Part shown: positions 1 to 64,000 of the stretch, one piece after another
How the letters are laid out: each line of letters starts with the position of its first letter
Position numbering within the stretch: the first letter of the stretch is position 1
NCBI GenBank assembly: GCA_027943245.1
Contig: JANDJZ010000016.1
Location: forward strand, 62,001 to 126,000
Direction of reading: 5' to 3'
DNA length: 64,000 nucleotides
Origin: Acanthamoeba sp. SK_2022b
Taxonomy: Eukaryota; Discosea; Longamoebia; Acanthamoebidae
The notes under the pieces: generated by a model
What the model was told of the DNA's origin: nothing
The model's database searches: none
Seen by the model: only the letters and a program-made list of their open reading frames with translations
Program-made: the position numbers and the translations under genes

Positions 1-1
1 G

Positions 2-1474
2 GCTTGCACGGCCGTGTGCTTCCGCTTCTGGTTGCGGGCGGTCACCCAGGCTGACTTGGTGCGGCAGCATTTCGTGGGCGTTCAAGCGCAGAGAACAGGC
101 ACTGATGGACATGGCGGATCTTAAGGCGGCTGCGGTGGCTCTGTACCAATGCCATCGAGAATGGTGCGCACACTGTACAGCCGATTGAACATGCACGTCC
201 TCGGTCCTGTTAAGAGTCTCAGTATGTACATGTGTCGCCGTTGATGGAACACGTGCAGGGACCACGAAGAGGCGAGACAGCTGGCCAAGGTGCGTGGCAA
301 GAAGCGGCATACCAAAGAAGAAAGGGACGTGCACAAGATGCTCAGGAACAGTAAGACGGATAGTAGATACGCCACAGATCTCCTCACAACAAGCGGCCAG
401 TTCTCGCGAACGCAATCTGAGGTCAGCATGGGGGTACACCGCTTCTCGTGTCTCCGAGTGGCGATCCTCCGTTCATATGTGTCTGACTTTGAGTCACCAA
501 GACCTCGGAGGCCGAGGCGGAGACGGAAGCGGAACGAGAAGCGGAGGCGGTGCTATCAGACGACGAAGATGGAATCTACATCAACTATAACAACCACGGG
601 AGAATGGCATTGGAGATGCGGTATCGTTTACCCTTCCCTCGCCCACGTCTTCATTCTGCTTATCGCGAGGGCTTCCATTAGAACGCTGTTGATTGATCTC
701 TTCGAGGAGATCAAAGTCTTCTTGAAGCACGACGGCGGGCCGAGCACTCTCACGAAGATATACTATTTATTCGACCAGATATGGAAGGTCTTGTCACATC
801 TCGCTCCTCTACCCGCCCAGCTCTGCAAAGGCGCCAGCACCTGATACCGTAATCATTCTCTCCCGCAGCAACAAGATGAGCTAAGACTGCGCAATGAATG
901 GGTGGCGAGTCTGCTCTCTCGTGCTCTGCAGTATGTGTCTCTTTGCTTCCAACATGCAACATCCTGTGGCTGGCGTTTTCCCCTGCGCTGCTAACATGCA
1001 TGCTGTCCCTCGCTCTTAGATATCAGAGGTTCATGATGCTAGACTTTGAGAAGCTCAAAATCGTTCACGACTACCGAACAGCATCGACCCTGCGCGGCTA
1101 TGCCTTCGTCTTCTTGTCTATATTTCCAATTCTATTCGGGCCAGCGGTACGCGTTTCCCCTTCGTTCGTGCCCATGAAGTGCGCTCTACCCATTCACTCA
1201 CTTGTGGTGCGGGGTTCTGCGTCGGTCTAGTTCGCAGCGCTCGCTCGGGATTATGGCCTGTGGGCTGGCGTATTCACGGCGTTGATATCCAGCCTGATGT
1301 TCGTCACGCTAGGCAACATCCAGACGTTTGTTGAAGATCCCTTTGTACGCACACGATCCAGCCCAAGGCTCCGCCTTCTCGGACCTTCTCATCACGTTGC
1401 ACTTACAGGAAGGCGTCGGGGCTGACGCAGTCAACTTGGACATGCTGCACGAGATCGACCGCCACATGTTCTAG
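2..1474 (+). CDS. Membrane protein, C-terminal part (bestrophin-like?)
   Basis: This is a 5'-truncated multi-exon gene. Joined exons read through a charged helical region (DHEEARQLAKVRGKKRH), an acidic Glu/Ala-rich stretch ending LSDDEDG, and a helical part (LLIDLFEEIKVFLKHD). Then come two hydrophobic segments (GYAFVFLSIFPILFGPA and GLWAGVFTALISSLMFVTLG), a QTFVEDPFEGVG motif and a short tail ending in TAG at 1472-1474. Apparent introns lie near 167-260, 421-500, 620-670, 790-870, 930-1019, 1149-1230 and 1345-1409. Two late membrane helices followed by a DPF motif resemble bestrophin/RFP-TM anion-channel proteins and related uncharacterised membrane proteins. That is a resemblance only, because the N-terminal channel core lies outside the window. 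It is certainly coding and probably an integral membrane protein; the family is uncertain. Confidence 0.55.
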
Positions 1475-1938
1475 AGCCCTCTTCTGCGGGCGCACCAGTA
1501 TCCTGTGTGTAAATACTCAACATTGCAAGTGCTCAGGGAGTGTAAGTGCCCGATGATGGCCCCGACGCTCCCTCCCCGTGGCGTTTGCGGGCGCCCAAGA
1601 AAAGAGCCGTTGCGCAAAGCAAGGAAACCCTGTCGTTTTCTGCTGTCGACGTTAATAAAGGCACACTCCGTAAGACTCCGTGGGCGCGCAACAACCCAAC
1701 GGCGACGACAGGGGCGCTGCAGGAAAGCAGAGAAGTGACTGCCGCAGGGAGTGACTTCAGATCCGCCTGGCTTCTTGCCCGCTTGCGCTACAGAAGGAGC
1801 GCCTACACCATACGATCACAGCACTAGAAAAAGCGCGTGTGTGAAATACCCAGTGATTCTAGAACAGCAGCACCTGCGAGCAACGACACAACTTATCGAT
1901 CAGCCGCCCCCTCCAATTAATTTTCTTCTCAACACATA
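1475..1938. other. Intergenic region
   Basis: No convincing gene is visible here. An AATAAA-type hexamer near 1654 could serve the 3' end of the gene to the left. The part next to the following start codon should hold the promoter of the tetraspan gene, but no clear core element is recognisable. Confidence 0.5.
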
Positions 1939-2898
1939 ATGGGCTTCCCTCCACGCTGGCTAAACAGGCAATGCATCGCCTTCACGATGCTTTGCTTCCT
2001 CTCGGTGTTCCTCGTCATCTCGCTCTCGCTTCCGTGGTATGGAATCGTGCAAAACAACGTGCCACATCCGACATCTCAAAATGATACGATGGCCGCTCTG
2101 GTGGGGGTCTTCTACTGGACGGGCTATACGACTGCGGTGGCGCCCAACTACACCCAATCCTACGCTTCGCACAAGGGCTGGGACGAATTCCCGACGAATG
2201 GGCCGAAGAATATCTACATGGCCTGCATGGCGTTCACCCTGCTCGCCCTCATCTTCTCGGTAGGCCTGGCGTTCTTCGTGCTCGTGGCCTCAATGCTCAG
2301 GAACTCCCGACGGTGGTTCGATCTCGTCTGCTGTGGCAAGACCAAGTGGATCCTCTTCGGCGTGTCGCTCGTGATCGTCGGCTTCGTCTTCCTCTCTTGG
2401 GTCATCTTCTTCGGATTCTCCAAGGCACTCGGCGATGACGGCTCCATCTGCCCCGACCCCGATTACGTCGGCACCAACCGCCTCTGGTGCGGATCTTTCC
2501 TCGGCGCCAATTCCAGCCTCGGTCGCCTCCATTCGCAGTACGCATGGGCCCCCAGCATCGGTTGGATCTTTGCCGTTTTCAGCATGGTGTGGGCCCTCGG
2601 CGTTTCGTTCTTCCTCTTCATCGTCAAGCCCGCCGAGCACTACCAGAAGCTGGGCGAGGATGGCGTTGACAAGCACGAGCGAGACCCCGCCTACGATGGC
2701 CGCGGTGGCTACGATGCCCGCAGCAACTACGGTGGCGGCTATGGCGGTGCCTCTGGTGGCGGTGGCTACGGCGGTGGCTACGGTGGCGGTTACGACCAGC
2801 GCAGCGGCGGCTATGGCGGCGACGAGAAGTATGGCGGACGCGGTGGCGGCTATGGCGGCGGCTACGGTGGCGGTGGCGGCGGCTACGACAAGTATTGA
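1939..2898 (+). CDS. Four-helix membrane protein with Gly/Tyr-rich tail
   Basis: A single uninterrupted exon encodes 319 residues, unusual in this intron-rich window. Four hydrophobic segments are visible: about residues 12-34 (CIAFTMLCFLSVFLVISLSL), 92-118, 133-158 and 206-232. A longer loop between helices 1 and 2 carries N-x-S/T sites (NDT, NYT), and an NSS site lies between helices 3 and 4. This layout resembles claudin/SUR7-type tetraspan proteins. After helix 4 the last 80 or so residues form a low-complexity cytoplasmic tail of GGYGGG and GYD units, of the kind that mediates weak multivalent contacts. The long second loop and the topology suggest a plasma-membrane or contractile-vacuole organiser, but no specific family is recognised. 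The start is the first ATG of the frame. Confidence 0.8.
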   Translation: MGFPPRWLNRQCIAFTMLCFLSVFLVISLSLPWYGIVQNNVPHPTSQNDTMAALVGVFYWTGYTTAVAPNYTQSYASHKGWDEFPTNGPKNIYMACMAFTLLALIFSVGLAFFVLVASMLRNSRRWFDLVCCGKTKWILFGVSLVIVGFVFLSWVIFFGFSKALGDDGSICPDPDYVGTNRLWCGSFLGANSSLGRLHSQYAWAPSIGWIFAVFSMVWALGVSFFLFIVKPAEHYQKLGEDGVDKHERDPAYDGRGGYDARSNYGGGYGGASGGGGYGGGYGGGYDQRSGGYGGDEKYGGRGGGYGGGYGGGGGGYDKY

Positions 2899-3545
2899 GC
2901 TTAGGTTATTACTTCCCTATCTCTATCCTCTCCTCTCTTCTCTGTTTTCTCCCTTCCCGCTTTTCTGTTTCTTGAGTCTCCCGCTATCCTTCTTTGTGGA
3001 GTTCGTAAGGAGGATAAGTTGTAAAGATGAGCTTCGTCACCACCCATCCCTGATGGTCTCTCTCTCTCTCTCTCTCGTGTCATGTGAGTCCTCCACTCCT
3101 TTTCTCTCTCTGGTCCGTGCCTCCACTTGACCCTCATCCTCACCTGAGTGTATTCCCTACGGTTATAACACATAAACAACATCATTTATTCTCGTACGAA
3201 CGACACGAACCAGCTACCAGAACCGCCCCAATTCAGCACCGAGGGAGCCGATTGGCCGTGCGCAACCGTTGTTTTTTGGGGACGCGCCAGCCTGCCCGTC
3301 GTGGCACACAGCAACAGAGAACAAAAAGGAGGCAAGGAAGGGCGCTGCGAGAGGCAGCGGCGTGGCATGCAATTTTTGATGAAGAGGCGGAAAGAAAACG
3401 AAGGAACCCAATCGGTACTTGCTGCCTCCTGATTACCATCACGGAAAGGGAGAGGCTGGTGCCTTTCTTAGAAAGATGCAAGAATCGGAATGGTGGAATC
3501 GACTCTTTTGATTTTGGCTCTTTTGTTTGACACCAACCGACCGTA
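2899..3545. other. Intergenic region with CT-rich tracts
   Basis: This stretch holds the probable 3' UTR of the tetraspan gene (CT-rich from about 2915, with a TC run near 3057-3076) and the upstream region of the SH2 kinase. Open frames exist on both strands but have no recognisable similarity and poor codon structure. No gene is called. Confidence 0.5.
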
Positions 3546-5924
3546 ATGTTTGTCATGAAACAAAAGGGTGAAGATGGAAGAACACACATGTTTCATAGCG
3601 GGCCTCCTGAAATCGGGCCTGGCGAGGTCGAAAAGTTAGGCGTTCTGGGTGATGGTTCTTTTGGCACAGTGTATAGGTTCGGTTCTGCCCTCCTCCTCCT
3701 TGAGCCTTCTATTGAAACAGCAATCTGCCCCCTCTAACTGTGCTCTTGGCATTTGTAGGGGTCGCTGTCGTTCGCAGGAGGTGGCAATTAAGGTGTTGCA
3801 CCGACAAGATCTCGATGAGCACTCCCTCAATGCCTTCCGAAAAGAGGTGGAGATTGTGAGTCGCATCTTCCACCCCAACATTCTGCTGTACATGGGTGCC
3901 TGTACGATACCTGGACACATGTGCATTATCACCGAGCTTATGCACAAAGGCGACCTCGAGTCACTGCTGCATGATGAAAAGGTAAGGAAGCCCCAGTGTG
4001 CCTCCCTCTAGCAATCAATCTCTTATCCTTTTAATTTTTAGGCTGCTCTGCCGATCGTGCTGCGAATGCGTATGGCAAGGGATGCGGCGCTGGGCATGAC
4101 CTGGCTGCACTCCTCCAATCCCGTATTTATTCACCGCGACTTGAAAACATCCAACTTGCTGGTGGGCGACGATTACAACATTAAGCTGTGCGATTTTGGC
4201 CTTAGCGTGCGTTGCCCCCCCCCCCCCCTCTCTTCTCTCTTCTCTCTCTGACACTAACTTTGACTTGGTTCTCGTGCACCTCTCACTGCAGCAAATCAAA
4301 CAAAGGGGAGAGAACCTGCGTGATGGCGTAGAAGGTGCCAAGGGCACGCCGCTGTGGATGGCGCCCGAAGTGATGGCGGGAGAGATCTTCAACGAGAAGG
4401 CCGACGTGTATTCCTTCGGCATCGTGCTCTGGGAAATCCTGACTCGTCAAGAGCCGTTCAAGGGTATCACCGTCCTCAGCCACACGCTATGCACCCTTGT
4501 CGTTCTCTCACGCGGAGCCGTGCTCAACACCTCTCCCCTAAACCGCTTCTCTCCATTCCAGAATTTGACAACTACGAAGAGTTCAGGAACGCCATCTGCA
4601 ATCGCCACGTGAGGCCCGTCATTCCGCCCGGCACCCACCCAGCGCTCAAGCAGCTGATCGAGGCGTGCTGGCACCACGACCCCAGCAAGCGGTATTCCGC
4701 CTCTCTTTGACCGCCTACCCCCCTGACCCCCTCTCACGACGCGGGCTCACGCGGTCCCCCCCCCCGGCGGTATGTTGATGTCCCTCACGCAGGCCCGCCT
4801 TCCCGGCCATCGTAGCGGCACTGGAGTACATAATTGTCGACACTGGCATCCTGGACAACCACGGCCGCAAGCTGTGGAAGGACTACTTCCTCAAGAAGGC
4901 ACCGTTCCTTTGCCATCCCTCCCCCTTCTTCTTTCGCGACTGACGGTCCGTCCCTCTTTTCAACGACAGGACAAGGTGGCCTGGACCGACTTCCTCCGAG
5001 TCTTCATGAACATCATGCCCTCGACCGAAGACCCCCAGACCCGCATCCTCAACATCAAGTGTCTCTATGCACTACTGGGTACCGCCATCTCCTCCTCCAC
5101 CCTCCACCCACCCCCGCGCCAGTTCGTTTTTCCTAAAGGAAGAGGAGACTCACGCTGGGCCGACGCCTATGTGGACAGTCGAGAAGGGCAGGGACGGCGA
5201 CGAGATGGTCACGATGGAGGGGTTCGGCAACTTCCTGTCGTGGTTCGGGCCTATGCTCTCCGATCAGCTCCCGCCGTTGATGGAACGGGTAAGCCATGTT
5301 GCTCGCTCGGACACGCACGACACACCCGCTTCTCAAGCTGGCCGCTGCGACTCACTGTTCGCTTCTTGCCCCGCCGCCTCTCTCTCTCTCTCTCCCCCTC
5401 TCCCTCAAGGTGCGCTCGGTGCTCAGGAAGAGCTATTTCCACGGTGACATCAGCACCAGGGACGCCGAGGGCCAGCTGGCCGGCACACACGTACGTTGCC
5501 GTCCTCACCCCCACCGCCACCGACACCTCCACCGGCGCCATCGCCTCTGGTCTCACACGCGATCGCGTATCAGGTGGGCACCTTCCTGGTGCGGTTCAGC
5601 ACGTCCTCGCCAGGCTTCTACACGATCTCCAAGGTCGCGTCGGATGGCTCCATCCAGCACCAGAGGATCATCCACCACCCCAATCAACCGGCCTTCTACA
5701 TGAACAACAGGGTACAGGGCTCACCCCTCCTCCGCTTGTCGTGGTCCAGTTCACGCACCGACTCACCACGGTGATCCCTGTAATGACCCGCAACGCAGGC
5801 CTACGCTTCGCTCGAGGACCTCATCAACCAGAACGCGAGGGAGCTCAACCTCATCAGTGCCTGCCTGGGTTCTCGCTTCTCGGCCCTCTTCGTGGAGCAG
5901 AGTATATCCGGCTACGTGCAGTAG
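3546..5924 (+). CDS. TKL-type protein kinase with C-terminal SH2 domain (SHK-like)
   Basis: About ten exons encode a kinase domain followed by a linker and an SH2 domain. The kinase shows a glycine loop (GDGSFGTVYRG), the ATP lysine in VAIKVL, the catalytic loop HRDLKTSN, DFGLS and the APE-type WMAPEV. HRDLKTSN and the overall layout are typical of tyrosine-kinase-like kinases of the Dictyostelium SHK group rather than true tyrosine kinases. A linker with FGNFLSWFGPM leads into an SH2 domain starting YFHGDIS and containing the phosphotyrosine-binding FLVRFS motif with its invariant arginine. The protein probably docks on phosphotyrosine and phosphorylates Ser/Thr/Tyr at the cortex. One intron, about 4900-4969, fits the frame only with a GC-AG border. 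The gene ends with TAG at 5922-5924. Confidence 0.85.
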
Positions 5925-6217
5925 ATTCGAGAGGCCGAGAAGCCATGTGTTCTCTTCGCCCAGGGCGAACAGCCCTCTCCTCTCTGCAAGAAAACCAAGA
6001 AGAGTAAAGGCCCGCTGGTTCTCCCACGTTCTGTTATTACCTGTAGTATGTTGCTTGTTGAGCGGGCATGGTAAAGCTCATCCCAAGCTTGCCGACAACG
6101 TTTCTCAGCATTTTCTGTTCCGGAAACAGAAAGAAATTGGTTTTCCCTAACTGGAAGAAGCGGCGAAACGTTGTGATAATCTTGAACGCTGGGCTTGGTG
6201 CATCAATTTGTCGAGTG

Positions 6218-9025
6218 ATGGAAGCATCTGAGGAGGCACTACCAATGAGTGTCCTCAACATCAACAACTTGCCTGGTACCTAACTCGCCCCGTGATTCCG
6301 GGACCGACGAATCTTCACTGTGATCAGTTGAACATCCTGACTCATCTCCTCCAACGCTGCCCGCCACAATCAACATGAAGATGAGACGCTGTTGGCAGTG
6401 ATGCAGTGTCTGTCCCCGCACGACCTGCTGACGGCCGAGCTGGTGTGCCAGCGGTGGCGCGGCGTGGCCACCGACCACAAGGTTCTGTGGCGGGCGCACT
6501 TTGAGAGCTCGCCCTTCTCGCGCTGGTGGACACCCTACCGCCCCTCGCACGACTTTGCTGCGCTCAAGGGTACACCCCTTCTCCTTCCTTCTTCTCTGCT
6601 TTGAGTGGCAAGGCCCTGACGACCGTTTCCTGCTGCGACATGTAGCGACCAACCGACCGAAGAAGATCGACTACAAGTGGGAGTACCTCACCAAGAGCAG
6701 ATGCACGGAGCTCTGGCTCAAGTTTGCGTCGTTTCGTCGCGTTAGCCGTGGCGTACGTCTCTGAACCTGTCCCCTTTGGCCGCGCTATCGCTCTCTCATC
6801 GCCCGCCCCTCCCGCACACGCAATGGCGCGCCTCGTCGGCCAGCTACGAGATCACGGCGACGACTACGGCGCCGTCGTCAAGTGGTCGCGTAACGAAAGC
6901 GCCACAGGCGGCCTGGGCCCGGTGCGTGCCGCTTATCCCTCTCTTTATGATAATGTTCTCCCCCCTATCAACTTCGGTCAATGGCTTACACGGCGTGGTC
7001 TCCATTTCTCCGCTTGTCCCAGGACCGCATCGCCATCCGTGCTGTCCTCGTGGGCGGAGGCAGCGTTGGATGCCACACGCTATCATCGGCGCTGGGCAAG
7101 TATGTCTCTCCAGCAATCGCAGGCCAGTTATGGTCAGCGCGCTCACCTGATGAAACACACACACACAGGCTCTTCCCGGGGGCGTGCATCTCGCTGGACC
7201 AGGGAATGGACGTGCTGACGAATCCGCTGTCGCGCGTCCAACTAGTCATCACGCGCGATGAGGAGGTCGAGGCCGAGGCGCTGCTCGCCTACAGGCGCGA
7301 GGTGGCCGGGACGCCCTTCACCTTTGGCCCGCTGCCACTCGAGGTGGAGCTCGAGGTGGCCGACATTTGTACCGTGTCCCCCCCCGCTCTCCCCCCTCTA
7401 CTCGCGGCGCATCTACTCACGCCCAGGGCGTGTCGTTCGCGTCGGGCGCAGTTTCGGTGGAGGGCCGAAACGAGCTGGTCCGGAACGAACTGTTCGAGAG
7501 CGTGAGGCCGACGGTGGTGCTGGCCGCCTTCTCGCTCGAGAACTTTCGATCGTTCAACGAACTTCGCGAAAAGGTGCGGCCACCGCCGATCCCGAGTCGA
7601 GTGCGTGGGTAGCGGCAGCGGCTCACGCTGGGCCTGTTGCTCGAGCAGGTGTTGCCCGCGGTGCGCTCGCGGCTCAACGATCTGCCCATCCTGCTGGTGG
7701 GCACCAAGTCGGATACGAGGCAGGGCAGCGGCGTCCCCGACGCCATCGATTCCTTCTTCCGCGTCAGCACCGCCAGTCCCGACTACCGCCAGGTGCGCTC
7801 CCCCCCCCCCTCCCTCTCCCTTTCCGTCCACCAAACCCGAGAACTCGCGCGCACGGGTTTCAGCCTGGCTCACCTACCGACACAAACGCGCCCAACATCA
7901 ACAGGGACTGGAGCTCGCCTACGAGGTTGGCGCCAAAAACTACGTCGAGTGTTCGATCCTGACCCGCGAGGGGCTCGGCGCCGTGCTGAGCGAAACCGCC
8001 GAGCTCGGTACGCGTGTGCTCCGCAAGCTCGAGTCATGCTCGGTGACACCGGCGGGCCTGCTGCTGGCTCGAGTGGGTTGTGTGATGTGCTCTCGGCTGA
8101 CCCCACCCAACCGACGTACGTTCGCGATGCGCGCAGGCGTGCGGCACATGTTGCAGTTTTTCGGGCGGGGCCTGGAGAACAGGCCCCACGGCCTGCAATG
8201 GGAGGGCGAGGGCCAGACCGAAGTACACGAGACCATACGCTGCAATGGATGCGGGGTACGCCCCCCCCTCCAAAACCCAATGCTGTCTGCCAAGTGTTCT
8301 CTGGACGCGTCCTGATCTCCGTTGGCTGCTCAGGTGGCGCCGGTAGTGGGGAATTGCTACAAGTGCGATACGTGTCCCGACTACCATCTGTGCGAGGCGT
8401 GCCGTCGGAGCAAGGATCACAGCCCCAATCACACTTTCAAGCTCTGGCACACCAAAAAGAAGCGGCGCGTCAAGAGGTACGTCGAGCCGAGAGGCGCCGT
8501 CCCCGTCACCGGCCCTTCTGCTCTCGTTCGTGCGTGGCGCGCTGACACCCACACGCGTGCAGGCACACGCATCGGACGACGTCGTTTCGTGAGGGCTTCC
8601 GTCACCGAAGCTCGTTCACCGAAGAGGAAGAGGAAGAGGGGGCAGATGGGGAGGCAAGTGCGGGAGGCGGCGAGGAGGAGACGACTCCGGAGGGGTCACT
8701 CTCCGCCATGATGCAGGAGGCGGAGACCCAGGGCAGGAAGGCGGCCGCGGAAGAGGTGCGGCGGGAGAAAGAGGAGATCAGGAAGAAGGGGAGCGAGTCC
8801 TTCCAGAAGACGGGGCTGGGCGACAGCTGGAAGGAGAGCGTGGAGGACATCTTCCGCATGTTCTCTAAATCGCCCGAGTCCCAGGCCAAGCGCAAACGCG
8901 CATCCTCTTCTTCCGATGGAGACGATCTCGCGCCAACCACCATGACGACGAGTGCCACAACACCGCTTGCACAGCCTTCATCTTCTTCAAGCCCTATCAC
9001 CATCAAAAAGGCACGAACAGGATAG
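6218..9025 (+). CDS. F-box / Rho-like pseudo-GTPase / ZZ zinc-finger protein
   Basis: Joined exons give one frame from ATG 6218 to TAG 9023-9025. The N-terminus is an F-box (LPDETLLAVMQCLSPHDLL, then VCQRWR). Next is a Rho-family fold: VLVGGGSVGCHTL sits at the P-loop, VVLAAFSLENFRSFNELRE and LPILLVGTKSDTR match the Rho core and G4, and YVECSILTREGL matches G5. The P-loop lacks the GKT/S lysine (GC-H instead), no DTAGQE-like G3 is seen, and switch I has no clear threonine. Then comes a ZZ-type finger (CNGCG, CYKCDTCPDYHLCEAC, and HSPNH). An acidic, then basic, helical tail ends in a KK-rich segment. The F-box suggests an SCF ubiquitin-ligase adaptor; the pseudo-GTPase and ZZ would recruit substrates. 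The 3' end faces the next gene with only 46 bp between stop codons. Confidence 0.8.
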
Positions 9026-9030
9026 AGCGA

Positions 9031-9036
9031 ATAAAA
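9031..9036 (+). terminator. Possible poly(A) signal AATAAA
   Basis: AATAAA lies just after the TAG of the F-box/pseudoRho/ZZ gene, inside the 46-bp gap before the stop codon of the oppositely transcribed transporter gene. The two transcripts therefore probably overlap at their 3' ends. Confidence 0.4.
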
Positions 9037-9071
9037 GACACACATCGACGACCAGGCGGAGGATCTTCTCC

Positions 9072-12000
9072 TCAGTAGTAGCGAGTCCACCCAAAGACGC
9101 CGCGCGGGGCCATCTCCGGGACGAACTTGGTGAGACGCTGCCACATGACCGGCGAGACGCCGTCGTAGACCATGCCGCCCACCTGCTGGATCCTCTCGGG
9201 AATCGCCCAGCGCAGGCACCGTAGGAAACGGGCCTTCTGGCCTGCAATGACGCATGCCAAGGTCAATAACACAACAACTCAAGAGCCTTTCACAGGCAAT
9301 GAGTTACCCAGTAGAGGCGCGAAGTTGATGACGAACGGCACCAGCACAGCCCACCTTTCGGCCGAAGTAGACTCCCAAATCCGCCTTGTCTAAAGATAAC
9401 AACAGCAAGCATTATTTGATTGATTAGTAAAGCGTAACTTGGGTACACAACGGTGGAGCTCGTACCAGCTTGCGAGTGATCTTGGGGCTGAAGTACTTCT
9501 TGGGGACATGGTTGACGTAGAGCTCTTCGTACTCCAAGTGCTCGATCAGGTGCTCGATCAAGGTGGGCATCATCTTCTTGAGATCTTGAACAGCCTGCAG
9601 CCACTAGGTCAGCGCAAACGCAAATGTGCGCGAGTGCACCCATCAGCGCACGTTTGATTTCGCGCTTCCGTCCCCCACCAGTAGGCTGTCCACAGCCGCC
9701 GCGGCTTCGTTCAGTTCGTGCTCGCCCTCGGTGTGTTCCTATGCAACGCACGCGCTAAGAAAACACCAACTCTGGCACACACATAGGCACAAGTCCTCGG
9801 ATTGGAGTACCTTGGTGACGAAGCGGCAGTAGCCGGGGAAGTAGCCGTTGATGAAGGGGTAGAGGATCTGCTCCTCGTGGTGGGAGTGCTCAGCGTGCAT
9901 CATCTGGACGGTCTTGAATATCCTCACGAAGCGCACGATGCTCTTCTCGTCGTCCGCATCCAGGAAGCGGCCATACCTACCATCACAAAGTTGCCCTGCC
10001 GTTTAGATACGCTCTTTCGCGGCGTGATGGCGTGATGGCAGACCGTTCCAATTTTTTGGCAGCGCCGCGTAGAGCAAAGTGGATGATCTTCATGAAGGAG
10101 AGCGGGCCCCACTTCTCGTTGGGCACGAACAGGTCGGCCCTCTTTTGGAGAAGCACGAGGGTGTGGAGGGTGCACATGGCCACCACGAATGTAACAAGGA
10201 TCAGCGACATCCAGCTGAGCGCCTTGAGCAGGCCTGACTCGACGAGCTGGTAGTAGTCCATCGTCACCACCGATAACGTGGCCAGCGGGAACGTGTAGCC
10301 CCAATAGCTCATCTCGAACCTTCATTGGAGCCCAATCATCCATCATAAGCATCATCATCGAAGCACGCGAATAGAGTGACTGACCTGTTACGACCAAAGT
10401 AGTGGTGAAGCGTCATGTAGGCCAGCACCAAGAAGGTGCCCACCGCTGCGAAGTACAGCATCCTAACGTGCAGGCCGACGAGAAAAGGCGGTGAGTAGAC
10501 ATAGGGAAAGAGGCTTGCTCTTGACTCAGGGGAGAGGCGGAGTGGGGATTGGGAAGCCTACCGTGGGTAGTAGTCCAGAGCCCATGGATCGCAGTGACAG
10601 TTGGCGGCCTTAATGGCGACGTAGGAGCTGCAGGCCACCGAGATGGCCGCCAGCCAGACGAACAGCGATGACGTCAACCTGTCGTCTGTTGGCGCGCATG
10701 CATGATACAAAAACGCACGGTGTCAGGCTACTGCGTGGGCTGATAGGGGATGAGGCTTACGATTTACCCAAGGCCTCACGCGTAGTGACCCGAAAGATTG
10801 ACATAACGAAGAGCGGGATCCAATAGAGGATCGCGAAGCCATACCACAGCCAAGCGACCTGGCATGTGACCACACAATGTGCCAGTCAACGTGGGAGATA
10901 GCTGGCGGGGAGAGCCAAGACAGAGAGAATCGCAGGGTGGCCGTACCTCGTCGTAGCCGTCGTCGAGCCTGGGGGCCACCAGTGCAGCGACGAGGTTGCC
11001 CACAACAGGTATCATCCAGTTGGGGTTGATAGTTTCGATGTAGTGGGGCACGAGCATCCAGCGCGAGACCGCGATCACGCCCAAGAGCAGCTGGACTGGC
11101 GCGGAGATCCACTGGAACCATTCCCCACTCGTAAATTCGCAGCATCAGGTAAACCATGTCACGTGAGGAGCAGCGTACAAACAACACTTTGGCCAGGTCG
11201 TTGTGGTCGCTCTCGATCAGGAACGAGAGCAGCAAAATGTTGAGCGTCACTGCCGAGAAGAACGGGCCCTGAACTGTAACATGGTGGCGTCAAGTTGGGT
11301 AAGCCCAAGCTGCGCAGGAGAAAAGCTGAATTGGAGAAGGGGCTTCGGCAAGGGGAGCAGTACTGGGGCAGTCCCACTCCGACAAGACCTTCCGCGGGTA
11401 GAGGAACATCTTGACGACGTAGACGGCGGCCAACAGGACAAACAGGGCCGCGCCGGCAATACCGAAGGTCGCCCACCAGCCCTTGGCAGGGCCCACGAAC
11501 ACGGCGTCGCACACGCACCTTGGCGAAATTGGAAGTGGCCAGCGGTAAGGCGGCGCCAACAACACGCTTTGTGGGCTCAAGAGTGTACCACGCGACGGCC
11601 ATGCCCAAGATGCCCATTGGGACACCCATGTAGGTGATCTTCATGTTCCGGATCGGGTTCCATTCATAGCGGATCATCTCCTCCGTGTGCGGAGTACCAA
11701 AGGCCGCGCGCCTTTCGTGCAGCCTGTACCGCCATCACGAACAAGTGAGTCCCACTCACAGACAAGCCCACCGTGTGGCCGGAGGGAGAGGGAGAGAGAG
11801 AAAGAGGGGGAGGGAAGCGTACAGGCGGCCGTCGTTATGTTCAAAGTTCCCAAGCTCCTGCTCCTTACTTATGAGGTTGATGATCTGCTTGACCTCCTTC
11901 TCCCTGAATTTTGGCTCGAACCTGACCTGCTTCTTGCCGTCGAGCAACTTGCCCTGCCAGATACGCTGGCCGAGCGAGCGGTCAGCCTTGTTGCCGCGCT

Positions 12001-13008
12001 TCAAGTCCTCGCTCTCCAGATCGGACCAGCCTTCCTCCTCCTGCCCCTCGTCGTCGTTACCCACGTCCTTGCCCTTCCCGTCGCGGTTCTTCTCGTCCAT
12101 CTCCTTGTCGTCCCTGCCGGCCTTCGACTTGGCCTCGGGGGCGCCACCGTGGGAGTTGTCGAACAGAACGAACACCTTGAACGGCGGACATTTCTTAAAG
12201 GGCGACGAGGTCAGGGCGAGCAGGACCAGCAAGCCATGAAGAGACGACATGCGATACCTCGCAGAGCCAGGAGAAGACGGTGGAGCCTATGGGCCACGAG
12301 CGTTCCTCGTTGAGGGCCTCCTCCATCTCCTCCACGGAATCTTCACAGAGGTCGAACACTCGATGGCTGAGCAGCTTCAGCTTGACCGCCATGGAGAACA
12401 TCGTACAACCAGCACAAAATCCAAATACGCCCTGCGCACCACGCAAGAGCGGCCATCAGCCAACGAGAAGGCAGCGGCTACGGGATGGGGAGGCGTGCCT
12501 CCAGGCCGGCGGCTACGGCCAGGGCGCCAAGGATGACCTGGCCCGTGATGACAAAGCCCTCGCCGTTTCCCGCGCCATACTTGTCCTCGTTGCCCACAAA
12601 GAGGAAGAGCGTGGCGAGACCAGAGAACATTATGCCGCACAGAGCAGCGAACTGCTTGGGAGGACCGGGGACCATATCCCTCCTGAAGTAATACGAGAAC
12701 AGCTCGGCGATCGTGCCTTGAATAGAAGCTCTTCCCCCTGCAAACAGTCTGTTGGTTCGAAAGCGATTTAGATGGAGTAGATGTAGATTTTGAACGATGA
12801 ACAAGCATGTACTAGGTTTTTACCTGAGGATGAAGTCGGCACACATGCCAGCGATGGCATAGCGCATGATCTCATTGTGGCGGAAGATGATGCCTAAAAT
12901 ACTCACGGCAACCACCTGCAAAGCTGTGAAGCGAGCGTTGACCGAGTTGACGTTGGCCGGAAACCAAAAGAGCGGGCCGCTCCACATCTTAGGGCTGCGA
13001 CACAACAT
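9072..13008 (-). CDS. DUF4395 / TehA-SLAC1-type transporter / hemerythrin fusion protein
   Basis: Exons on the minus strand read, from the N-terminus: a DUF4395-type membrane region (VNSVNARFTALQVVAVSILG, and FGFCAGCTMF). An acidic linker (GNDDEGQEEEGWSD) follows, then a tellurite-resistance/C4-dicarboxylate (TDT, SLAC1/TehA) core with MGVPMGILGMAVAWY, CPIQGPFFSAVTLNILLLS, NPNWMIPVVGNLVAALVAP and SYWGYTFPLATLSVV. After that comes a hemerythrin-like four-helix bundle (MHAEHSHHEEQILYPFI, GEHELNEA, HLIEHLEYEE) with the H, HxxxE and HxxxE iron ligands in place. The C-terminus ends GVFGWTRYY before TGA (9072-9074). TDT proteins move small anions; hemerythrin binds O2 or NO through a di-iron centre. 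The start at 13008 is the first in-frame ATG and is uncertain. One intron (about 38 nt near 11500) is very short. A split into two genes near 12250 cannot be excluded. Confidence 0.75.
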
Positions 13009-13182
13009 CCCGCAAGGAGGGTTACACACAGCTGCTCCCTGCAGCACGATGTGCTGAGAGAACTGAGAACTGTGAAGCTTTCCTTAAGTTGGCGAACTAA
13101 AGACCTAATTGAGGCAAAGTTACCATCTTGAAAAGGGAGCAAAAAAAAAAAAAAAAACAAAAAGATCGCCCTGCTCAACAAA

Positions 13183-13246
13183 CTGGCCAACACCTACGAG
13201 GTCAAATCCGCAGCCAAGCTGGCCAACACCTACGAGGTCAAATCCG
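13183..13246. repeat. 28-bp sequence repeated with 36-bp period
   Basis: Positions 13183-13210 and 13219-13246 are identical (starting CTGGCCAACACC), separated by 8 bp. A 36-bp period keeps reading frame. It sits close to a run of 17 A residues. Confidence 0.8.
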
Positions 13247-13390
13247 AAAGTCTTTCTTTGAAAGCAATGAAGAGCGAGTGTGACAAAGAGGGTGTTGTTG
13301 GACCAGCTGGCAGAAACAACCATCTTCTGGATGCCACGAGTTGGCCGTTGCTTACACTGCGAGTAGGTATCTTCAAAAGGAAATTGGGCA

Positions 13391-13413
13391 ATTTGTGGCC
13401 AATAGAAACATTT
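13391..13413 (+). promoter_or_regulatory. CCAAT-containing upstream element of oxygenase A
   Basis: The 23 bases here, including TGGCCAATAGAAACATTT, are identical to 57778-57800 upstream of oxygenase C. They lie 85 bp before the start codon here and 97 bp before it there. Surrounding upstream sequence is not conserved, which suggests a retained promoter element, although it could also be leftover duplicated sequence. Confidence 0.45.
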
Positions 13414-13498
13414 AAACAAAACGACAAATCGCCCGGACGGGCCTGCTCCTTCTGGCGCTCGTAGTGTCGATACGCTATAATCACACTCACCAAGGAAC

Positions 13499-14822
13499 AT
13501 GACCACACGCGAGGGAGGCCTGGAGTCGGTGGTGTCGCTGGAGGCGCTGCTGAGGTTGGTGAAGGAGAGCCCCGGCGCGCAGGCGATGGAGAAGGTTGCC
13601 GCGCTCCTCCGCGCTCACCCGTACGCCAGCGCCGCCACGCTAGTCGCTCTCGCCGGGACGTGGTCCCTGTACGAGGCGTATGTTCGCGGGCCGGCCAGCC
13701 GCCGGCAGCGGCAGCTGGAGAAGCGCAGGGCGCGCGTCAACATCGACTCGCCCCTCGGCCTTGGTTTCAAGTCCTGCCCTGAGGTACATTTTTTTCCCAC
13801 CCATTTTTTGTAGTATTGAATAAACAAAAATATCAATGTGCAGACAGTCGAAGCAATTGAGCTGGAGGTCGAAGGCGAGATCCCGCAGTGGCTCGCGGGG
13901 AAGCTCTTCCGCTCGGGTCCCGGCACGTTCGAGGTGGACACGAAGCTGGGCTTCGCCTACCTCATCACCCACTGGTTCGATGGCCTCACGGTAGACTTCT
14001 CGCCTTCATTTAAACGGTGGTGGTGCTCCGGGCAGCGACATGTGCTTTCTTCTCACCTTCCGTGCGTGCGCGTGTGCGACCAGGTGATGCACGGGTTCGA
14101 AATCAAGGACGGCCGCGTGTTCTACGCCAACCGGAAGGCCGCGCGCGAATTGGAGAACTACATCGCTCGCCACGGCGAGTATGCTCTCATGCCCCTCAGC
14201 CTCATCACCCTGGCGCAACTGGCCGGCCGCGCATGACGCGGTTTCCCACACGTGTGGGCCTTGGGTGGGACAGGGAGTATTTCTCGTTCGGCCCCGACCC
14301 TTGCAAGACGTTCTTCAACAAGCTGTCGTCTCTCTTCTTCAGGTGGCCCCATCTTCCCCGCTGCGCTCCACCTCCCAGTCTCAACCACCCTCCTTCTCCA
14401 TGCGGCCATTCGTTGTGGCTGAACCGAATCCTGTTCTCTCCACTCGTCCACAGTTCCGACGCCAAGGACCCCGAGACCGGCAGGGACATCAACAACACGG
14501 GAGTGACCATCAAACGCATTCGAGGTCTCATTCCCATTCTATGTTGATGGCTACCATGTGCGTGGTGGAACATCAACTCGTGGTCCTGACGTGTGCTGCT
14601 GCTTTTGCTGCTGCTGCTGCACAGGAACGCTGTACAACTGCACCGACGCCAACTCGTTGGTGAGCTTCGATCCGCAGACACTGGTCACGAGCGGCAAACA
14701 GGAACGCTTTGCCAAGTTTAACCCCAGCATCAAGGGGCCCCTCTCTACGGCTCACGGCCAGTATGACGCCACGCGCGGTGAATACGTGCGCATTGTCTCG
14801 CCGCACTCGCCCACACAACACA

Positions 14823-14885
<63 letters not shown>

Positions 14886-15349
14886 CACAACACAACACGC
14901 ACGCAACCACTAGTGTCAGAGCTTGACTGATATGGCGAACACAGTTCAACCTGGTAGCTGACATTGGTGCGACTGCGGTTTACACCCTGTTCGTGGTGCC
15001 CGACGAGGGCGAGGCGCGAGTCCTGTGCAAGATCCCTGTGGCCAAGGCGTCCTATCTGCATTCCTTTGCACTCACCGAGAACTATTTCATTCTCCAGGCA
15101 GGCCACGCTACCTCATATCACTAGCAAGTTGTCCGCTTTGCGGTAATTGCTCACTTCATCGTCACGTTCTTTCTTCATCTTTTCTGCTTCAGGTGTGGCC
15201 GCTCCTGATCGACGGCCCCAAGCTTCTATGGCACAAGTCCGTTGTGGACGCCATGGAGTGGAACGGGGACGACACCTCCAAGTATGAGCAACCTGTTGCT
15301 TTTGTGTATCACCGTCACGATCAGCGATGTCCTCATTCGCATTGCTTGG

Positions 15350-15384
<35 letters not shown>

Positions 15385-16276
15385 TTTGGCTTCCTTTGTT
15401 CAGGTTCTACGTGGTGAGTAGGACCACAGGCGAGCTTCTGCACGTTTACGAGACGCCCTCGGCCTTCTGCTTCCACAACATCAACGCGTGGGAGGAGGAC
15501 GATGGTATCGCATGTCACATCACATCGATCGCGCTCCGTCAATGTAACCGACGTGGGATGTGTGTGTAGGCAACAAGATCGTGATCGATCTGGCGCTGTA
15601 CAAGGACAACGCGCCCATCAACGACGTAGTCATCGATAACATCCTGGCAGCCGACTTCCATTTCGCCCGCGCGCCTCTGGTCCGCTTCACGCTGACCAAC
15701 GTGCGGCGCGACGCACACACCGCGCGCACCATCATGAAACAGGTGGTCTACAACAACACAATCGAGCTGCCCCGTATCAACCCGAGCCGCCACATGAAGC
15801 CCTACACCTACGCCTACGGCGTGTCGGCGCGCGAGGACAAAGCCGTCACCTTCTTGGACCACCTGGTGAAGGTGAACGTGCGCACGGGCGAGCAGACGGT
15901 GTGGGGCATCGAGGGCCACTACCCGGGCGAGCCCATCTTCCTGCCGACCCCGCTGGGCGCCGAGGAGGAAGACGACGGCGTCCTGCTCAGGTGCCCACCG
16001 ATCACCGGAGCAACAGTTGCCTGTTATCTAAGCATATGACTATTGTGTGACGCTAGCATCGTGTTGAACGGGGAGACGGCGACGAGCTACCTGCTGGTGC
16101 TCAACGCAAGGGACATGAGCGAGCTGGCGAGAGCGCAGGTGCCGCACCACATCCCCTTTGGCTTCCACGGTACTCAACTCCTCGCCCACCAGTGTTAGAA
16201 GAACAGTTTGACTGAAACGTATGTGGGAGCAACAGGCAACTTCTTTGGCGAACAGGAGAACTCGGACGTTATGTGA
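13499..16276 (+). CDS. Carotenoid oxygenase A (RPE65/CCD family), membrane-anchored
   Basis: About eleven exons encode a carotenoid cleavage dioxygenase family protein. An N-terminal hydrophobic helix ([20 protein letters not shown]) precedes the catalytic part and probably anchors it in a membrane. The family signature [17 protein letters not shown] is followed by THWFDG and [17 protein letters not shown]. The four iron-binding histidines are visible in [32 protein letters not shown] and [11 protein letters not shown]. The enzyme class cleaves a double bond of carotenoids or apocarotenoids with O2; the substrate cannot be told from sequence. An intron at 14809-14945 holds a long CA tract. 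Introns as well as exons match oxygenase C closely. The stop is TGA 16274-16276. Confidence 0.88.
14825..14884. repeat. (CA)n microsatellite in oxygenase A intron
   Basis: About 30 CA units lie inside an intron of oxygenase A. A matching tract occurs at the same place in oxygenase C. Confidence 0.95.
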
Positions 16277-16431
16277 GCTTCCACTCTGCTGTCTGCGTCT
16301 CCGAGTCTTGGCCATCTACCCACCCATGATATACATTTGACTATCCATACAACCAGAACAAGGCAGAGCATTCATCTGGGGCGTGGCACATGATGAGGAC
16401 ATGATCTAATGAGGACAGTAGGCCACGCGGC

Positions 16432-19400
16432 TCAGCTATCACTGCCGAAGAAGCCCCGGATGGTGCTGGAGAAGGAGGAGGAAGAAAAGAGGGAGGCAGG
16501 CGCGCCGCCGGTGGAGGCCGGGGAAGGCCCGCGCACGCTGGTGACGAGGCTCCGTGGTTCGCACTCGAGGGACAGCTGGTAGAGCCGGTCGTCGGCCTCT
16601 CGGCTGCGATTGCTCCCGTACTCACGCTCCACTGCGGCGAGCGTGTTGTCGATGAACTCGCGCACCTTGGGCAGCGGCTCAAAGGCAAAGGGCTTTCGCT
16701 GGAAGTTGATGAGGTCGACGATGGCCACCGCGACCCGTCGCCGCTTCTCAAAGTTGATTACGACGGTCGGGGCATTCTCCTCGGCCCCACCCTCCACAGC
16801 GAACACGTTGGCGTTGCCTTCCTCGATAAAGGTCAGGTCGCTCAGGTAAATTCCTGTAACGCCCCACCATCTGTCTCATGAACAAGGCGCCACAAACACA
16901 GCACTTGCGCGCACGTGTGTGGTGCGTGGCGCGCGCGCGCGGGGTATGGTGTGTGATGTGTGATGTGCATGTGGTGCGTGATGTGCATGTGGTGCGTAGC
17001 GCGGGTTGATGCACAGACGTGAGTACCGAGGTAGGGAAGGCAGGGCGGCTCTGCGCACTTGACGGTCTCGCGGTAGGCCTTGTAGTTGGCGTTTGTGAAG
17101 GCGGCAAAATCTTCGTAGACCGTCTTGGCCTTCTGCGGGAGGCTCTCAAACGTGCGCTGTTTTTGTTAACCAGCAGACAATTGGTAAAGGTAGGGCGGAT
17201 TAGAGCGGGGCTACGACAAGCTGTTGTGAAGGCCAATAAACAGCCATAAGGGGAAGAGCAGCTTGCCTTGAGCCTGTGGATGGGCGAGGAGTAGAGCGCC
17301 GAGACGATCTCCATCATGCCGTTGAAGTTCTGCACCTTCTGGCACTCGATCGCGACGTTGATGAAGAAGTTCAGGAGCCTGGCCCTCTGTGCCAGCTCCT
17401 TCTCGCGCAGGATCCGCAGCGCGACGCAGGAGCTCATCAGATTGAACCGACGGATGAGCTCGAGCACGTTCGGAGCGTTCTCCTGCTGTCTGCTCCATCT
17501 CTGTGTGCACGGCACGAATCAGGGTCAACTCACGAGCGTGCAGAGAGCGATGTCAAGCGCCAGTGTGTGTGCGTGTGTGTACGAGGTCCAGGCACTCGGT
17601 GGGCTGAATCTTTCTGTAGAAGGCGAATTCGGAGAGGGCCATCTGTCTGGCCAGCTCGGTAGGGTGGAGGTCGGTGAAGTCCTTGAGGAGGACGGGCGGC
17701 TTGATCGGCTTGGGCACGTCGCCCACAGGCACCATCGACAGCTCCTGGCCCGTCGCCTGCAAGACACCGACGACATCATCGCCGCCATCGTCAATTGACT
17801 TGCAATCTCGCGCACGCACAACGGCCAACCCGATCTTACCTTGCGCGAGATCATGTAGAGGAGCTTGTGCGCAGGCTTGGTGAAGTGGGGATCGGTGGCC
17901 AGCTTGTCGGTCAGGAACTGGGTGAGGCGCATCTGCCGCGCGTCGAGTCCCTCAAAGTCGTACCAGTAGCTCTCCACCCATGTCTTGACCACGAACCAGA
18001 TCTTGCTCCGCACGGTGAGCCGGTACAGCTCCCAGTCCTCCTTCGAGCGTCCCTGTCGCAGCCGCGCTGGGATCGCATATCTATCGACACACGATGCACA
18101 CAGGCGCCATGCACACGCACACAGGCCAGCGGGCAGAGCGGACATCGGTGGTGTTGGTTACGGAGACGTGCGGGGGTTGTGAAGTGAGGGTGGGGGGACG
18201 GTACCGTCGTACGAGGAGGTCGATGAGCTCGTCGGGCGAAGAGAAGGAGTGAAGAGTGAGCAGGAACGATTGCACGTAGAACGGGTCGTGGCCTTGGTCG
18301 CCCGTCAGCCGTTCCACGAGCTTGGTGAGCGTCCTGCCGAGCCAAGGCAATGTTGCATGAGTGGAGTCACCGTGTCTCTAGATAGAAAAGCGTGTGCGCA
18401 GGGAGGCGCGTACCCGCCAATCAGCACGCCCTCGGCGTTAAACCTGGTGTTGGTGTCGTTGTCATCTTCTTCGAACGGGTACCAGGCGTCCTCGCTGAAA
18501 TGCGCCAGCGTGTCCACGCCACTCCATTAATCAGCTGCGAAGAAACACCTCCCCCGATAGAGCTCGCGGATAGCAGATAGCGCGTACTCTTCCTCTCCTT
18601 CCTCCTCCTCCTCTTCTTCCTCCTCCTCTGCCGTGTGACTGCCGGCCTGCTCAACGCTGTCGTATGCGCTGGTGTAGTCAGGCCACCGGCTGCAGGCGCG
18701 AACTGGAGGAGGGGCAGGGACAGGCGTACCCTTCTACTTGGGGAGTCTGCTCGGCCTCCGTGTCGGCGTCGAACAGCCAAGCGTGGTAGAGGATGAGAAG
18801 CGAGGTGAGGCGGTTCACCAGATGGATGATGTCGATGTTGGCCATTGGCTCGCCCGCCTTGAACAGAAGCGTGGGCCCGACCACCGTGGCCAGCGCCTGC
18901 GCCTCAACGCCATGGCTCATCAGTCATCAGGCCGGCCGGAGAAACGTGCCAACACGCCCTCCCGCGTACCGCGATGTTCATGCGATTGATGTGCTCGTAC
19001 TGAAGAACGAGCGCCCAATACTCGACCAAACGTCGTAGCGTAGCCCTGTTGACAGGAGGCAGCAGCTGGAGCGTGTCCTTGATGCCCCACAGGGTGGCGT
19101 CGCTCTGCAAAACAGCAGTTGCCACGCATGCGCGCACGGCCCACAATAAGCAACTCGCGGAGAAAGCGCGCCAAGTGCAATGTGCGAGAGGCGAAGGTGC
19201 TTACGGCGTCAGAGTCATCTCCCGGCTGCTGGCAGACCGACACCCACTGATCGTAGAGCGCGGCGGTGAGCAAGGGTTCGGGCAGCTCTCGCAGGAAGGC
19301 CTTGAGGAGATTGGCCACGTTGTTGATGTTCTTCTCCCCGCTAAAGTCGATTGGCTCGCCTGTCGCGTGTTTATACAGTAGCAGAATGGGTGAGTCGTGG

Positions 19401-19822
19401 GATTCCACATAGCCTCGGCGTAACGTTTTCAGATCGTCGTCAATCCACCGCAAGTCAAGGAAGGCGCGCCATACCCTTCTCGAACCTGGCGCGCAGCTGG
19501 TTCATTTGCATCGTGCTGCCGGCCTCACGGAAGATGCCCTCCGACATGGCACCTGGAATGAGCGAGCCGCAAATTTGGGGCGGTCAGCTGCTATTTCGCT
19601 ACCGCAAAGCACGCTGCGGCTGGGCGAGAGGCGGGGCCCACCGTTCTGTTTATGCAGGACCTCCAGCGCCTTCGCGACGAGGAGCGGGACCTGCAACGTC
19701 GGATGGGTCTCCTTTTGCCTCTCCATGAGCTCCTCAAGCGAGACACCATAGACTCGGCCTTTCCCTATGCATCATCCCATTTTCAGACTATTGCTCGTGT
19801 CTTGTGCGTGTGTGTGCGTGCA

Positions 19823-19881
<59 letters not shown>

Positions 19882-21255
19882 CGGTAGTGGGAGCGGTTGG
19901 CGGCACTTCGCTGGCGGTCAGAATGTTCTTGGCAGCCAAAACCGTGGCCGAGGGCCGGTAGAGCAGCCATGTGCTGAGGTAGTTCAACAGGCCCTCCTTC
20001 TCCTTGTCCTTGTTCGTGGTGGGCGTGGTCGTGGTCGTCGCCTTGGTGAGGGCGACCTTTGCGCCGTCCTCTGCCGTCACGTCCTCGTCCTGCACCATGG
20101 CGCGGCTGGTCGAGATGCGGTCGTCGGCCGACTCAGTGGTGATGGTGGGGATGCCGCCGAGCTGGCCTCCCCTCGGTGAAGAGGCCGTGTAGTCCACGCT
20201 GCCGCCCCGGTCTCTGAGCGTGTCGCCGCTGGTCATCCTCCGTGAGATGCCTCGGAGCTTGTCCTTGATGTCCTCTTGCCCCATGAGCCTGACCGGCAGC
20301 GGCATGTCGGGCAGCGGCGGTGGTGCGCCATCCTCTTCTTCGTAGTAGTCATGGCGGTGGTTGCTGTCTTGGTCGTTCTCGCCGTCCTCGTGTTCGCTCA
20401 TGTGGTGCAGCGTGCGCGATCGGCGCCAGGCGATGGTGCTCGGGCCCTCGGTCGTGAGGCGTCGCGTGAGGAGCCCATGCGGGGCGTGCACGCCGGAGCC
20501 CAACGACGAAACCGACGGCCCAAGGGTGTCGCTGCTGCGGGGCTTGGGCGGGAGCGGCGGCGGCATGCGGCGCGACGTGCTCTGCTGCCTGTTCTGCTGT
20601 TCCTCCGCCGCGGTCACCGCCACGCTCGCAGCCCTCTCGCGGCTCTCGCAGACGGGCAGCTGCTCGTCGGTCGCCGGCGCGATGTCGGCGCTTCGCTGTC
20701 GCTGCAGCCGCTGCATGACCTGCTGCGCGATCTGCTGTTGCTGCTGCATGCCGGCCGGCGCAGCCTGGCGCGGAGACGGGAGCACGGCGTGGTGTAGCTG
20801 CTGCGGGGCATGGGCGGCGGCGGAGGGGGTCATCGGAGGCAGGGAGGGCGACCGCTCCGATACAACCGAGTACGCGCCCCCACTACCTGGCCCGCTCTCC
20901 CATTCCCCATAGCCGCCTTCCTCCTACCACCCGCACACGCGGCGCACAACGCACGCACGGCTTGAGGAAAAAACGTCCCAAAGGGAAGGAGGGGGTGGGA
21001 GGTACTTGGAAGGAGGCAGTGGTGTCGGCGGGGCTCGGGCGGGAGGCAGCCGATTTGAGCGGAGTGGGTGGCGGGGGCTTGCTGGGCGGGCCTGGCGGCT
21101 GTCCGAGAGGCTTGAGCGGGGGCTGGCCCCGTATGGCGTGCTGGCGCCACCGCCTCCTGTCCTCGCCTGCGCCTGTGGTCAGGTCCCACTCGATCAACTG
21201 TTTCTAAATCTACTTCAAAGAAGGTGGTACCTCCTCCTTGTGCGTCCATGGACAT
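16432..21255 (-). CDS. RhoGAP-RasGEF dual signalling protein
   Basis: The long N-terminal part is low-complexity: polyproline motifs (PPPLPPKP, PPPLPDMPLP), a Gln run, and an acidic stretch. A RhoGAP domain follows, starting YGVSLEELMERQKETHP. It has the catalytic arginine in EGIFREAGS, and NVANLLKAFLRELPEPLL plus ALATVVGPTLLF. A poly-Glu linker leads to a RasGEF N-terminal domain (FYVQSFLLTLHSFSSPDELI) and the catalytic RasGEF domain (LARQMALSEFAFYRKI; RFNLMSSCVALRIL; FIEEGNANVF; VINFEKRRRVA). The stop reads FFGSDS then TGA (16432-16434). The protein should switch a Rho/Rac GTPase off and a Ras/Rap GTPase on, as in actin and chemotaxis signalling. The 5' exon is not resolved: 21255 is the nearest plausible ATG but its frame link to the next exon is unclear. 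A long TG tract lies in an intron. Confidence 0.82.
19826..19879. repeat. (GT)n microsatellite in RhoGAP-RasGEF intron
   Basis: About 27 GT units lie in the intron between the low-complexity N-terminal exon and the RhoGAP domain exons. Confidence 0.95.
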
Positions 21256-21438
21256 GTTTGTGGTGCTTGTGGCGCCTGACGCGCGTTGAAAGTGGTGTTG
21301 CTCCACCGGCCTATTTCATTTGTGCCTTGTTAAATTACATTAAATGAAAAGCACAACAGGAAATCGTACGAGAAAGAGCCATTTTCTTGGATGAAACACT
21401 GCAGCGCACAAGAAACGCGGCTGATGCTGGGCAAGGAA

Positions 21439-22902
21439 CTACGCTCTCTTTTGTAGTTTGATGATACAGATCTCATCGCAGCGATAGAATGGGTGGAACT
21501 CGTCCCAGTTCAGAACCTGGCATTTGTTGCATGAGACAGGCTCCAAGAAGAAACATCTTCAAGCGTGGTTACGTGGCGGGGATGGGCCTCATGTTACCTC
21601 GACGTCAAAGTACCGTGCAGCCAGCTCCTCGAACTTGGAATCTATGTCCCTGGATCGGCCTTCGTGTGCGATGAGGATGACGGTCTTGGGCGAGGATAGA
21701 ATGTCCAGCGCGTTGATGAGCAGCGGTACGGCCTCTTCGGCATAGATGATGTCCGAGCCCACGATGAGATCGAACGGCGGATTGTACTCCTCCTTGATGT
21801 CTACACGCCACACGTGTCAGCGTCCAGGCCTTCCTTTTGCTCTCTGAGGGCTCAGGGCGAGAAAGCTCGGGATGGGGCACCTTCGGCCGAAGAGCTCCAG
21901 TCCAGCTCGCCAGCGCGGATGTTGACGGGACGCACGAGTGCGTCGTCTGGCGTTACGTCATCACCTTTGCTTCCTCCGCGACTGCTTCTGCTAGTGGTCG
22001 TCGCATAACCGAAGTTTCTATCTACATTGGCCTCCATCACGTCCTGGAACCCGGGTTTTGGCACGAATGAGCAATGATAGGGCTTAGGCCGTCACGTAAC
22101 GGCGGGTGGGGTATGACGGCAGTGAAGGGCAACATACGATTTGGTCATAAAGATCGGTGAGGCAGACCTCCGCGCCCAGCCAGGCGAGCGCGAGCCCCAC
22201 CAAGCCGCACCCCGCCCCCAACTCCACTACTCGCAATCCTGCACAAGGAGCAACACCAAACATGCGGCTTGAGGTTCTGCTGGCGCGCGCACTCACACTC
22301 ACACTCACACAATGAAGACTTCATTGGAGAGCGGTGGTTGCCATTGCAGCTGCAGCACGTCCGTATGGAGACAAGGAGGGAATTACCGGTGAAGTCGAAT
22401 CGCTCGCGAATATGTTCGAAATACTTCAGCAGGACGATGCTCTGCGCAGTTCATCAATCGCTCAACAGGCTGGCGTGAGTGCTTGCTAGGAGCAGATGGA
22501 GAAAAGAAAGGACGCACCGCGTCCCAAAGGTAGCAGCCGCAGCCGCTGTCGAAGGTCTGCACGATCGCGAATCGACGGCCGGCAAAGTCTACCCACGCCA
22601 GCTGGTTGTCTTCCTCGGACAGCAGTGTCGGCCACCGACTCTCATTCTGCCTGTGAACCATTTTGTGGAAAAATAATTAATTTTTTTAATTTTTAATCAT
22701 CAAAAACCAAACCAAAAAATGATGTGATAATATTTTTTTAAAAAAACAAAACAAAAAAGAGCAAGACAAAACATAACAGGCGAACGTGCTTAGCTAGGAC
22801 GACTTCAACGTCGCCGAGGACCACTTTAGTCAGTCTGTTGCCATCGCGATACGGCAGCCACTGGGTCACGGACTTATTGCGCTTCTCTTCTGTGGCCAGC
22901 AT
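21439..22902 (-). CDS. METTL21-like protein lysine methyltransferase
   Basis: Joined minus-strand exons give a class I SAM-dependent methyltransferase of the METTL21/EEF-lysine methyltransferase group. An N-terminal part (TFDSGCGCYLWDA, then ASIVLLKYFEHI) leads into motif I, VELGAGCGLVGLALAWLG, with the acidic residue at the end of strand 2 in CLTDL. Motif post-II and IV are seen in VMEANVDRNF and FDLIVGSDIIYAEEAV, where the S-D-I-I-Y replaces the usual D/E-x-x-Y. The C-terminal exon ends in FHPFYRCDEICIIKLQKRA. Such enzymes methylate lysines on translation factors or chaperones. The start at 22902 uses a separate first exon (MLATEEKRNKSVTQW) joined phase 0. If that exon is wrong the protein starts at 22661. 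Confidence 0.75.
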
Positions 22903-23332
22903 GCTGCAAGAGTGGTTGCTCCTTTCTTTTCGAGAAGGTCACGGTGACCGTTCTTTTTCCTTTTTTTCCCTTTGTTTCCTTGTGAGATAAAGAATGAGTT
23001 CACCCTGACTTTCCCACGAGGCTGAGGTCTACAACAGGCCCTTGAGGGTTGTAGAATGGCTTGGAGGTCAGTGGTATCTTTGACATGCTGTGTGTGATGC
23101 CCAGATCAAGCATAAACAGAAGTGAGTTGTGGCCATTGAACCTGGCAAAAAGATTGTTCCAATTTTTCTGCCCACCTTTTACATGGAACAGGTTTCGATG
23201 CCTCTGATGATACAGTGTTCCCTTCACTCGTAAGTCCCATTTTGCAAGAGCAAAGAGGTTCCCCACCAATGGCTGTCAGAAACAACCCGATTGCATGTTC
23301 CCTTCCAGCAGAGAGGATCTTTCATGGAAGCT
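22903..23332. other. AT-richer intergenic region with unassigned open frame
   Basis: This gap has lower GC than its neighbours and T-rich tracts near 22957-22980. An open frame on the minus strand (about 23000-23269) has no ATG until its second half (MLDLGITHSM) and no recognised similarity. It may be a relic exon or chance; no gene is called. Confidence 0.4.
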
Positions 23333-24354
23333 TTACACTTTGGCGGCAACATCGGCCAGGGCCGCCTTCCCTTTGTCGTCCCCGTCCGCAAGCTGTGCCT
23401 TGGCGGCATCGAGCAAATCTCGTATGCGCTTCCTCTCGTCCTCAAGCTTGGCTTCCCACTCCCTACGTAGAGCGTCTTCCCGTTCGCCCTGCTCCTGCTC
23501 CCATTTGGCGCGCGCCAGCTGCAGCTCGGTCTCCTTCTGCTGCATCAGCGACTCCTTCTCCATCTCGAACTTCTCTTGCTCCTGCTCAGCACGCGTTCAA
23601 TTCCCAACTGGGTCGGTGAGCACTGGTCTTGTGTTGCAGCCGCCGTAAGGGCCAGACGCACCTGCTGTCGGCACTGCTCGAACTCGAGCTTCATAGTCTC
23701 GATCTCCTGGATCATCCTGTCCTCGAAGCCCTCTCCGTACTGCTCGTCATCGTCTTCGTCGACATCGCCGACCCCGTCAGTGGCGCCGTCTTCCTTCTTC
23801 GACTCGCCCTCAGTGCTCTTGCCTGCCCCTGCTGCCGTCTTGGGCTTCTCGTTCGACCGTGTCTCCTCTCGCGACGCCGGACAAGCGTCCTTCACCTTCC
23901 GAGGCCCAAGGGTGATGGCGAACCAGCCGCGGACCTGGGCGAAGTCCTTCAAGGTGCGCACGTTCTTGGCCAGCTGCGGGATGACTTAACGAGCACACGC
24001 AAAAAGCCGGCGTGAGCCACTTCCCAACAACGCACATAAGCGCAAGACCAACACACCTGGTGTAGCGTAGACCTCGCGATCCTGGGGAGCAGCAAGATTT
24101 ATAAGAAGAAATGAATTATTAAGAATAAATGCAATTAAATTGATATTGTCCTTACACGAGGGGGAGCGTACGTAGACACCAACGCCGGTTTGGTACATAA
24201 AAGCTACCTCTTCTAGTACATCTTTTGCGTTGTAGAGCCGCGGCAAATCTTTGTCCTCAAATCCCAGTCGAATCCATTCCTCCTTGCCCGTGACGGTCAC
24301 CTTTGACGTGCGCACAACCCACGCCGACGGTCGCAGAATCGACGGGTCTTGCAT
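23333..24354 (-). CDS. Unknown protein with C-terminal coiled coil
   Basis: About four exons encode a protein that starts MQDPSILRPSAWVVRTSKVT. It has an N-terminal globular part, a central segment (LKDFAQVRGWFAITLGPRKV), an acidic linker (DVDEDDDEQYGEG), and a long charged coiled coil with Glu/Lys/Arg/Gln heptads (KWEQEQGEREDALRREWEAK). It ends ALADVAAKV at TAA (23333-23335). Introns lie near 23585-23640, 23985-24055 and 24080-24165. No family is recognised. The N-terminal part could be a small beta domain, but nothing catalytic is visible. The coiled coil suggests a scaffold or cytoskeletal role, which is inference only. Confidence 0.65.
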
Positions 24355-24487
24355 ACTTCTCCCGAAGGCAGCGCAGTTTGATTAGGCACCCGTTTATTAT
24401 TTTTTTTTTTTTGGTGTTCAATAAACAAAATAAATTAAGGTCAAAAATGTACAATAGGAGAAGGACTCCTGACTGAGTCAGTGAGGC

Positions 24488-25344
24488 TTAGGGCAAGGCG
24501 GTCGCCGAGCCGAGATTGATGTTGAAGTTGGTGCTCACCACGACATAGTGCGGACGGAAGCTGAGGGTCGTGTTGGAGAGCGTGAGGCTCTTCGACGAGA
24601 TGTAGGCCAACGGAATGCCCTGGGCCGCGAGAGCCTCCAGTGAGCGTCTTTAAACGAGAAGGCCTAGGGGGTGGGACACGCAGTACCTCGCGTCCGTAAC
24701 CGTTGAGTATGGGCATGAAGATGTCCGATACGACGAAGTCCGCAACGGTTTGCAGCGGTGTCACGTCGAACGTGCCGATGGCCGAGGCCTGTGCAAAGCG
24801 GAAGGTCATAAAGATGACCAGGTGCACAGCGATGCTCGCAGGAGCTCTGGACGACGCACCAGCAGACTCAGGCCCACCTTGAACGAATCGAAGTTGGCCG
24901 TGAGGTTGCCTTTCTTAAGCGCCACCTGGCGTAAGACAATGACTGCATTAGTTCGCCGACTTAAGAGAATTCTATACACGCGCGTGCATTGGCGGTCAAG
25001 GTAGCGGAGGTGTACGGTGAAGCCGATAGCAACGTTGGTACCGAGGGTGAACGCGGGAACGTTCGTTCCATCGCTTAGGATGGCGTAGCATGTGGTATTG
25101 AAGGTCATGGTCTCGCCGAGCGCTGAGAGGTTGGACAGTACAGTTATGAATCAGGCGACAATCACACCACCATGCGGGGCCTGGACTTGAATGAGGTAAA
25201 GAAGGTGGATTACCCGTGGGGTTGATGGTAGTAACGGGAGGAGAAGTGGCCACCACTTCGAACTTCATGCCGGCGTTGGGGAACTTGAAGTACCTGCAGG
25301 CAAGCCCCCGCGCGAGGAGACAAAGAGAGTCAACAAAGAGCAAC

Positions 25345-25383
<39 letters not shown>

Positions 25384-27260
25384 TACAAGTTGGGCAGGAA
25401 GAACTGCCAGTAGGTTGTGTTCATTTGCACAGGAAAGTTAGCCGGGATGGAGGACTGGTCTAAAGTGAGCGTCAACTTGCCTGTGGGATGAACAGTCAGG
25501 TTAGCAGACGTGGACACCTAATTAGGTGGAGCGTTGCAGTGTGACGCGTGGCGTGCGGTGTGTGTACCAGCGGCGAAATAGGCGCAGCCGACGGAGGTGA
25601 TGAAGCTTTCGTGTGCCATGAGCTGCAGATTCCGATCTCCCAACTGCTCCAGATCTGGTCAAACATAGGCACGCATGAGATACGATTCACCAACAGCACA
25701 TGGTAGTCATTGCGTGTGAGCCAACCAGGAATCATTTCGGCCGAAGGGTACGGGCAGTTGGTGGTGCCGTTCAACCAATAGAACCGGCCTGAGGCGCGCG
25801 TCGTGTGAGCTTCAGAAAGAAGAGTAAAACCGGAAGATGTGCATTGTACCAACGTGATTGGTGACGGCGCCGAAGGACGCAACGTAAGGATTGACGGGCT
25901 CGTACACGAGGGCGTAGTTGATGCCAACGACGTCGTTCACTGCGGTCTTGACGGGGAATGAGGCCACGTACCTAGAGACCGACCTCACAAGTCAGGCTAG
26001 CCCGGTAAACCAACGACAAGGGAGAGAGGAGGGAGAAACATCACTCTTTGTTGATGTCCGAGATGGCGCCAGTGACTTGCTGCTGCAGGGCCGAAGTGAA
26101 CGCATCCTTGATTTTGCCCTTGAAAATGTCGACGAACACGCCATAGAACCATCTGTGTGAAGGACAAACGATTTTAGTTTTGCTGTTGAGCAGGTGCGCG
26201 GCTCACGGTGGATAGACGTACGAAGCGCCGCCGTGAACTGAAACGTCGAACTTTTGAAGACCTGGATTGACCGAACCGGCATAGACCTGGGGTTCACCCT
26301 GGCGGTTCAGGAACACCAAGTCGATGTCCATCTGATGATACCACCAGAGAATCGTAGTCAGGCACAACATGCGTGAAGAAGACGTGGAACAGTGCTCACA
26401 ACACAGAGATAAGAACGCACATTGAGTACGACGTTGACCGTAGCATCGCCGCCGCCCGATATGAGAAGGGCCGAATAGTGGAAGTCGAGATCAACGCGGA
26501 ATGAAATCTCATCACTGAGCGGGAGTAGATAGACTCAGCGAGCGTCATCACGGTCATGACATGTCCGTTGTGGGACGAGCGACGCGAGGAGGAGTGTACA
26601 GATGGACGCGAACAACCCCGTCGTTTACCGCCGGATCGCTCACCACCTGTGTCGAGAGCGTACCAAACCGCCACCCTGATAGCTTGATATTATACAAACT
26701 GGAGGCAGAGGAAGTCGTTAGTCGGTCATCACTTGATAAATGTTTGAATTGGCCATAGCTGAAGCAGAGCGAGCTAAGGCCAATCCGCCATCCTTGCGCT
26801 TGGGGCAAACATGCCCGTTTGCTGTGCCTCAGGTGTGCTCCTTCCCCTCGAGAGAAAGAGAAGAGGGGAAGCGTACTCGTAGTCGATGTCTATGCCAATA
26901 GGCGTGCCAATACTGCCAGACTGCCAGAAGAGTAAGGGAACAACACTTCGTGAACAAAGGTGGGGTGGCTTAGAAGGTAAGGAAGATGAGTAGTACGATT
27001 TTGCTAATGCTTATTTGAGAAATGGCAGTCTCAACGATGGAGCGCAGATCGTTGGCAGCTTGCTGGAAGCCTGACACACTGAAGAGCGATCTGAAGCCCG
27101 CCCACGGGTATTCAAACGCAGCTCGGTACCAGGGGACGGCTGCATCCGGTGACCCATCGTCCACAATAGCTATCTTACTTGTGGAACCGGCAATTGGCAA
27201 CACCAGGCAAACTGAAATCAGGACCCAAAAGAGCTTGCTGATCGTGTGACTCGCTTCCAT
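24488..27260 (-). CDS. Secreted BPI/LBP/CETP-family lipid-binding protein
   Basis: Many short exons on the minus strand form a secreted protein. The start MEASHTISKLFWVLISVCLV carries a signal peptide that ends near AGS. The N-terminal half has helix FQQAANDLRSIVETAISQIS, strands YNIKLSGWRFG and FHYSALLISGGGDATVNVVL, and then FDVSVHGGASYVYPPWF. The C-terminal half has NKEYVASFPVKTAVN, LTLTLDQSSIPANFPVQMN and the closing GIPLAYISSKSLTLSNTTLS followed by FRPHYVVVSTNFNI. This pattern is that of bactericidal/permeability-increasing and LPS-binding proteins, which hold lipid or LPS in a boomerang-shaped double barrel. In a bacteria-eating amoeba it could handle prey lipids or defend against bacteria. 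The stop is TAA 24488-24490. A 15-bp hairpin lies 9 bp upstream of the start codon. Confidence 0.75.
25345..25383. repeat. Compound GT/GA microsatellite in intron
   Basis: About ten GT units are followed by about nine GA units, inside an intron of the BPI/LBP gene. Confidence 0.9.
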
Positions 27261-28398
27261 CTCTGTCAATTCAATTTTGTTGGCTATTTCTTATTTGCCA
27301 ACAAAATTGAAGCTTAAAATGCCACATTAAAACATCCGTGTTGACTATTTTGGGCACCACCATGCTCAGAGTTCTGCGCCTTGTCTCTGGTGGTTCGCAG
27401 GCCCAGCCAGCTGATTGACTTTTCAAGGTAATGTTGGTGCTGGACAGTCTAGCACCTCACCAAGTGACATGGAATAGATTGAACCTCTATGAGGTCCATG
27501 TATGAGCATGATGTTGATGGTCTTCTAGGCATTTCTCTCTGCTCTACCATTGTGCATTAAGGTGAGGTGCAGGAGCTACACCTCTGGCCGCATGGCATCC
27601 ATCACCACTCCCCCTGCACATTTTTTGTGATTAATGAAATGCTGAAGCAGCAAGGCACAATAAATCAAAAAAAGAAAAAAAAAACGTGCAAGAGAAGCTG
27701 GATGAACATGCAGTTGAGGATGGCATGAGGTGCAGGAGCTACACCATCAGCATGGTTCAAGTATATATGCAAAAGGATGTGTTGACTTTACCCCACAAAA
27801 TGCTAAGTATGGTTTGACATGGCACCTCTTGGCTGCTGTTGAGAATGGATGAAGCACCTGAGAAGATCATTAGGTGATTGCAAGGAATTTGGTGGGACAG
27901 ACCAGACAACCAACCAAACTCCAAATTCAAGGCAAGTGTGTTTTACCATTGATATCATTTTTATGTTCATGTGCAGTCCTGTCAGATTTTTGATGTGCCA
28001 GCTACTCCACCCATCAGCAATAATTGGACTACATTGAGTTCAACGAAGTTGTGTTTGACAGGCACACCAAGATTGTGACAGTTGGTGACAAAGTCCCTTA
28101 TTATTCATGATAGGTGATCTTGCATTACCCATAGCCATGGCTGGGCATTGGCTTTGCAGAGGCTGGAAGTTCACATTGAAGGTAGTTAGGTGAAGTAACT
28201 GGGCACGGAATACACAGGAAAGTAAGAATGGTGAATGTTTGTTTTTGAAAACTCTGTTAGAAGCAAACAGTACAAACAGCATGATAGAGGACTTGCACTT
28301 GCCATGAAGAAGAGGTTGATCTGCTTGCCACATGGCAACAGAAAAGCATGGTAATGAAGAATGGTAATGTACAAGATAGCTGAGGAAAAGCCATTCCC
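27261..28398. other. AT-richer gene-poor region, possible degenerate element
   Basis: Composition differs clearly from the GC-rich genes around it. No intact frame with recognisable family is present. A 20-bp direct repeat (TGAGGTGCAGGAGCTACACC) occurs at 27563-27582 and 27726-27745. Minus-strand reading gives broken protein-like pieces near 27990-28120 interrupted by stops, which suggests the remains of a mobile or foreign element. No terminal repeats or transposase motifs were recognised. Confidence 0.4.
27270..27311. promoter_or_regulatory. Perfect 15-bp inverted repeat before BPI/LBP gene
   Basis: Arms at 27270-27284 (TTCAATTTTGTTGGC) and 27297-27311 are exact reverse complements with a 12-nt loop. 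The near arm is 9 bp from the start codon of the BPI/LBP gene (minus strand). It could be a hairpin in the 5' leader or a dimeric factor site. Confidence 0.6.
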
Positions 28399-29297
28399 TC
28401 AGAGCACGCCGAGTCGGTGCATCTCCTGGAGAAGGGCGGCATGGTCCTTGCAGAGGAGGGCATCAATGCCCATCGCCTGCGCAGCCATTACGTTCTCTTC
28501 TGAGTCGTCGATGAAGAGTGTCTCTTGGGCCTTGAGCCCGTGATCTGCAGTCGCAGAGGGACCAGATGTAAGGTTACTGGCTCTACTCGCTCAAGTGGGC
28601 GGCAAGCAAGGAGATAGAGAGGAGAACCTTGCAAGACATGTTGGTAGATCTCTGGCTGAGGCTTGATGCAATGCACATGGGAGGAGATGGTCATCCCGTC
28701 GAACTTGGCGAAGCACACCCCCTCGTCCTTGTACCGCTCGTACACGCCTACGTTGTCAAACTATGTCACGCCAACTGCTGCACGATCCACATAAAGCACT
28801 GCGTAGATCGCACCATCAAAGTACTCTTTGTGGAAGTTGGATAGCACGTAGGTCCTGTAGCCCTTCTGCCTGTGTAGCGGAAGGAGTTACGTTGGCTGTT
28901 AAGAGTGCAAGTGCTGTGCAAGCTCACCTTACTTGGTTGAGGATGGCAATGCCAGCGGGCAGAGGCGTGAAGTAAGGCAGACACCCGTGCACGAACCGCC
29001 TGTAGTCCTCTACCCACAGGACGTCAACGCCCCTTCAGCAAGGATAAAACATAACGACCTACCTTGGTGGAAGCGGGCGGGAAGGAGGGCGATGGATTCG
29101 TCGCGAGAGATGTCGCCCTTGTCGAGCAGCTTCCAGCAGGGGAGCGAGGTGGTGTGGGCTAAATCAAGTGGAACGTCCTGTGGTGCCCGGTCACTGAACA
29201 TCGCAGTGATAAACGCTGGTGGGTCCCACGCCAGCAGCACCCCGCCCAAGTCGAAGACGATGTTGCGGTACACCTTCTTTTCTTCTTCCTTTTGCAT
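28399..29297 (-). CDS. HAD-superfamily phosphatase (subfamily IA)
   Basis: Minus-strand exons encode a haloacid-dehalogenase-like hydrolase. Motif I is FDLGGVLLAWD, motif II lies in TYVLSNFHKEYFDG, the motif III lysine in HCIKPQPEIYQHVL, and motif IV in TLFIDDSEENV. The DLGGV form of motif I and LSN of motif II are typical of subfamily IA variant-3 enzymes related to YihX-type sugar-phosphate phosphatases. The catalytic aspartates and lysine are present, so it should be active on small phosphorylated metabolites. The start MQKEEEKKVYRN is the first ATG; TGA is at 28399-28401. One intron of about 40 nt near 28760-28800 joins IYA to FDNVGVY. It is divergently transcribed from the DUF962 gene with only 101 bp between start codons. 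Confidence 0.82.
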
Positions 29298-29398
29298 GCC
29301 TGTGCGGCCTGATAGGTCTGCGTTGGCTGGAAAACAAACTATTTTAATTAATATTAAAACAAAAGAAGCGTTTTTATTACTTGCGATCCAACAACAAG
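29298..29398. promoter_or_regulatory. 101-bp shared divergent promoter
   Basis: The HAD phosphatase (minus) and the DUF962 protein (plus) start at the two ends of this stretch. It contains an AT-rich core (TTTTAATTAATATTAAAA) near 29341-29358. With so little room both genes probably share control elements. Confidence 0.5.
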
Positions 29399-29874
29399 AT
29401 GAGCGCTGTGAGCAGACGTCCGAAGGGTGTGATCTCGTCCGGCAAGGACTTCAAGAGCTTCGATGAGTTCTTCCCCTTCTACATGCAAGAGCACTCGAAC
29501 CGTCTCAACCGCCGCCTGCATTTTGTTGGCACTACGCTGGCTCTGCTCGCCATGGCTGTCATCAGCTTCCTTGGCCTTTATAAGTTCCTCTTCGTTCCTT
29601 TCGTGCTGGGTTATGGCTTCGCTTGGGTATATCTACCCAACATCATCTCATTTTTGCTCGATTCTAATCTTGTCTAACTGGCCTGAAACGCGTAGGTGGG
29701 ACACTTCTTCATCGAAAAGAACAAGCCCGCTACGTTCAAGCACCCCTTCTATTCGCTCGTACGTCCAGCCGGCTCTCACAACAACAATCTGCAGATCTCG
29801 TGTAACGCTGTCTTTGTTAGATGGGGGACTTCCAGCTGTGGTACAACATCGTAAGCGGCAAGCAGAAGTTCTGA
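29399..29874 (+). CDS. DUF962 (Mpo1-like) membrane protein
   Basis: Three exons (29399-29626, 29696-29758, 29821-29874) encode about 115 residues. The family signature is FDEFFPFYMQEHSNRLNRRL followed by HFVGTT. Two hydrophobic helices come next (LALLAMAVISFLGLYKF and VPFVLGYGFAW), then GHFFIEKNKPATFKHPFYSL and a last exon GDFQLWYNIVSGKQKF. DUF962 includes yeast Mpo1, an ER dioxygenase acting on 2-hydroxy fatty acids. The conserved histidines of the H-S-N and L-H-F motifs and the GHFFIEKN motif are present, so an iron-dependent lipid oxygenase role is plausible. This is a short single-domain member with the size of bacterial homologues. A poly(A) signal (AATAAA near 29974) follows. Confidence 0.82.
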
Positions 29875-30002
29875 GCCTTCAACCTTGCCGTAGCCGTTTC
29901 AAGAAATCGCAGATATAAACTCTTCGATAATCACCAACGGTTTTTGTTGCAGCTTTATTTTGCTTGTGAAAAAATAAAACGAAAAAAAAAAACCGTCAAG
30001 AG

Positions 30003-31659
30003 ATGAAGGAAGCAGAACGCATTTTCATACTACCTCATCGTACCTTCCTCTGCCACCTCCGCTCGTGTGGGCCGCGTTACCCATTTTAAGCTAACTGACC
30101 TGCCCGACGCACAGAGGCGGGCGACCATGATCTTAAGATCGTTACGCTGCCCCACCCGCGAACAGGTTCGTGGCTCGCGCCTTCTCTCTTCGTTTGAACG
30201 GAGGGTCAGCCACCCCGGTTGAGCCATTAGGGTGCACTCACTCGCGGGACATTGAACAGGAGACGCAGCTCGGTTCATGGTGCGGTCGGGTACGGTGCTC
30301 GAGATACAGAAGATGTCCGAGCGATACCGCTGCTGGTTCAAGGACAACTATGTACACAAAGGTGGCTCACTTACTTGCACACGCGCTCGTACCCCCTTTC
30401 CTGCGCTTACTCGCTCATGATGTGCAGACGGCAGTCTCTTCATCGCCACAGAGGTTGATCCCCTCTTCGTGCTCCTTCCTCTCCTGGAAAAGAACCGGAA
30501 GGAGGTACGACACTCCCAATTGGCATGGTTCATTGGGCGTCGTCCTCAGCTGAATGATCCATGCTCACCATCCTTGCCTCTGAGAGAAGACGGCGGAGAG
30601 TGCGGGCTATTACTGCGAGCTGGACCAGATACTGACCGAGGACGAGGCTTACCCTGGCTACGCCCATTTCTTGGAATGGCCAATGCTGCCGCTCAACCTA
30701 GTGTGCGACACCAAAGGTCGGCTCTCCCATTTTGCCAGCTTGGGTCATGGCCTCCGCCTGTTACTCAGGGCGCTGGGGGCGTGTGCTGCGCAGACGCGGG
30801 AAATGGACGCGTCTACTATCGGCTGGACAACAAGAAGGTGGTACGCTGGCTTCAAGCCAAGGTGCACAGAATGAAAAACCATTTGTCTGCCTCGCCCGAC
30901 CTTGCATCCAGCCTGCGAGGCGGGGCAAGGGCTGCCAGCTACAGGGACTCCACGCCTATGAGCGACGGTACCGTTAGATACCTCTCTTTCGTTGCTGTCA
31001 AGGCATAGGGCCAAGGCCTGGCTCTCTCCGTGAGCGGACTGACGCTCAATAACCGCCTATGCCTTGGGCCCCCGGGCAGCCGAATTGACCAAGGCCGCCA
31101 TCGGGTTCATCTCTGACTACATCCACAACGACTGGCAGATCAAGCTGTGTGAGGCGTTTGGGTAAGTGCGCACCGTCGTTCCACGTGATCTGCCCCTTTC
31201 CCATTGTGTGCGTCCCCCTCGTCTGAATGCTTCGTTGACCATCATCAATAGCTTGCCGCCGGTCCACATCCCCGCCGAGAAGTCCGCAGCGCTCGCCCAG
31301 AACACTGGCCAGTCGGGTACGGCCAGCCACAGCGGTTGGATCAGGGAGCATTATCTAATCATATCAACACCCCATGCAGCTGCGGAGAAACACAGTTTTG
31401 GCGGGAATGCCGAGGTGTATGAGTGGGAGCAGGACGATGTCAGCAAATACGCCTACGACGGCGGTGGTGCGGCGAAAGGCAGCGAGCCAAAGACGCCGCA
31501 GAAGTCGCTGGCACAAAAGAAGTACTTACGCCCTCCCCGCCATAGAAAGATCCAGATGGACAGCGCTGAACTGATCTGGTGGTGACCAGGTTGGAGAAGG
31601 TGGACAAGCGAGGGATGTCGCCCCTCACCAGCTTCTTCTCGGTCAAAAAGAAGGAGTGA
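30003..31659 (+). CDS. RNASEH2B: Ribonuclease H2 subunit B
   Basis: Exons join to MKEAERIFILPHQAGDHDLK followed by IVTLPHPRTG, the usual RNASEH2B start. After this come DNYVHKDGSLFIATEVDPLF and VLLPLLEKN, the characteristic triple-barrel segment. Then come NGRVYYRLDNKKVVRWLQAK, a helical part FISDYIHNDWQIKLCEAF, and a C-terminal KVDKRGMSPLTSFFSVKKKE that matches the PIP-box tail of animal RNASEH2B. RNASEH2B pairs with subunit C to support the catalytic subunit A, which removes ribonucleotides from DNA; the PIP box binds PCNA. Most splice junctions keep frame. The part between about 30870 and 31075 is not resolved and may hold an extra exon. The gene starts 129 bp after the DUF962 stop. Confidence 0.8.
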
Positions 31660-31717
31660 AAAACGTGGAAAATGAAAGATAATATATCGTTTTTTTTTTA
31701 AGGAACGAGAAGAGAGG

Positions 31718-34483
31718 ATGCTGGCCGCGATAAAGAACTTCAAAAAAGAAGCGTTACAGCAGGTGCAAACCAAGGTTGTGCAGCCCGGCGACATATTCAA
31801 CCTCAACGAGCCTAAGCTGTCCGCCGTTCGTCCTTCTCACTTCTGGTGTTTTATTATTAATGTTCTGAACAAATAAAGATTATAATAGAATGAAGCTCCT
31901 GCCAAAGGGGGCGTAGATAGATATATCTCTGAAGCAATTCCTTTTGTTCTTGTGTTTCGTTTGTCCTACGCAGGAGCACATCTTCACCGAAGAGGAGCTG
32001 GCCTCTTGTGAAGTTGACCTCTCGGCTCTTACCATTGTGGCCGAGCTGGGCAAGGGAGCGCAGGGTACAATGCGCATCCGCGCCGACTTCTCTTCACTCT
32101 TTCCATTTCATCCCACTCAATTATGGCTCGCCTCCTGCAGGCATCGTGCTGAAGGGCAAACTGCACCAGGAGGATGTTGCCGTCAAGAAGCTGCATCACA
32201 GGTAGGTGCGCGCGGTGTTGGATCCTCCAGTCAGTCAGGTGACTGACGAGCTCGTCCTGTGCCCGTTCCGTTGCCAGCGCGAGCGATCTCACACAGTCCG
32301 AGTTGGCCAACTTTAGGCAAGAGGTGGCGATCATGAAGCAGCTGAGGCATCCCAAGGGTGAGTGGAGTGTGCTAGCGTTTTTCTCTCTCTTCTTACCATT
32401 CCTTTGTAGTCGTTCAGTTCATGGGCGCTTCCACCACGGGAGACAATTTGATGGTGCGTTCCCGGCTAGCAAGTGGACGCTCTGAACACTTGATCACACA
32501 GACATGCGACACGCTACATGACACTCGCACACAACTGACTGCAGCTGGTGACTGAGTTCATCCCGCGTGGAGACCTCGAGCATCTGCTCAAGGACAAGAC
32601 CATAGAGCTGAGCTACTTCCAGCGCATCAAGATGGCCACCGACATTGCCATCGCCATGACATGGTATCACAGGCCATGCTTCCCTGTTCGCTGTCGTGGA
32701 TCAAGCTGACTCTGTCCCTCCCACAGGCTTCACAACACCAAGCCGGTGTTCATTCATCGCGACCTCAAGGTAGGCGTGTGGCAGTCACTGTCGTGTGTTT
32801 GCGGCAGCCTTGTACTTAATGTTGTTGACGCGCTCTGCACAGAGCTCGAACGTGTTGGTAGACAATAACTACAACGTGAAGATATGCGATTTTGGTCTCA
32901 CGCACGTCAAACGAAACGTGGCCGGCGCTTCGGGCCATTACGGACTCAAAGGTGCATGGCTGGCTCGCCACGTTCTGATCAATCAATCGCGGTCGTACCT
33001 GACATTGCACTCGTGGCGAGATAGGCACGCCCTACACGATCGCGCCCGAGGTCTTCAGGGAGGAGGAGTACAACGAAAAGACGGACGTCTACTCGTTTTC
33101 AATTGGTGTGCCTGGCAGCAACTCTGGCCCTAGCTCGTCATGATGACCTCGACTCATCATGCTCTTCATGCGCAATGATGCAGTGCTGTTCGAGCTCTTT
33201 ACTCGAGACTCGCCCTACGACGAAAGCATGACCGGGCAGGAAATCAGGGACGCCGTGTGCTCCGGCGTGCGCCCTAAGATTCCGGCTTCGTGTCCCGACC
33301 GCCTGTGCCTCTTACTGCAGGGTACAGCTGACAACAGCGTTACACAACTCAGTTTAAGATCGGGGCGTCATGTTGTCTCAATATGTTGTCTCATTCAAGC
33401 GTGCTGGAGCGATGACCCGAGCGCTCGGCCCACGTTTCAGAAGATCGTCGACGAACTGAACGCCATTCTCATCCCTGATGAGGGCGCGCGCGAGGTGTGG
33501 GCCACCGTCTTCTCATTCGAGGTACAGTAGCGCAGCGATGGCCCCATGAGCCTCCCGGCCGTTTCTCCTAACGAGTTATGTGCGTCGGCCAGTACTACTG
33601 CCCTGTGGCCAAGTTTGTGACTGGGCTGGCTTCCTACTTACACACTACCGAGGCCGATCCACGCCTGCAAATTGTGTTGGCCCTGCTCGGTATCTAAGCC
33701 CATGCCCTCTTGGCGTGTGTGCGTGTGCGTGCCTGCGTGTGCGCTCATGCCTGGCTTGAGTACAGAGACAACCCGAGGATTGGTGTCGATGGAAAAGGTG
33801 ACGGAGCTGACGTGGTGGTTTGGTTCATTCAAGGCCAACAACAAGGACAAGCAGAGCTTTTTGGACAAGGTACAAACCTTTGTGCAGTAGCATGGGCTCT
33901 CCTGAGGGGAGGAGAGTGGCGTGAGCTCACGTATCATCACAGGTGGAGGGCATATGCGCTCAGCCTTGGTTCCACGGGGCCATCTCTAGAGAGGAGACCA
34001 ACGACAAGCTGCTAGGGCAACCCACCGGCACATTCCTTGTTCGCTTCAGCTCGGAGCCAGGTGCTCTTTCATTTGACCGCGTGTTATGTTGTGACGGACA
34101 CGAACTCAGTTCCGCGCTCTTCGGTTCTTGCGCAGGGTTCTACGTGCTGGCCTTCGTCGGAGAGAAGGGGCGTATGCAGCTCAAGGTAACCCGTAACGGC
34201 GATAAGCTCGTGCTGGGGGCCGTCACCGCCGACACCATACAGGACATCATCGGTGCGCTTGTCCTCGACACCTCCTCTTCCATGACCACACAAGCCCTGC
34301 CAAGCTTTGCCGGCTGAAATCTGTTCTCTTGTCTTCTTTTCTCGCATGCCCATGTCGCGCGCAGCCCGCTATCAAGAAACGCGGCCAGAGAGCTTCGCTC
34401 GTCCCTGCCCGCATCCGTGGATAGAGAGGCTGGCGCCCAAGGAGGCCGCCGGCTATGAAGCCGACCTCTCCACAGCCTTCTAA
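31718..34483 (+). CDS. TKL-type protein kinase with C-terminal SH2 domain, second gene
   Basis: More than a dozen exons encode an N-terminal helix (MLAAIKNFKKEALQQVQ), a kinase domain, a linker and an SH2 domain. Visible motifs are GKGAQGIVLKGKL (glycine loop), VAVKKLHHR (ATP lysine), HRDLKSSNVLVDNN, DFGLTHVKR, and YTIAPEVFREEEYNEKTDVY. The SH2 domain begins QPWFHGAISREETNDKLLG and contains GTFLVRFSSEP with the phosphotyrosine-binding arginine. Order and motifs match the kinase at 3.5-5.9 kb, but sequences differ throughout, so the two are old paralogues. The linker has TELTWWFGSFK where the first kinase has FGNFLSWFGPM. The protein ends EAAGYEADLSTAF, TAA at 34481-34483. The start is 58 bp after the RNASEH2B stop and is the first in-frame ATG. 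Confidence 0.83.
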
Positions 34484-34657
34484 CCGTGCGGTATTGTTTG
34501 CTTTTTAACGTGATTGGCCGCGAATAAAAATAAAAGGTGTGGAGAATTAACTGGAAAAGAAAATAAAATTCCGTTCAAAAAGAGCATAAAGTTGAGGAGC
34601 CACGATCGTGAGGAGTACTCAGATCAAAAAGGAAATCAAAGCAATAGACAAGAAAAA

Positions 34658-35728
34658 ATGAAGCGTACACGGGAGGTGGCCGTGTGTGGTGGCTGCAAGC
34701 AGTCGAGCAACGAGGGCCTTCAACTGCCCTGTGCGCACCACTTCTGCCTGGCCTGCGCCTCCTCCGCCTTACGAGCATCCACCTCCAGCGGTGTTCCCGT
34801 TGAAGGTAAATCGTCCCCCCCACAAATTCATCTCTCTTTTTGCTTGCAACAAAGGAAGACAGAGGGAAGATGAGCTTTTTTGCTCAAGGAGCAACGAGGC
34901 CTTGTTCAGTAGACAAACAAATAATGCGTTCTCGTAAACAAAAATAATAATGTAAAAAAAATAATTCGTGGTGTTGCTTGGTGGCGGTGCACAGAACACT
35001 CGCGGCTGGAATGTGCCGAATGCGGGACCAAGGTGGGCGCAGCTGAGCTGGAGGCCGACGGATGGCTCGCCTTGCTCCAGCGCAAGGAGGCGCGCGGCGA
35101 GAAGGAAGCCTCTGGTGGCAGCGGCGCCGCCGGAGGCGAAGACAGTAATGATAACGATATGGCGGAGGAGAAGGAGAGCAGGCAGGACGGACAGCCGTCG
35201 ACTCTGTTCAGCAGGGGCGCCCTCTCCCTTCGCGAGCTGGTTGGTGGAGGGAGTAACAACGCCTCCGCACCAACGCCCTGGCCCTTTGGAGCAGCCACGC
35301 CATCGCCGTCCACATCTGCAGCGCCATCTGTTTCTATCGGCCAGAGCGCTCCATCAAGCGACACCGAGGGTTTGCACTCCCCCGCCGACACCTCCTCGAC
35401 CACGACCACGCCCTCCTCGTCGGGCGTGGTCTCAACCGGGGGAATCACGGAGGCCGAGGCCGAGGCCCTGTTCCAGCGCGGCCTGGCGTGCGAGAAGTTG
35501 GAGGACGGGGACCTGCAGGAGGCGCACGACTGCTACAAGCGGGCGGCCGAGGTCGGTCACACCGAGGCGTCCTACCGCTACGGCGTGTGTCTCAAGCACG
35601 GCAAGGGCACCGAGAAGAACCCCGAGATCGCCTTCTCCTGGTTCATGAAGGCCGCCGAGGCCGGGCTTCCCGCCGCACAGGTACCGCACCTGTTCCTCCA
35701 TGCGCCGCGCGACATGTGTGGCTGACGT

Positions 35729-35794
<66 letters not shown>

Positions 35795-38450
35795 GTGTGG
35801 TGTCGGGGCGTAGTACAACGTGGGGTGGTGCTACCGATATGGGTGCGGTGTGCCCCGCAACTACGATCTGGCCTTCCACTGGTACTCCAAGGCCGCCGAG
35901 CAACGCTACTCGCACGGCATGTTCGCTGTGGGCAAGGCCTATAGCAAGGGCTGGGGGGTCGAGCAGAACCCCGAAAAGGCATTCGAGTGGTAACGCCCCT
36001 CCCGCGTTTACGCGCGTGACGTGGCCGACTTGCACGCAGCGTGGCTGAAGCGTGACGGTGGTGTCTGGTTTGGGGGTATGATCATCAGGTACACCAGGGC
36101 CGCCGAGGCCGGAAGCGGAGAGGCGCAGTGCAATCTTGGATGTTGCTATGCGCGTGGACAGGTATATACACGGGGGGCACGCGCCACCACGCGCGCGCGC
36201 GAACACGCTCTTTGCTCTTACTCACTCCCGCGTAACCCGCGTTGCCCCGTGCGCTTCGGCAGGGAACGCCCAAGGACATGGAGAAGGCGCGGGTGTGGTA
36301 CACCAAGGCTGCCGAGCAGGGGAACGTCCCCGCGCAGGCCAACCTGGGCGTCATGTACCTCAAGGGCGACGGCATCGCCGCCGACATTCACCAGGCCATC
36401 CGGCTTCTCAGTGAGGTGAGCCCAACCTCGGGACAAATTTGCCTCCCTCTCGCAGCGTGCTGATCACCACCCGCGTTTTGTGTGGGTGGGGGGCCCAAGG
36501 CTGGGAGTCACGGCAACCTTAAGGCGCAGTTTCACCTGGGCACCACCTACTTTTTCGGCGACCAAATCGACCGAGACTACGTCAAGGCTGCCGAATGGTA
36601 CCACCACCGACCTTTGTCACCGTCGTGGGTGTGCCTAGTCCAACGCGGCCTAAACTTGTGGCTTGTGCGTGCAGGTTCCTGAAGGGTGCCGAGCAGGGCG
36701 ATGCAGTGTGTGCGTTCAACGTGGGCGTCATGTACAACAACGCACTCGGTAATTTATCGCCTTGCACTCCAGGCCCTCTTTGATTATTAGGGGGGAAAGT
36801 TATTTATTTATTTATTTATTAGCATCAAGTCGTTAAATTATCAATTATTATTAATTCAGGCGTTAGTAGCAGCCTTTACCTCTTTTTTCCCCGTTTATTT
36901 TTTGAGTTGGCTCACCCGGCGCGTTGGTGGCAGGTGTGACCAAAAATCTGAAGGAGGCCGTCCGTTGGCTGATCATGGCGGAGGAAAAGGGTTACGACGA
37001 CGTCCCAGAGACCATGAACGATATCATCGGGGAAAACGCCGCCGCTCTCCTGCCCATCCTCTCCGAAAAAGCCGAAGAGGGTAGCTATCCTCAACGTGGC
37101 AATCTATATATATATATATCTGTATACATACCTCTTTTATTTATTTATATTTCTTGCAGGCTCCACCCTAGGTCAATACTACCTAAGTCTGGTCTACGCG
37201 GGCCTCACGCCTCCGGTACCACTCCTCTCTCTCTCTCTCTCTCTCTCATCTGCAAACCTGGAGGTCGCTGTGTCAGGCACAGCCCACTGCTCCATTAACG
37301 CGTATCCACGCGTGTGACATGGCCGTGTTCGCTTTCTATCCAGGACACCAAGTCGGCGGCCTATTGGAGCGAACGAGCCGCGGGGCAGGGCCACAGGGAG
37401 GCCATGTACGACCTGGGCAACGTGCTGCTGAACGGAGAGGGATTGGAACGGAACGTCGATCTGGGCATCGCCTGGCTCAAGCGTGCCATCGAAGCGGGCA
37501 ACGTGGACGCCATCTACCGCCTGGGCCTCCTGTACGAACTTTGCCCGGAGCCCTTTCCCTCCCCGCCTCAATCTCACCGTGCGTGTGAACGAAATCCAGG
37601 TTTTATCAGGGAAAGGAGGTGGAGCGCGACTACAGGAAGGCCTTCAAGCACTTCACCCGCGCTGCACAGGCCGGGGACATGTTGGCCGCCTATCGGGTAA
37701 GGCCTCGCTCGGGTTCCTCGCAGCGGGCACAGACGAGCTCGCCACTCACCTGACTGACCGGAGGGCCTCCACTCGGCTTTGTCTTTGCGCTCGTGTAAAG
37801 GTCGGCAAGATGTACGCGCGGGGGATCGGTGTAGAGCAGAACGGGTCCAAGGCGGTGAAGTGGTTCTCGCGGGCCGCGGCCCACGGTCAAGTGGGCGCCC
37901 TCTATGCTGAGGCCGTCCTGCATGACCAGGGTCTCCTGGTTCCGCGCGATGTCGCCCTTGCCTTTGCCAAGTTCGTTTTCTCATCCATGAGCGCGCGCGC
38001 GCGCGTGTGTGTGTGAGAGAGATATTAACCAGAGATTCCTTGTGCTTGTGCTGCAGATACACGCAAGCGATGGCGTACGAGTATCCCAAGGCGCTACGAC
38101 CACTGGCGGACATGTACTACGAGGGGCGCGGCACCAACAAAGACATCGAGACCGCCAAGCGACTCTACAAGAAGGCGGCCAAGAACGGCGACGAACTGGC
38201 GCAGAAAAAGTAGAGTATGCTCCTCCGAACGATCGCTGCGCAGCAGCTGACCCAGTGTTTGTATACTAGGCTGGAGGAGCTGTTCGCTCAGCAAGCAGCC
38301 GGCGGGGCCGAGATGGAACTGGACGAGCGGAGCATGAAGATGCTTCTGCAAGAAGCAGACGAAGGCGACGAGGAAGCGCGACGGCAGCTGACTGCCATGC
38401 TCGTGGCGCGATGGGGCAAGGTCTTCCGCCAGGCCTTTGATAGCTTCTGA
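34658..38450 (+). CDS. RING-finger protein with Sel1-like repeats
   Basis: The N-terminus is a RING-type finger: CGGCKQSSNEGLQLPCAHHF, then CLAC, and after an intron CAECGTK. A Ser/Thr/Pro-rich linker of about 130 residues follows. The rest is a long array of Sel1-like (TPR-like) repeats such as YKRAAEVGHTEASYRYGVCL, WYSKAAEQRYSHGMFAVGKA, WYTKAAEQGNVPAQANLGVM and HFTRAAQAGDMLAAYRVGKM. About ten or more repeats are visible across some 13 exons. The last intron is about 38213-38269; a stop in frame at 38211 is avoided if this intron is spliced, giving a tail ending KVFRQAFDSF. The architecture suggests an E3 ligase that binds clients through a Sel1 superhelix, as in ER-associated degradation or signalling. 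A long TG tract lies in an intron at 35730-35793. Confidence 0.82.
35730..35793. repeat. (TG)n microsatellite in RING-Sel1 intron
   Basis: About 32 TG units lie within the intron that follows the second Sel1 repeat exon. Confidence 0.95.
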
Positions 38451-38767
38451 GTGGAAAGGTTGGTTCCAACACGAAACATATTTATTGCCCTGCTCATGGT
38501 GTGGAACCCCGCTAATATGGCACATAGAACCGAAGGAATGAAAGAAGGCAACCTTTTGATGGCTTGATAGCTCTCCTCAGCGAAGTGGAAAGCAGCGTTG
38601 TCAACACGTAAAATGGGAGATTCACCAGGGGATAAGCTCATGATCTTAAACGCCTGACTCTCAGGTCTCTGCCCCGACCAAGGAACAACCCAAGCATAGC
38701 CATCTACGGAACCCAGCCAAAGCAGGGGCAGTATTTACAGTGCTTGCTACACGAAAGGAGAGGAGGC
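38451..38767. other. Convergent 3' intergenic region
   Basis: This gap separates the stop codons of the RING-Sel1 gene (plus) and the PB1/UBA gene (minus). It should hold both 3' UTRs. No additional gene is supported. Confidence 0.5.
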
Positions 38768-40401
38768 TTAGATCAGGTCATTGAGGGCCTGGTCGAGGTT
38801 GCCCTTCCTGGCAGTGAGCTGCGCCATGCTGCGGCCCAGGTCGAAGCCCATATCGAGGAGCTGCCTCAGTTCGTTGGGGTAGGCGTAGGCCGAGATGTCG
38901 TCCTCCTGCTTGGCGGGCTCCTGCGGCTTGTCCTCGATCTCCACCTTGATCTCGACTGACTCCACCACGAGGGACTTGGCCTCTTCCTTTACCTCCGACT
39001 CGACAATAACAAAGTCATCGTCCTTGGAGCTCTCGTCGGCGGCCTCAGTCTCCAGGGGAGAAGGAGCGGCAGTCTCCTCAACCTTCTCCTGCTTGGCTGG
39101 CTGGCTGGCCTTTGTGATGCGCGCAATGAGCTCCTGGTACTCGGGCAAGCTGCGCAGGTTGTCGAGGTCGGGGTCGGCCTGCATGTGCTCGGCGTCGGTG
39201 TATCGGCCCTGCTCAACCGCGCGGGTGAGCGCCTGCATGGCGACGTCCGTGTGTCCCAGGCGCGCCTCCGCACAGGCCTGTCGGAGCACCAGCACCGAAT
39301 GAGTGCCATCATTAGCACAGGTCTTGACTGGCCCCGCGGGTTCGGGGAACAGGAGGCAGTACCAGGTTGTAGAGCGCAAGGGGGTGGTCAGGAACGATCG
39401 TCAGCATGCTCTCAAGGAAGTCCTTGGCCCTGGGGAATGCCAGTTAGCGTTCGCTCATTTCAAAAGGAGAGCTTTAAAAATTGTGGAGGCAGCGAGTACT
39501 TCTCCACTTGCTCGGGCTTGGACTCATCTCCCAGGAGCTTGTAGGCCTGGCGGTGCAGCTCCTCGAAGAGGCCGTAGACATCGATGTCCAGGTCGACGTC
39601 GTTCTCGGTGCCGGGCACCTTCTTGACCTGAGCGAAGGGCTGCAGCCACGAGGGCAGGTGATAGGGCAGGATCTTCTGGCCCTTGAACAAGCGCTGCAGG
39701 CACTGCGGAACGCTGAAGGCAAAGTCCGGAGTCGTCTCGATGGGGATGTCCCTCTTCTCGGCAGCCTTGTCGTCTTTCATGTACGCGCCCTTGACCTCGG
39801 GAGGCGGACCGTCCTTGAAGTAGCGACCTGTTGTGAACCGAACGAGCAAGACGTTCAGTCGTCAGGGTTCAGCCAGTACTACTGGTGACATAGAGTGAAG
39901 TTCGCAGGGAGAAAAGCTAAGCCCCACCTCGAACAGTGGTACACCGGCGGACACGGGCATCAGACCGGTCTGAAAGGGAGGCCACAAAATAAAGAAGGGA
40001 AGCTAACGCGCAACGGGCGAGGGGACAAGACTGTACCTTGGTGCACACCTTCAGAGACGTGGAGCTTGAGCACTTCGTTGGGAGCGAGCTGTGTGAGGAA
40101 ACAATCCCACTCCTTGTGTGTTTGGCAGGACATCTACATTAGAATTAAGCTGCAGGCATCAACAGAGTAAGCGATGTGGTACCAGAGCCGAGGAGATGGT
40201 GCACTTGTCGCCTTCAGCATCAACGTACTGCAGCTTGAGCTCAGGATGAAACACATCTCCATTGTAGAAGTTCTGAAGGGCCTCCAGCACCGCATCGTAC
40301 GAGGAAATCACCTCACGGGACAGGGTGACACGTCGGATGGTCCCATCCTCGTAGTAGAGCTTAAGGGCCACGTTGTTCTTCGCATCCATCGATGAATCCA
40401 T
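38768..40401 (-). CDS. PB1-TPR-UBA protein with LIR-like motif (possible autophagy receptor)
   Basis: The N-terminus is a PB1-like domain (VALKLYYEDGTIRRVTL, LEALQNFYNGDVFHPELKLQ, YVDAEGDKCTISSD). It carries the basic residues expected for type-B PB1 surfaces and the acidic YVDAEGD loop of type A. A middle part includes VYGLFEELHRQAYKLLGDES. TPR-like helices follow (ALYNLACAEARLGHTDVAMQ, ALTRAVEQGRYTDAEH). A disordered acidic segment carries DDDFVIVESE, which fits the LC3-interacting consensus [WFY]xx[LIV] after acidic residues. The C-terminus is a UBA domain (LRQLLDMGFDLGRSMAQLTA, then LDQALNDLI). p62/SQSTM1 and NBR1 have PB1, LIR and UBA in the same order but a ZZ or FW domain in the middle; here TPR-like helices replace them. 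Function is inferred. Confidence 0.72.
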
Positions 40402-40585
40402 GCTCTGTTGATCTCGTTGTTTCTTCCTTCTGAATGCTTTTGTGATGCGAAGCCAAAGTACAAACAAGAATCAAATCGCAGAAAGCGGGTGCAGTGAATC
40501 TCCCCAGCAAACTGGCCGTTGTCCTTCCGTCTTTTCTACGGAACCGGTATGCGGAATTGCCACCAGAAAAGTGTGGCCACCTTTA

Positions 40586-40625
40586 TGTACACGGTAACGC
40601 TGTTGTGTACACGGTAACGCTGTTG
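40586..40625. repeat. Perfect 20-bp tandem duplication
   Basis: TGTACACGGTAACGCTGTTG occurs twice head to tail (40586-40605, 40606-40625). It lies between the PB1/UBA start codon and the 3' end of the PH gene, in the presumed upstream region of the PB1/UBA gene. Confidence 0.85.
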
Positions 40626-40637
40626 TGCCACCCGGGG

Positions 40638-41785
40638 TTAGGGCCTGGGTGTGGACGGCTGAGACCCCAGCGGTGCTCTATTGCCTGATGAGGAAGAGCT
40701 CAGGCCCAGCTCCTCGTTGAGCAGCTTCAGCTTCTTGATGAGGGTAATCAGCTCCCCCTTGTTCATCGTGCTGGCGCTGTCCAGGAGACGCTGTCGCTCC
40801 TCCGTCAGCTGCAACTGGCACATGATCAGGGCATCGATGATGATCGCCTTCACAGCCGGCATTCGGTCGTGGTCAGCTGCAGCCAGCGCACACAACGCAC
40901 GAGTCAATCACCAAGAGCATGGCATAAGCAGCACGTTGGCTTAAACGTACTCAACGTGTCCTTCGCGTCTGGCATATTCCACGCGCCTCCACTCTCCTTT
41001 GGGAACGTACGCGGCTTCCTGAAGCCAGTCTTGTTTGCGTCCACGGATACCGCCGAGCACGACGGTTCGCCGCTCTCAGGCAGAATCTCGGACTCGTCGA
41101 TGCCCTCGCTCTCACTCACCTCCTCAACCTCGTCCTCTTCGTGTGGCGCCAGATAGATCCGCACGCCGGTTCCATCGCAGCCGACCCTGCTGATGCTTCC
41201 ATGACTCTCCTCCTCTCCGCCGCTCTCGGCTCCGCTCACGCTGTCCGATCGTGCGGTGCGCACCTCTCTCGGGCTCCGACTCGTCAAAAGCTGTCGTATT
41301 TCGCTCATCCACGACAGCAGCTCTTCTTCGCTGTCGCAGCTGATGTAGTAGACTCGCTTCGCCGTGTGCATCTCGAACGAGTAGCAGTGGTCGAGCGATT
41401 TGGACCACGACTGCTTCGTCTTGGAGATTGCTTTGACTTGATCTGCATCGAGCACTTAGAATAGACTGGTTGAAGGTAATAGGTAAGAGGAGGAGCGCAG
41501 CATACCCATGTCTATCGTGCCCTTGAGTTTTTCACCGTCGAAGTAGCGCAGTTCTCGAGGGTCGGAGAAGAGAAGGAAGTAACGCCGCCGCCTGCAAGCA
41601 GTCTGTCAGGACCGGAGGAAGCAAAATGGAAAGGAAGCGGAAGGAAGGCAGCACCACTTCTTGACGCGAAGCCCTTTCTTTTCCATCCATCCATCTTTCA
41701 AGACTAAAAGGAGGTCTTCGTGAATAACCAGCACACGAAAAAGAGGAGGAGGGAGAAGTACTGCGGCCTCGGGGTGTGCAGCCAT
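40638..41785 (-). CDS. PH-domain protein with acidic region and C-terminal coiled coil
   Basis: The start MAAHPEAAVLLPPPLFRVLV is followed by a PH domain. Visible parts are DGWMEKKGLRVKKW (strand 1 with basic loop), RRRYFLLFSDPRELRYFDG, and the C-terminal helix SEEELLSWMSEIRQLLTS with its invariant tryptophan. The PH domain should bind phosphoinositides or proteins at membranes; the basic KKGLRVKKWRRR loop fits phosphoinositide binding. A Ser/Glu-rich acidic linker follows (EEDEVEEVSESEGIDESE). The last exon holds a helical segment (GELITLIKKLKLLNEELGLS) and a Ser/Pro tail ending STPRP before TAA (40638-40640). Four to five exons. No second domain is recognised. Confidence 0.75.
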
Positions 41786-42241
41786 TTCCGCCACCGCCGC
41801 ATTGGATTTGCGAGGAGGTGGGGATAGACGCCAGATTAAGGGCGGGCACGATAACTGCTGCAGTGGCCATCGTTGTGGTGATGGGAGGATGGGGCGAAGA
41901 TAACGAAGGTACGTCCAGGGTCGATTCCATAACGGCGGCGTGGAAAGGACCTGATGCCTTACGTTCACCAGTGTGCTGGCACGCGTCGCACAGAACGAAG
42001 GAAGTTTCGCTCTTGGTGCCTCGTACTCCGAACCCAACTTGCATATTTGAATTATAATTGGCTAAAACGCCACCGCGAACGGATACTCCACTTGCCAATT
42101 TAATAGTAAAAAAAAAGAACACCAGATGTAGCACTTTGCATGAAAGAACGCTGGCATGTAAGCACGACACAGAATGTTAAGGATGATGGGTGAGAAAGAA
42201 AAGGTGCTGTACATTTGCTCTTGACATCACACGTTGCCAGA
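41786..42241. other. Intergenic region
   Basis: This separates the PH gene start from the 3' end of the next minus-strand gene. It contains an A-run near 42106-42115. Overlapping frames on both strands show no recognisable protein. Confidence 0.45.
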
Positions 42242-43994
<1,753 letters not shown>

Positions 43995-44188
43995 AGCAAA
44001 TGAACGGCAGCAGAAGAAGCTAACGACAGCATCCAGCCCCAACCGCAGTTCGCTCTTTCTCAGACTCCGCTCGGATGAGAATTCCGGACCGCCAGCGACT
44101 CAGGCACGTTCTCCTCGCCAAATATTCGCGTGACCTCGTTTGTCTGGCGGCGGTGCACCGACGCCACAACAGGCGGTCCCCTCCTTGT

Positions 44189-45407
44189 TCAAGAATGATA
44201 AATAATAGCTTCTGTGGTAGACATTGTTATAGGCTGAGGGAGGGCGTCCAGTCGGCCGACGCGCTTCTTCTCGACAAACGTCTTTACGTCGAACACGAAC
44301 GGCGCGTGCCCAAAGTTGACTCGCAGCACATCGTCCACCATCATCGAAGCTATGCACACACCGTCACAATCAGTTACCGGCTGGCCCAGCGTGCGTGTGC
44401 TCACACATACCGATCGCGGGATACCACGGAGTGTCTGTGAGCTTGTGGTGGGGAGCAAAGAGGTAGACCTCCGCCGGAGGAGAGGAAGGCTTGGGTATCC
44501 TCGATTGCCGCATGAGAGTGAAGAACAACTCGCCGGTGTCCCAATCAATGCCGCAGCCCACCACGTCGCCCCTCGAGAAGGTTTTAAACTGACGCATTAT
44601 CTATGTGCGGAAACCACACACGTGCAGAACACCACCATCAGTTGCGCTCTCGGTCAAGAGTTGTTGCAGGGAGAGAACCTCACAGCCGCTGCGGATGCCG
44701 CCGTCGTCGGAGTGAAAAGCAATGGAGGTGCTGGTCCAGCCAAGAAAGGAAATGAAGTTGAAGAAGTGGGCTATCCCAATCGCCACTGCTCGGTTGTACG
44801 ACACGGTGTTGTAGAGCACAGTCATCTCAAAGTATTCGACGCCGTGAAACAGCAGCGAGTCTAGCGCCTGCGGCTCCTCTCCGACATGAGCAATCGCGGC
44901 CGACAAGGCCTCGCGGTTGGTGGTCACGAACGGGTGGTCGGCGATGATGTTGCAGGTACCCCTTAAGCGGTGAGTGTGCACGCGGCCGGTCTCGCTGTCT
45001 ACCTCGCTCGGACGATCCTCATCGACCTCGCCTCCACGTCGGGGCACTTCCTGCGGCTTTAGACGGCCAGGCAGGCGAGATAGCAGCGCCGCGCGCAGCT
45101 TCCACGATATCTTCGCTGGCCTGTGCTGGCCTTGCGGCTGATGGAGAGGCCCACCAAAGAACGGAGAGAGGCCGAGGTCGAACAGGACCGGCCAAGCGGC
45201 GAGACAGCGGCAGCGGCAGCGCGCTTCGTCGTCGGGAAGAGCGTTGAAGGTAGAGCAGGTGAGGCACCACGATGCCAGGGCGCTCGCGGTCGCAGCAGGC
45301 GGTGACAAAACGTAGGTGAAAATGGCGTGCAGCAGCTCCTGCGGCATCATCTCCAACATCCAGCAGGGCGCCTCCTTGTCATCTCCTCTTCTTTCCTTCG
45401 CGCTCAT
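44189..45407 (-). CDS. F-box / SPRY-domain protein
   Basis: Start MSAKERRGDDKEAPCWMLEM is followed by an F-box (MMPQELLHAIFTYVL, CLTCSTFNALPDDEA). A SPRY/B30.2 region follows, with HGVEYFEMTVLYNTVSYNRA, SIAFHSDDGGIRSGCE and, after an intron of about 74 nt, FSRGDVVGCGIDWDTGELFF. Then come HKLTDTPWYPAIG and VLRVNFGHAPFVFDVKTFVE. The G-D-V-V-G-C-G-I-D and N-F-G motifs are typical of RanBP9/Ash2-like SPRY domains. The protein is likely a substrate receptor of an SCF ubiquitin ligase, with SPRY binding the target, as in FBXO45. It ends EAIIYHS at 44189. It is divergent from the E2 gene with 177 bp between start codons. Confidence 0.8.
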
Positions 45408-45584
45408 CTTCTCTCTTGCCTGATTTTATCCATAGTTATACCGTTTTCTCTTTTTGCACCACATATTTCTGGCTCCTAATTCTCTTTTCACGTAAAACAG
45501 CAATAAATTTTCTAGAATAAGCAGTCCTTTTGGCCCGACGAGCAAGGCCACGCAACAACCCACAACACAGTGCTCGTGGCGAAG
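45408..45584. promoter_or_regulatory. 177-bp shared divergent promoter
   Basis: The F-box/SPRY gene (minus) and the E2/RBCC gene (plus) start on either side. Both act in ubiquitin transfer, so shared regulation is plausible. No specific factor site is recognised. Confidence 0.45.
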
Positions 45585-48500
45585 ATGGACCCCATGGAAG
45601 AAGAATCGCTCAAGCTTGCCATGCTGCTGATGCAGGAGGACGTCGTGGCCAACGAGAAAGCAGCCAAGTCGGAAAAGGAAGCCGCGGCTGGCGCAGGCGA
45701 AGCTGTAGAGGACGAGACCAAGAAGAAGCAGGTACAACTTCTTGCTTCTTGTTGTGGGGAGGCTTCCACGAAAGACGTGATTGAGGGAGGTAGAGCCTGA
45801 CCATTCTCCCTGTCTTCATGAACTTGTAGGAGGACCTCGACCTTCAGCTGGCCATGGAGATACAAAATGCTCTCAATGCTCAGCAGCCGCCCAAGCCTGT
45901 CTACGGTACTTCTAGCGGCCCCACCCAATACAGCTAAAGAGCTCACCAATGGCCATGAGCCCTTGCAGTTCCTCCGCCGATGCCTTACGGCGGCGGTCGA
46001 TACAAGCCGGACCGGTCTGAAGTGGCGGTGCCGCCCTCGCAGGAAGCCATCAAACGCCTCATCGCGGATCTGAGGGAGGTGATCAACGCAAAAGACCCTA
46101 CCATGTATTACTCCTTCTTTTGAAAATGCCTCGTCTATGACTTTGGTTCCTAACAAAGCTCTTCGGTTCATCTTGCGCTGCGTAGTCATGTACACCCTGA
46201 CCCAGAGGACATCACCCACATCAGCGCCCTCATTATTGGTCCCGAAGGCACTCCCTACGAGGGCGGCTTCTTTCACTTTGGTGCGTTATTGCCGTTTTCT
46301 TTTCTATGTAGCCTCAGCAGTTCCTCCAACTGACCAGCTTGCCCTCTCCAGAGATGCAGTTCCCTCACGACTACCCCTGGCGTCCGCCCAAGGTCCACCT
46401 GGAGACGACCGACGGCGGCACTGTCCGCTTTAACCCCAACTTGTATCGCGAAGGGAAAGGTAGGACATGGAAATCCCGCACCATCATGTCGCTCACCAAC
46501 TACTCACCCCTGACTGACTGATGTCCGTACATGATCAGTCTGCTTGTCGATCTTGGGCACTTGGAGCGGTCCGAGCTGGACGGAAATTCAGACCATCCTC
46601 TCCACCCTCCTGTCGATCCAGTCCCTGATGAACGAGAAGCCATACCACAACGAACCTGGCCATGAGGTGCACCATCTCGCGCACGCATTTATCGCATTCC
46701 GCAGCTGAGCTGGCTTTCTCAATCCTCGGCGTGGGTCTGATGACAGGTGGAGAGGCATCCGCGCGATGTGACCGACTACAATGATTGTATTGAACACGAG
46801 ACGCTGCGTGTAGCTGTGATTGGCATGATGGAGAATCCCACCACGCCAGGTAAGCGCAGTAGCAGGCTACGTTTCGTCTTTGACCTGTAAGTGGCCTCTG
46901 ACACTCTTACCGCACCGCATCAGCCTTCATGAACGTCATGGAAGAAAGCTTCATGCAGAACTATGACAAGTACATAAGCTGGATCGAGAAGCGCAAGGAC
47001 AAAGACGGCAAACAGATGAGGGTGCGGTCCGGTCATGCGCTGGTTTAATCGGAGAATCGCATGTTTGTGACTTAAACGCACTTTTGGTATAGGATCCGTT
47101 CGGGGAGAGTAGAGGCATGTTCATGTACGGCAGCTTCGTGAAGCGACTCCAGCAATTGAAGGCCGTTGTTACAAAGCGGCGGGAGGAAGCCCTGAAGCAA
47201 AAGGAGCTTGACGCTCAGAAGGCCACGGAGGAGTCTGACAGCTCGGACTCAGAGGTACACTTCCGCTGCTTGTCAAAGGTGCTCCGGAAATGAGGGTCGA
47301 GTCTCACACTGTACGGATGCACGGTCAGGACGAGGAGGAAGAAGAGGAGGACAGGATGGTTACCGTCTCCACAACCACTACCACGACCTCAACCACACCG
47401 CCACTCGTTGCACCGGAACCGGTCTGCTCCGCTGCTGCAACATGTGAGGTGCGCTGGCCCTTCGCCGCAGCGCGTGTCTCCTACGGGCGCTCATTGTTTT
47501 GTGCATCGATGCATTCGCAGACCGCCGCGATGGAAATCGAAGGCGCCACCCCTTTGGGCTCGGCCCCCACGCCGAGCCAGCCCGGCCAGGCTCCTGAACA
47601 GATCACGGAGGCGGCTATGCCAGCCGGCGATCTGTCGTCTGCTCCGGAGGGAGACGCGGTCGACTCGGACTACTTGCTCGCGCTGCAACTCCAGGCACAG
47701 CTTGACGGCGATGCTGACTTTGCGCAACAGCTGCAGAACGAATTACATCACCCCTCGTTCGCGGGCGCAGGTGCGTTCGCGCCTTCATATCATCACACCT
47801 GCACCTAATTGCGCTGATCGTGGAGTGGGTCGCTTAATCAGGTGGCAAACCCGTCCCAAGCTTCGCCACGGCCTCGACTCCCTACACGCCGGTAAAGCCG
47901 CCCACCATGGCCGAGCTCATGTCACAGGGACGCAGCTCGGGCCTCGGCCCGCTACAGGGCGGCTCCATAAGCGCAGACGATGCTAACTACGACCCGGCCA
48001 TCGTGTGCCTGATCTGCAAGCAGTCGCCTCTGTCCTACATCGTCCTGCCGTCCTGCGAGCAGCCTCACATCTACTGCTACACTTGCGCAGAGAAGCGGTG
48101 CGTCACCGTTGGCTGTGTCGCGTCGCGGCGGCACAACGCCTTACGCTCAATGTGCGATGCAGGGCGAGCCTGCCCAGCGACAGGAACGAGTACCGCAGGT
48201 TTGGCTTCGGGCGTGGCGGCCACCGCAATCGATACAGCTCCGGCAGGGACCAGCAACAGGTAGTGTTGTTCCCCCCCCCCACGGCTGCAAGTTGACCCGC
48301 TACAGCTGACATGAAACAAACCACGTCACGCAGGCCCTGACTTGCGTGCTTTGCAGCGCGGTATCGCATCTCGATGGACCCCACGGCCTCAAGTCGCTCA
48401 AGAGGCACCGCAAGAGAAAGCGAGAGGGCGGTCGTGAAGGCACGTGCCCCCCCCCCTCTGAGGGGGAGAGTGATGCGTCAACGCCCGACTCACTGACTGT

Positions 48501-49705
48501 TTGTGGTTTGCCTCCTTGCATAGATTGGTGTACCGAGCACAAGGAGGAGATGTCCCTCTACTGTATGGACGACAACCAGCTCATCTGCTTGCTGTGCGCC
48601 GGCACGACCCACGCCAACCACGCCTACGAGGCCCTCGAGACCGCACAGCACAAGCTGCAGCCTCAGATCCGAAACACCCTCAAAGAATTGGTTCGTGGCC
48701 ACCGACCACCACAAACAACAAGTCAAGGGGATCGAGAAATTAACAGCGTATGCATGTGTTGCAGGAGGGCAAGTGGGGCAAGCTGGAAGCGTTTGTGAAG
48801 GAGGTCAAGGAAAACGAGAAGAAGCTGGCCGTGGATGCGGAAAGGAAGCGAAAGAAGGCCAAAGAGGAGATCGACAAGCTGCGTCGCCTGCTCGACGAGA
48901 AGGAGAAGGAGATTGACCACGCCATCTCCAGCGTCCACATCCAGAAGCAGCACTCGCTCGACGCCAAGGTGGCCAAGGCTAAGGCTGCCTTGGAGAGAAT
49001 ACCTGGTATGTGCTCATCCTTGGCTTTGACCTGCACCTGCACTCGGTCTGACTTCATTCCCGATACTCTCCACGTAGCGGCGATCACGGCCGTGCAGAGC
49101 ATCATCGACGAGAAGGCCACGCTGCCGTTCCTGCGCAAGTTCGAGGACGGGGAGCAGGACACGCGTGACCTCTGCAACGTGCCCGTGCCCACCGTCGGTA
49201 CGCGCGACCCACAGCTGCTTTGCTGGTGTGGCCGCGGCAGCACAGCTCATCGCTCGTCTGCGCGCGCAGAGCGTCGCTGGTTCAGTATGCCTGCCCTTGC
49301 CGTGGGCCACGTCGACCACGTGATCAAGCAGTCGCTCCTGTACCAGGACTTGAGGTTCGTGTGTGTGTGTGTGTGTGTGTGTGTGTAGCCGCACTGCTAC
49401 TGCTGCCGGTTGGGGGATTCCACAGAGGAGTCTAACGACGCTCTTCCCACAGCGAGGCGCAGGGCATGTACGGCGGGCCTCACTATGGCGGGCCTATGGG
49501 CGGCCACTACGATGACGAACAGGATGAAGAGGAGGAGAACAAGGCGGTCGCCAACGAGCTCTTCGCTGCCTTGGAGGAAAAGGAGCAGGAGGAAGTGGAG
49601 CTGCTCAAGGCCGCCGAAGCTGAAAAGAACGCGCAGGTCACCTCCATGGCTCTCGAGGAGGCCCTCCACTTTGCTACTGGCACGGGTGACGCGCCCCCGC
49701 AGTAA
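45585..49705 (+). CDS. UBE2Z-type E2 fused to RING / B-box / coiled coil (E2-E3 hybrid)
   Basis: The N-terminal part has two short helical ubiquitin-binding-like motifs ([26 protein letters not shown]). An E2 core follows: [50 protein letters not shown] and the active-site [14 protein letters not shown], which is diagnostic of the UBE2Z class with its extended C-terminal helix region. After an acidic linker and another [16 protein letters not shown] motif comes a RING-like finger: [29 protein letters not shown], and CVLC in the next exon. Next is a B-box ([26 protein letters not shown]) and a coiled coil ([19 protein letters not shown]). The tail is acidic and ends [11 protein letters not shown] 49703-49705. 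Splice junctions keep frame throughout and no stop separates the halves, so one E2-E3 polypeptide is the best reading. Confidence 0.75.
49359..49386. repeat. (GT)n tract in intron
   Basis: About 14 GT units lie directly after a 5' splice site near 49354. Confidence 0.9.
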
Positions 49706-49806
49706 TCGCGGCCAACTGCAGCTGGTCGCACGTCTCTCCTCGTATCTCGCAACCAAAATGACAATACACGAGGGGGGGGGGCTGGCTACGGCCAACGAGC
49801 TGGGTC

Positions 49807-50704
49807 TTACTCATGGTCTTGATCCATTCGGGAGCTCCACTTCCACGCCACAACGTCGAACTTGTAGGTCTGCACGTTGTGGAGAAAGAGAAGAAGAAGA
49901 GGGGGGGGGTCAGATATGGTCGATGGATCGGCCTGAGGCTTTATGGGTACCGTGAGGTGGAAGCCTTCGCGCGAGTCCCTGAACAAGGAGGGATGGGCGA
50001 GTAAGCGGTGGGTTTGCCAGGAAGATGGTCTGCACGAACTCGAAGCGTACATGACGGAGCAGTCGCTGCAGCGGTAGGGAAGGTCCTGGCCTTCAACCGG
50101 CTTGCAGGCGATGACGCATGTGGGAGGCGAGGCATCCACGATCACCGACGAGTAGAAGGTGGGCTTCAACACCGGGTGGTTGAAGTTGTCGTCTGGAGAA
50201 GAGAGAGAGAGAGAAAGAAAGGCGGACTCTTTGAGCATGCTCAACCGGCAGGAGAGGAAGTGGCCTCTACCATAGGTGTAGACGAAGCGACCCGAGTCGC
50301 ACGACTTGATGAGTACATTCTGCTGTGTGGTGGTGTTGGGCGCAAGGGAGGGGGTCAACCCCCAGGCAACACACGGACGCCAGAGGGTCTCGCTGCAGCA
50401 ACCAGCCGGCACGAAATGAAGCGACAGGCTTGGTGTCAGGAGCACAAAGAAAACCGGGAAGAGAAGGAGTGTACTCGACGGTGATGTTGAAGACCAGTAT
50501 CGGCACCTTGCCCGAGGAGAGCCCTGCTCAGAGCAGAGGATGGTTGTGGTTTGGGGGGGGGGGGTAAGTGAGAAAGCGAAAAAGAACGGTCTTATTTGCC
50601 ATACCCGCTCGAGGGAGGGGGAGGCTCTGGCGAGGGTTGCACTGCACAAGAGCAGCGAGAAGGAGAAGGAGAGCTGCCACGCTCCAAATAGTGTGATGCT
50701 GCAT
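49807..50704 (-). CDS. Small secreted protein with C-x3-C / C-x2-C cysteines, unknown family
   Basis: The first exon reads MQHHTIWSVAALLLLLAALV followed by QCNP, a clear signal peptide. Later exons give SSGKVPILVFNITVEY, VLIKSCDSGRFVYTYG, NHPVLKPTFYSSVIVDASPP followed by TCVIAC and RCSDC, then REGFHLTVPIKPQ and YKFDVVAWKWSSRMDQDHE with TAA at 49807-49809. The strands alternate hydrophobic and polar residues, suggesting a compact beta-rich secreted domain; the four clustered cysteines (C-x3-C-x11-C-x2-C) could form disulfides or bind metal. About five exons; the join after TVE is not certain. No family is recognised. Confidence 0.55.
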
Positions 50705-50872
50705 GTCTGCTTGAGAGAAATAACTTGCCTGTTGTGGGGCGTCTGCGGGCTTGCGTTGCTACCCCAAAATTACAACTAAACGCCAACCAGCGACTTCTGC
50801 GTCAGAACGCGTGTGTGTTTCGAGTGTTCCATTTCGACGAATCCCGTTTGGTTGGCCGTGGTCGTGCCCATT

Positions 50873-51512
50873 CTACTCGTCGGCGCAAAACAGCGAGTTC
50901 ATGCGCTCGAGCGTGAGCTGGTGAATGTGCTCCGTGTCCTCGGCCTCGTAGCCAGGCGTGAGGCCTGAAGAGCATAAGAGAAATAATGGGTTCTCAGAAC
51001 AGGAACAGCTTGTCGACAACCCACGCCCACTGAGGGGCTCAGGTATGTAGGAAAGGAAAATGTTTGGGGAGTCGCACCGATGGCCGTTCCGTTCAGTTCG
51101 ATGATGTACTCTTGACCGTCCTTGGCCTTCAGCGCGTCGACGGCCAGTAGGTCCATCCCGCCGAAGGACTTGGCACACTCATCCACCCAGAGCTTGTATC
51201 TCTGCACCAGATCAAGCTTCGGGATTAGACTCGTCCACTCCAATCATGTCAGGCACGCAAAGGCAGTGTACATCGGTGAGCTCGATGAGCTGCAAGTCGG
51301 ATCCGCCAAACTGGGACTTCCAGCCGCTGCCTGTGTACACCTGGGAAGTGGCGAATAGCCATGTTCATTTGCGCGGACCGAGTGGCGAGCGTGAGCTTAT
51401 GTGACTTTGCCATACACTGACCCACACACGACAGCGACGCACCTTCTTGTACACGCGATAGTGATCGCCAATCTTCTGCACCCTCAGCCCATACTCGGCG
51501 TCGATGAATGGC

Positions 51513-51576
<64 letters not shown>

Positions 51577-52794
51577 ACGTGTGAGCATCAATGACATAGG
51601 CTCATGGCAGTTAGGATTAGTGAAGGGACAGATTGGTTTCATACCTCGGAAGTGCAGTAGTTATTGTTGAGGGCCAGCACGGTGGCCATGTCGCGGAAGG
51701 TGGCGGTCTCATCGAGCTTAATCTTACCCATGCCGGCGTGTGCGTGCGATACCTTCATCACCGCAGGCATATCGGGCGTGATGGCCATTTGGCTGCGCGA
51801 ATGCGGGACCACCCGTAAGCACCATCCTGCTCGAAATGACAAGGTATAGCCCATGCTTGTACGTACGTGTGGGATGAGTAGTAGTTGATGGGAATGAGAG
51901 GGAACTTATCGGCCCCTACCCTCTTCTGGATCTCCCTCAACACGCCGTACATGATCGGTCTTTCCAAGTTCCTACGTTTTGGCCAACAGTCAACAGTAGA
52001 GCCTCGCACAAGCAATGTGAGCGTGTGGGCGCAGGGTACATGTATTCAGAGTGAAGAGTGTTGATGGCTGGTACACCGGCCATCATCAGTCCGTATAAGG
52101 TGTTGCGGTTGTCCGAGGCGGGAGTCGGCCCGCGCACCTGATTCCTGATGAGCAGGAAGTCTGGTGATGGAACAGTTGTCAGGGCAGATCGTCGTCACAT
52201 AACTGTGTAAGGCAATATCATGTACCGGGCTTGACTCCGATCCAGTTGGGTCGCGTAACCTTGCCCTCGCTCTCTCGCACAGGCGCAATGCTCATCATGC
52301 ATCCTGCAGCGCCAACGCATACGCGTGTGAACAACCAATATCGTACGGGCGGAAGAGCAGTTACCTGCATCAGAGTAGACAGCGACCGAGGTCTCCATCC
52401 ACGAAGCCTGCACGATTCGGATACGGCTGCCGTCCTTCAACCTTGACGTGCAATACCACGCTTGATGCAAAATAACCAATTAACTTGCAAATTGTGGAAG
52501 GATGGCTGGCATACCGATCATTCTCGAATATCTTCACCCAGTCGTTGGTAACGCGACCATCAAGCACGACCAGCTCTCGCACCCTCTCTACCGCGAGTGT
52601 TGCGAGTGAGAAAAGCGAAGAAAGCTTTGGGCGCGGTCCGCCAGAGTACCGGATTTTTGCTTGTCGGCCGACTTGGGGTTCTTGTCCGTCTTCTTCTTCT
52701 TTTCTTTCTTCTCTTTCTTGTCCTTCTTCTTCACTTCCTTCTCCTTCTCCTTCTCTTCCTTTGTGCTCTTCTTGGATGCCTTGTCTTTCTCCAT
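50873..52794 (-). CDS. Synapsin-type ATP-grasp protein
   Basis: The N-terminus is extremely Lys/Glu-rich (KDKKEKKEKKKKTDKNPKS). An unclassified pre-domain follows (VLDGRVTNDWVKIFENDR). Then comes the synapsin central domain: SWMETSVAVYSDAG, LYGLMMAGVPAINTLHSEYM, DKFPLIPINYYSSH, VMKVSHAHAGMGKIKL, FRDMATVLALNNNYCTSE, PFIDAEYGLRVQKIGDHY, RYKLWVDECAKSFGGMDLLA and EYIIELNGTAIG. These match animal synapsins position by position, including the lysines of VMK and GMGK that bind ATP. Animal synapsins bind synaptic vesicles and ATP. A role in vesicle traffic is possible here, but the animal N-terminal phosphorylation domain is not seen. TAG at 50873-50875. A TG tract lies in an intron at 51514-51575. 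Confidence 0.85.
51514..51575. repeat. (GT)n microsatellite in synapsin intron
   Basis: About 31 GT units lie just outside the PFIDAEYG exon of the synapsin-like gene. Confidence 0.95.
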
Positions 52795-52918
52795 TTTTTA
52801 TAGAATGTCGAACCAGAACGAAGTGGCAGGTGCACGCACCGAACGTACTATACTATATTTAGTATCGCCAAGGAAAATGTGAAGAGAAAAGAAGAAGAAA
52901 AACTGCGAGTTTGAAGGA
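52795..52918. promoter_or_regulatory. 124-bp divergent promoter
   Basis: The synapsin-like gene (minus) and the epimerase (plus) start at the two ends. A TATA-like AT stretch (TATACTATATTTAGTA) lies near 52849-52864. Confidence 0.45.
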
Positions 52919-54309
52919 ATGAGGAAGGTGGGGATCACAGGTGCCACAGGACGGCTCGCCACGATACTCATTCGACAGCTGAAGGATGAGTATCAACTAA
53001 AGCTTTTCTCTTTCGAGAAACCTGAGTGTACACAGCCCGCAGCGTCGACACAAAGAGCGCCTTCTCACCTGTCCACCTCCTCAGGCACGGATGCAGAGAC
53101 GTTACAAACAGAGAAGGAGACCTACGAGACCACCGTTGTCGACCTCTCTGATCGGGAACAAGTCAAGGGTACCACTCTTCCGCCTAAGCAGTGAGGCCAG
53201 TTCACGCTTCACCACTGCGGCCAGGTCTATTCGAGGGATTGGACGTGGTCATCCACCTCGCTGCATACTCCCTGGCCGTGCCGTTCCCCGAGCAAGGTGA
53301 GTAATAACTGGTTTACGAGTAAGTCGCGGTAATGTGACTGGCACCGTGAACGTACTCTAGGACCGCATGTGGTGTTCAAGAACAACGTGGAGGCGACCTA
53401 CAATGTGCTCGAGGAATGCGTACGAGCTAACGTCAAGAGGTAACCCGACCACGCAATTTTGCTTGAGCCTCGTTCCAATCACTCACGCTCAGCAGGTTCA
53501 TCTTTGCGTCTACGAACCACACGCAGAACGGGTCTATGTGTGCGGACCCTGCAAAGCCCGGTAAGCCAGCCTCATATCACGCATGAACGAGGCTCACACG
53601 CGCTCATGCTTGCCTCCTCCGCCCAGAATCACTGGATCGGGATCGCATCAAGCCAGGAACCGTGCGCCTCAGGGTAGTGTCCACCGGCGATGTGTATTGC
53701 AGTATTGACCAGTGTCCTGACCGGTGAATACGCCTGCACAGGACTTTGCCTTCCCAGACTCGCTCTACGCGGTTTCCAAGACCTGCGGCGAGGACCTGTG
53801 CAAGCTGTTCTCTCTCCACAAGCGCATCGAAACGGTCGTATTTCGGATCGGATGGATAAGACTGAACGGTTGCGCCAACCACCTCCCCAACATGTTGGAA
53901 AGCTGCATCCGAACGCTCATTGCAGCCAACACAGATGACCCGTCTGACTTGAAGAGCACAGTCAACGAAGCCTACATGCGCGCCATGTACCTCTCGCAGC
54001 GCGATGCCGCTGGTTTCTTCAGAAAGGTAAAAATGGCATCTCACCATTGCCTCACCCAGCTGTGCTCGTATTAACGCTTGTGTTGAAGGCGATCGAGGTG
54101 GAGATGAAACCTGCTGCCGCCGGGATTCCGTTCATGATCGCCTACGCTGTCAGTAACAACGACGCGCGGGTAAGCGTTACTGGTGCCTTGATATCACACC
54201 ACCCAATTGCTTCTCACGTGTTGACATCTAGGTCTACGACCTGGAGGAGACTATCACCAACCTCGGGTATGTCCCGCAAGACAACTCGGAGCCCTTCTTC
54301 CTTCAGTGA
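52919..54309 (+). CDS. NAD-dependent epimerase/dehydratase (SDR superfamily)
   Basis: The start MRKVGITGATGRLATILIRQ carries the GxxGxxG dinucleotide-binding loop. Later exons give LDVVIHLAAYSLAVPFPE, VVFKNNVEATYNVLEECVRA, FIFASTNHTQNGS and DSLYAVSKTCGEDLC, which holds the YxxxK catalytic pair, followed by VVFRIGWIRL. This order is that of the extended short-chain dehydrogenases that act on nucleotide sugars or uronates (NAD-dependent epimerase/dehydratase). The substrate is not predictable. The stretch after the Rossmann start contains a Ser/Thr-rich insert (TQRAPSHLSTSSGTDAETLQ) unusual for this family. About eight exons; it ends QDNSEPFFLQ, TGA 54307-54309. Confidence 0.8.
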
Positions 54310-54465
54310 GGGCAACCCAGGCAGAACATAGAGCCTTTTTTGAGCCATTCTCAGTGACATAAAATAACCGGCCATCGCAGGGACAACAAAAGCATGTCCA
54401 TTCACATACCGTGCCACAGCGGGACCGCTTTCGTCGTTTGGTTTCTCAGACATAAGCAAACACAG

Positions 54466-54863
54466 ATGACAGATGGCTACAGCCCCTACGGCCTCCGTTG
54501 GTCCGAGTTCCTAAAACACTGCACCATGGAAGCCCGTGCAAGGTTCCCGCCAGCAAGGCGTCAACAAACTTGATTGGTCATCTTCTTGGCTCAACGCAAG
54601 TCGTTGCAGGATCGGCCCCTTTCGGTCTGCACAAGAGGCTTGACTTCCACCCTCAGGTGTGTGGGGGCAGACCGCATTTGCGTGGCCGTAGGCTGACTGT
54701 GGAGGATGTTGTTGGGACCGTCGCCAATGGTGAAGAGGAGGAAACCTACATGCTTGAAGAAAACCCTGACCTTTCAAAGAACCACATCGACGCCTGCTTG
54801 GTCTACGCCGCAGATCACGGATACTACGAAAAGAGAAGAACTACCACCAAAAAGCGTGGCTAA
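54466..54863 (+). CDS. DUF433-domain protein (bacterial-type)
   Basis: The C-terminal 70 residues match DUF433: VCGGRPHLRGRRLTVEDVVG, then EETYMLEENPDLSKNHIDAC and LVYAADHGYYEKR, with TAA at 54861-54863. DUF433 is a small helix-turn-helix-like domain known mainly from bacteria and archaea, often as the antitoxin-like partner of PIN-domain toxins. In this eukaryotic setting it stands alone. The start is unsure: an ATG at 54466 can be joined to the domain by an intron, or the gene starts further in. The neighbourhood shows no toxin partner. Horizontal origin is likely but not shown. Confidence 0.65.
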
Positions 54864-55063
54864 GCAGACGCCAGTGGTCCCTGCGGGTCGGCCTACTTGG
54901 TGATGCGATCAAACGGAGAAAACCATAGAAATATGAAGAAAAGGAGGTGGTCATCATAACGCCACAGCCAACCCACGTATGGCCAAGCCTTCCTCTCTTT
55001 CGCGGCTGCCCCGCCTAGTTAAGTCACCAAAGACGCGGCACTTAGAGTACACCACAACAATTG

Positions 55064-57767
55064 ATGGAGTCGGTGAACGGTGGACTGCGTGAGCGGGTTG
55101 CGGTGACTGCTGCAGCCCTGGGCAATCCATTTGTAAAGTCGCTGTGGGCGCGGGTGGAGGCGCTGGTGCGGAACCACCCCTACGTGGCCGGAGCAGCCAC
55201 ACTTACCGCGGTGGCCGGGGTGTGGGCCATCCACGAGGCCTACGTCGTCGGTCCGGCCCTGCGCAAGCGCAGAGAGCAGGAGAAGCGCGTGGCTCGCGCC
55301 CACGCCGACTCCCCCTTCGCCGTTGGATTTAGGAATTGTCCCGAGGTAACGTCGATTATTGTGATTATTTGTAAGAATTTCATTTTATTTATTTTTCTTA
55401 TTTTATACGCTGCCGCAGACGGTGGAGGCGATCGAGTTGTCAGTCGAGGGCGAGATCCCACAGTGGCTCGCGGGGAAGCTCTTCCGCTCGGGTCCCGGCA
55501 CGCTCGAGGTGGCGACCGAGCTGGGCTTCAACTACCTCGTCAACCACTGGTTCGATGGTCTCACGGTAAGCTTCCTTCCACCTCGCGCACACTCACGCGC
55601 CGCCGCGCCCTGACGTTATGCTTCGGCGTGCGCGCGCAGATGATGCACGGGTTCGAGATCAAGGGCGGCCGCGTGTTCTACGCCAACCAGAAGGCCGCGC
55701 GCGAGTTGGAGAACTACATCGCGCGACACGGCGGGTATCTAGACTTCACCACCGGAGACGGTGATCTGCCCGCTTTTGGAGTGTTGAATGAAGCTCATAG
55801 GTTAAGGGACGTCTCTGCAGAGACTTCATCACATTTGGCGCCGATCCATGCAAGTCCATGTTCGACAAGCTCTCCTCTGCCTTCGCGATACAGTGCGTGC
55901 CTTTCCGACTTGAGTGGCCGGCCACCATTCAATCCTCACACACAGGCACGCCGGTTGTCGCCAATAACAGGCCACCGGTTGATCCGCAAACGGGAGGCGA
56001 CGCCGTCAACATCGGCGTTACCGTCAAGCGAATACAAGGTGCGTGCTCCCGCTGACGACTGAGAAAACAAAGTCTGAAAGAGCGCACCGTTCACTCAACA
56101 CACACAACACAACACAACACAACACAAAACACAACTGCAGGCAAGCTCTACAACCAGACGGATGCCAACATGCTGATGCCGTTTGACCCACAATCGTTGA
56201 AGACCACTGGCAAGCGGGAGACCTTTGAGCAATTCGACAAGAGATTGAAGGGCCCCTTCTCAAGCGCGCACGGCCAATACGACGCCAAGCGCAAGGAATA
56301 CGTGCGTGCCTCCCTCCCCCGGCGATAGGTCCTTTATCGAATGCTATAGTGTTTCTCGCCTCGCCTCAACGCCGCTCATCTAGGTCAACTACGTTTGCGA
56401 CATCGGAGTTCCGGAAGCCACCTACACAGTGTTCGCCATTCCGGATGAGGGCGAGACGCGCGTGTTGTGCAGCTTCAAGGCCCCCAAGATCTCCTACATG
56501 CACTCGTTCGCGCTCACGGAGAACTACTTCGTTCTGCAGGTACTGACTCCCCCACCGAACGTTGGACAGCAACGTTTTAGTTGGCCGGGTGGTTTACTGA
56601 TTGGTGAGTTGTCGCTGGACCGACCAGGCGTGGCCTCTGTACATAAACGCCCCCAAGCTGCTGTGGCACAAGGCCGTGGTCGAAGCCATGAGCTGGAACG
56701 GCGACGACAGCGCCAAGTGAGGCCTTCCTCCTCCGCCGCCGCTTGTTGCTGTGTTGGCTTTGGCGGTCCTGAGCTCACCCGGACAGCTGCGACCATGACC
56801 CAGGTTTTATGTGGTGGACCGCAACACGGGTGAGCTGGTCCACATCTACGAGACACCGGCGGCCTTCTGCTTTCACAACATTAACGCTTGGGAAGAAGAC
56901 GAAGGTGGCCTCTTTTTTTTCCTTACTTTTTGTTTGTGTTTGTGTTTGTGTTTGTGTTTGTGTTTGTGTTTGTGTTTGTGTTTGTGTTTGTGTTTGTGTT
57001 TGTTTTTCTTACTAATCTTCGCGCTACGCACACGCAGGCAACAAGATAGTGATGGATCTGACGCTGTACGATGACAGCTCGCTCATCGACGACCTGCTGC
57101 TCGACCGTATTCTCTCGGCTACGCCCAAATACGAGCGGGGTGCGCTGGTGAGATTCACGCTCGACAACGTGCACGCCGAGCAGCCCAAGACCTGTGCGAA
57201 GCAGGTCGTCTACGCCAACACCGTTGAGCTGCCTCGAATCAACGTCGGTTGGCACATGAAGCCGCACACCTACGTCTACGGCATGTCGATGTCCGAGACT
57301 GACACGTCGTTCCTTGACCGCATCATCAAGTTCAACGCCCGTACGGGCGAGAAGTCGGTGTGGATGGCGGAGGGCCTCTACCCCGCCGAGCCCATTTTCA
57401 TCACCTCGCCCGACGCCACCGAAGAAGACGACGGCGTGCTCCTCAGGTATCCTCCACACGCGTGCGTGCTCGGTGACAATGTAGTTCACCAGAAGACTGA
57501 CTGCGCGCTGGCGTGCGGGGTAGCATCGTGTTGAGCGGGGCGACGGCCAAGAGCTTCTTGCTGGTCCTCGACGCGAAGGACATGAGCGAGATCGCGCGTG
57601 CGCACGTGCCCCACCACATCCCGTTCGGCTTCCACGGTGCGGATGATCATGCTACTCCCGACCCCACCAATCGGTCAATTCTTCTTTCACAGGAAGTGCT
57701 AAGTGTTGTGTTCTACGTCTTGCCAACAGGTAACTTCTTCGGCGATACGACATCTGACATGGCCTGA
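55064..57767 (+). CDS. Carotenoid oxygenase B, membrane-anchored
   Basis: Start [20 protein letters not shown] is followed by a hydrophobic helix ([20 protein letters not shown]) and basic residues, as in copies A and C. The core has [83 protein letters not shown] and [14 protein letters not shown], holding the four iron-binding histidines. Exon borders match those of A and C, but coding sequence has diverged markedly and introns are unrelated. The C-terminus is shorter and differs (GDTTSDMA versus GEQENSDVM). A hexanucleotide tract lies in one intron (56931-57004). The stop TGA lies 130 bp before the start codon of copy C, so B and C form a tandem pair. Confidence 0.87.
56931..57004. repeat. 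(TTTGTG)n hexanucleotide repeat in intron
   Basis: About twelve units of TTTGTG lie inside an intron of oxygenase B between the INAWEED exon and the next. Confidence 0.95.
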
Positions 57768-57777
57768 CTCTACGGGC

Positions 57778-57800
57778 ATTTGTGGCCAATAGAAACATTT
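57778..57800 (+). promoter_or_regulatory. CCAAT-containing upstream element of oxygenase C
   Basis: Identical over 23 bases to 13391-13413. It begins only 10 bp after the stop codon of oxygenase B, so the whole promoter of copy C fits into 130 bp. Confidence 0.45.
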
Positions 57801-57897
57801 TGTAACATGACGCACCAATAGAGCGTTTTCGATTAACACATACAAAAGGCTTGCCCGCGCTCTTCGTGTCACAACACGCTCTCTTCACCAAGCAACA

Positions 57898-59214
57898 ATG
57901 ACCACACGCGAGGGAGGCCTGGAGTCGGTGGTGCCGCTGGAGGCGCTGCTGAGGTTGGTGAAGGAGAGCCCCGGCGCGCAGGCGATGGAGAAGGTTGCCG
58001 CGCTCCTCCGCGCTCACCCCTACGCCAGCGCCGCCACGCTGGTCGCACTCGCCGGGACGTGGTCCCTGTACGAGGCGTATGTTCGCGGGCCGGCCCACCG
58101 CCGGCAGCGGCAGCTGGAGAAGCGCAGGGCGCGCGTCAACATCGACTCGCCCCTCGGCCTTGGTTTCAAGTCCTGCCCTGAGGTCGTTTCTTTTTTTTCA
58201 TCAATGTTTTCTAAAATTTAGGAAATAATTAACAAAAATATCACTGTGCAGACAGTCGAAGCAATTGAGCTGGAGGTCGAAGGTGAGATCCCGCAGTGGC
58301 TCGCGGGGAAGCTCTTCCGCTCGGGTCCCGGCACGCTCGAGGTGGACACGAAGCTGGGCTTCGACTACCTCATCACCCACTGGTTCGATGGCCTCACGGT
58401 AGACTTTTCCTTCCACCTTACGCGTTCATTTTGAAACGGTGCTCCGGGCAGCGATATGTGCTTTCTCTTCTCACCTTCCGTGCGTGCGCGTGTGCGATCA
58501 GGTGATGCACGGGTTCGAGATCAAGGACGGCCGCGTGTTCTACGCCAACCGGAAGGCCGCGCGCGAATTGGAGAACTACATCGCTCGCCACGGCGGGTAT
58601 GCTCTCATGCCCCTCAGCCTCATCACCCTTGCGCAACCGGCCGCGCATGACGCGGTTTCCCACACATGTGGGCCTTGGGTGGGACAGGGAGTATTTCTCG
58701 TTCGGCCCCGACCCTTGCAAGACGTTCTTCAACAAGCTGTCGTCTCTCTTCTTCAGGTGGCTCCACCTTCCCCACTGCGCTCCACCTCCCAGTCTCAACC
58801 ACCCTCCTTCTCCATGCGGCCATTCGTTGTGGCTGAACCGATTCCTCTTCTCTTCACTCGTCCACAGCTCCGATGGCAAGGACCCCGAGACCGGCAGGGA
58901 CATCAACAACACGGGAGTGACCATCAAACGCATTCGAGGTCTCATTCCCATTTTGTGTTGATGGCCATCATGTGCTTGGTGAACATCAACTCGTGATCCT
59001 GACACGTGTGCTGCTGCTGCACAGGGACGCTGTACAACTGCACCGACGCCAACTCGTTGGTGAGCTTCGATCCGCAGACGCTGGTCACGAGCGGCAAACA
59101 GGAACGCTTTGCCAAGTTTAACCCCGAAATCCAGGGACCCCTCTCCGCGGCTCACGGCCAGTACGACGCCACGCGCGGTGAATACGTGCGCATTGTCTTC
59201 CGCACGCGCGCACA

Positions 59215-59278
<64 letters not shown>

Positions 59279-59742
59279 CACAACACAACACGCACGCAAC
59301 CACTAGTGTCAGAGCTTGACTGATATGGCGAACACAGTTCAACCTGGTAGCTGACATTGGTGCGACTGCGGTTTACACCCTGTTCGTGGTGCCCGACGAG
59401 GGCGAGGCGCGAGTCCTGTGCAAGATCCCTGTGGCCAAGGCGTCCTATCTGCATTCCTTTGCACTCACCGAGAACTATTTCATTCTCCAGGCAGGCCACG
59501 CTACCTCATATCACTAGCAAGTTGTCCGCTTTGCGGTAATTGCTCACTTCATCGTCACGTTCTTTCTTCATCTTTTCTGCTTCAGGTGTGGCCGCTCCTG
59601 ATCGACGGCCCCAAGCTTCTATGGCACAAGTCCGTTGTGGACGCCATGGAGTGGAACGGGGACGACACCTCCAAGTATGAGCAACCTGTTGCTTTTGTGT
59701 ATCACCGTCACGATCAGCGATGTCCTCATTCGCATTGCTTGG

Positions 59743-59784
<42 letters not shown>

Positions 59785-60442
59785 TGTTTTGGCTTCCTTT
59801 GTTCAGGTTCTACGTGGTAAGTAGGACCACAGGCGAGCTTCTGCAGGTTTACGAGACGCCCTCGGCCTTCTGCTTCCACAACATCAATGCGTGGGAGGAG
59901 GACGATGGTATCGCATGTCACATCACATCGATCGCGCTCCGTCAATGTAACCGACGTGGGATGTGTGTGTAGGCAACAAGATCGTGATCGATCTGGCGCT
60001 GTACAAGGACAACGCGCCCATCAACGACGTAGTCATCGATAACATCCTGGCAGCCGACTTCCATTTCGCCCGCGCGCCTCTGGTCCGCTTCACGCTGACC
60101 AACGTGCGGCGCGACGCACACACCGCGCGCACCATCATGAAACAGGTGGTCTACAACAACACAATCGAGCTGCCCCGTATCAACCCGAGCCGCCACATGA
60201 AGCCCTACACCTACGCCTACGGCGTGTCGGCGAGCGAGGACAAAGACGTCAGCTTCTTCGACCACCTGGTGAAGGTGAACGTGCGCACGGGCGAGCAAGC
60301 GGTGTGGGCCATCGAGGGCCACTACCCGGGCGAGCCCATCTTCCTGCCGACCCCGCTGGGCGCCGAGGAGGAAGACGACGGCATCCTGCTCAGGTGCCCA
60401 CCGATCACCGGAGCAGCAGTTGCCAGTTATAAGCTTATGGTT

Positions 60443-60506
<64 letters not shown>

Positions 60507-60733
60507 GAGTAGCATCGTGTTGAACGGAGAGACGGCGACGAGCTACCTGCTGGTGCTCAACGCAAGGGACATGAGCGAGCTGGCGAGAGCGCAGGTGCCG
60601 CACCACATCCCCTTTGGCTTCCACGGTACTCAACTCTTCATCCACCAGTGTTAGAACAGTTTCTTTGTTGACGGCGTATGTGGGAGCAACAGGCAACTTC
60701 TTTGGCGAACAGGAGAACTCGGACGTTATGTGA
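57898..60733 (+). CDS. Carotenoid oxygenase C, recent duplicate of A
   Basis: Start [20 protein letters not shown] differs from copy A by one residue in this stretch. The N-terminal helix, RPE65-type signature and all four iron-binding histidines ([43 protein letters not shown]) are kept. Introns between the THTHWFDG region and the end are also nearly identical to copy A, whereas the first intron and repeat tracts differ. Copy C carries a long TG tract (60445-60505) where copy A has only TGTGTG. C-terminus [11 protein letters not shown] 60731-60733. The enzyme is expected to cleave carotenoids like copy A. Confidence 0.88.
59216..59278. repeat. (CA)n microsatellite in oxygenase C intron
   Basis: About 31 CA units at the place where copy A has its (CA)n tract. 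Confidence 0.95.
60445..60505. repeat. (TG)n microsatellite, expanded in copy C only
   Basis: About 30 TG units lie in an intron; the same position in copy A (16042-16048) has only three units. Confidence 0.95.
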
Positions 60734-60868
60734 GCTCCCTCTCTGCTGTCTGCATCTACACAAACACCGAGTCTTGGCCATCTACCCACCCATGATATAC
60801 ATTTGACTATCAATACAACCAGAACAATGCAGAGCATTCATCAAGGTTGCTGAATGTAGCGCCACACC

Positions 60869-61607
60869 TCAGGTGGCAAACTTCTTCTGCCCGGTGCGAG
60901 GGTCGATCACGAACCCGCCTGCGGCCTGCTTGCCTACACACTTCCTGTTGTGTCGCCTCAGTTGGCACTCCTCGCTCTCTCTCTCTCTCTCTCTTTTGTT
61001 AGTGCTGAGAACGTACCGACAGAGTGCCTTCTTCTCGGCCGGGCGCTTGACGAAGCTGGTCGTCAACTTCTCGCCACAGCCGTCGCAGCAGAAACAGCCT
61101 TCGTGAAACTTGCGCCCAAACAGGTCCACGTAGCCCCCTGCATTGTTGGCCCACGTAGTGAGCTGTGGACACTACGGAGCCAAGATAAGACAGGGAGAGC
61201 ACACCCGAGATGCCCTCCTTGCATCGATCGCAGGTGACCGAGAGCAGGCGGTGATAGCAGTCGCCGCAGTGGGGGAAACCGGAGGCTGACTCGGCGATGC
61301 CCGAGGCGTGCATCCACTTGCCCTCCTTCAGCTCGAACTTAGCCGAACAGCCCTTGCACACTGGACCCCAAATGAGAGCATCACGAGAGGATCAGCGACC
61401 CATTGCACCGAGCCATGGCGCATATCCGTAGGTGTAAAGAATAGCTGGAGGAGGAAGGGTGGCTAAACCGAAGCATTGATGGTGCCACCGCTTCTCCTTG
61501 GAGCCCCAGGGCACCACGGCGTCGGTCTCCACAAAGAACTCCTGACAACCGGCACAGGGAAGGTCTGATGAGCTGTAGTTAAACTGCTTCTGCAAGGGAG
61601 ATGCCAT
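60869..61607 (-). CDS. LIM-domain protein
   Basis: The first exon starts MASPLQKQFNYSSSDLPCAG, and the LIM cysteines follow: CAGCQEFFVETDAVVPW, RWHHQCF. The next exon gives CKGCSAKFELKEGKWMHASG and FPHCGDCYHRLLSVTCDRC, and a further exon DLFGRKFHEGCFCCDGCGEK. The tail is RHNRKCVGKQAAGGFVIDPR ending KKFAT, TGA 60869-60871. Two to three LIM zinc modules of the C-x2-C / H-x2-C type are recognisable. LIM proteins link actin or signalling partners; no other domain is present, so this is probably a small cytoskeletal adaptor. It is divergent from the ABM gene with 168 bp between start codons. Confidence 0.78.
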
Positions 61608-61775
61608 GATTACTACTCTACCCCTTCTGCTCTTTCTTCTTGTTCTCTCGGGAGAAGCTGTTCGACTCTTCGTGAATTGAACCACCAATTGCGGTGCAAC
61701 AAGTTAATTTAGTTCTTCTTAACTTTGACCAAAGGAAAACCTTGTATTTTCTTGGTCATTTTCATAGTCTCCTGG
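61608..61775. promoter_or_regulatory. 168-bp divergent promoter
   Basis: The LIM gene (minus) and the ABM gene (plus) start at either side of this stretch. No known factor site is identified. Confidence 0.4.
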
Positions 61776-62168
61776 ATGGACGCTTCTGTTGGGGCTTTAG
61801 CCCGCACACCCGAGCCACCCTACTACGCCGTCGTGTTTACGTCCGTGCGAAGCAACAAAGATGCGGAGGGCTACGGTGTCACAGCGGACCGCATGGTCGA
61901 GCTAGCGCGGCAGCAGCCCGGGTTCCTCGGTGTGGACAGCGCGCGCGAGGCAGGCGAGCATGGGCTGGGCGTGACCGTCTCCTACTGGCGCGATCTCGCT
62001 TCCATCCGTGCGTGGAAGGCCGTTGGTGAGCATCGTCTGGCCCAGCAGCACGGACGCCAAAAGTGGTACAGCGCCTTCACCACGCGCATCGCTCGCGTCG
62101 AGCGCGCCTACTCCTTCTACGCCCCTCCTTCTTCAACCCCTCCCGATGATGGTGTCGCCAAGCTCTGA
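61776..62168 (+). CDS. ABM-domain protein (antibiotic biosynthesis monooxygenase type), intronless
   Basis: A single exon of 130 residues encodes YYAVVFTSVRSNKDAEGY, then RMVELARQQPGFLGVDSARE, GVTVSYWRDLASIRAWKAVG and RQKWYSAFTTRIARVERAYS. These match the ferredoxin-like ABM fold. The QPGFLGVDSAREA and SYWRDLASIRAWKAVGEH motifs are very close to those of bacterial one-domain ABM proteins. Such proteins include heme-degrading and small-molecule oxygenases, but many have unknown function. Lack of introns fits a recent horizontal origin. The N-terminus MDASVGALARTPEP is extra compared with bacterial relatives. Start is the first ATG; TGA 62166-62168. Confidence 0.8.
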   Translation: MDASVGALARTPEPPYYAVVFTSVRSNKDAEGYGVTADRMVELARQQPGFLGVDSAREAGEHGLGVTVSYWRDLASIRAWKAVGEHRLAQQHGRQKWYSAFTTRIARVERAYSFYAPPSSTPPDDGVAKL

Positions 62169-62285
62169 CGCTCAGAAGCCTTCAGCCTTCCTCACGGCAA
62201 GTTTGCAAGTTCAACACGCGTGTTTGTTGTTGATTACAAGGCTAGTGGTTGATTACACGCACAACACAACCTACAGTTACTAACA

Positions 62286-63640
62286 TCAGAAGCCGAGGCC
62301 CTTGCGGTTGTTCTTGACGATGGCCATGAGCGGCTCCGCGATACCCTGGCCATTCGTGCCTGAGGAGAGAGAGAGAGAGAGAGAGGAGCGTGAGCACTCA
62401 TGGACTGTTACAATGATGACGGAAGCGGGAAGTAGGGTTGTACCGACAAGGCCGCCGCCGGTCCAGCCCATGGATTGGAGCAGACGTGCGCCGATGGTCT
62501 CCTGGCCCAGCGGGTCGGCACCCTCGCCCACCACCTTGCCGTCCATCTCACGCTTGGTCGACACAAACGTCTCCTTGCCCTGCACACGAACGCCAAGAGC
62601 CAATGCATGAGCTCCGCGCGAACGCTTGAATGCTCCCCCAGTCCAGACAGACGAGCAAGAAGGCCACGTACGCCGTCGCGCTTTCTCATGTTCTTCAGCT
62701 TTCTCAGCTGCTTGTTCTCCTCCTTTGAATTTTTCTTCCTTGGCATTGGCGCGCCGTTGGTGGCTTTGATCTGCGCGACGCGCGGATGAAAGGTGTGTGC
62801 GTGGTGAGCAGCAATGGCGCTGCGGCCAGGGAGGTGGCCGTAGGCGTACCTTGGCGGCGTGGTTAAGGAACGCAAGAAGCTCGGCCTGGGGCGGATAGCT
62901 CGAATAGATCGTTTTGACGAGCGTAGGGAATCGGTGACGCCCTGCACGAAGGACTCGAGCGGTGAGACATGTCCACGCACGGGCGCAGGGTGTCGTTGTG
63001 TGCGAGGAAGGGGGAGGAGGCATACCCATTCCGTAGCTCTTGCTCTTGAGGTGGTAGAGCTGGGAGAGCTGGTGAACCATCACGCGCTGCTTCTTGTTCA
63101 TAGGCGGGAGCTCAAGCCTGGAGACAAAGAGACAACACCCGGGCGCAACAGAGTGAGCAACTGGCATTGGGGTGGAGGGGGAAGGTCGACTAAGGAGAAA
63201 CCACAAGAGGAGCCCACCACGCACCATTCCTTGTCGTCGTTGGCGATGAAGTTGCGAATGGACTCGTTGATCGAGTGGACGGTGATCATCCCGCTAGGGC
63301 TGCGTGGCTGGCCCTTCAGCGGCGTGCGGTCGATATAAGGCAGCTCCTACGCGACAAGTCAAAAATAAGCAAAAAATATATAAATTGTTGGCTGCTGCGA
63401 TCCTCGGTGACAGAGAGAACGTCGTACCTCTTCATCGGTAATCGTCTCCTCGTTGAACTCCTGGTCGTACCACTTGCCCTTCTTGGTGTGTCGACCTCGC
63501 CCGCCCTTTTCGGGGGTCTTCCACTTCTTGTTGTTTTTGTTGCCTCGCTGGTAGGGCGCTCCGCGCTGCTCCTCCCTGGGCCAGCTTCCACCGCCGCCTG
63601 ACTTCCGCAGTCTATGCTGGAAGCCTGTGCGTCGTCGAAA
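62286..63640 (-). CDS. R3H / G-patch protein (Sqs1-like)
   Basis: The C-terminus carries a G-patch: IGARLLQSMGWTGGGLVG, then TNGQGIAEPLMAIVKNNRKG, ending LGF at TGA 62286-62288. Upstream exons hold an R3H region: SINESIRNFIANDDKEW and KKQRVMVHQLSQLYHLKSKS with the R-x3-H core. Before this lies a basic, Gly-rich disordered stretch (GRGRHTKKGKWYDQEF). R3H followed by G-patch is the layout of yeast Sqs1/Pfa1, which activates the DEAH helicase Prp43 in ribosome and splicing work; human NKRF is related. The 5' exon is not resolved: no ATG was found in the right frame before the first clear exon near 63640, so the gene may start further upstream. Confidence 0.7.
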
Positions 63641-63937
63641 GATGGTGAGGAGCTGGAGGGATAGGGGCTTGGTGTGCGCGGGTCATGGCGTGCACGCTTG
63701 ACGAACAGCGTGAACGCTAGGCCATTTGAAACAACGTTGGGCTTCAGCTGCGCGCTCGCGCACGCACACAGCCACCCCTTCGCTTCCGTCGTGCACGCGA
63801 CCCCGTCAGCCACAGCCAGCTCCGATAGGAGAGTGGGCCGACAGATGGGCCGCGCTCACATCGAGCAGGAAGGTCATCAGGTGGGTATGGAGCGCGTCGA
63901 CGACGTGCAGCCACACGCGCCCGTGTCTAGCGACTGA
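63641..63937. other. Unassigned stretch between two minus-strand genes
   Basis: This should contain the 5' end of the R3H/G-patch gene, perhaps a first exon and intron. Open frames here lack a convincing ATG in the needed frame. Confidence 0.35.
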
Positions 63938-64000
63938 TCAGATTTTGATGATCAGGTTGGCCACCACCACCTCCCACTTTCTGTCAACCCTCTCGCCCCT
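63938..64000 (-). CDS. C-terminal end of a further gene (partial)
   Basis: The last 19 or so codons of a minus-strand gene may be visible, reading GERVDRKWEVVVANLIIKI then TGA (63938-63940). The rest lies outside the window. Too short to identify. Confidence 0.3.
   Translation of the reverse strand, partial: RGERVDRKWEVVVANLIIKI

Follow-up and report, generated by a model that had tools for sequence, protein, structure and literature searches.

Gene organization at the locus

The window analyzed here, a 64,000-nucleotide stretch of an Acanthamoeba sp. SK_2022b contig, carries on its minus strand a single spliced reading frame running from 13008 to 9072, with 17 exons, a coding sequence of 2733 nt, a predicted product of 910 amino acids, and a TGA stop codon at 9074 to 9072. 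The minus strand was translated in three frames from 13300 to 9000, exons were joined by splice sites and frame, and the model was corrected with the sequence of P0001, which at 86% identity is the closest relative of the window protein among the matches listed. An earlier note on this DNA had placed DUF4395, TDT (SLAC1/TehA-type), and hemerythrin regions in that order within one gene, and the 17-exon model together with Pfam recovers all three, in the same order and in one frame, between 13008 and 9072.

The 16 introns are 57 to 99 bases each, and 15 of them are GT-AG. The sole non-GT donor is that of intron 2 (12498 to 12432), which we read as GC-AG because the VAAGLE motif is conserved: an in-frame GT donor near the GC donor at 12498 would remove VAAGLE, in which A134, A135, L137, and E138 (A2 numbering of the family alignment) are nearly invariant. 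The GC donor is also kept in a near-identical copy on contig C124. There are two candidate start codons, at 13008 and 12987, and the N terminus of the relative P0003 agrees better with 12987.

DUF4395 begins in exon 1 (13008 to 12824, including the alternative ATG), continues through exon 2 (12748 to 12499) with a GPPKQFA motif, and ends in exon 3 (12431 to 12258) with a CxGC motif formed by C151 (12416 to 12414) and C154 (12407 to 12405); the two motifs are placed by conservation as well as by the splice model. Exon 4 (12193 to 11823) codes for a charged linker between DUF4395 and the TDT core, and much of the corresponding part of P0001 is modeled with pLDDT under 50. On the splice model, the TDT core starts in exon 5 (11723 to 11589) and extends through exons 6 (11518 to 11364), 7 (11273 to 11179), 8 (11111 to 10947, with NPNWMIPVVGNLV), 9 (10858 to 10768), 10 (10685 to 10562), and 11 (10462 to 10385). 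Exon 12 (10319 to 10044) holds, from the model and alignments, the final TDT helices with the gate phenylalanine F618 (10291 to 10289), the junction KWGPLSFMK, and the first hemerythrin ligand, H688 (10081 to 10079). The TDT/hemerythrin boundary is thus not an exon boundary, since F618 and H688 lie in the same exon.

The rest of the bundle is assigned from the model and conservation, with helix 2 in exon 13 (9976 to 9811; H730 at 9888 to 9886, E734 at 9876 to 9874), helix 3 in exon 14 (9738 to 9652; H757 at 9735 to 9733, and E761 at the variable seventh position), and helix 4 in exon 15 (9594 to 9466; H803 at 9540 to 9538, E807, and E808). A C-terminal helical extension follows in exon 16 (9389 to 9308), as judged from the splice model and the predicted structure of a relative, and in exon 17 (9241 to 9072), where the family alignment marks PERIQQ...PRG.GW.RYY before the stop.

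Several features of the surroundings were also recorded. Between the stop codon and a convergent frame, which ends at 9025, lie 46 bases, and one of five adjoining window frames was named by Pfam (RPE65). A copy of window positions 11364 to 14487 lies at the end of contig C124 of the same genome and differs at 5 of 1847 and 7 of 1273 bases. It is probably the second allele or a segment duplicated in the assembly. A further, more distant TDT frame with 22% identity is present on contig C315.

Domain content

Pfam reports DUF4395 (PF14340) at an E value of 7.1e-20 and 72.1 bits (cut-off, 24.5) and, in the corrected model, SLAC1 (PF03595) at 1.2e-38 and 133.5 bits (cut-off, 27.9), covering profile positions 1 to 331 of 331, so that these two assignments of the earlier note hold in an HMM search of the joined protein. 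The third, hemerythrin (PF01814), has an E value of 1.5e-4, but its 22.7 bits are below the curated cut-off of 25.3. Among 17 relatives (see below), matches above the cut-off are found for SLAC1 in all 17, DUF4395 in 15, hemerythrin in 11, and glutaredoxin in 10. With E values up to 1, SLAC1, DUF4395, and hemerythrin are the only Pfam matches of the window protein, with no F-box or RING ubiquitin-ligase part.

The TDT core fits the ten-helix SLAC1/TehA fold. All 16 solved structures matched by the whole protein in sequence are SLAH/SLAC1 or TehA chains, and the nearest are the SLAH3 and SLAC1 channels. F618 aligns with position 450 of AtSLAC1, counted in the structure-match alignment, whose phenylalanine we take to be the pore gate; it is kept in all 18 sequences (window and relatives). 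Phosphorylation controls SLAC1-type channels in plants, and no SLAC1, SLAH, or TehA member is known to have a hemerythrin or DUF4395 part. The window protein differs from these PF03595 proteins in that its last channel helix continues into a hemerythrin bundle through a fixed junction.

Relatives of the fused protein

A set of 5.8 billion proteins was searched three times, with about 8000 candidates scored per search. At least 17 relatives were recovered, a lower bound that gives no measure of how common the family is. Named sources are the red alga Porphyridium purpureum, Chlamydomonas sp. UWO 241, the green alga Micractinium conductrix, and the amoebozoan Balamuthia mandrillaris. Most of the relatives are unnamed in the database; the others appear as 'S-type anion channel SLAH3', 'C4-dicarboxylate ABC transporter', or 'Glutaredoxin domain-containing protein', and the name of P0004 is a string of three domain names. 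The earlier note knew of no described protein with this set of domains, and, judged by title and opening of the abstract, we found no paper on the DUF4395-TDT-hemerythrin set in the open-licence literature, an absence that is weak evidence, but at least 17 relatives were already in sequence databases. In that literature, DUF4395 occurs in two papers and hemerythrin together with SLAC1 in two others, which on the same criterion are unrelated. The main text of PMC3509319 nowhere uses the word 'fusion'. No fusion was found in prokaryote genomes, where 116 stretches matched and the one relative is a stand-alone Saprospiraceae hemerythrin, and a comparison of viral contigs with the family alignment gave 26 stretches that matched a pattern and no relatives.

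The relatives bear directly on whether one gene is present. P0002 combines most of DUF4395, the linker, TDT, and hemerythrin in one protein of 877 amino acids on a 2731-base contig, with 53 to 56% identity to the window protein. P0003 (916 amino acids on a 2874-base contig) has DUF4395 and TDT together and aligns with 31% identity across 99% of the query, so the frame cannot be put down to accidental assembly. Both contigs barely exceed the coding region, which suggests that they are transcripts; the database is silent on their origin. The DUF4395-TDT join in the window rests on splice sites, frame, and these relatives. With the TDT/hemerythrin boundary inside exon 12 and the fusion recurring in relatives, the proposal of one gene carrying three modules is upheld, and we regard it as practically certain that the product is one protein with DUF4395-TDT-hemerythrin architecture.

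The glutaredoxin of 10 of the 17 relatives is N-terminal, and nine carry a CPFC, CPFS, or CPFT motif. It is lacking in the window gene: none was seen by eye upstream, at 13009 to 13500, and Pfam found none in the window model or in four minus-strand frames at 12820 to 13736. The relatives with no glutaredoxin match are P0001, P0002, P0003, P0005, P0014, P0015, and P0017. Because P0005 starts within the glutaredoxin-aligned part and P0001, P0002, and P0017 start within later parts, the N termini of these four may be missing. P0015, from Balamuthia, is the protein named for a glutaredoxin domain in spite of having no such Pfam match, and it ends right after the first hemerythrin helix.

The gate phenylalanine and the first hemerythrin ligand are 69 to 70 residues apart in all 18 sequences. 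The distance from CxGC to the start of TDT varies, in contrast, from 74 to 211 residues in the 16 sequences with both. The junction (residues 669 to 695) is closer in identity to the window than is the hemerythrin part (696 to 823) in 17 of 17 rows. With the spacing fixed, the linker variable, and the junction better conserved than the bundle, the alignments suggest that channel and bundle are mechanically coupled.

The hemerythrin-like bundle

Oxygen-carrying hemerythrins use seven ligands, to which helix 3 contributes an HxxxH motif and helix 4 an HxxxxD motif. The window bundle carries the pattern H-HxxxE-H-HxxxE (H688, H730..E734, H757, H803..E807), with E761 replacing the second histidine of helix 3, and HLEYEE (HxxxEE) in helix 4. 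This is the six-residue pattern reported for plant BRUTUS in PMC12022348. Excluding the short records P0015 and P0017, the full pattern is present in 15 of 16 sequences; H688, H730, E734, H757, E807, and E808 are kept in all 16, and H803 in 15 (phenylalanine in P0016). The histidine and HxxxE ligands that the earlier note saw in the window recur across the family. Position 761, the seventh in O2-carrying hemerythrins, is histidine in eight of the 16, glutamate in four (window, P0001, P0012, and P0013), and isoleucine, arginine, valine, or leucine in four.

A family hemerythrin profile was built from 12 of the 16 segments and L003, omitting P0001, P0005, P0008, and P0016, the last of which lacks a ligand. 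Alignment A5 does not include P0017. Against the PDB it gave 19 matches at E values up to 1, including FBXL5 (the best solved relative), ScdA, and YtfE; there is no O2-carrying hemerythrin among these 19, a result that does not argue against kinship. The model of P0006 had no hemerythrin among its 50 matches listed, which carries no weight.

The bundle is, as judged by its residues, of the six-ligand 'hemerythrin-like' kind (FBXL5, BRUTUS, and YtfE) and not of the O2-carrying kind, and it would bind di-iron. Since it is of the six-ligand kind, sensing of iron or an oxidant appears likelier than O2 binding, and NO is possible. Iron-sensing hemerythrin-like domains occur on ubiquitin ligases, as in FBXL5 and HRZ/BRUTUS; in the window protein, the partners of the domain are instead an anion channel and a conserved helical extension. 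YtfE and ScdA are soluble, stand-alone proteins. These di-iron repair (RIC) proteins share the bundle class (profile E value of about 1e-5) but, unlike the window protein, have no channel. An algal TlpA selenoprotein resembles the window protein in that a thioredoxin-fold TlpA and hemerythrin are combined in one algal protein, and differs in that no channel and no DUF4395 are mentioned in the available part of its description (PMC7539508).

DUF4395 proteins and their bacterial neighbors

The FCAGC of the window DUF4395 is typical of the family, in which CxGC is present in 15 of the 16 sequences with the region (P0001 and P0017 not being counted), P0011 has CFCC, and both cysteines are kept in all 16. 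L003 comes from a Saprospiraceae genome, and in its phylum, Bacteroidota, DUF4395 has 74 matches in 64 of 198 genomes. We drew 59 of these, from 52 genomes, as regions reaching at most about 3 kb to either side, leaving out 15. The comparison set was 41 control regions drawn from the same collection of genomes, including L082, which is away from a DUF4395 locus.

A homoserine-sulfhydrylase-like gene is present in 36 of the 59 regions, with the nearest match on the same strand in 33 and within 400 bases in 29. CysK is present in 24, rhodanese in six, and thioredoxin in three, and at least one of the four is in 37 of 59, against 0 of 41 controls for each. The neighbor queries were taken from loci among the 59, and without the 19 loci viewed beforehand the counts are 29 of 40 for the sulfhydrylase, 23 of 40 for CysK, and 30 of 40 for any. 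Many of these genomes are apparently related, so the regions are not independent events. The association is confined to the short DUF4395 subtype (37 of 45, versus 0 of 14 for the long subtype). NCBIfam supports the L020 sulfhydrylase (O-acetylhomoserine/O-acetylserine sulfhydrylase) and the L010 cysteine synthase (cysteine synthase A) above cut-off, places the L004 sulfhydrylase, the rhodanese, and the thioredoxin below it, and names no family for two bacterial DUF4395 proteins.

The statement in the earlier note that bacterial DUF4395 genes lie near redox genes is borne out as an association with sulfur- and thiol-related genes in the bacteria surveyed. The bacterial PF14340 proteins have the same domain and C-x-x-C pair as the window protein, with the short subtype beside sulfide-assimilation genes. 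They differ in being small (about 140 to 240 amino acids in the 20 loci read) and in adjoining neither TDT nor hemerythrin: no TDT, hemerythrin, or glutaredoxin of the family's kind lies within about 3 kb in any of the 59 regions. The DUF4395 part gave no match among plasmids.

Discussion

The most likely reading of this locus is a small-anion channel with its gate coupled to an iron- or redox-responsive di-iron domain, although as a full explanation we consider it about evenly balanced. Architecture, gate, ligands, and junction are read from the sequence and the models of relatives, and gating, substrate, and iron binding are inferred. The membrane protein consists of DUF4395 with its CxGC pair, a SLAC1/TehA core, the fixed junction, a hemerythrin-like bundle, and the helical extension. 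Both of its ends would be cytosolic, and the bundle would hang from the last channel helix on the cytosolic side. A change in the iron loading or oxidation state of the bundle (through Fe2+ availability, O2, or H2O2) would open or close the pore, by shifting that helix and so setting conductance. The DUF4395 cysteines, glutaredoxin where present, and glutathione may reduce the site or pass on thiol or sulfane equivalents. That the hemerythrin-like domain is an iron or redox regulator of the channel has a little less than an even chance, in our estimate; the fixed junction length strengthens the case that it would act on the gate. The gas- or redox-gated transporter of the earlier note is partly supported, with its hemerythrin likelier to sense iron or an oxidant than to bind O2. 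The TDT family includes the fungal sulfite exporter SSU1, and with this and the sulfur neighbors of bacterial DUF4395 in mind, sulfite or a related sulfur anion is the leading guess for the small permeant anion, albeit one that we think is probably wrong.

Other readings of the locus have to be weighed against a gated channel. That two or three neighboring same-strand genes were misread as one by accident is extremely improbable, even though the model is drawn from genomic DNA only of this organism and P0001, its closest relative, begins after the DUF4395 part: TDT and hemerythrin have an exon in common, and single proteins on record from distant lineages, such as P0002, keep the same order. 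Separate genes were rejected on the boundary within exon 12 and the same fusion in relatives. If a hemerythrin of O2-carrier type bound O2 or NO and so controlled the anion transporter, the His/Glu ligands would fit, and BRUTUS-type centers do react with O2 (PMC12022348); nonetheless this reading is very unlikely, as histidine occupies the seventh position in just half of the sequences and is replaced by glutamate in the window, helix 4 has HxxxEE rather than the HxxxxD of O2 carriers, and the 19 PDB matches at E values up to 1 include no O2 carrier, which does not speak against kinship.

Two further readings concern what the di-iron domain does, and we judge each to be unlikely. The domain could be an iron-dependent stability switch that folds with iron and without it sends the whole channel to degradation, as for FBXL5, the best solved relative by profile, which is stabilized by iron binding according to PMC12022348; a degron, however, would need neither a fixed gate spacing of 69 to 70 residues nor a conserved KWGPLSFMK junction. 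The protein could also be a metabolic unit with no gated channel, in which DUF4395 and glutaredoxin would handle sulfane or thiol groups, TDT would transport sulfite or some other sulfur anion, and an enzymatic di-iron domain would carry out peroxide, NO, or sulfur chemistry in the same pathway. The sulfhydrylase, CysK, rhodanese, or thioredoxin neighbors of DUF4395 (37 of 59, controls 0 of 41), the glutaredoxin motifs of nine relatives, and the existence of SSU1 favor such a unit, but no TDT, hemerythrin, or glutaredoxin of the family's kind was found within about 3 kb of bacterial DUF4395 in the 59 regions, the window gene has no glutaredoxin, and the nearest TDT structures by sequence are the SLAH3 and SLAC1 channels.

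Each part of the protein is known; what is new is the fusion of an iron-sensor-like regulator to a SLAC1/TDT channel, a set present in databases under partial names. That red and green algae share this set suggests a type of channel, controlled by iron or redox state, that has yet to be described. A more ambitious and improbable proposal is a scattered eukaryotic family of amoebae and of red and green algae in which an FBXL5/BRUTUS-type di-iron sensor would be rigidly coupled to the helix that bears the gate, while glutaredoxin and DUF4395 would form a thiol relay at the other end, so that one protein would link iron or oxidant status to sulfur-anion flux. If true, a sensor domain continuing from the channel would be a new tie between ion flow and iron or oxidant status, and the sulfur-gene neighborhood of bacterial DUF4395 provides a functional lead for an uncharacterized domain.

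The locus and its copy

The gene for the DUF4395-TDT-hemerythrin protein lies between two genes on the plus strand. Its divergent neighbor (window 13481-14487) has a carotenoid-oxygenase (RPE65) match in the Pfam scan, and stretches paralogous to this neighbor, with 79 to 93% identity, are present at window 55415-58901 (55.4 to 58.9 kb). The convergent neighbor, at about 6954-9025, resembles, when read by eye, a GTPase-like region with a ZZ-type zinc finger (CYKCDTCPDYHLCEACRR) after it; a scan of three frames other than the zinc-finger one gave no Pfam match. A near-identical copy of window 11364-14487 is present elsewhere in the same genome (contig C124:46106-49193) and ends where that contig ends; it is probably either an allele or a repeated piece of the assembly. 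Upstream of the main gene is a direct repeat of 32 bases with a spacing of 36 (window 13179-13246), and the repeat is single in the C124 copy because 36 bases are absent at this site.

The modules in other settings

Elsewhere in this genome, a single open frame of 340 aa (contig C315:248147-249046) is TDT-like, with 22% identity to the TDT part of the main protein, and there are three further hemerythrin matches above the Pfam cut-off, in other genes on contigs C309, C205, and C665. The relative P0016 has every module, yet the hemerythrin ligand H803 is replaced by Phe and most of the hemerythrin Pfam score is gone; this natural variant is useful for the question of whether metal is needed. 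Among bacterial loci drawn around DUF4395 genes (L024-L083), the short type neighbors sulfide-assimilation genes (homoserine sulfhydrylase, CysK, rhodanese, or thioredoxin) in 37 of 45 loci, and the long type, with its CPG.C motif, is beside them in 0 of 14. The sulfide-assimilation neighbors of the short type provide a functional lead for a domain that has so far been uncharacterized.
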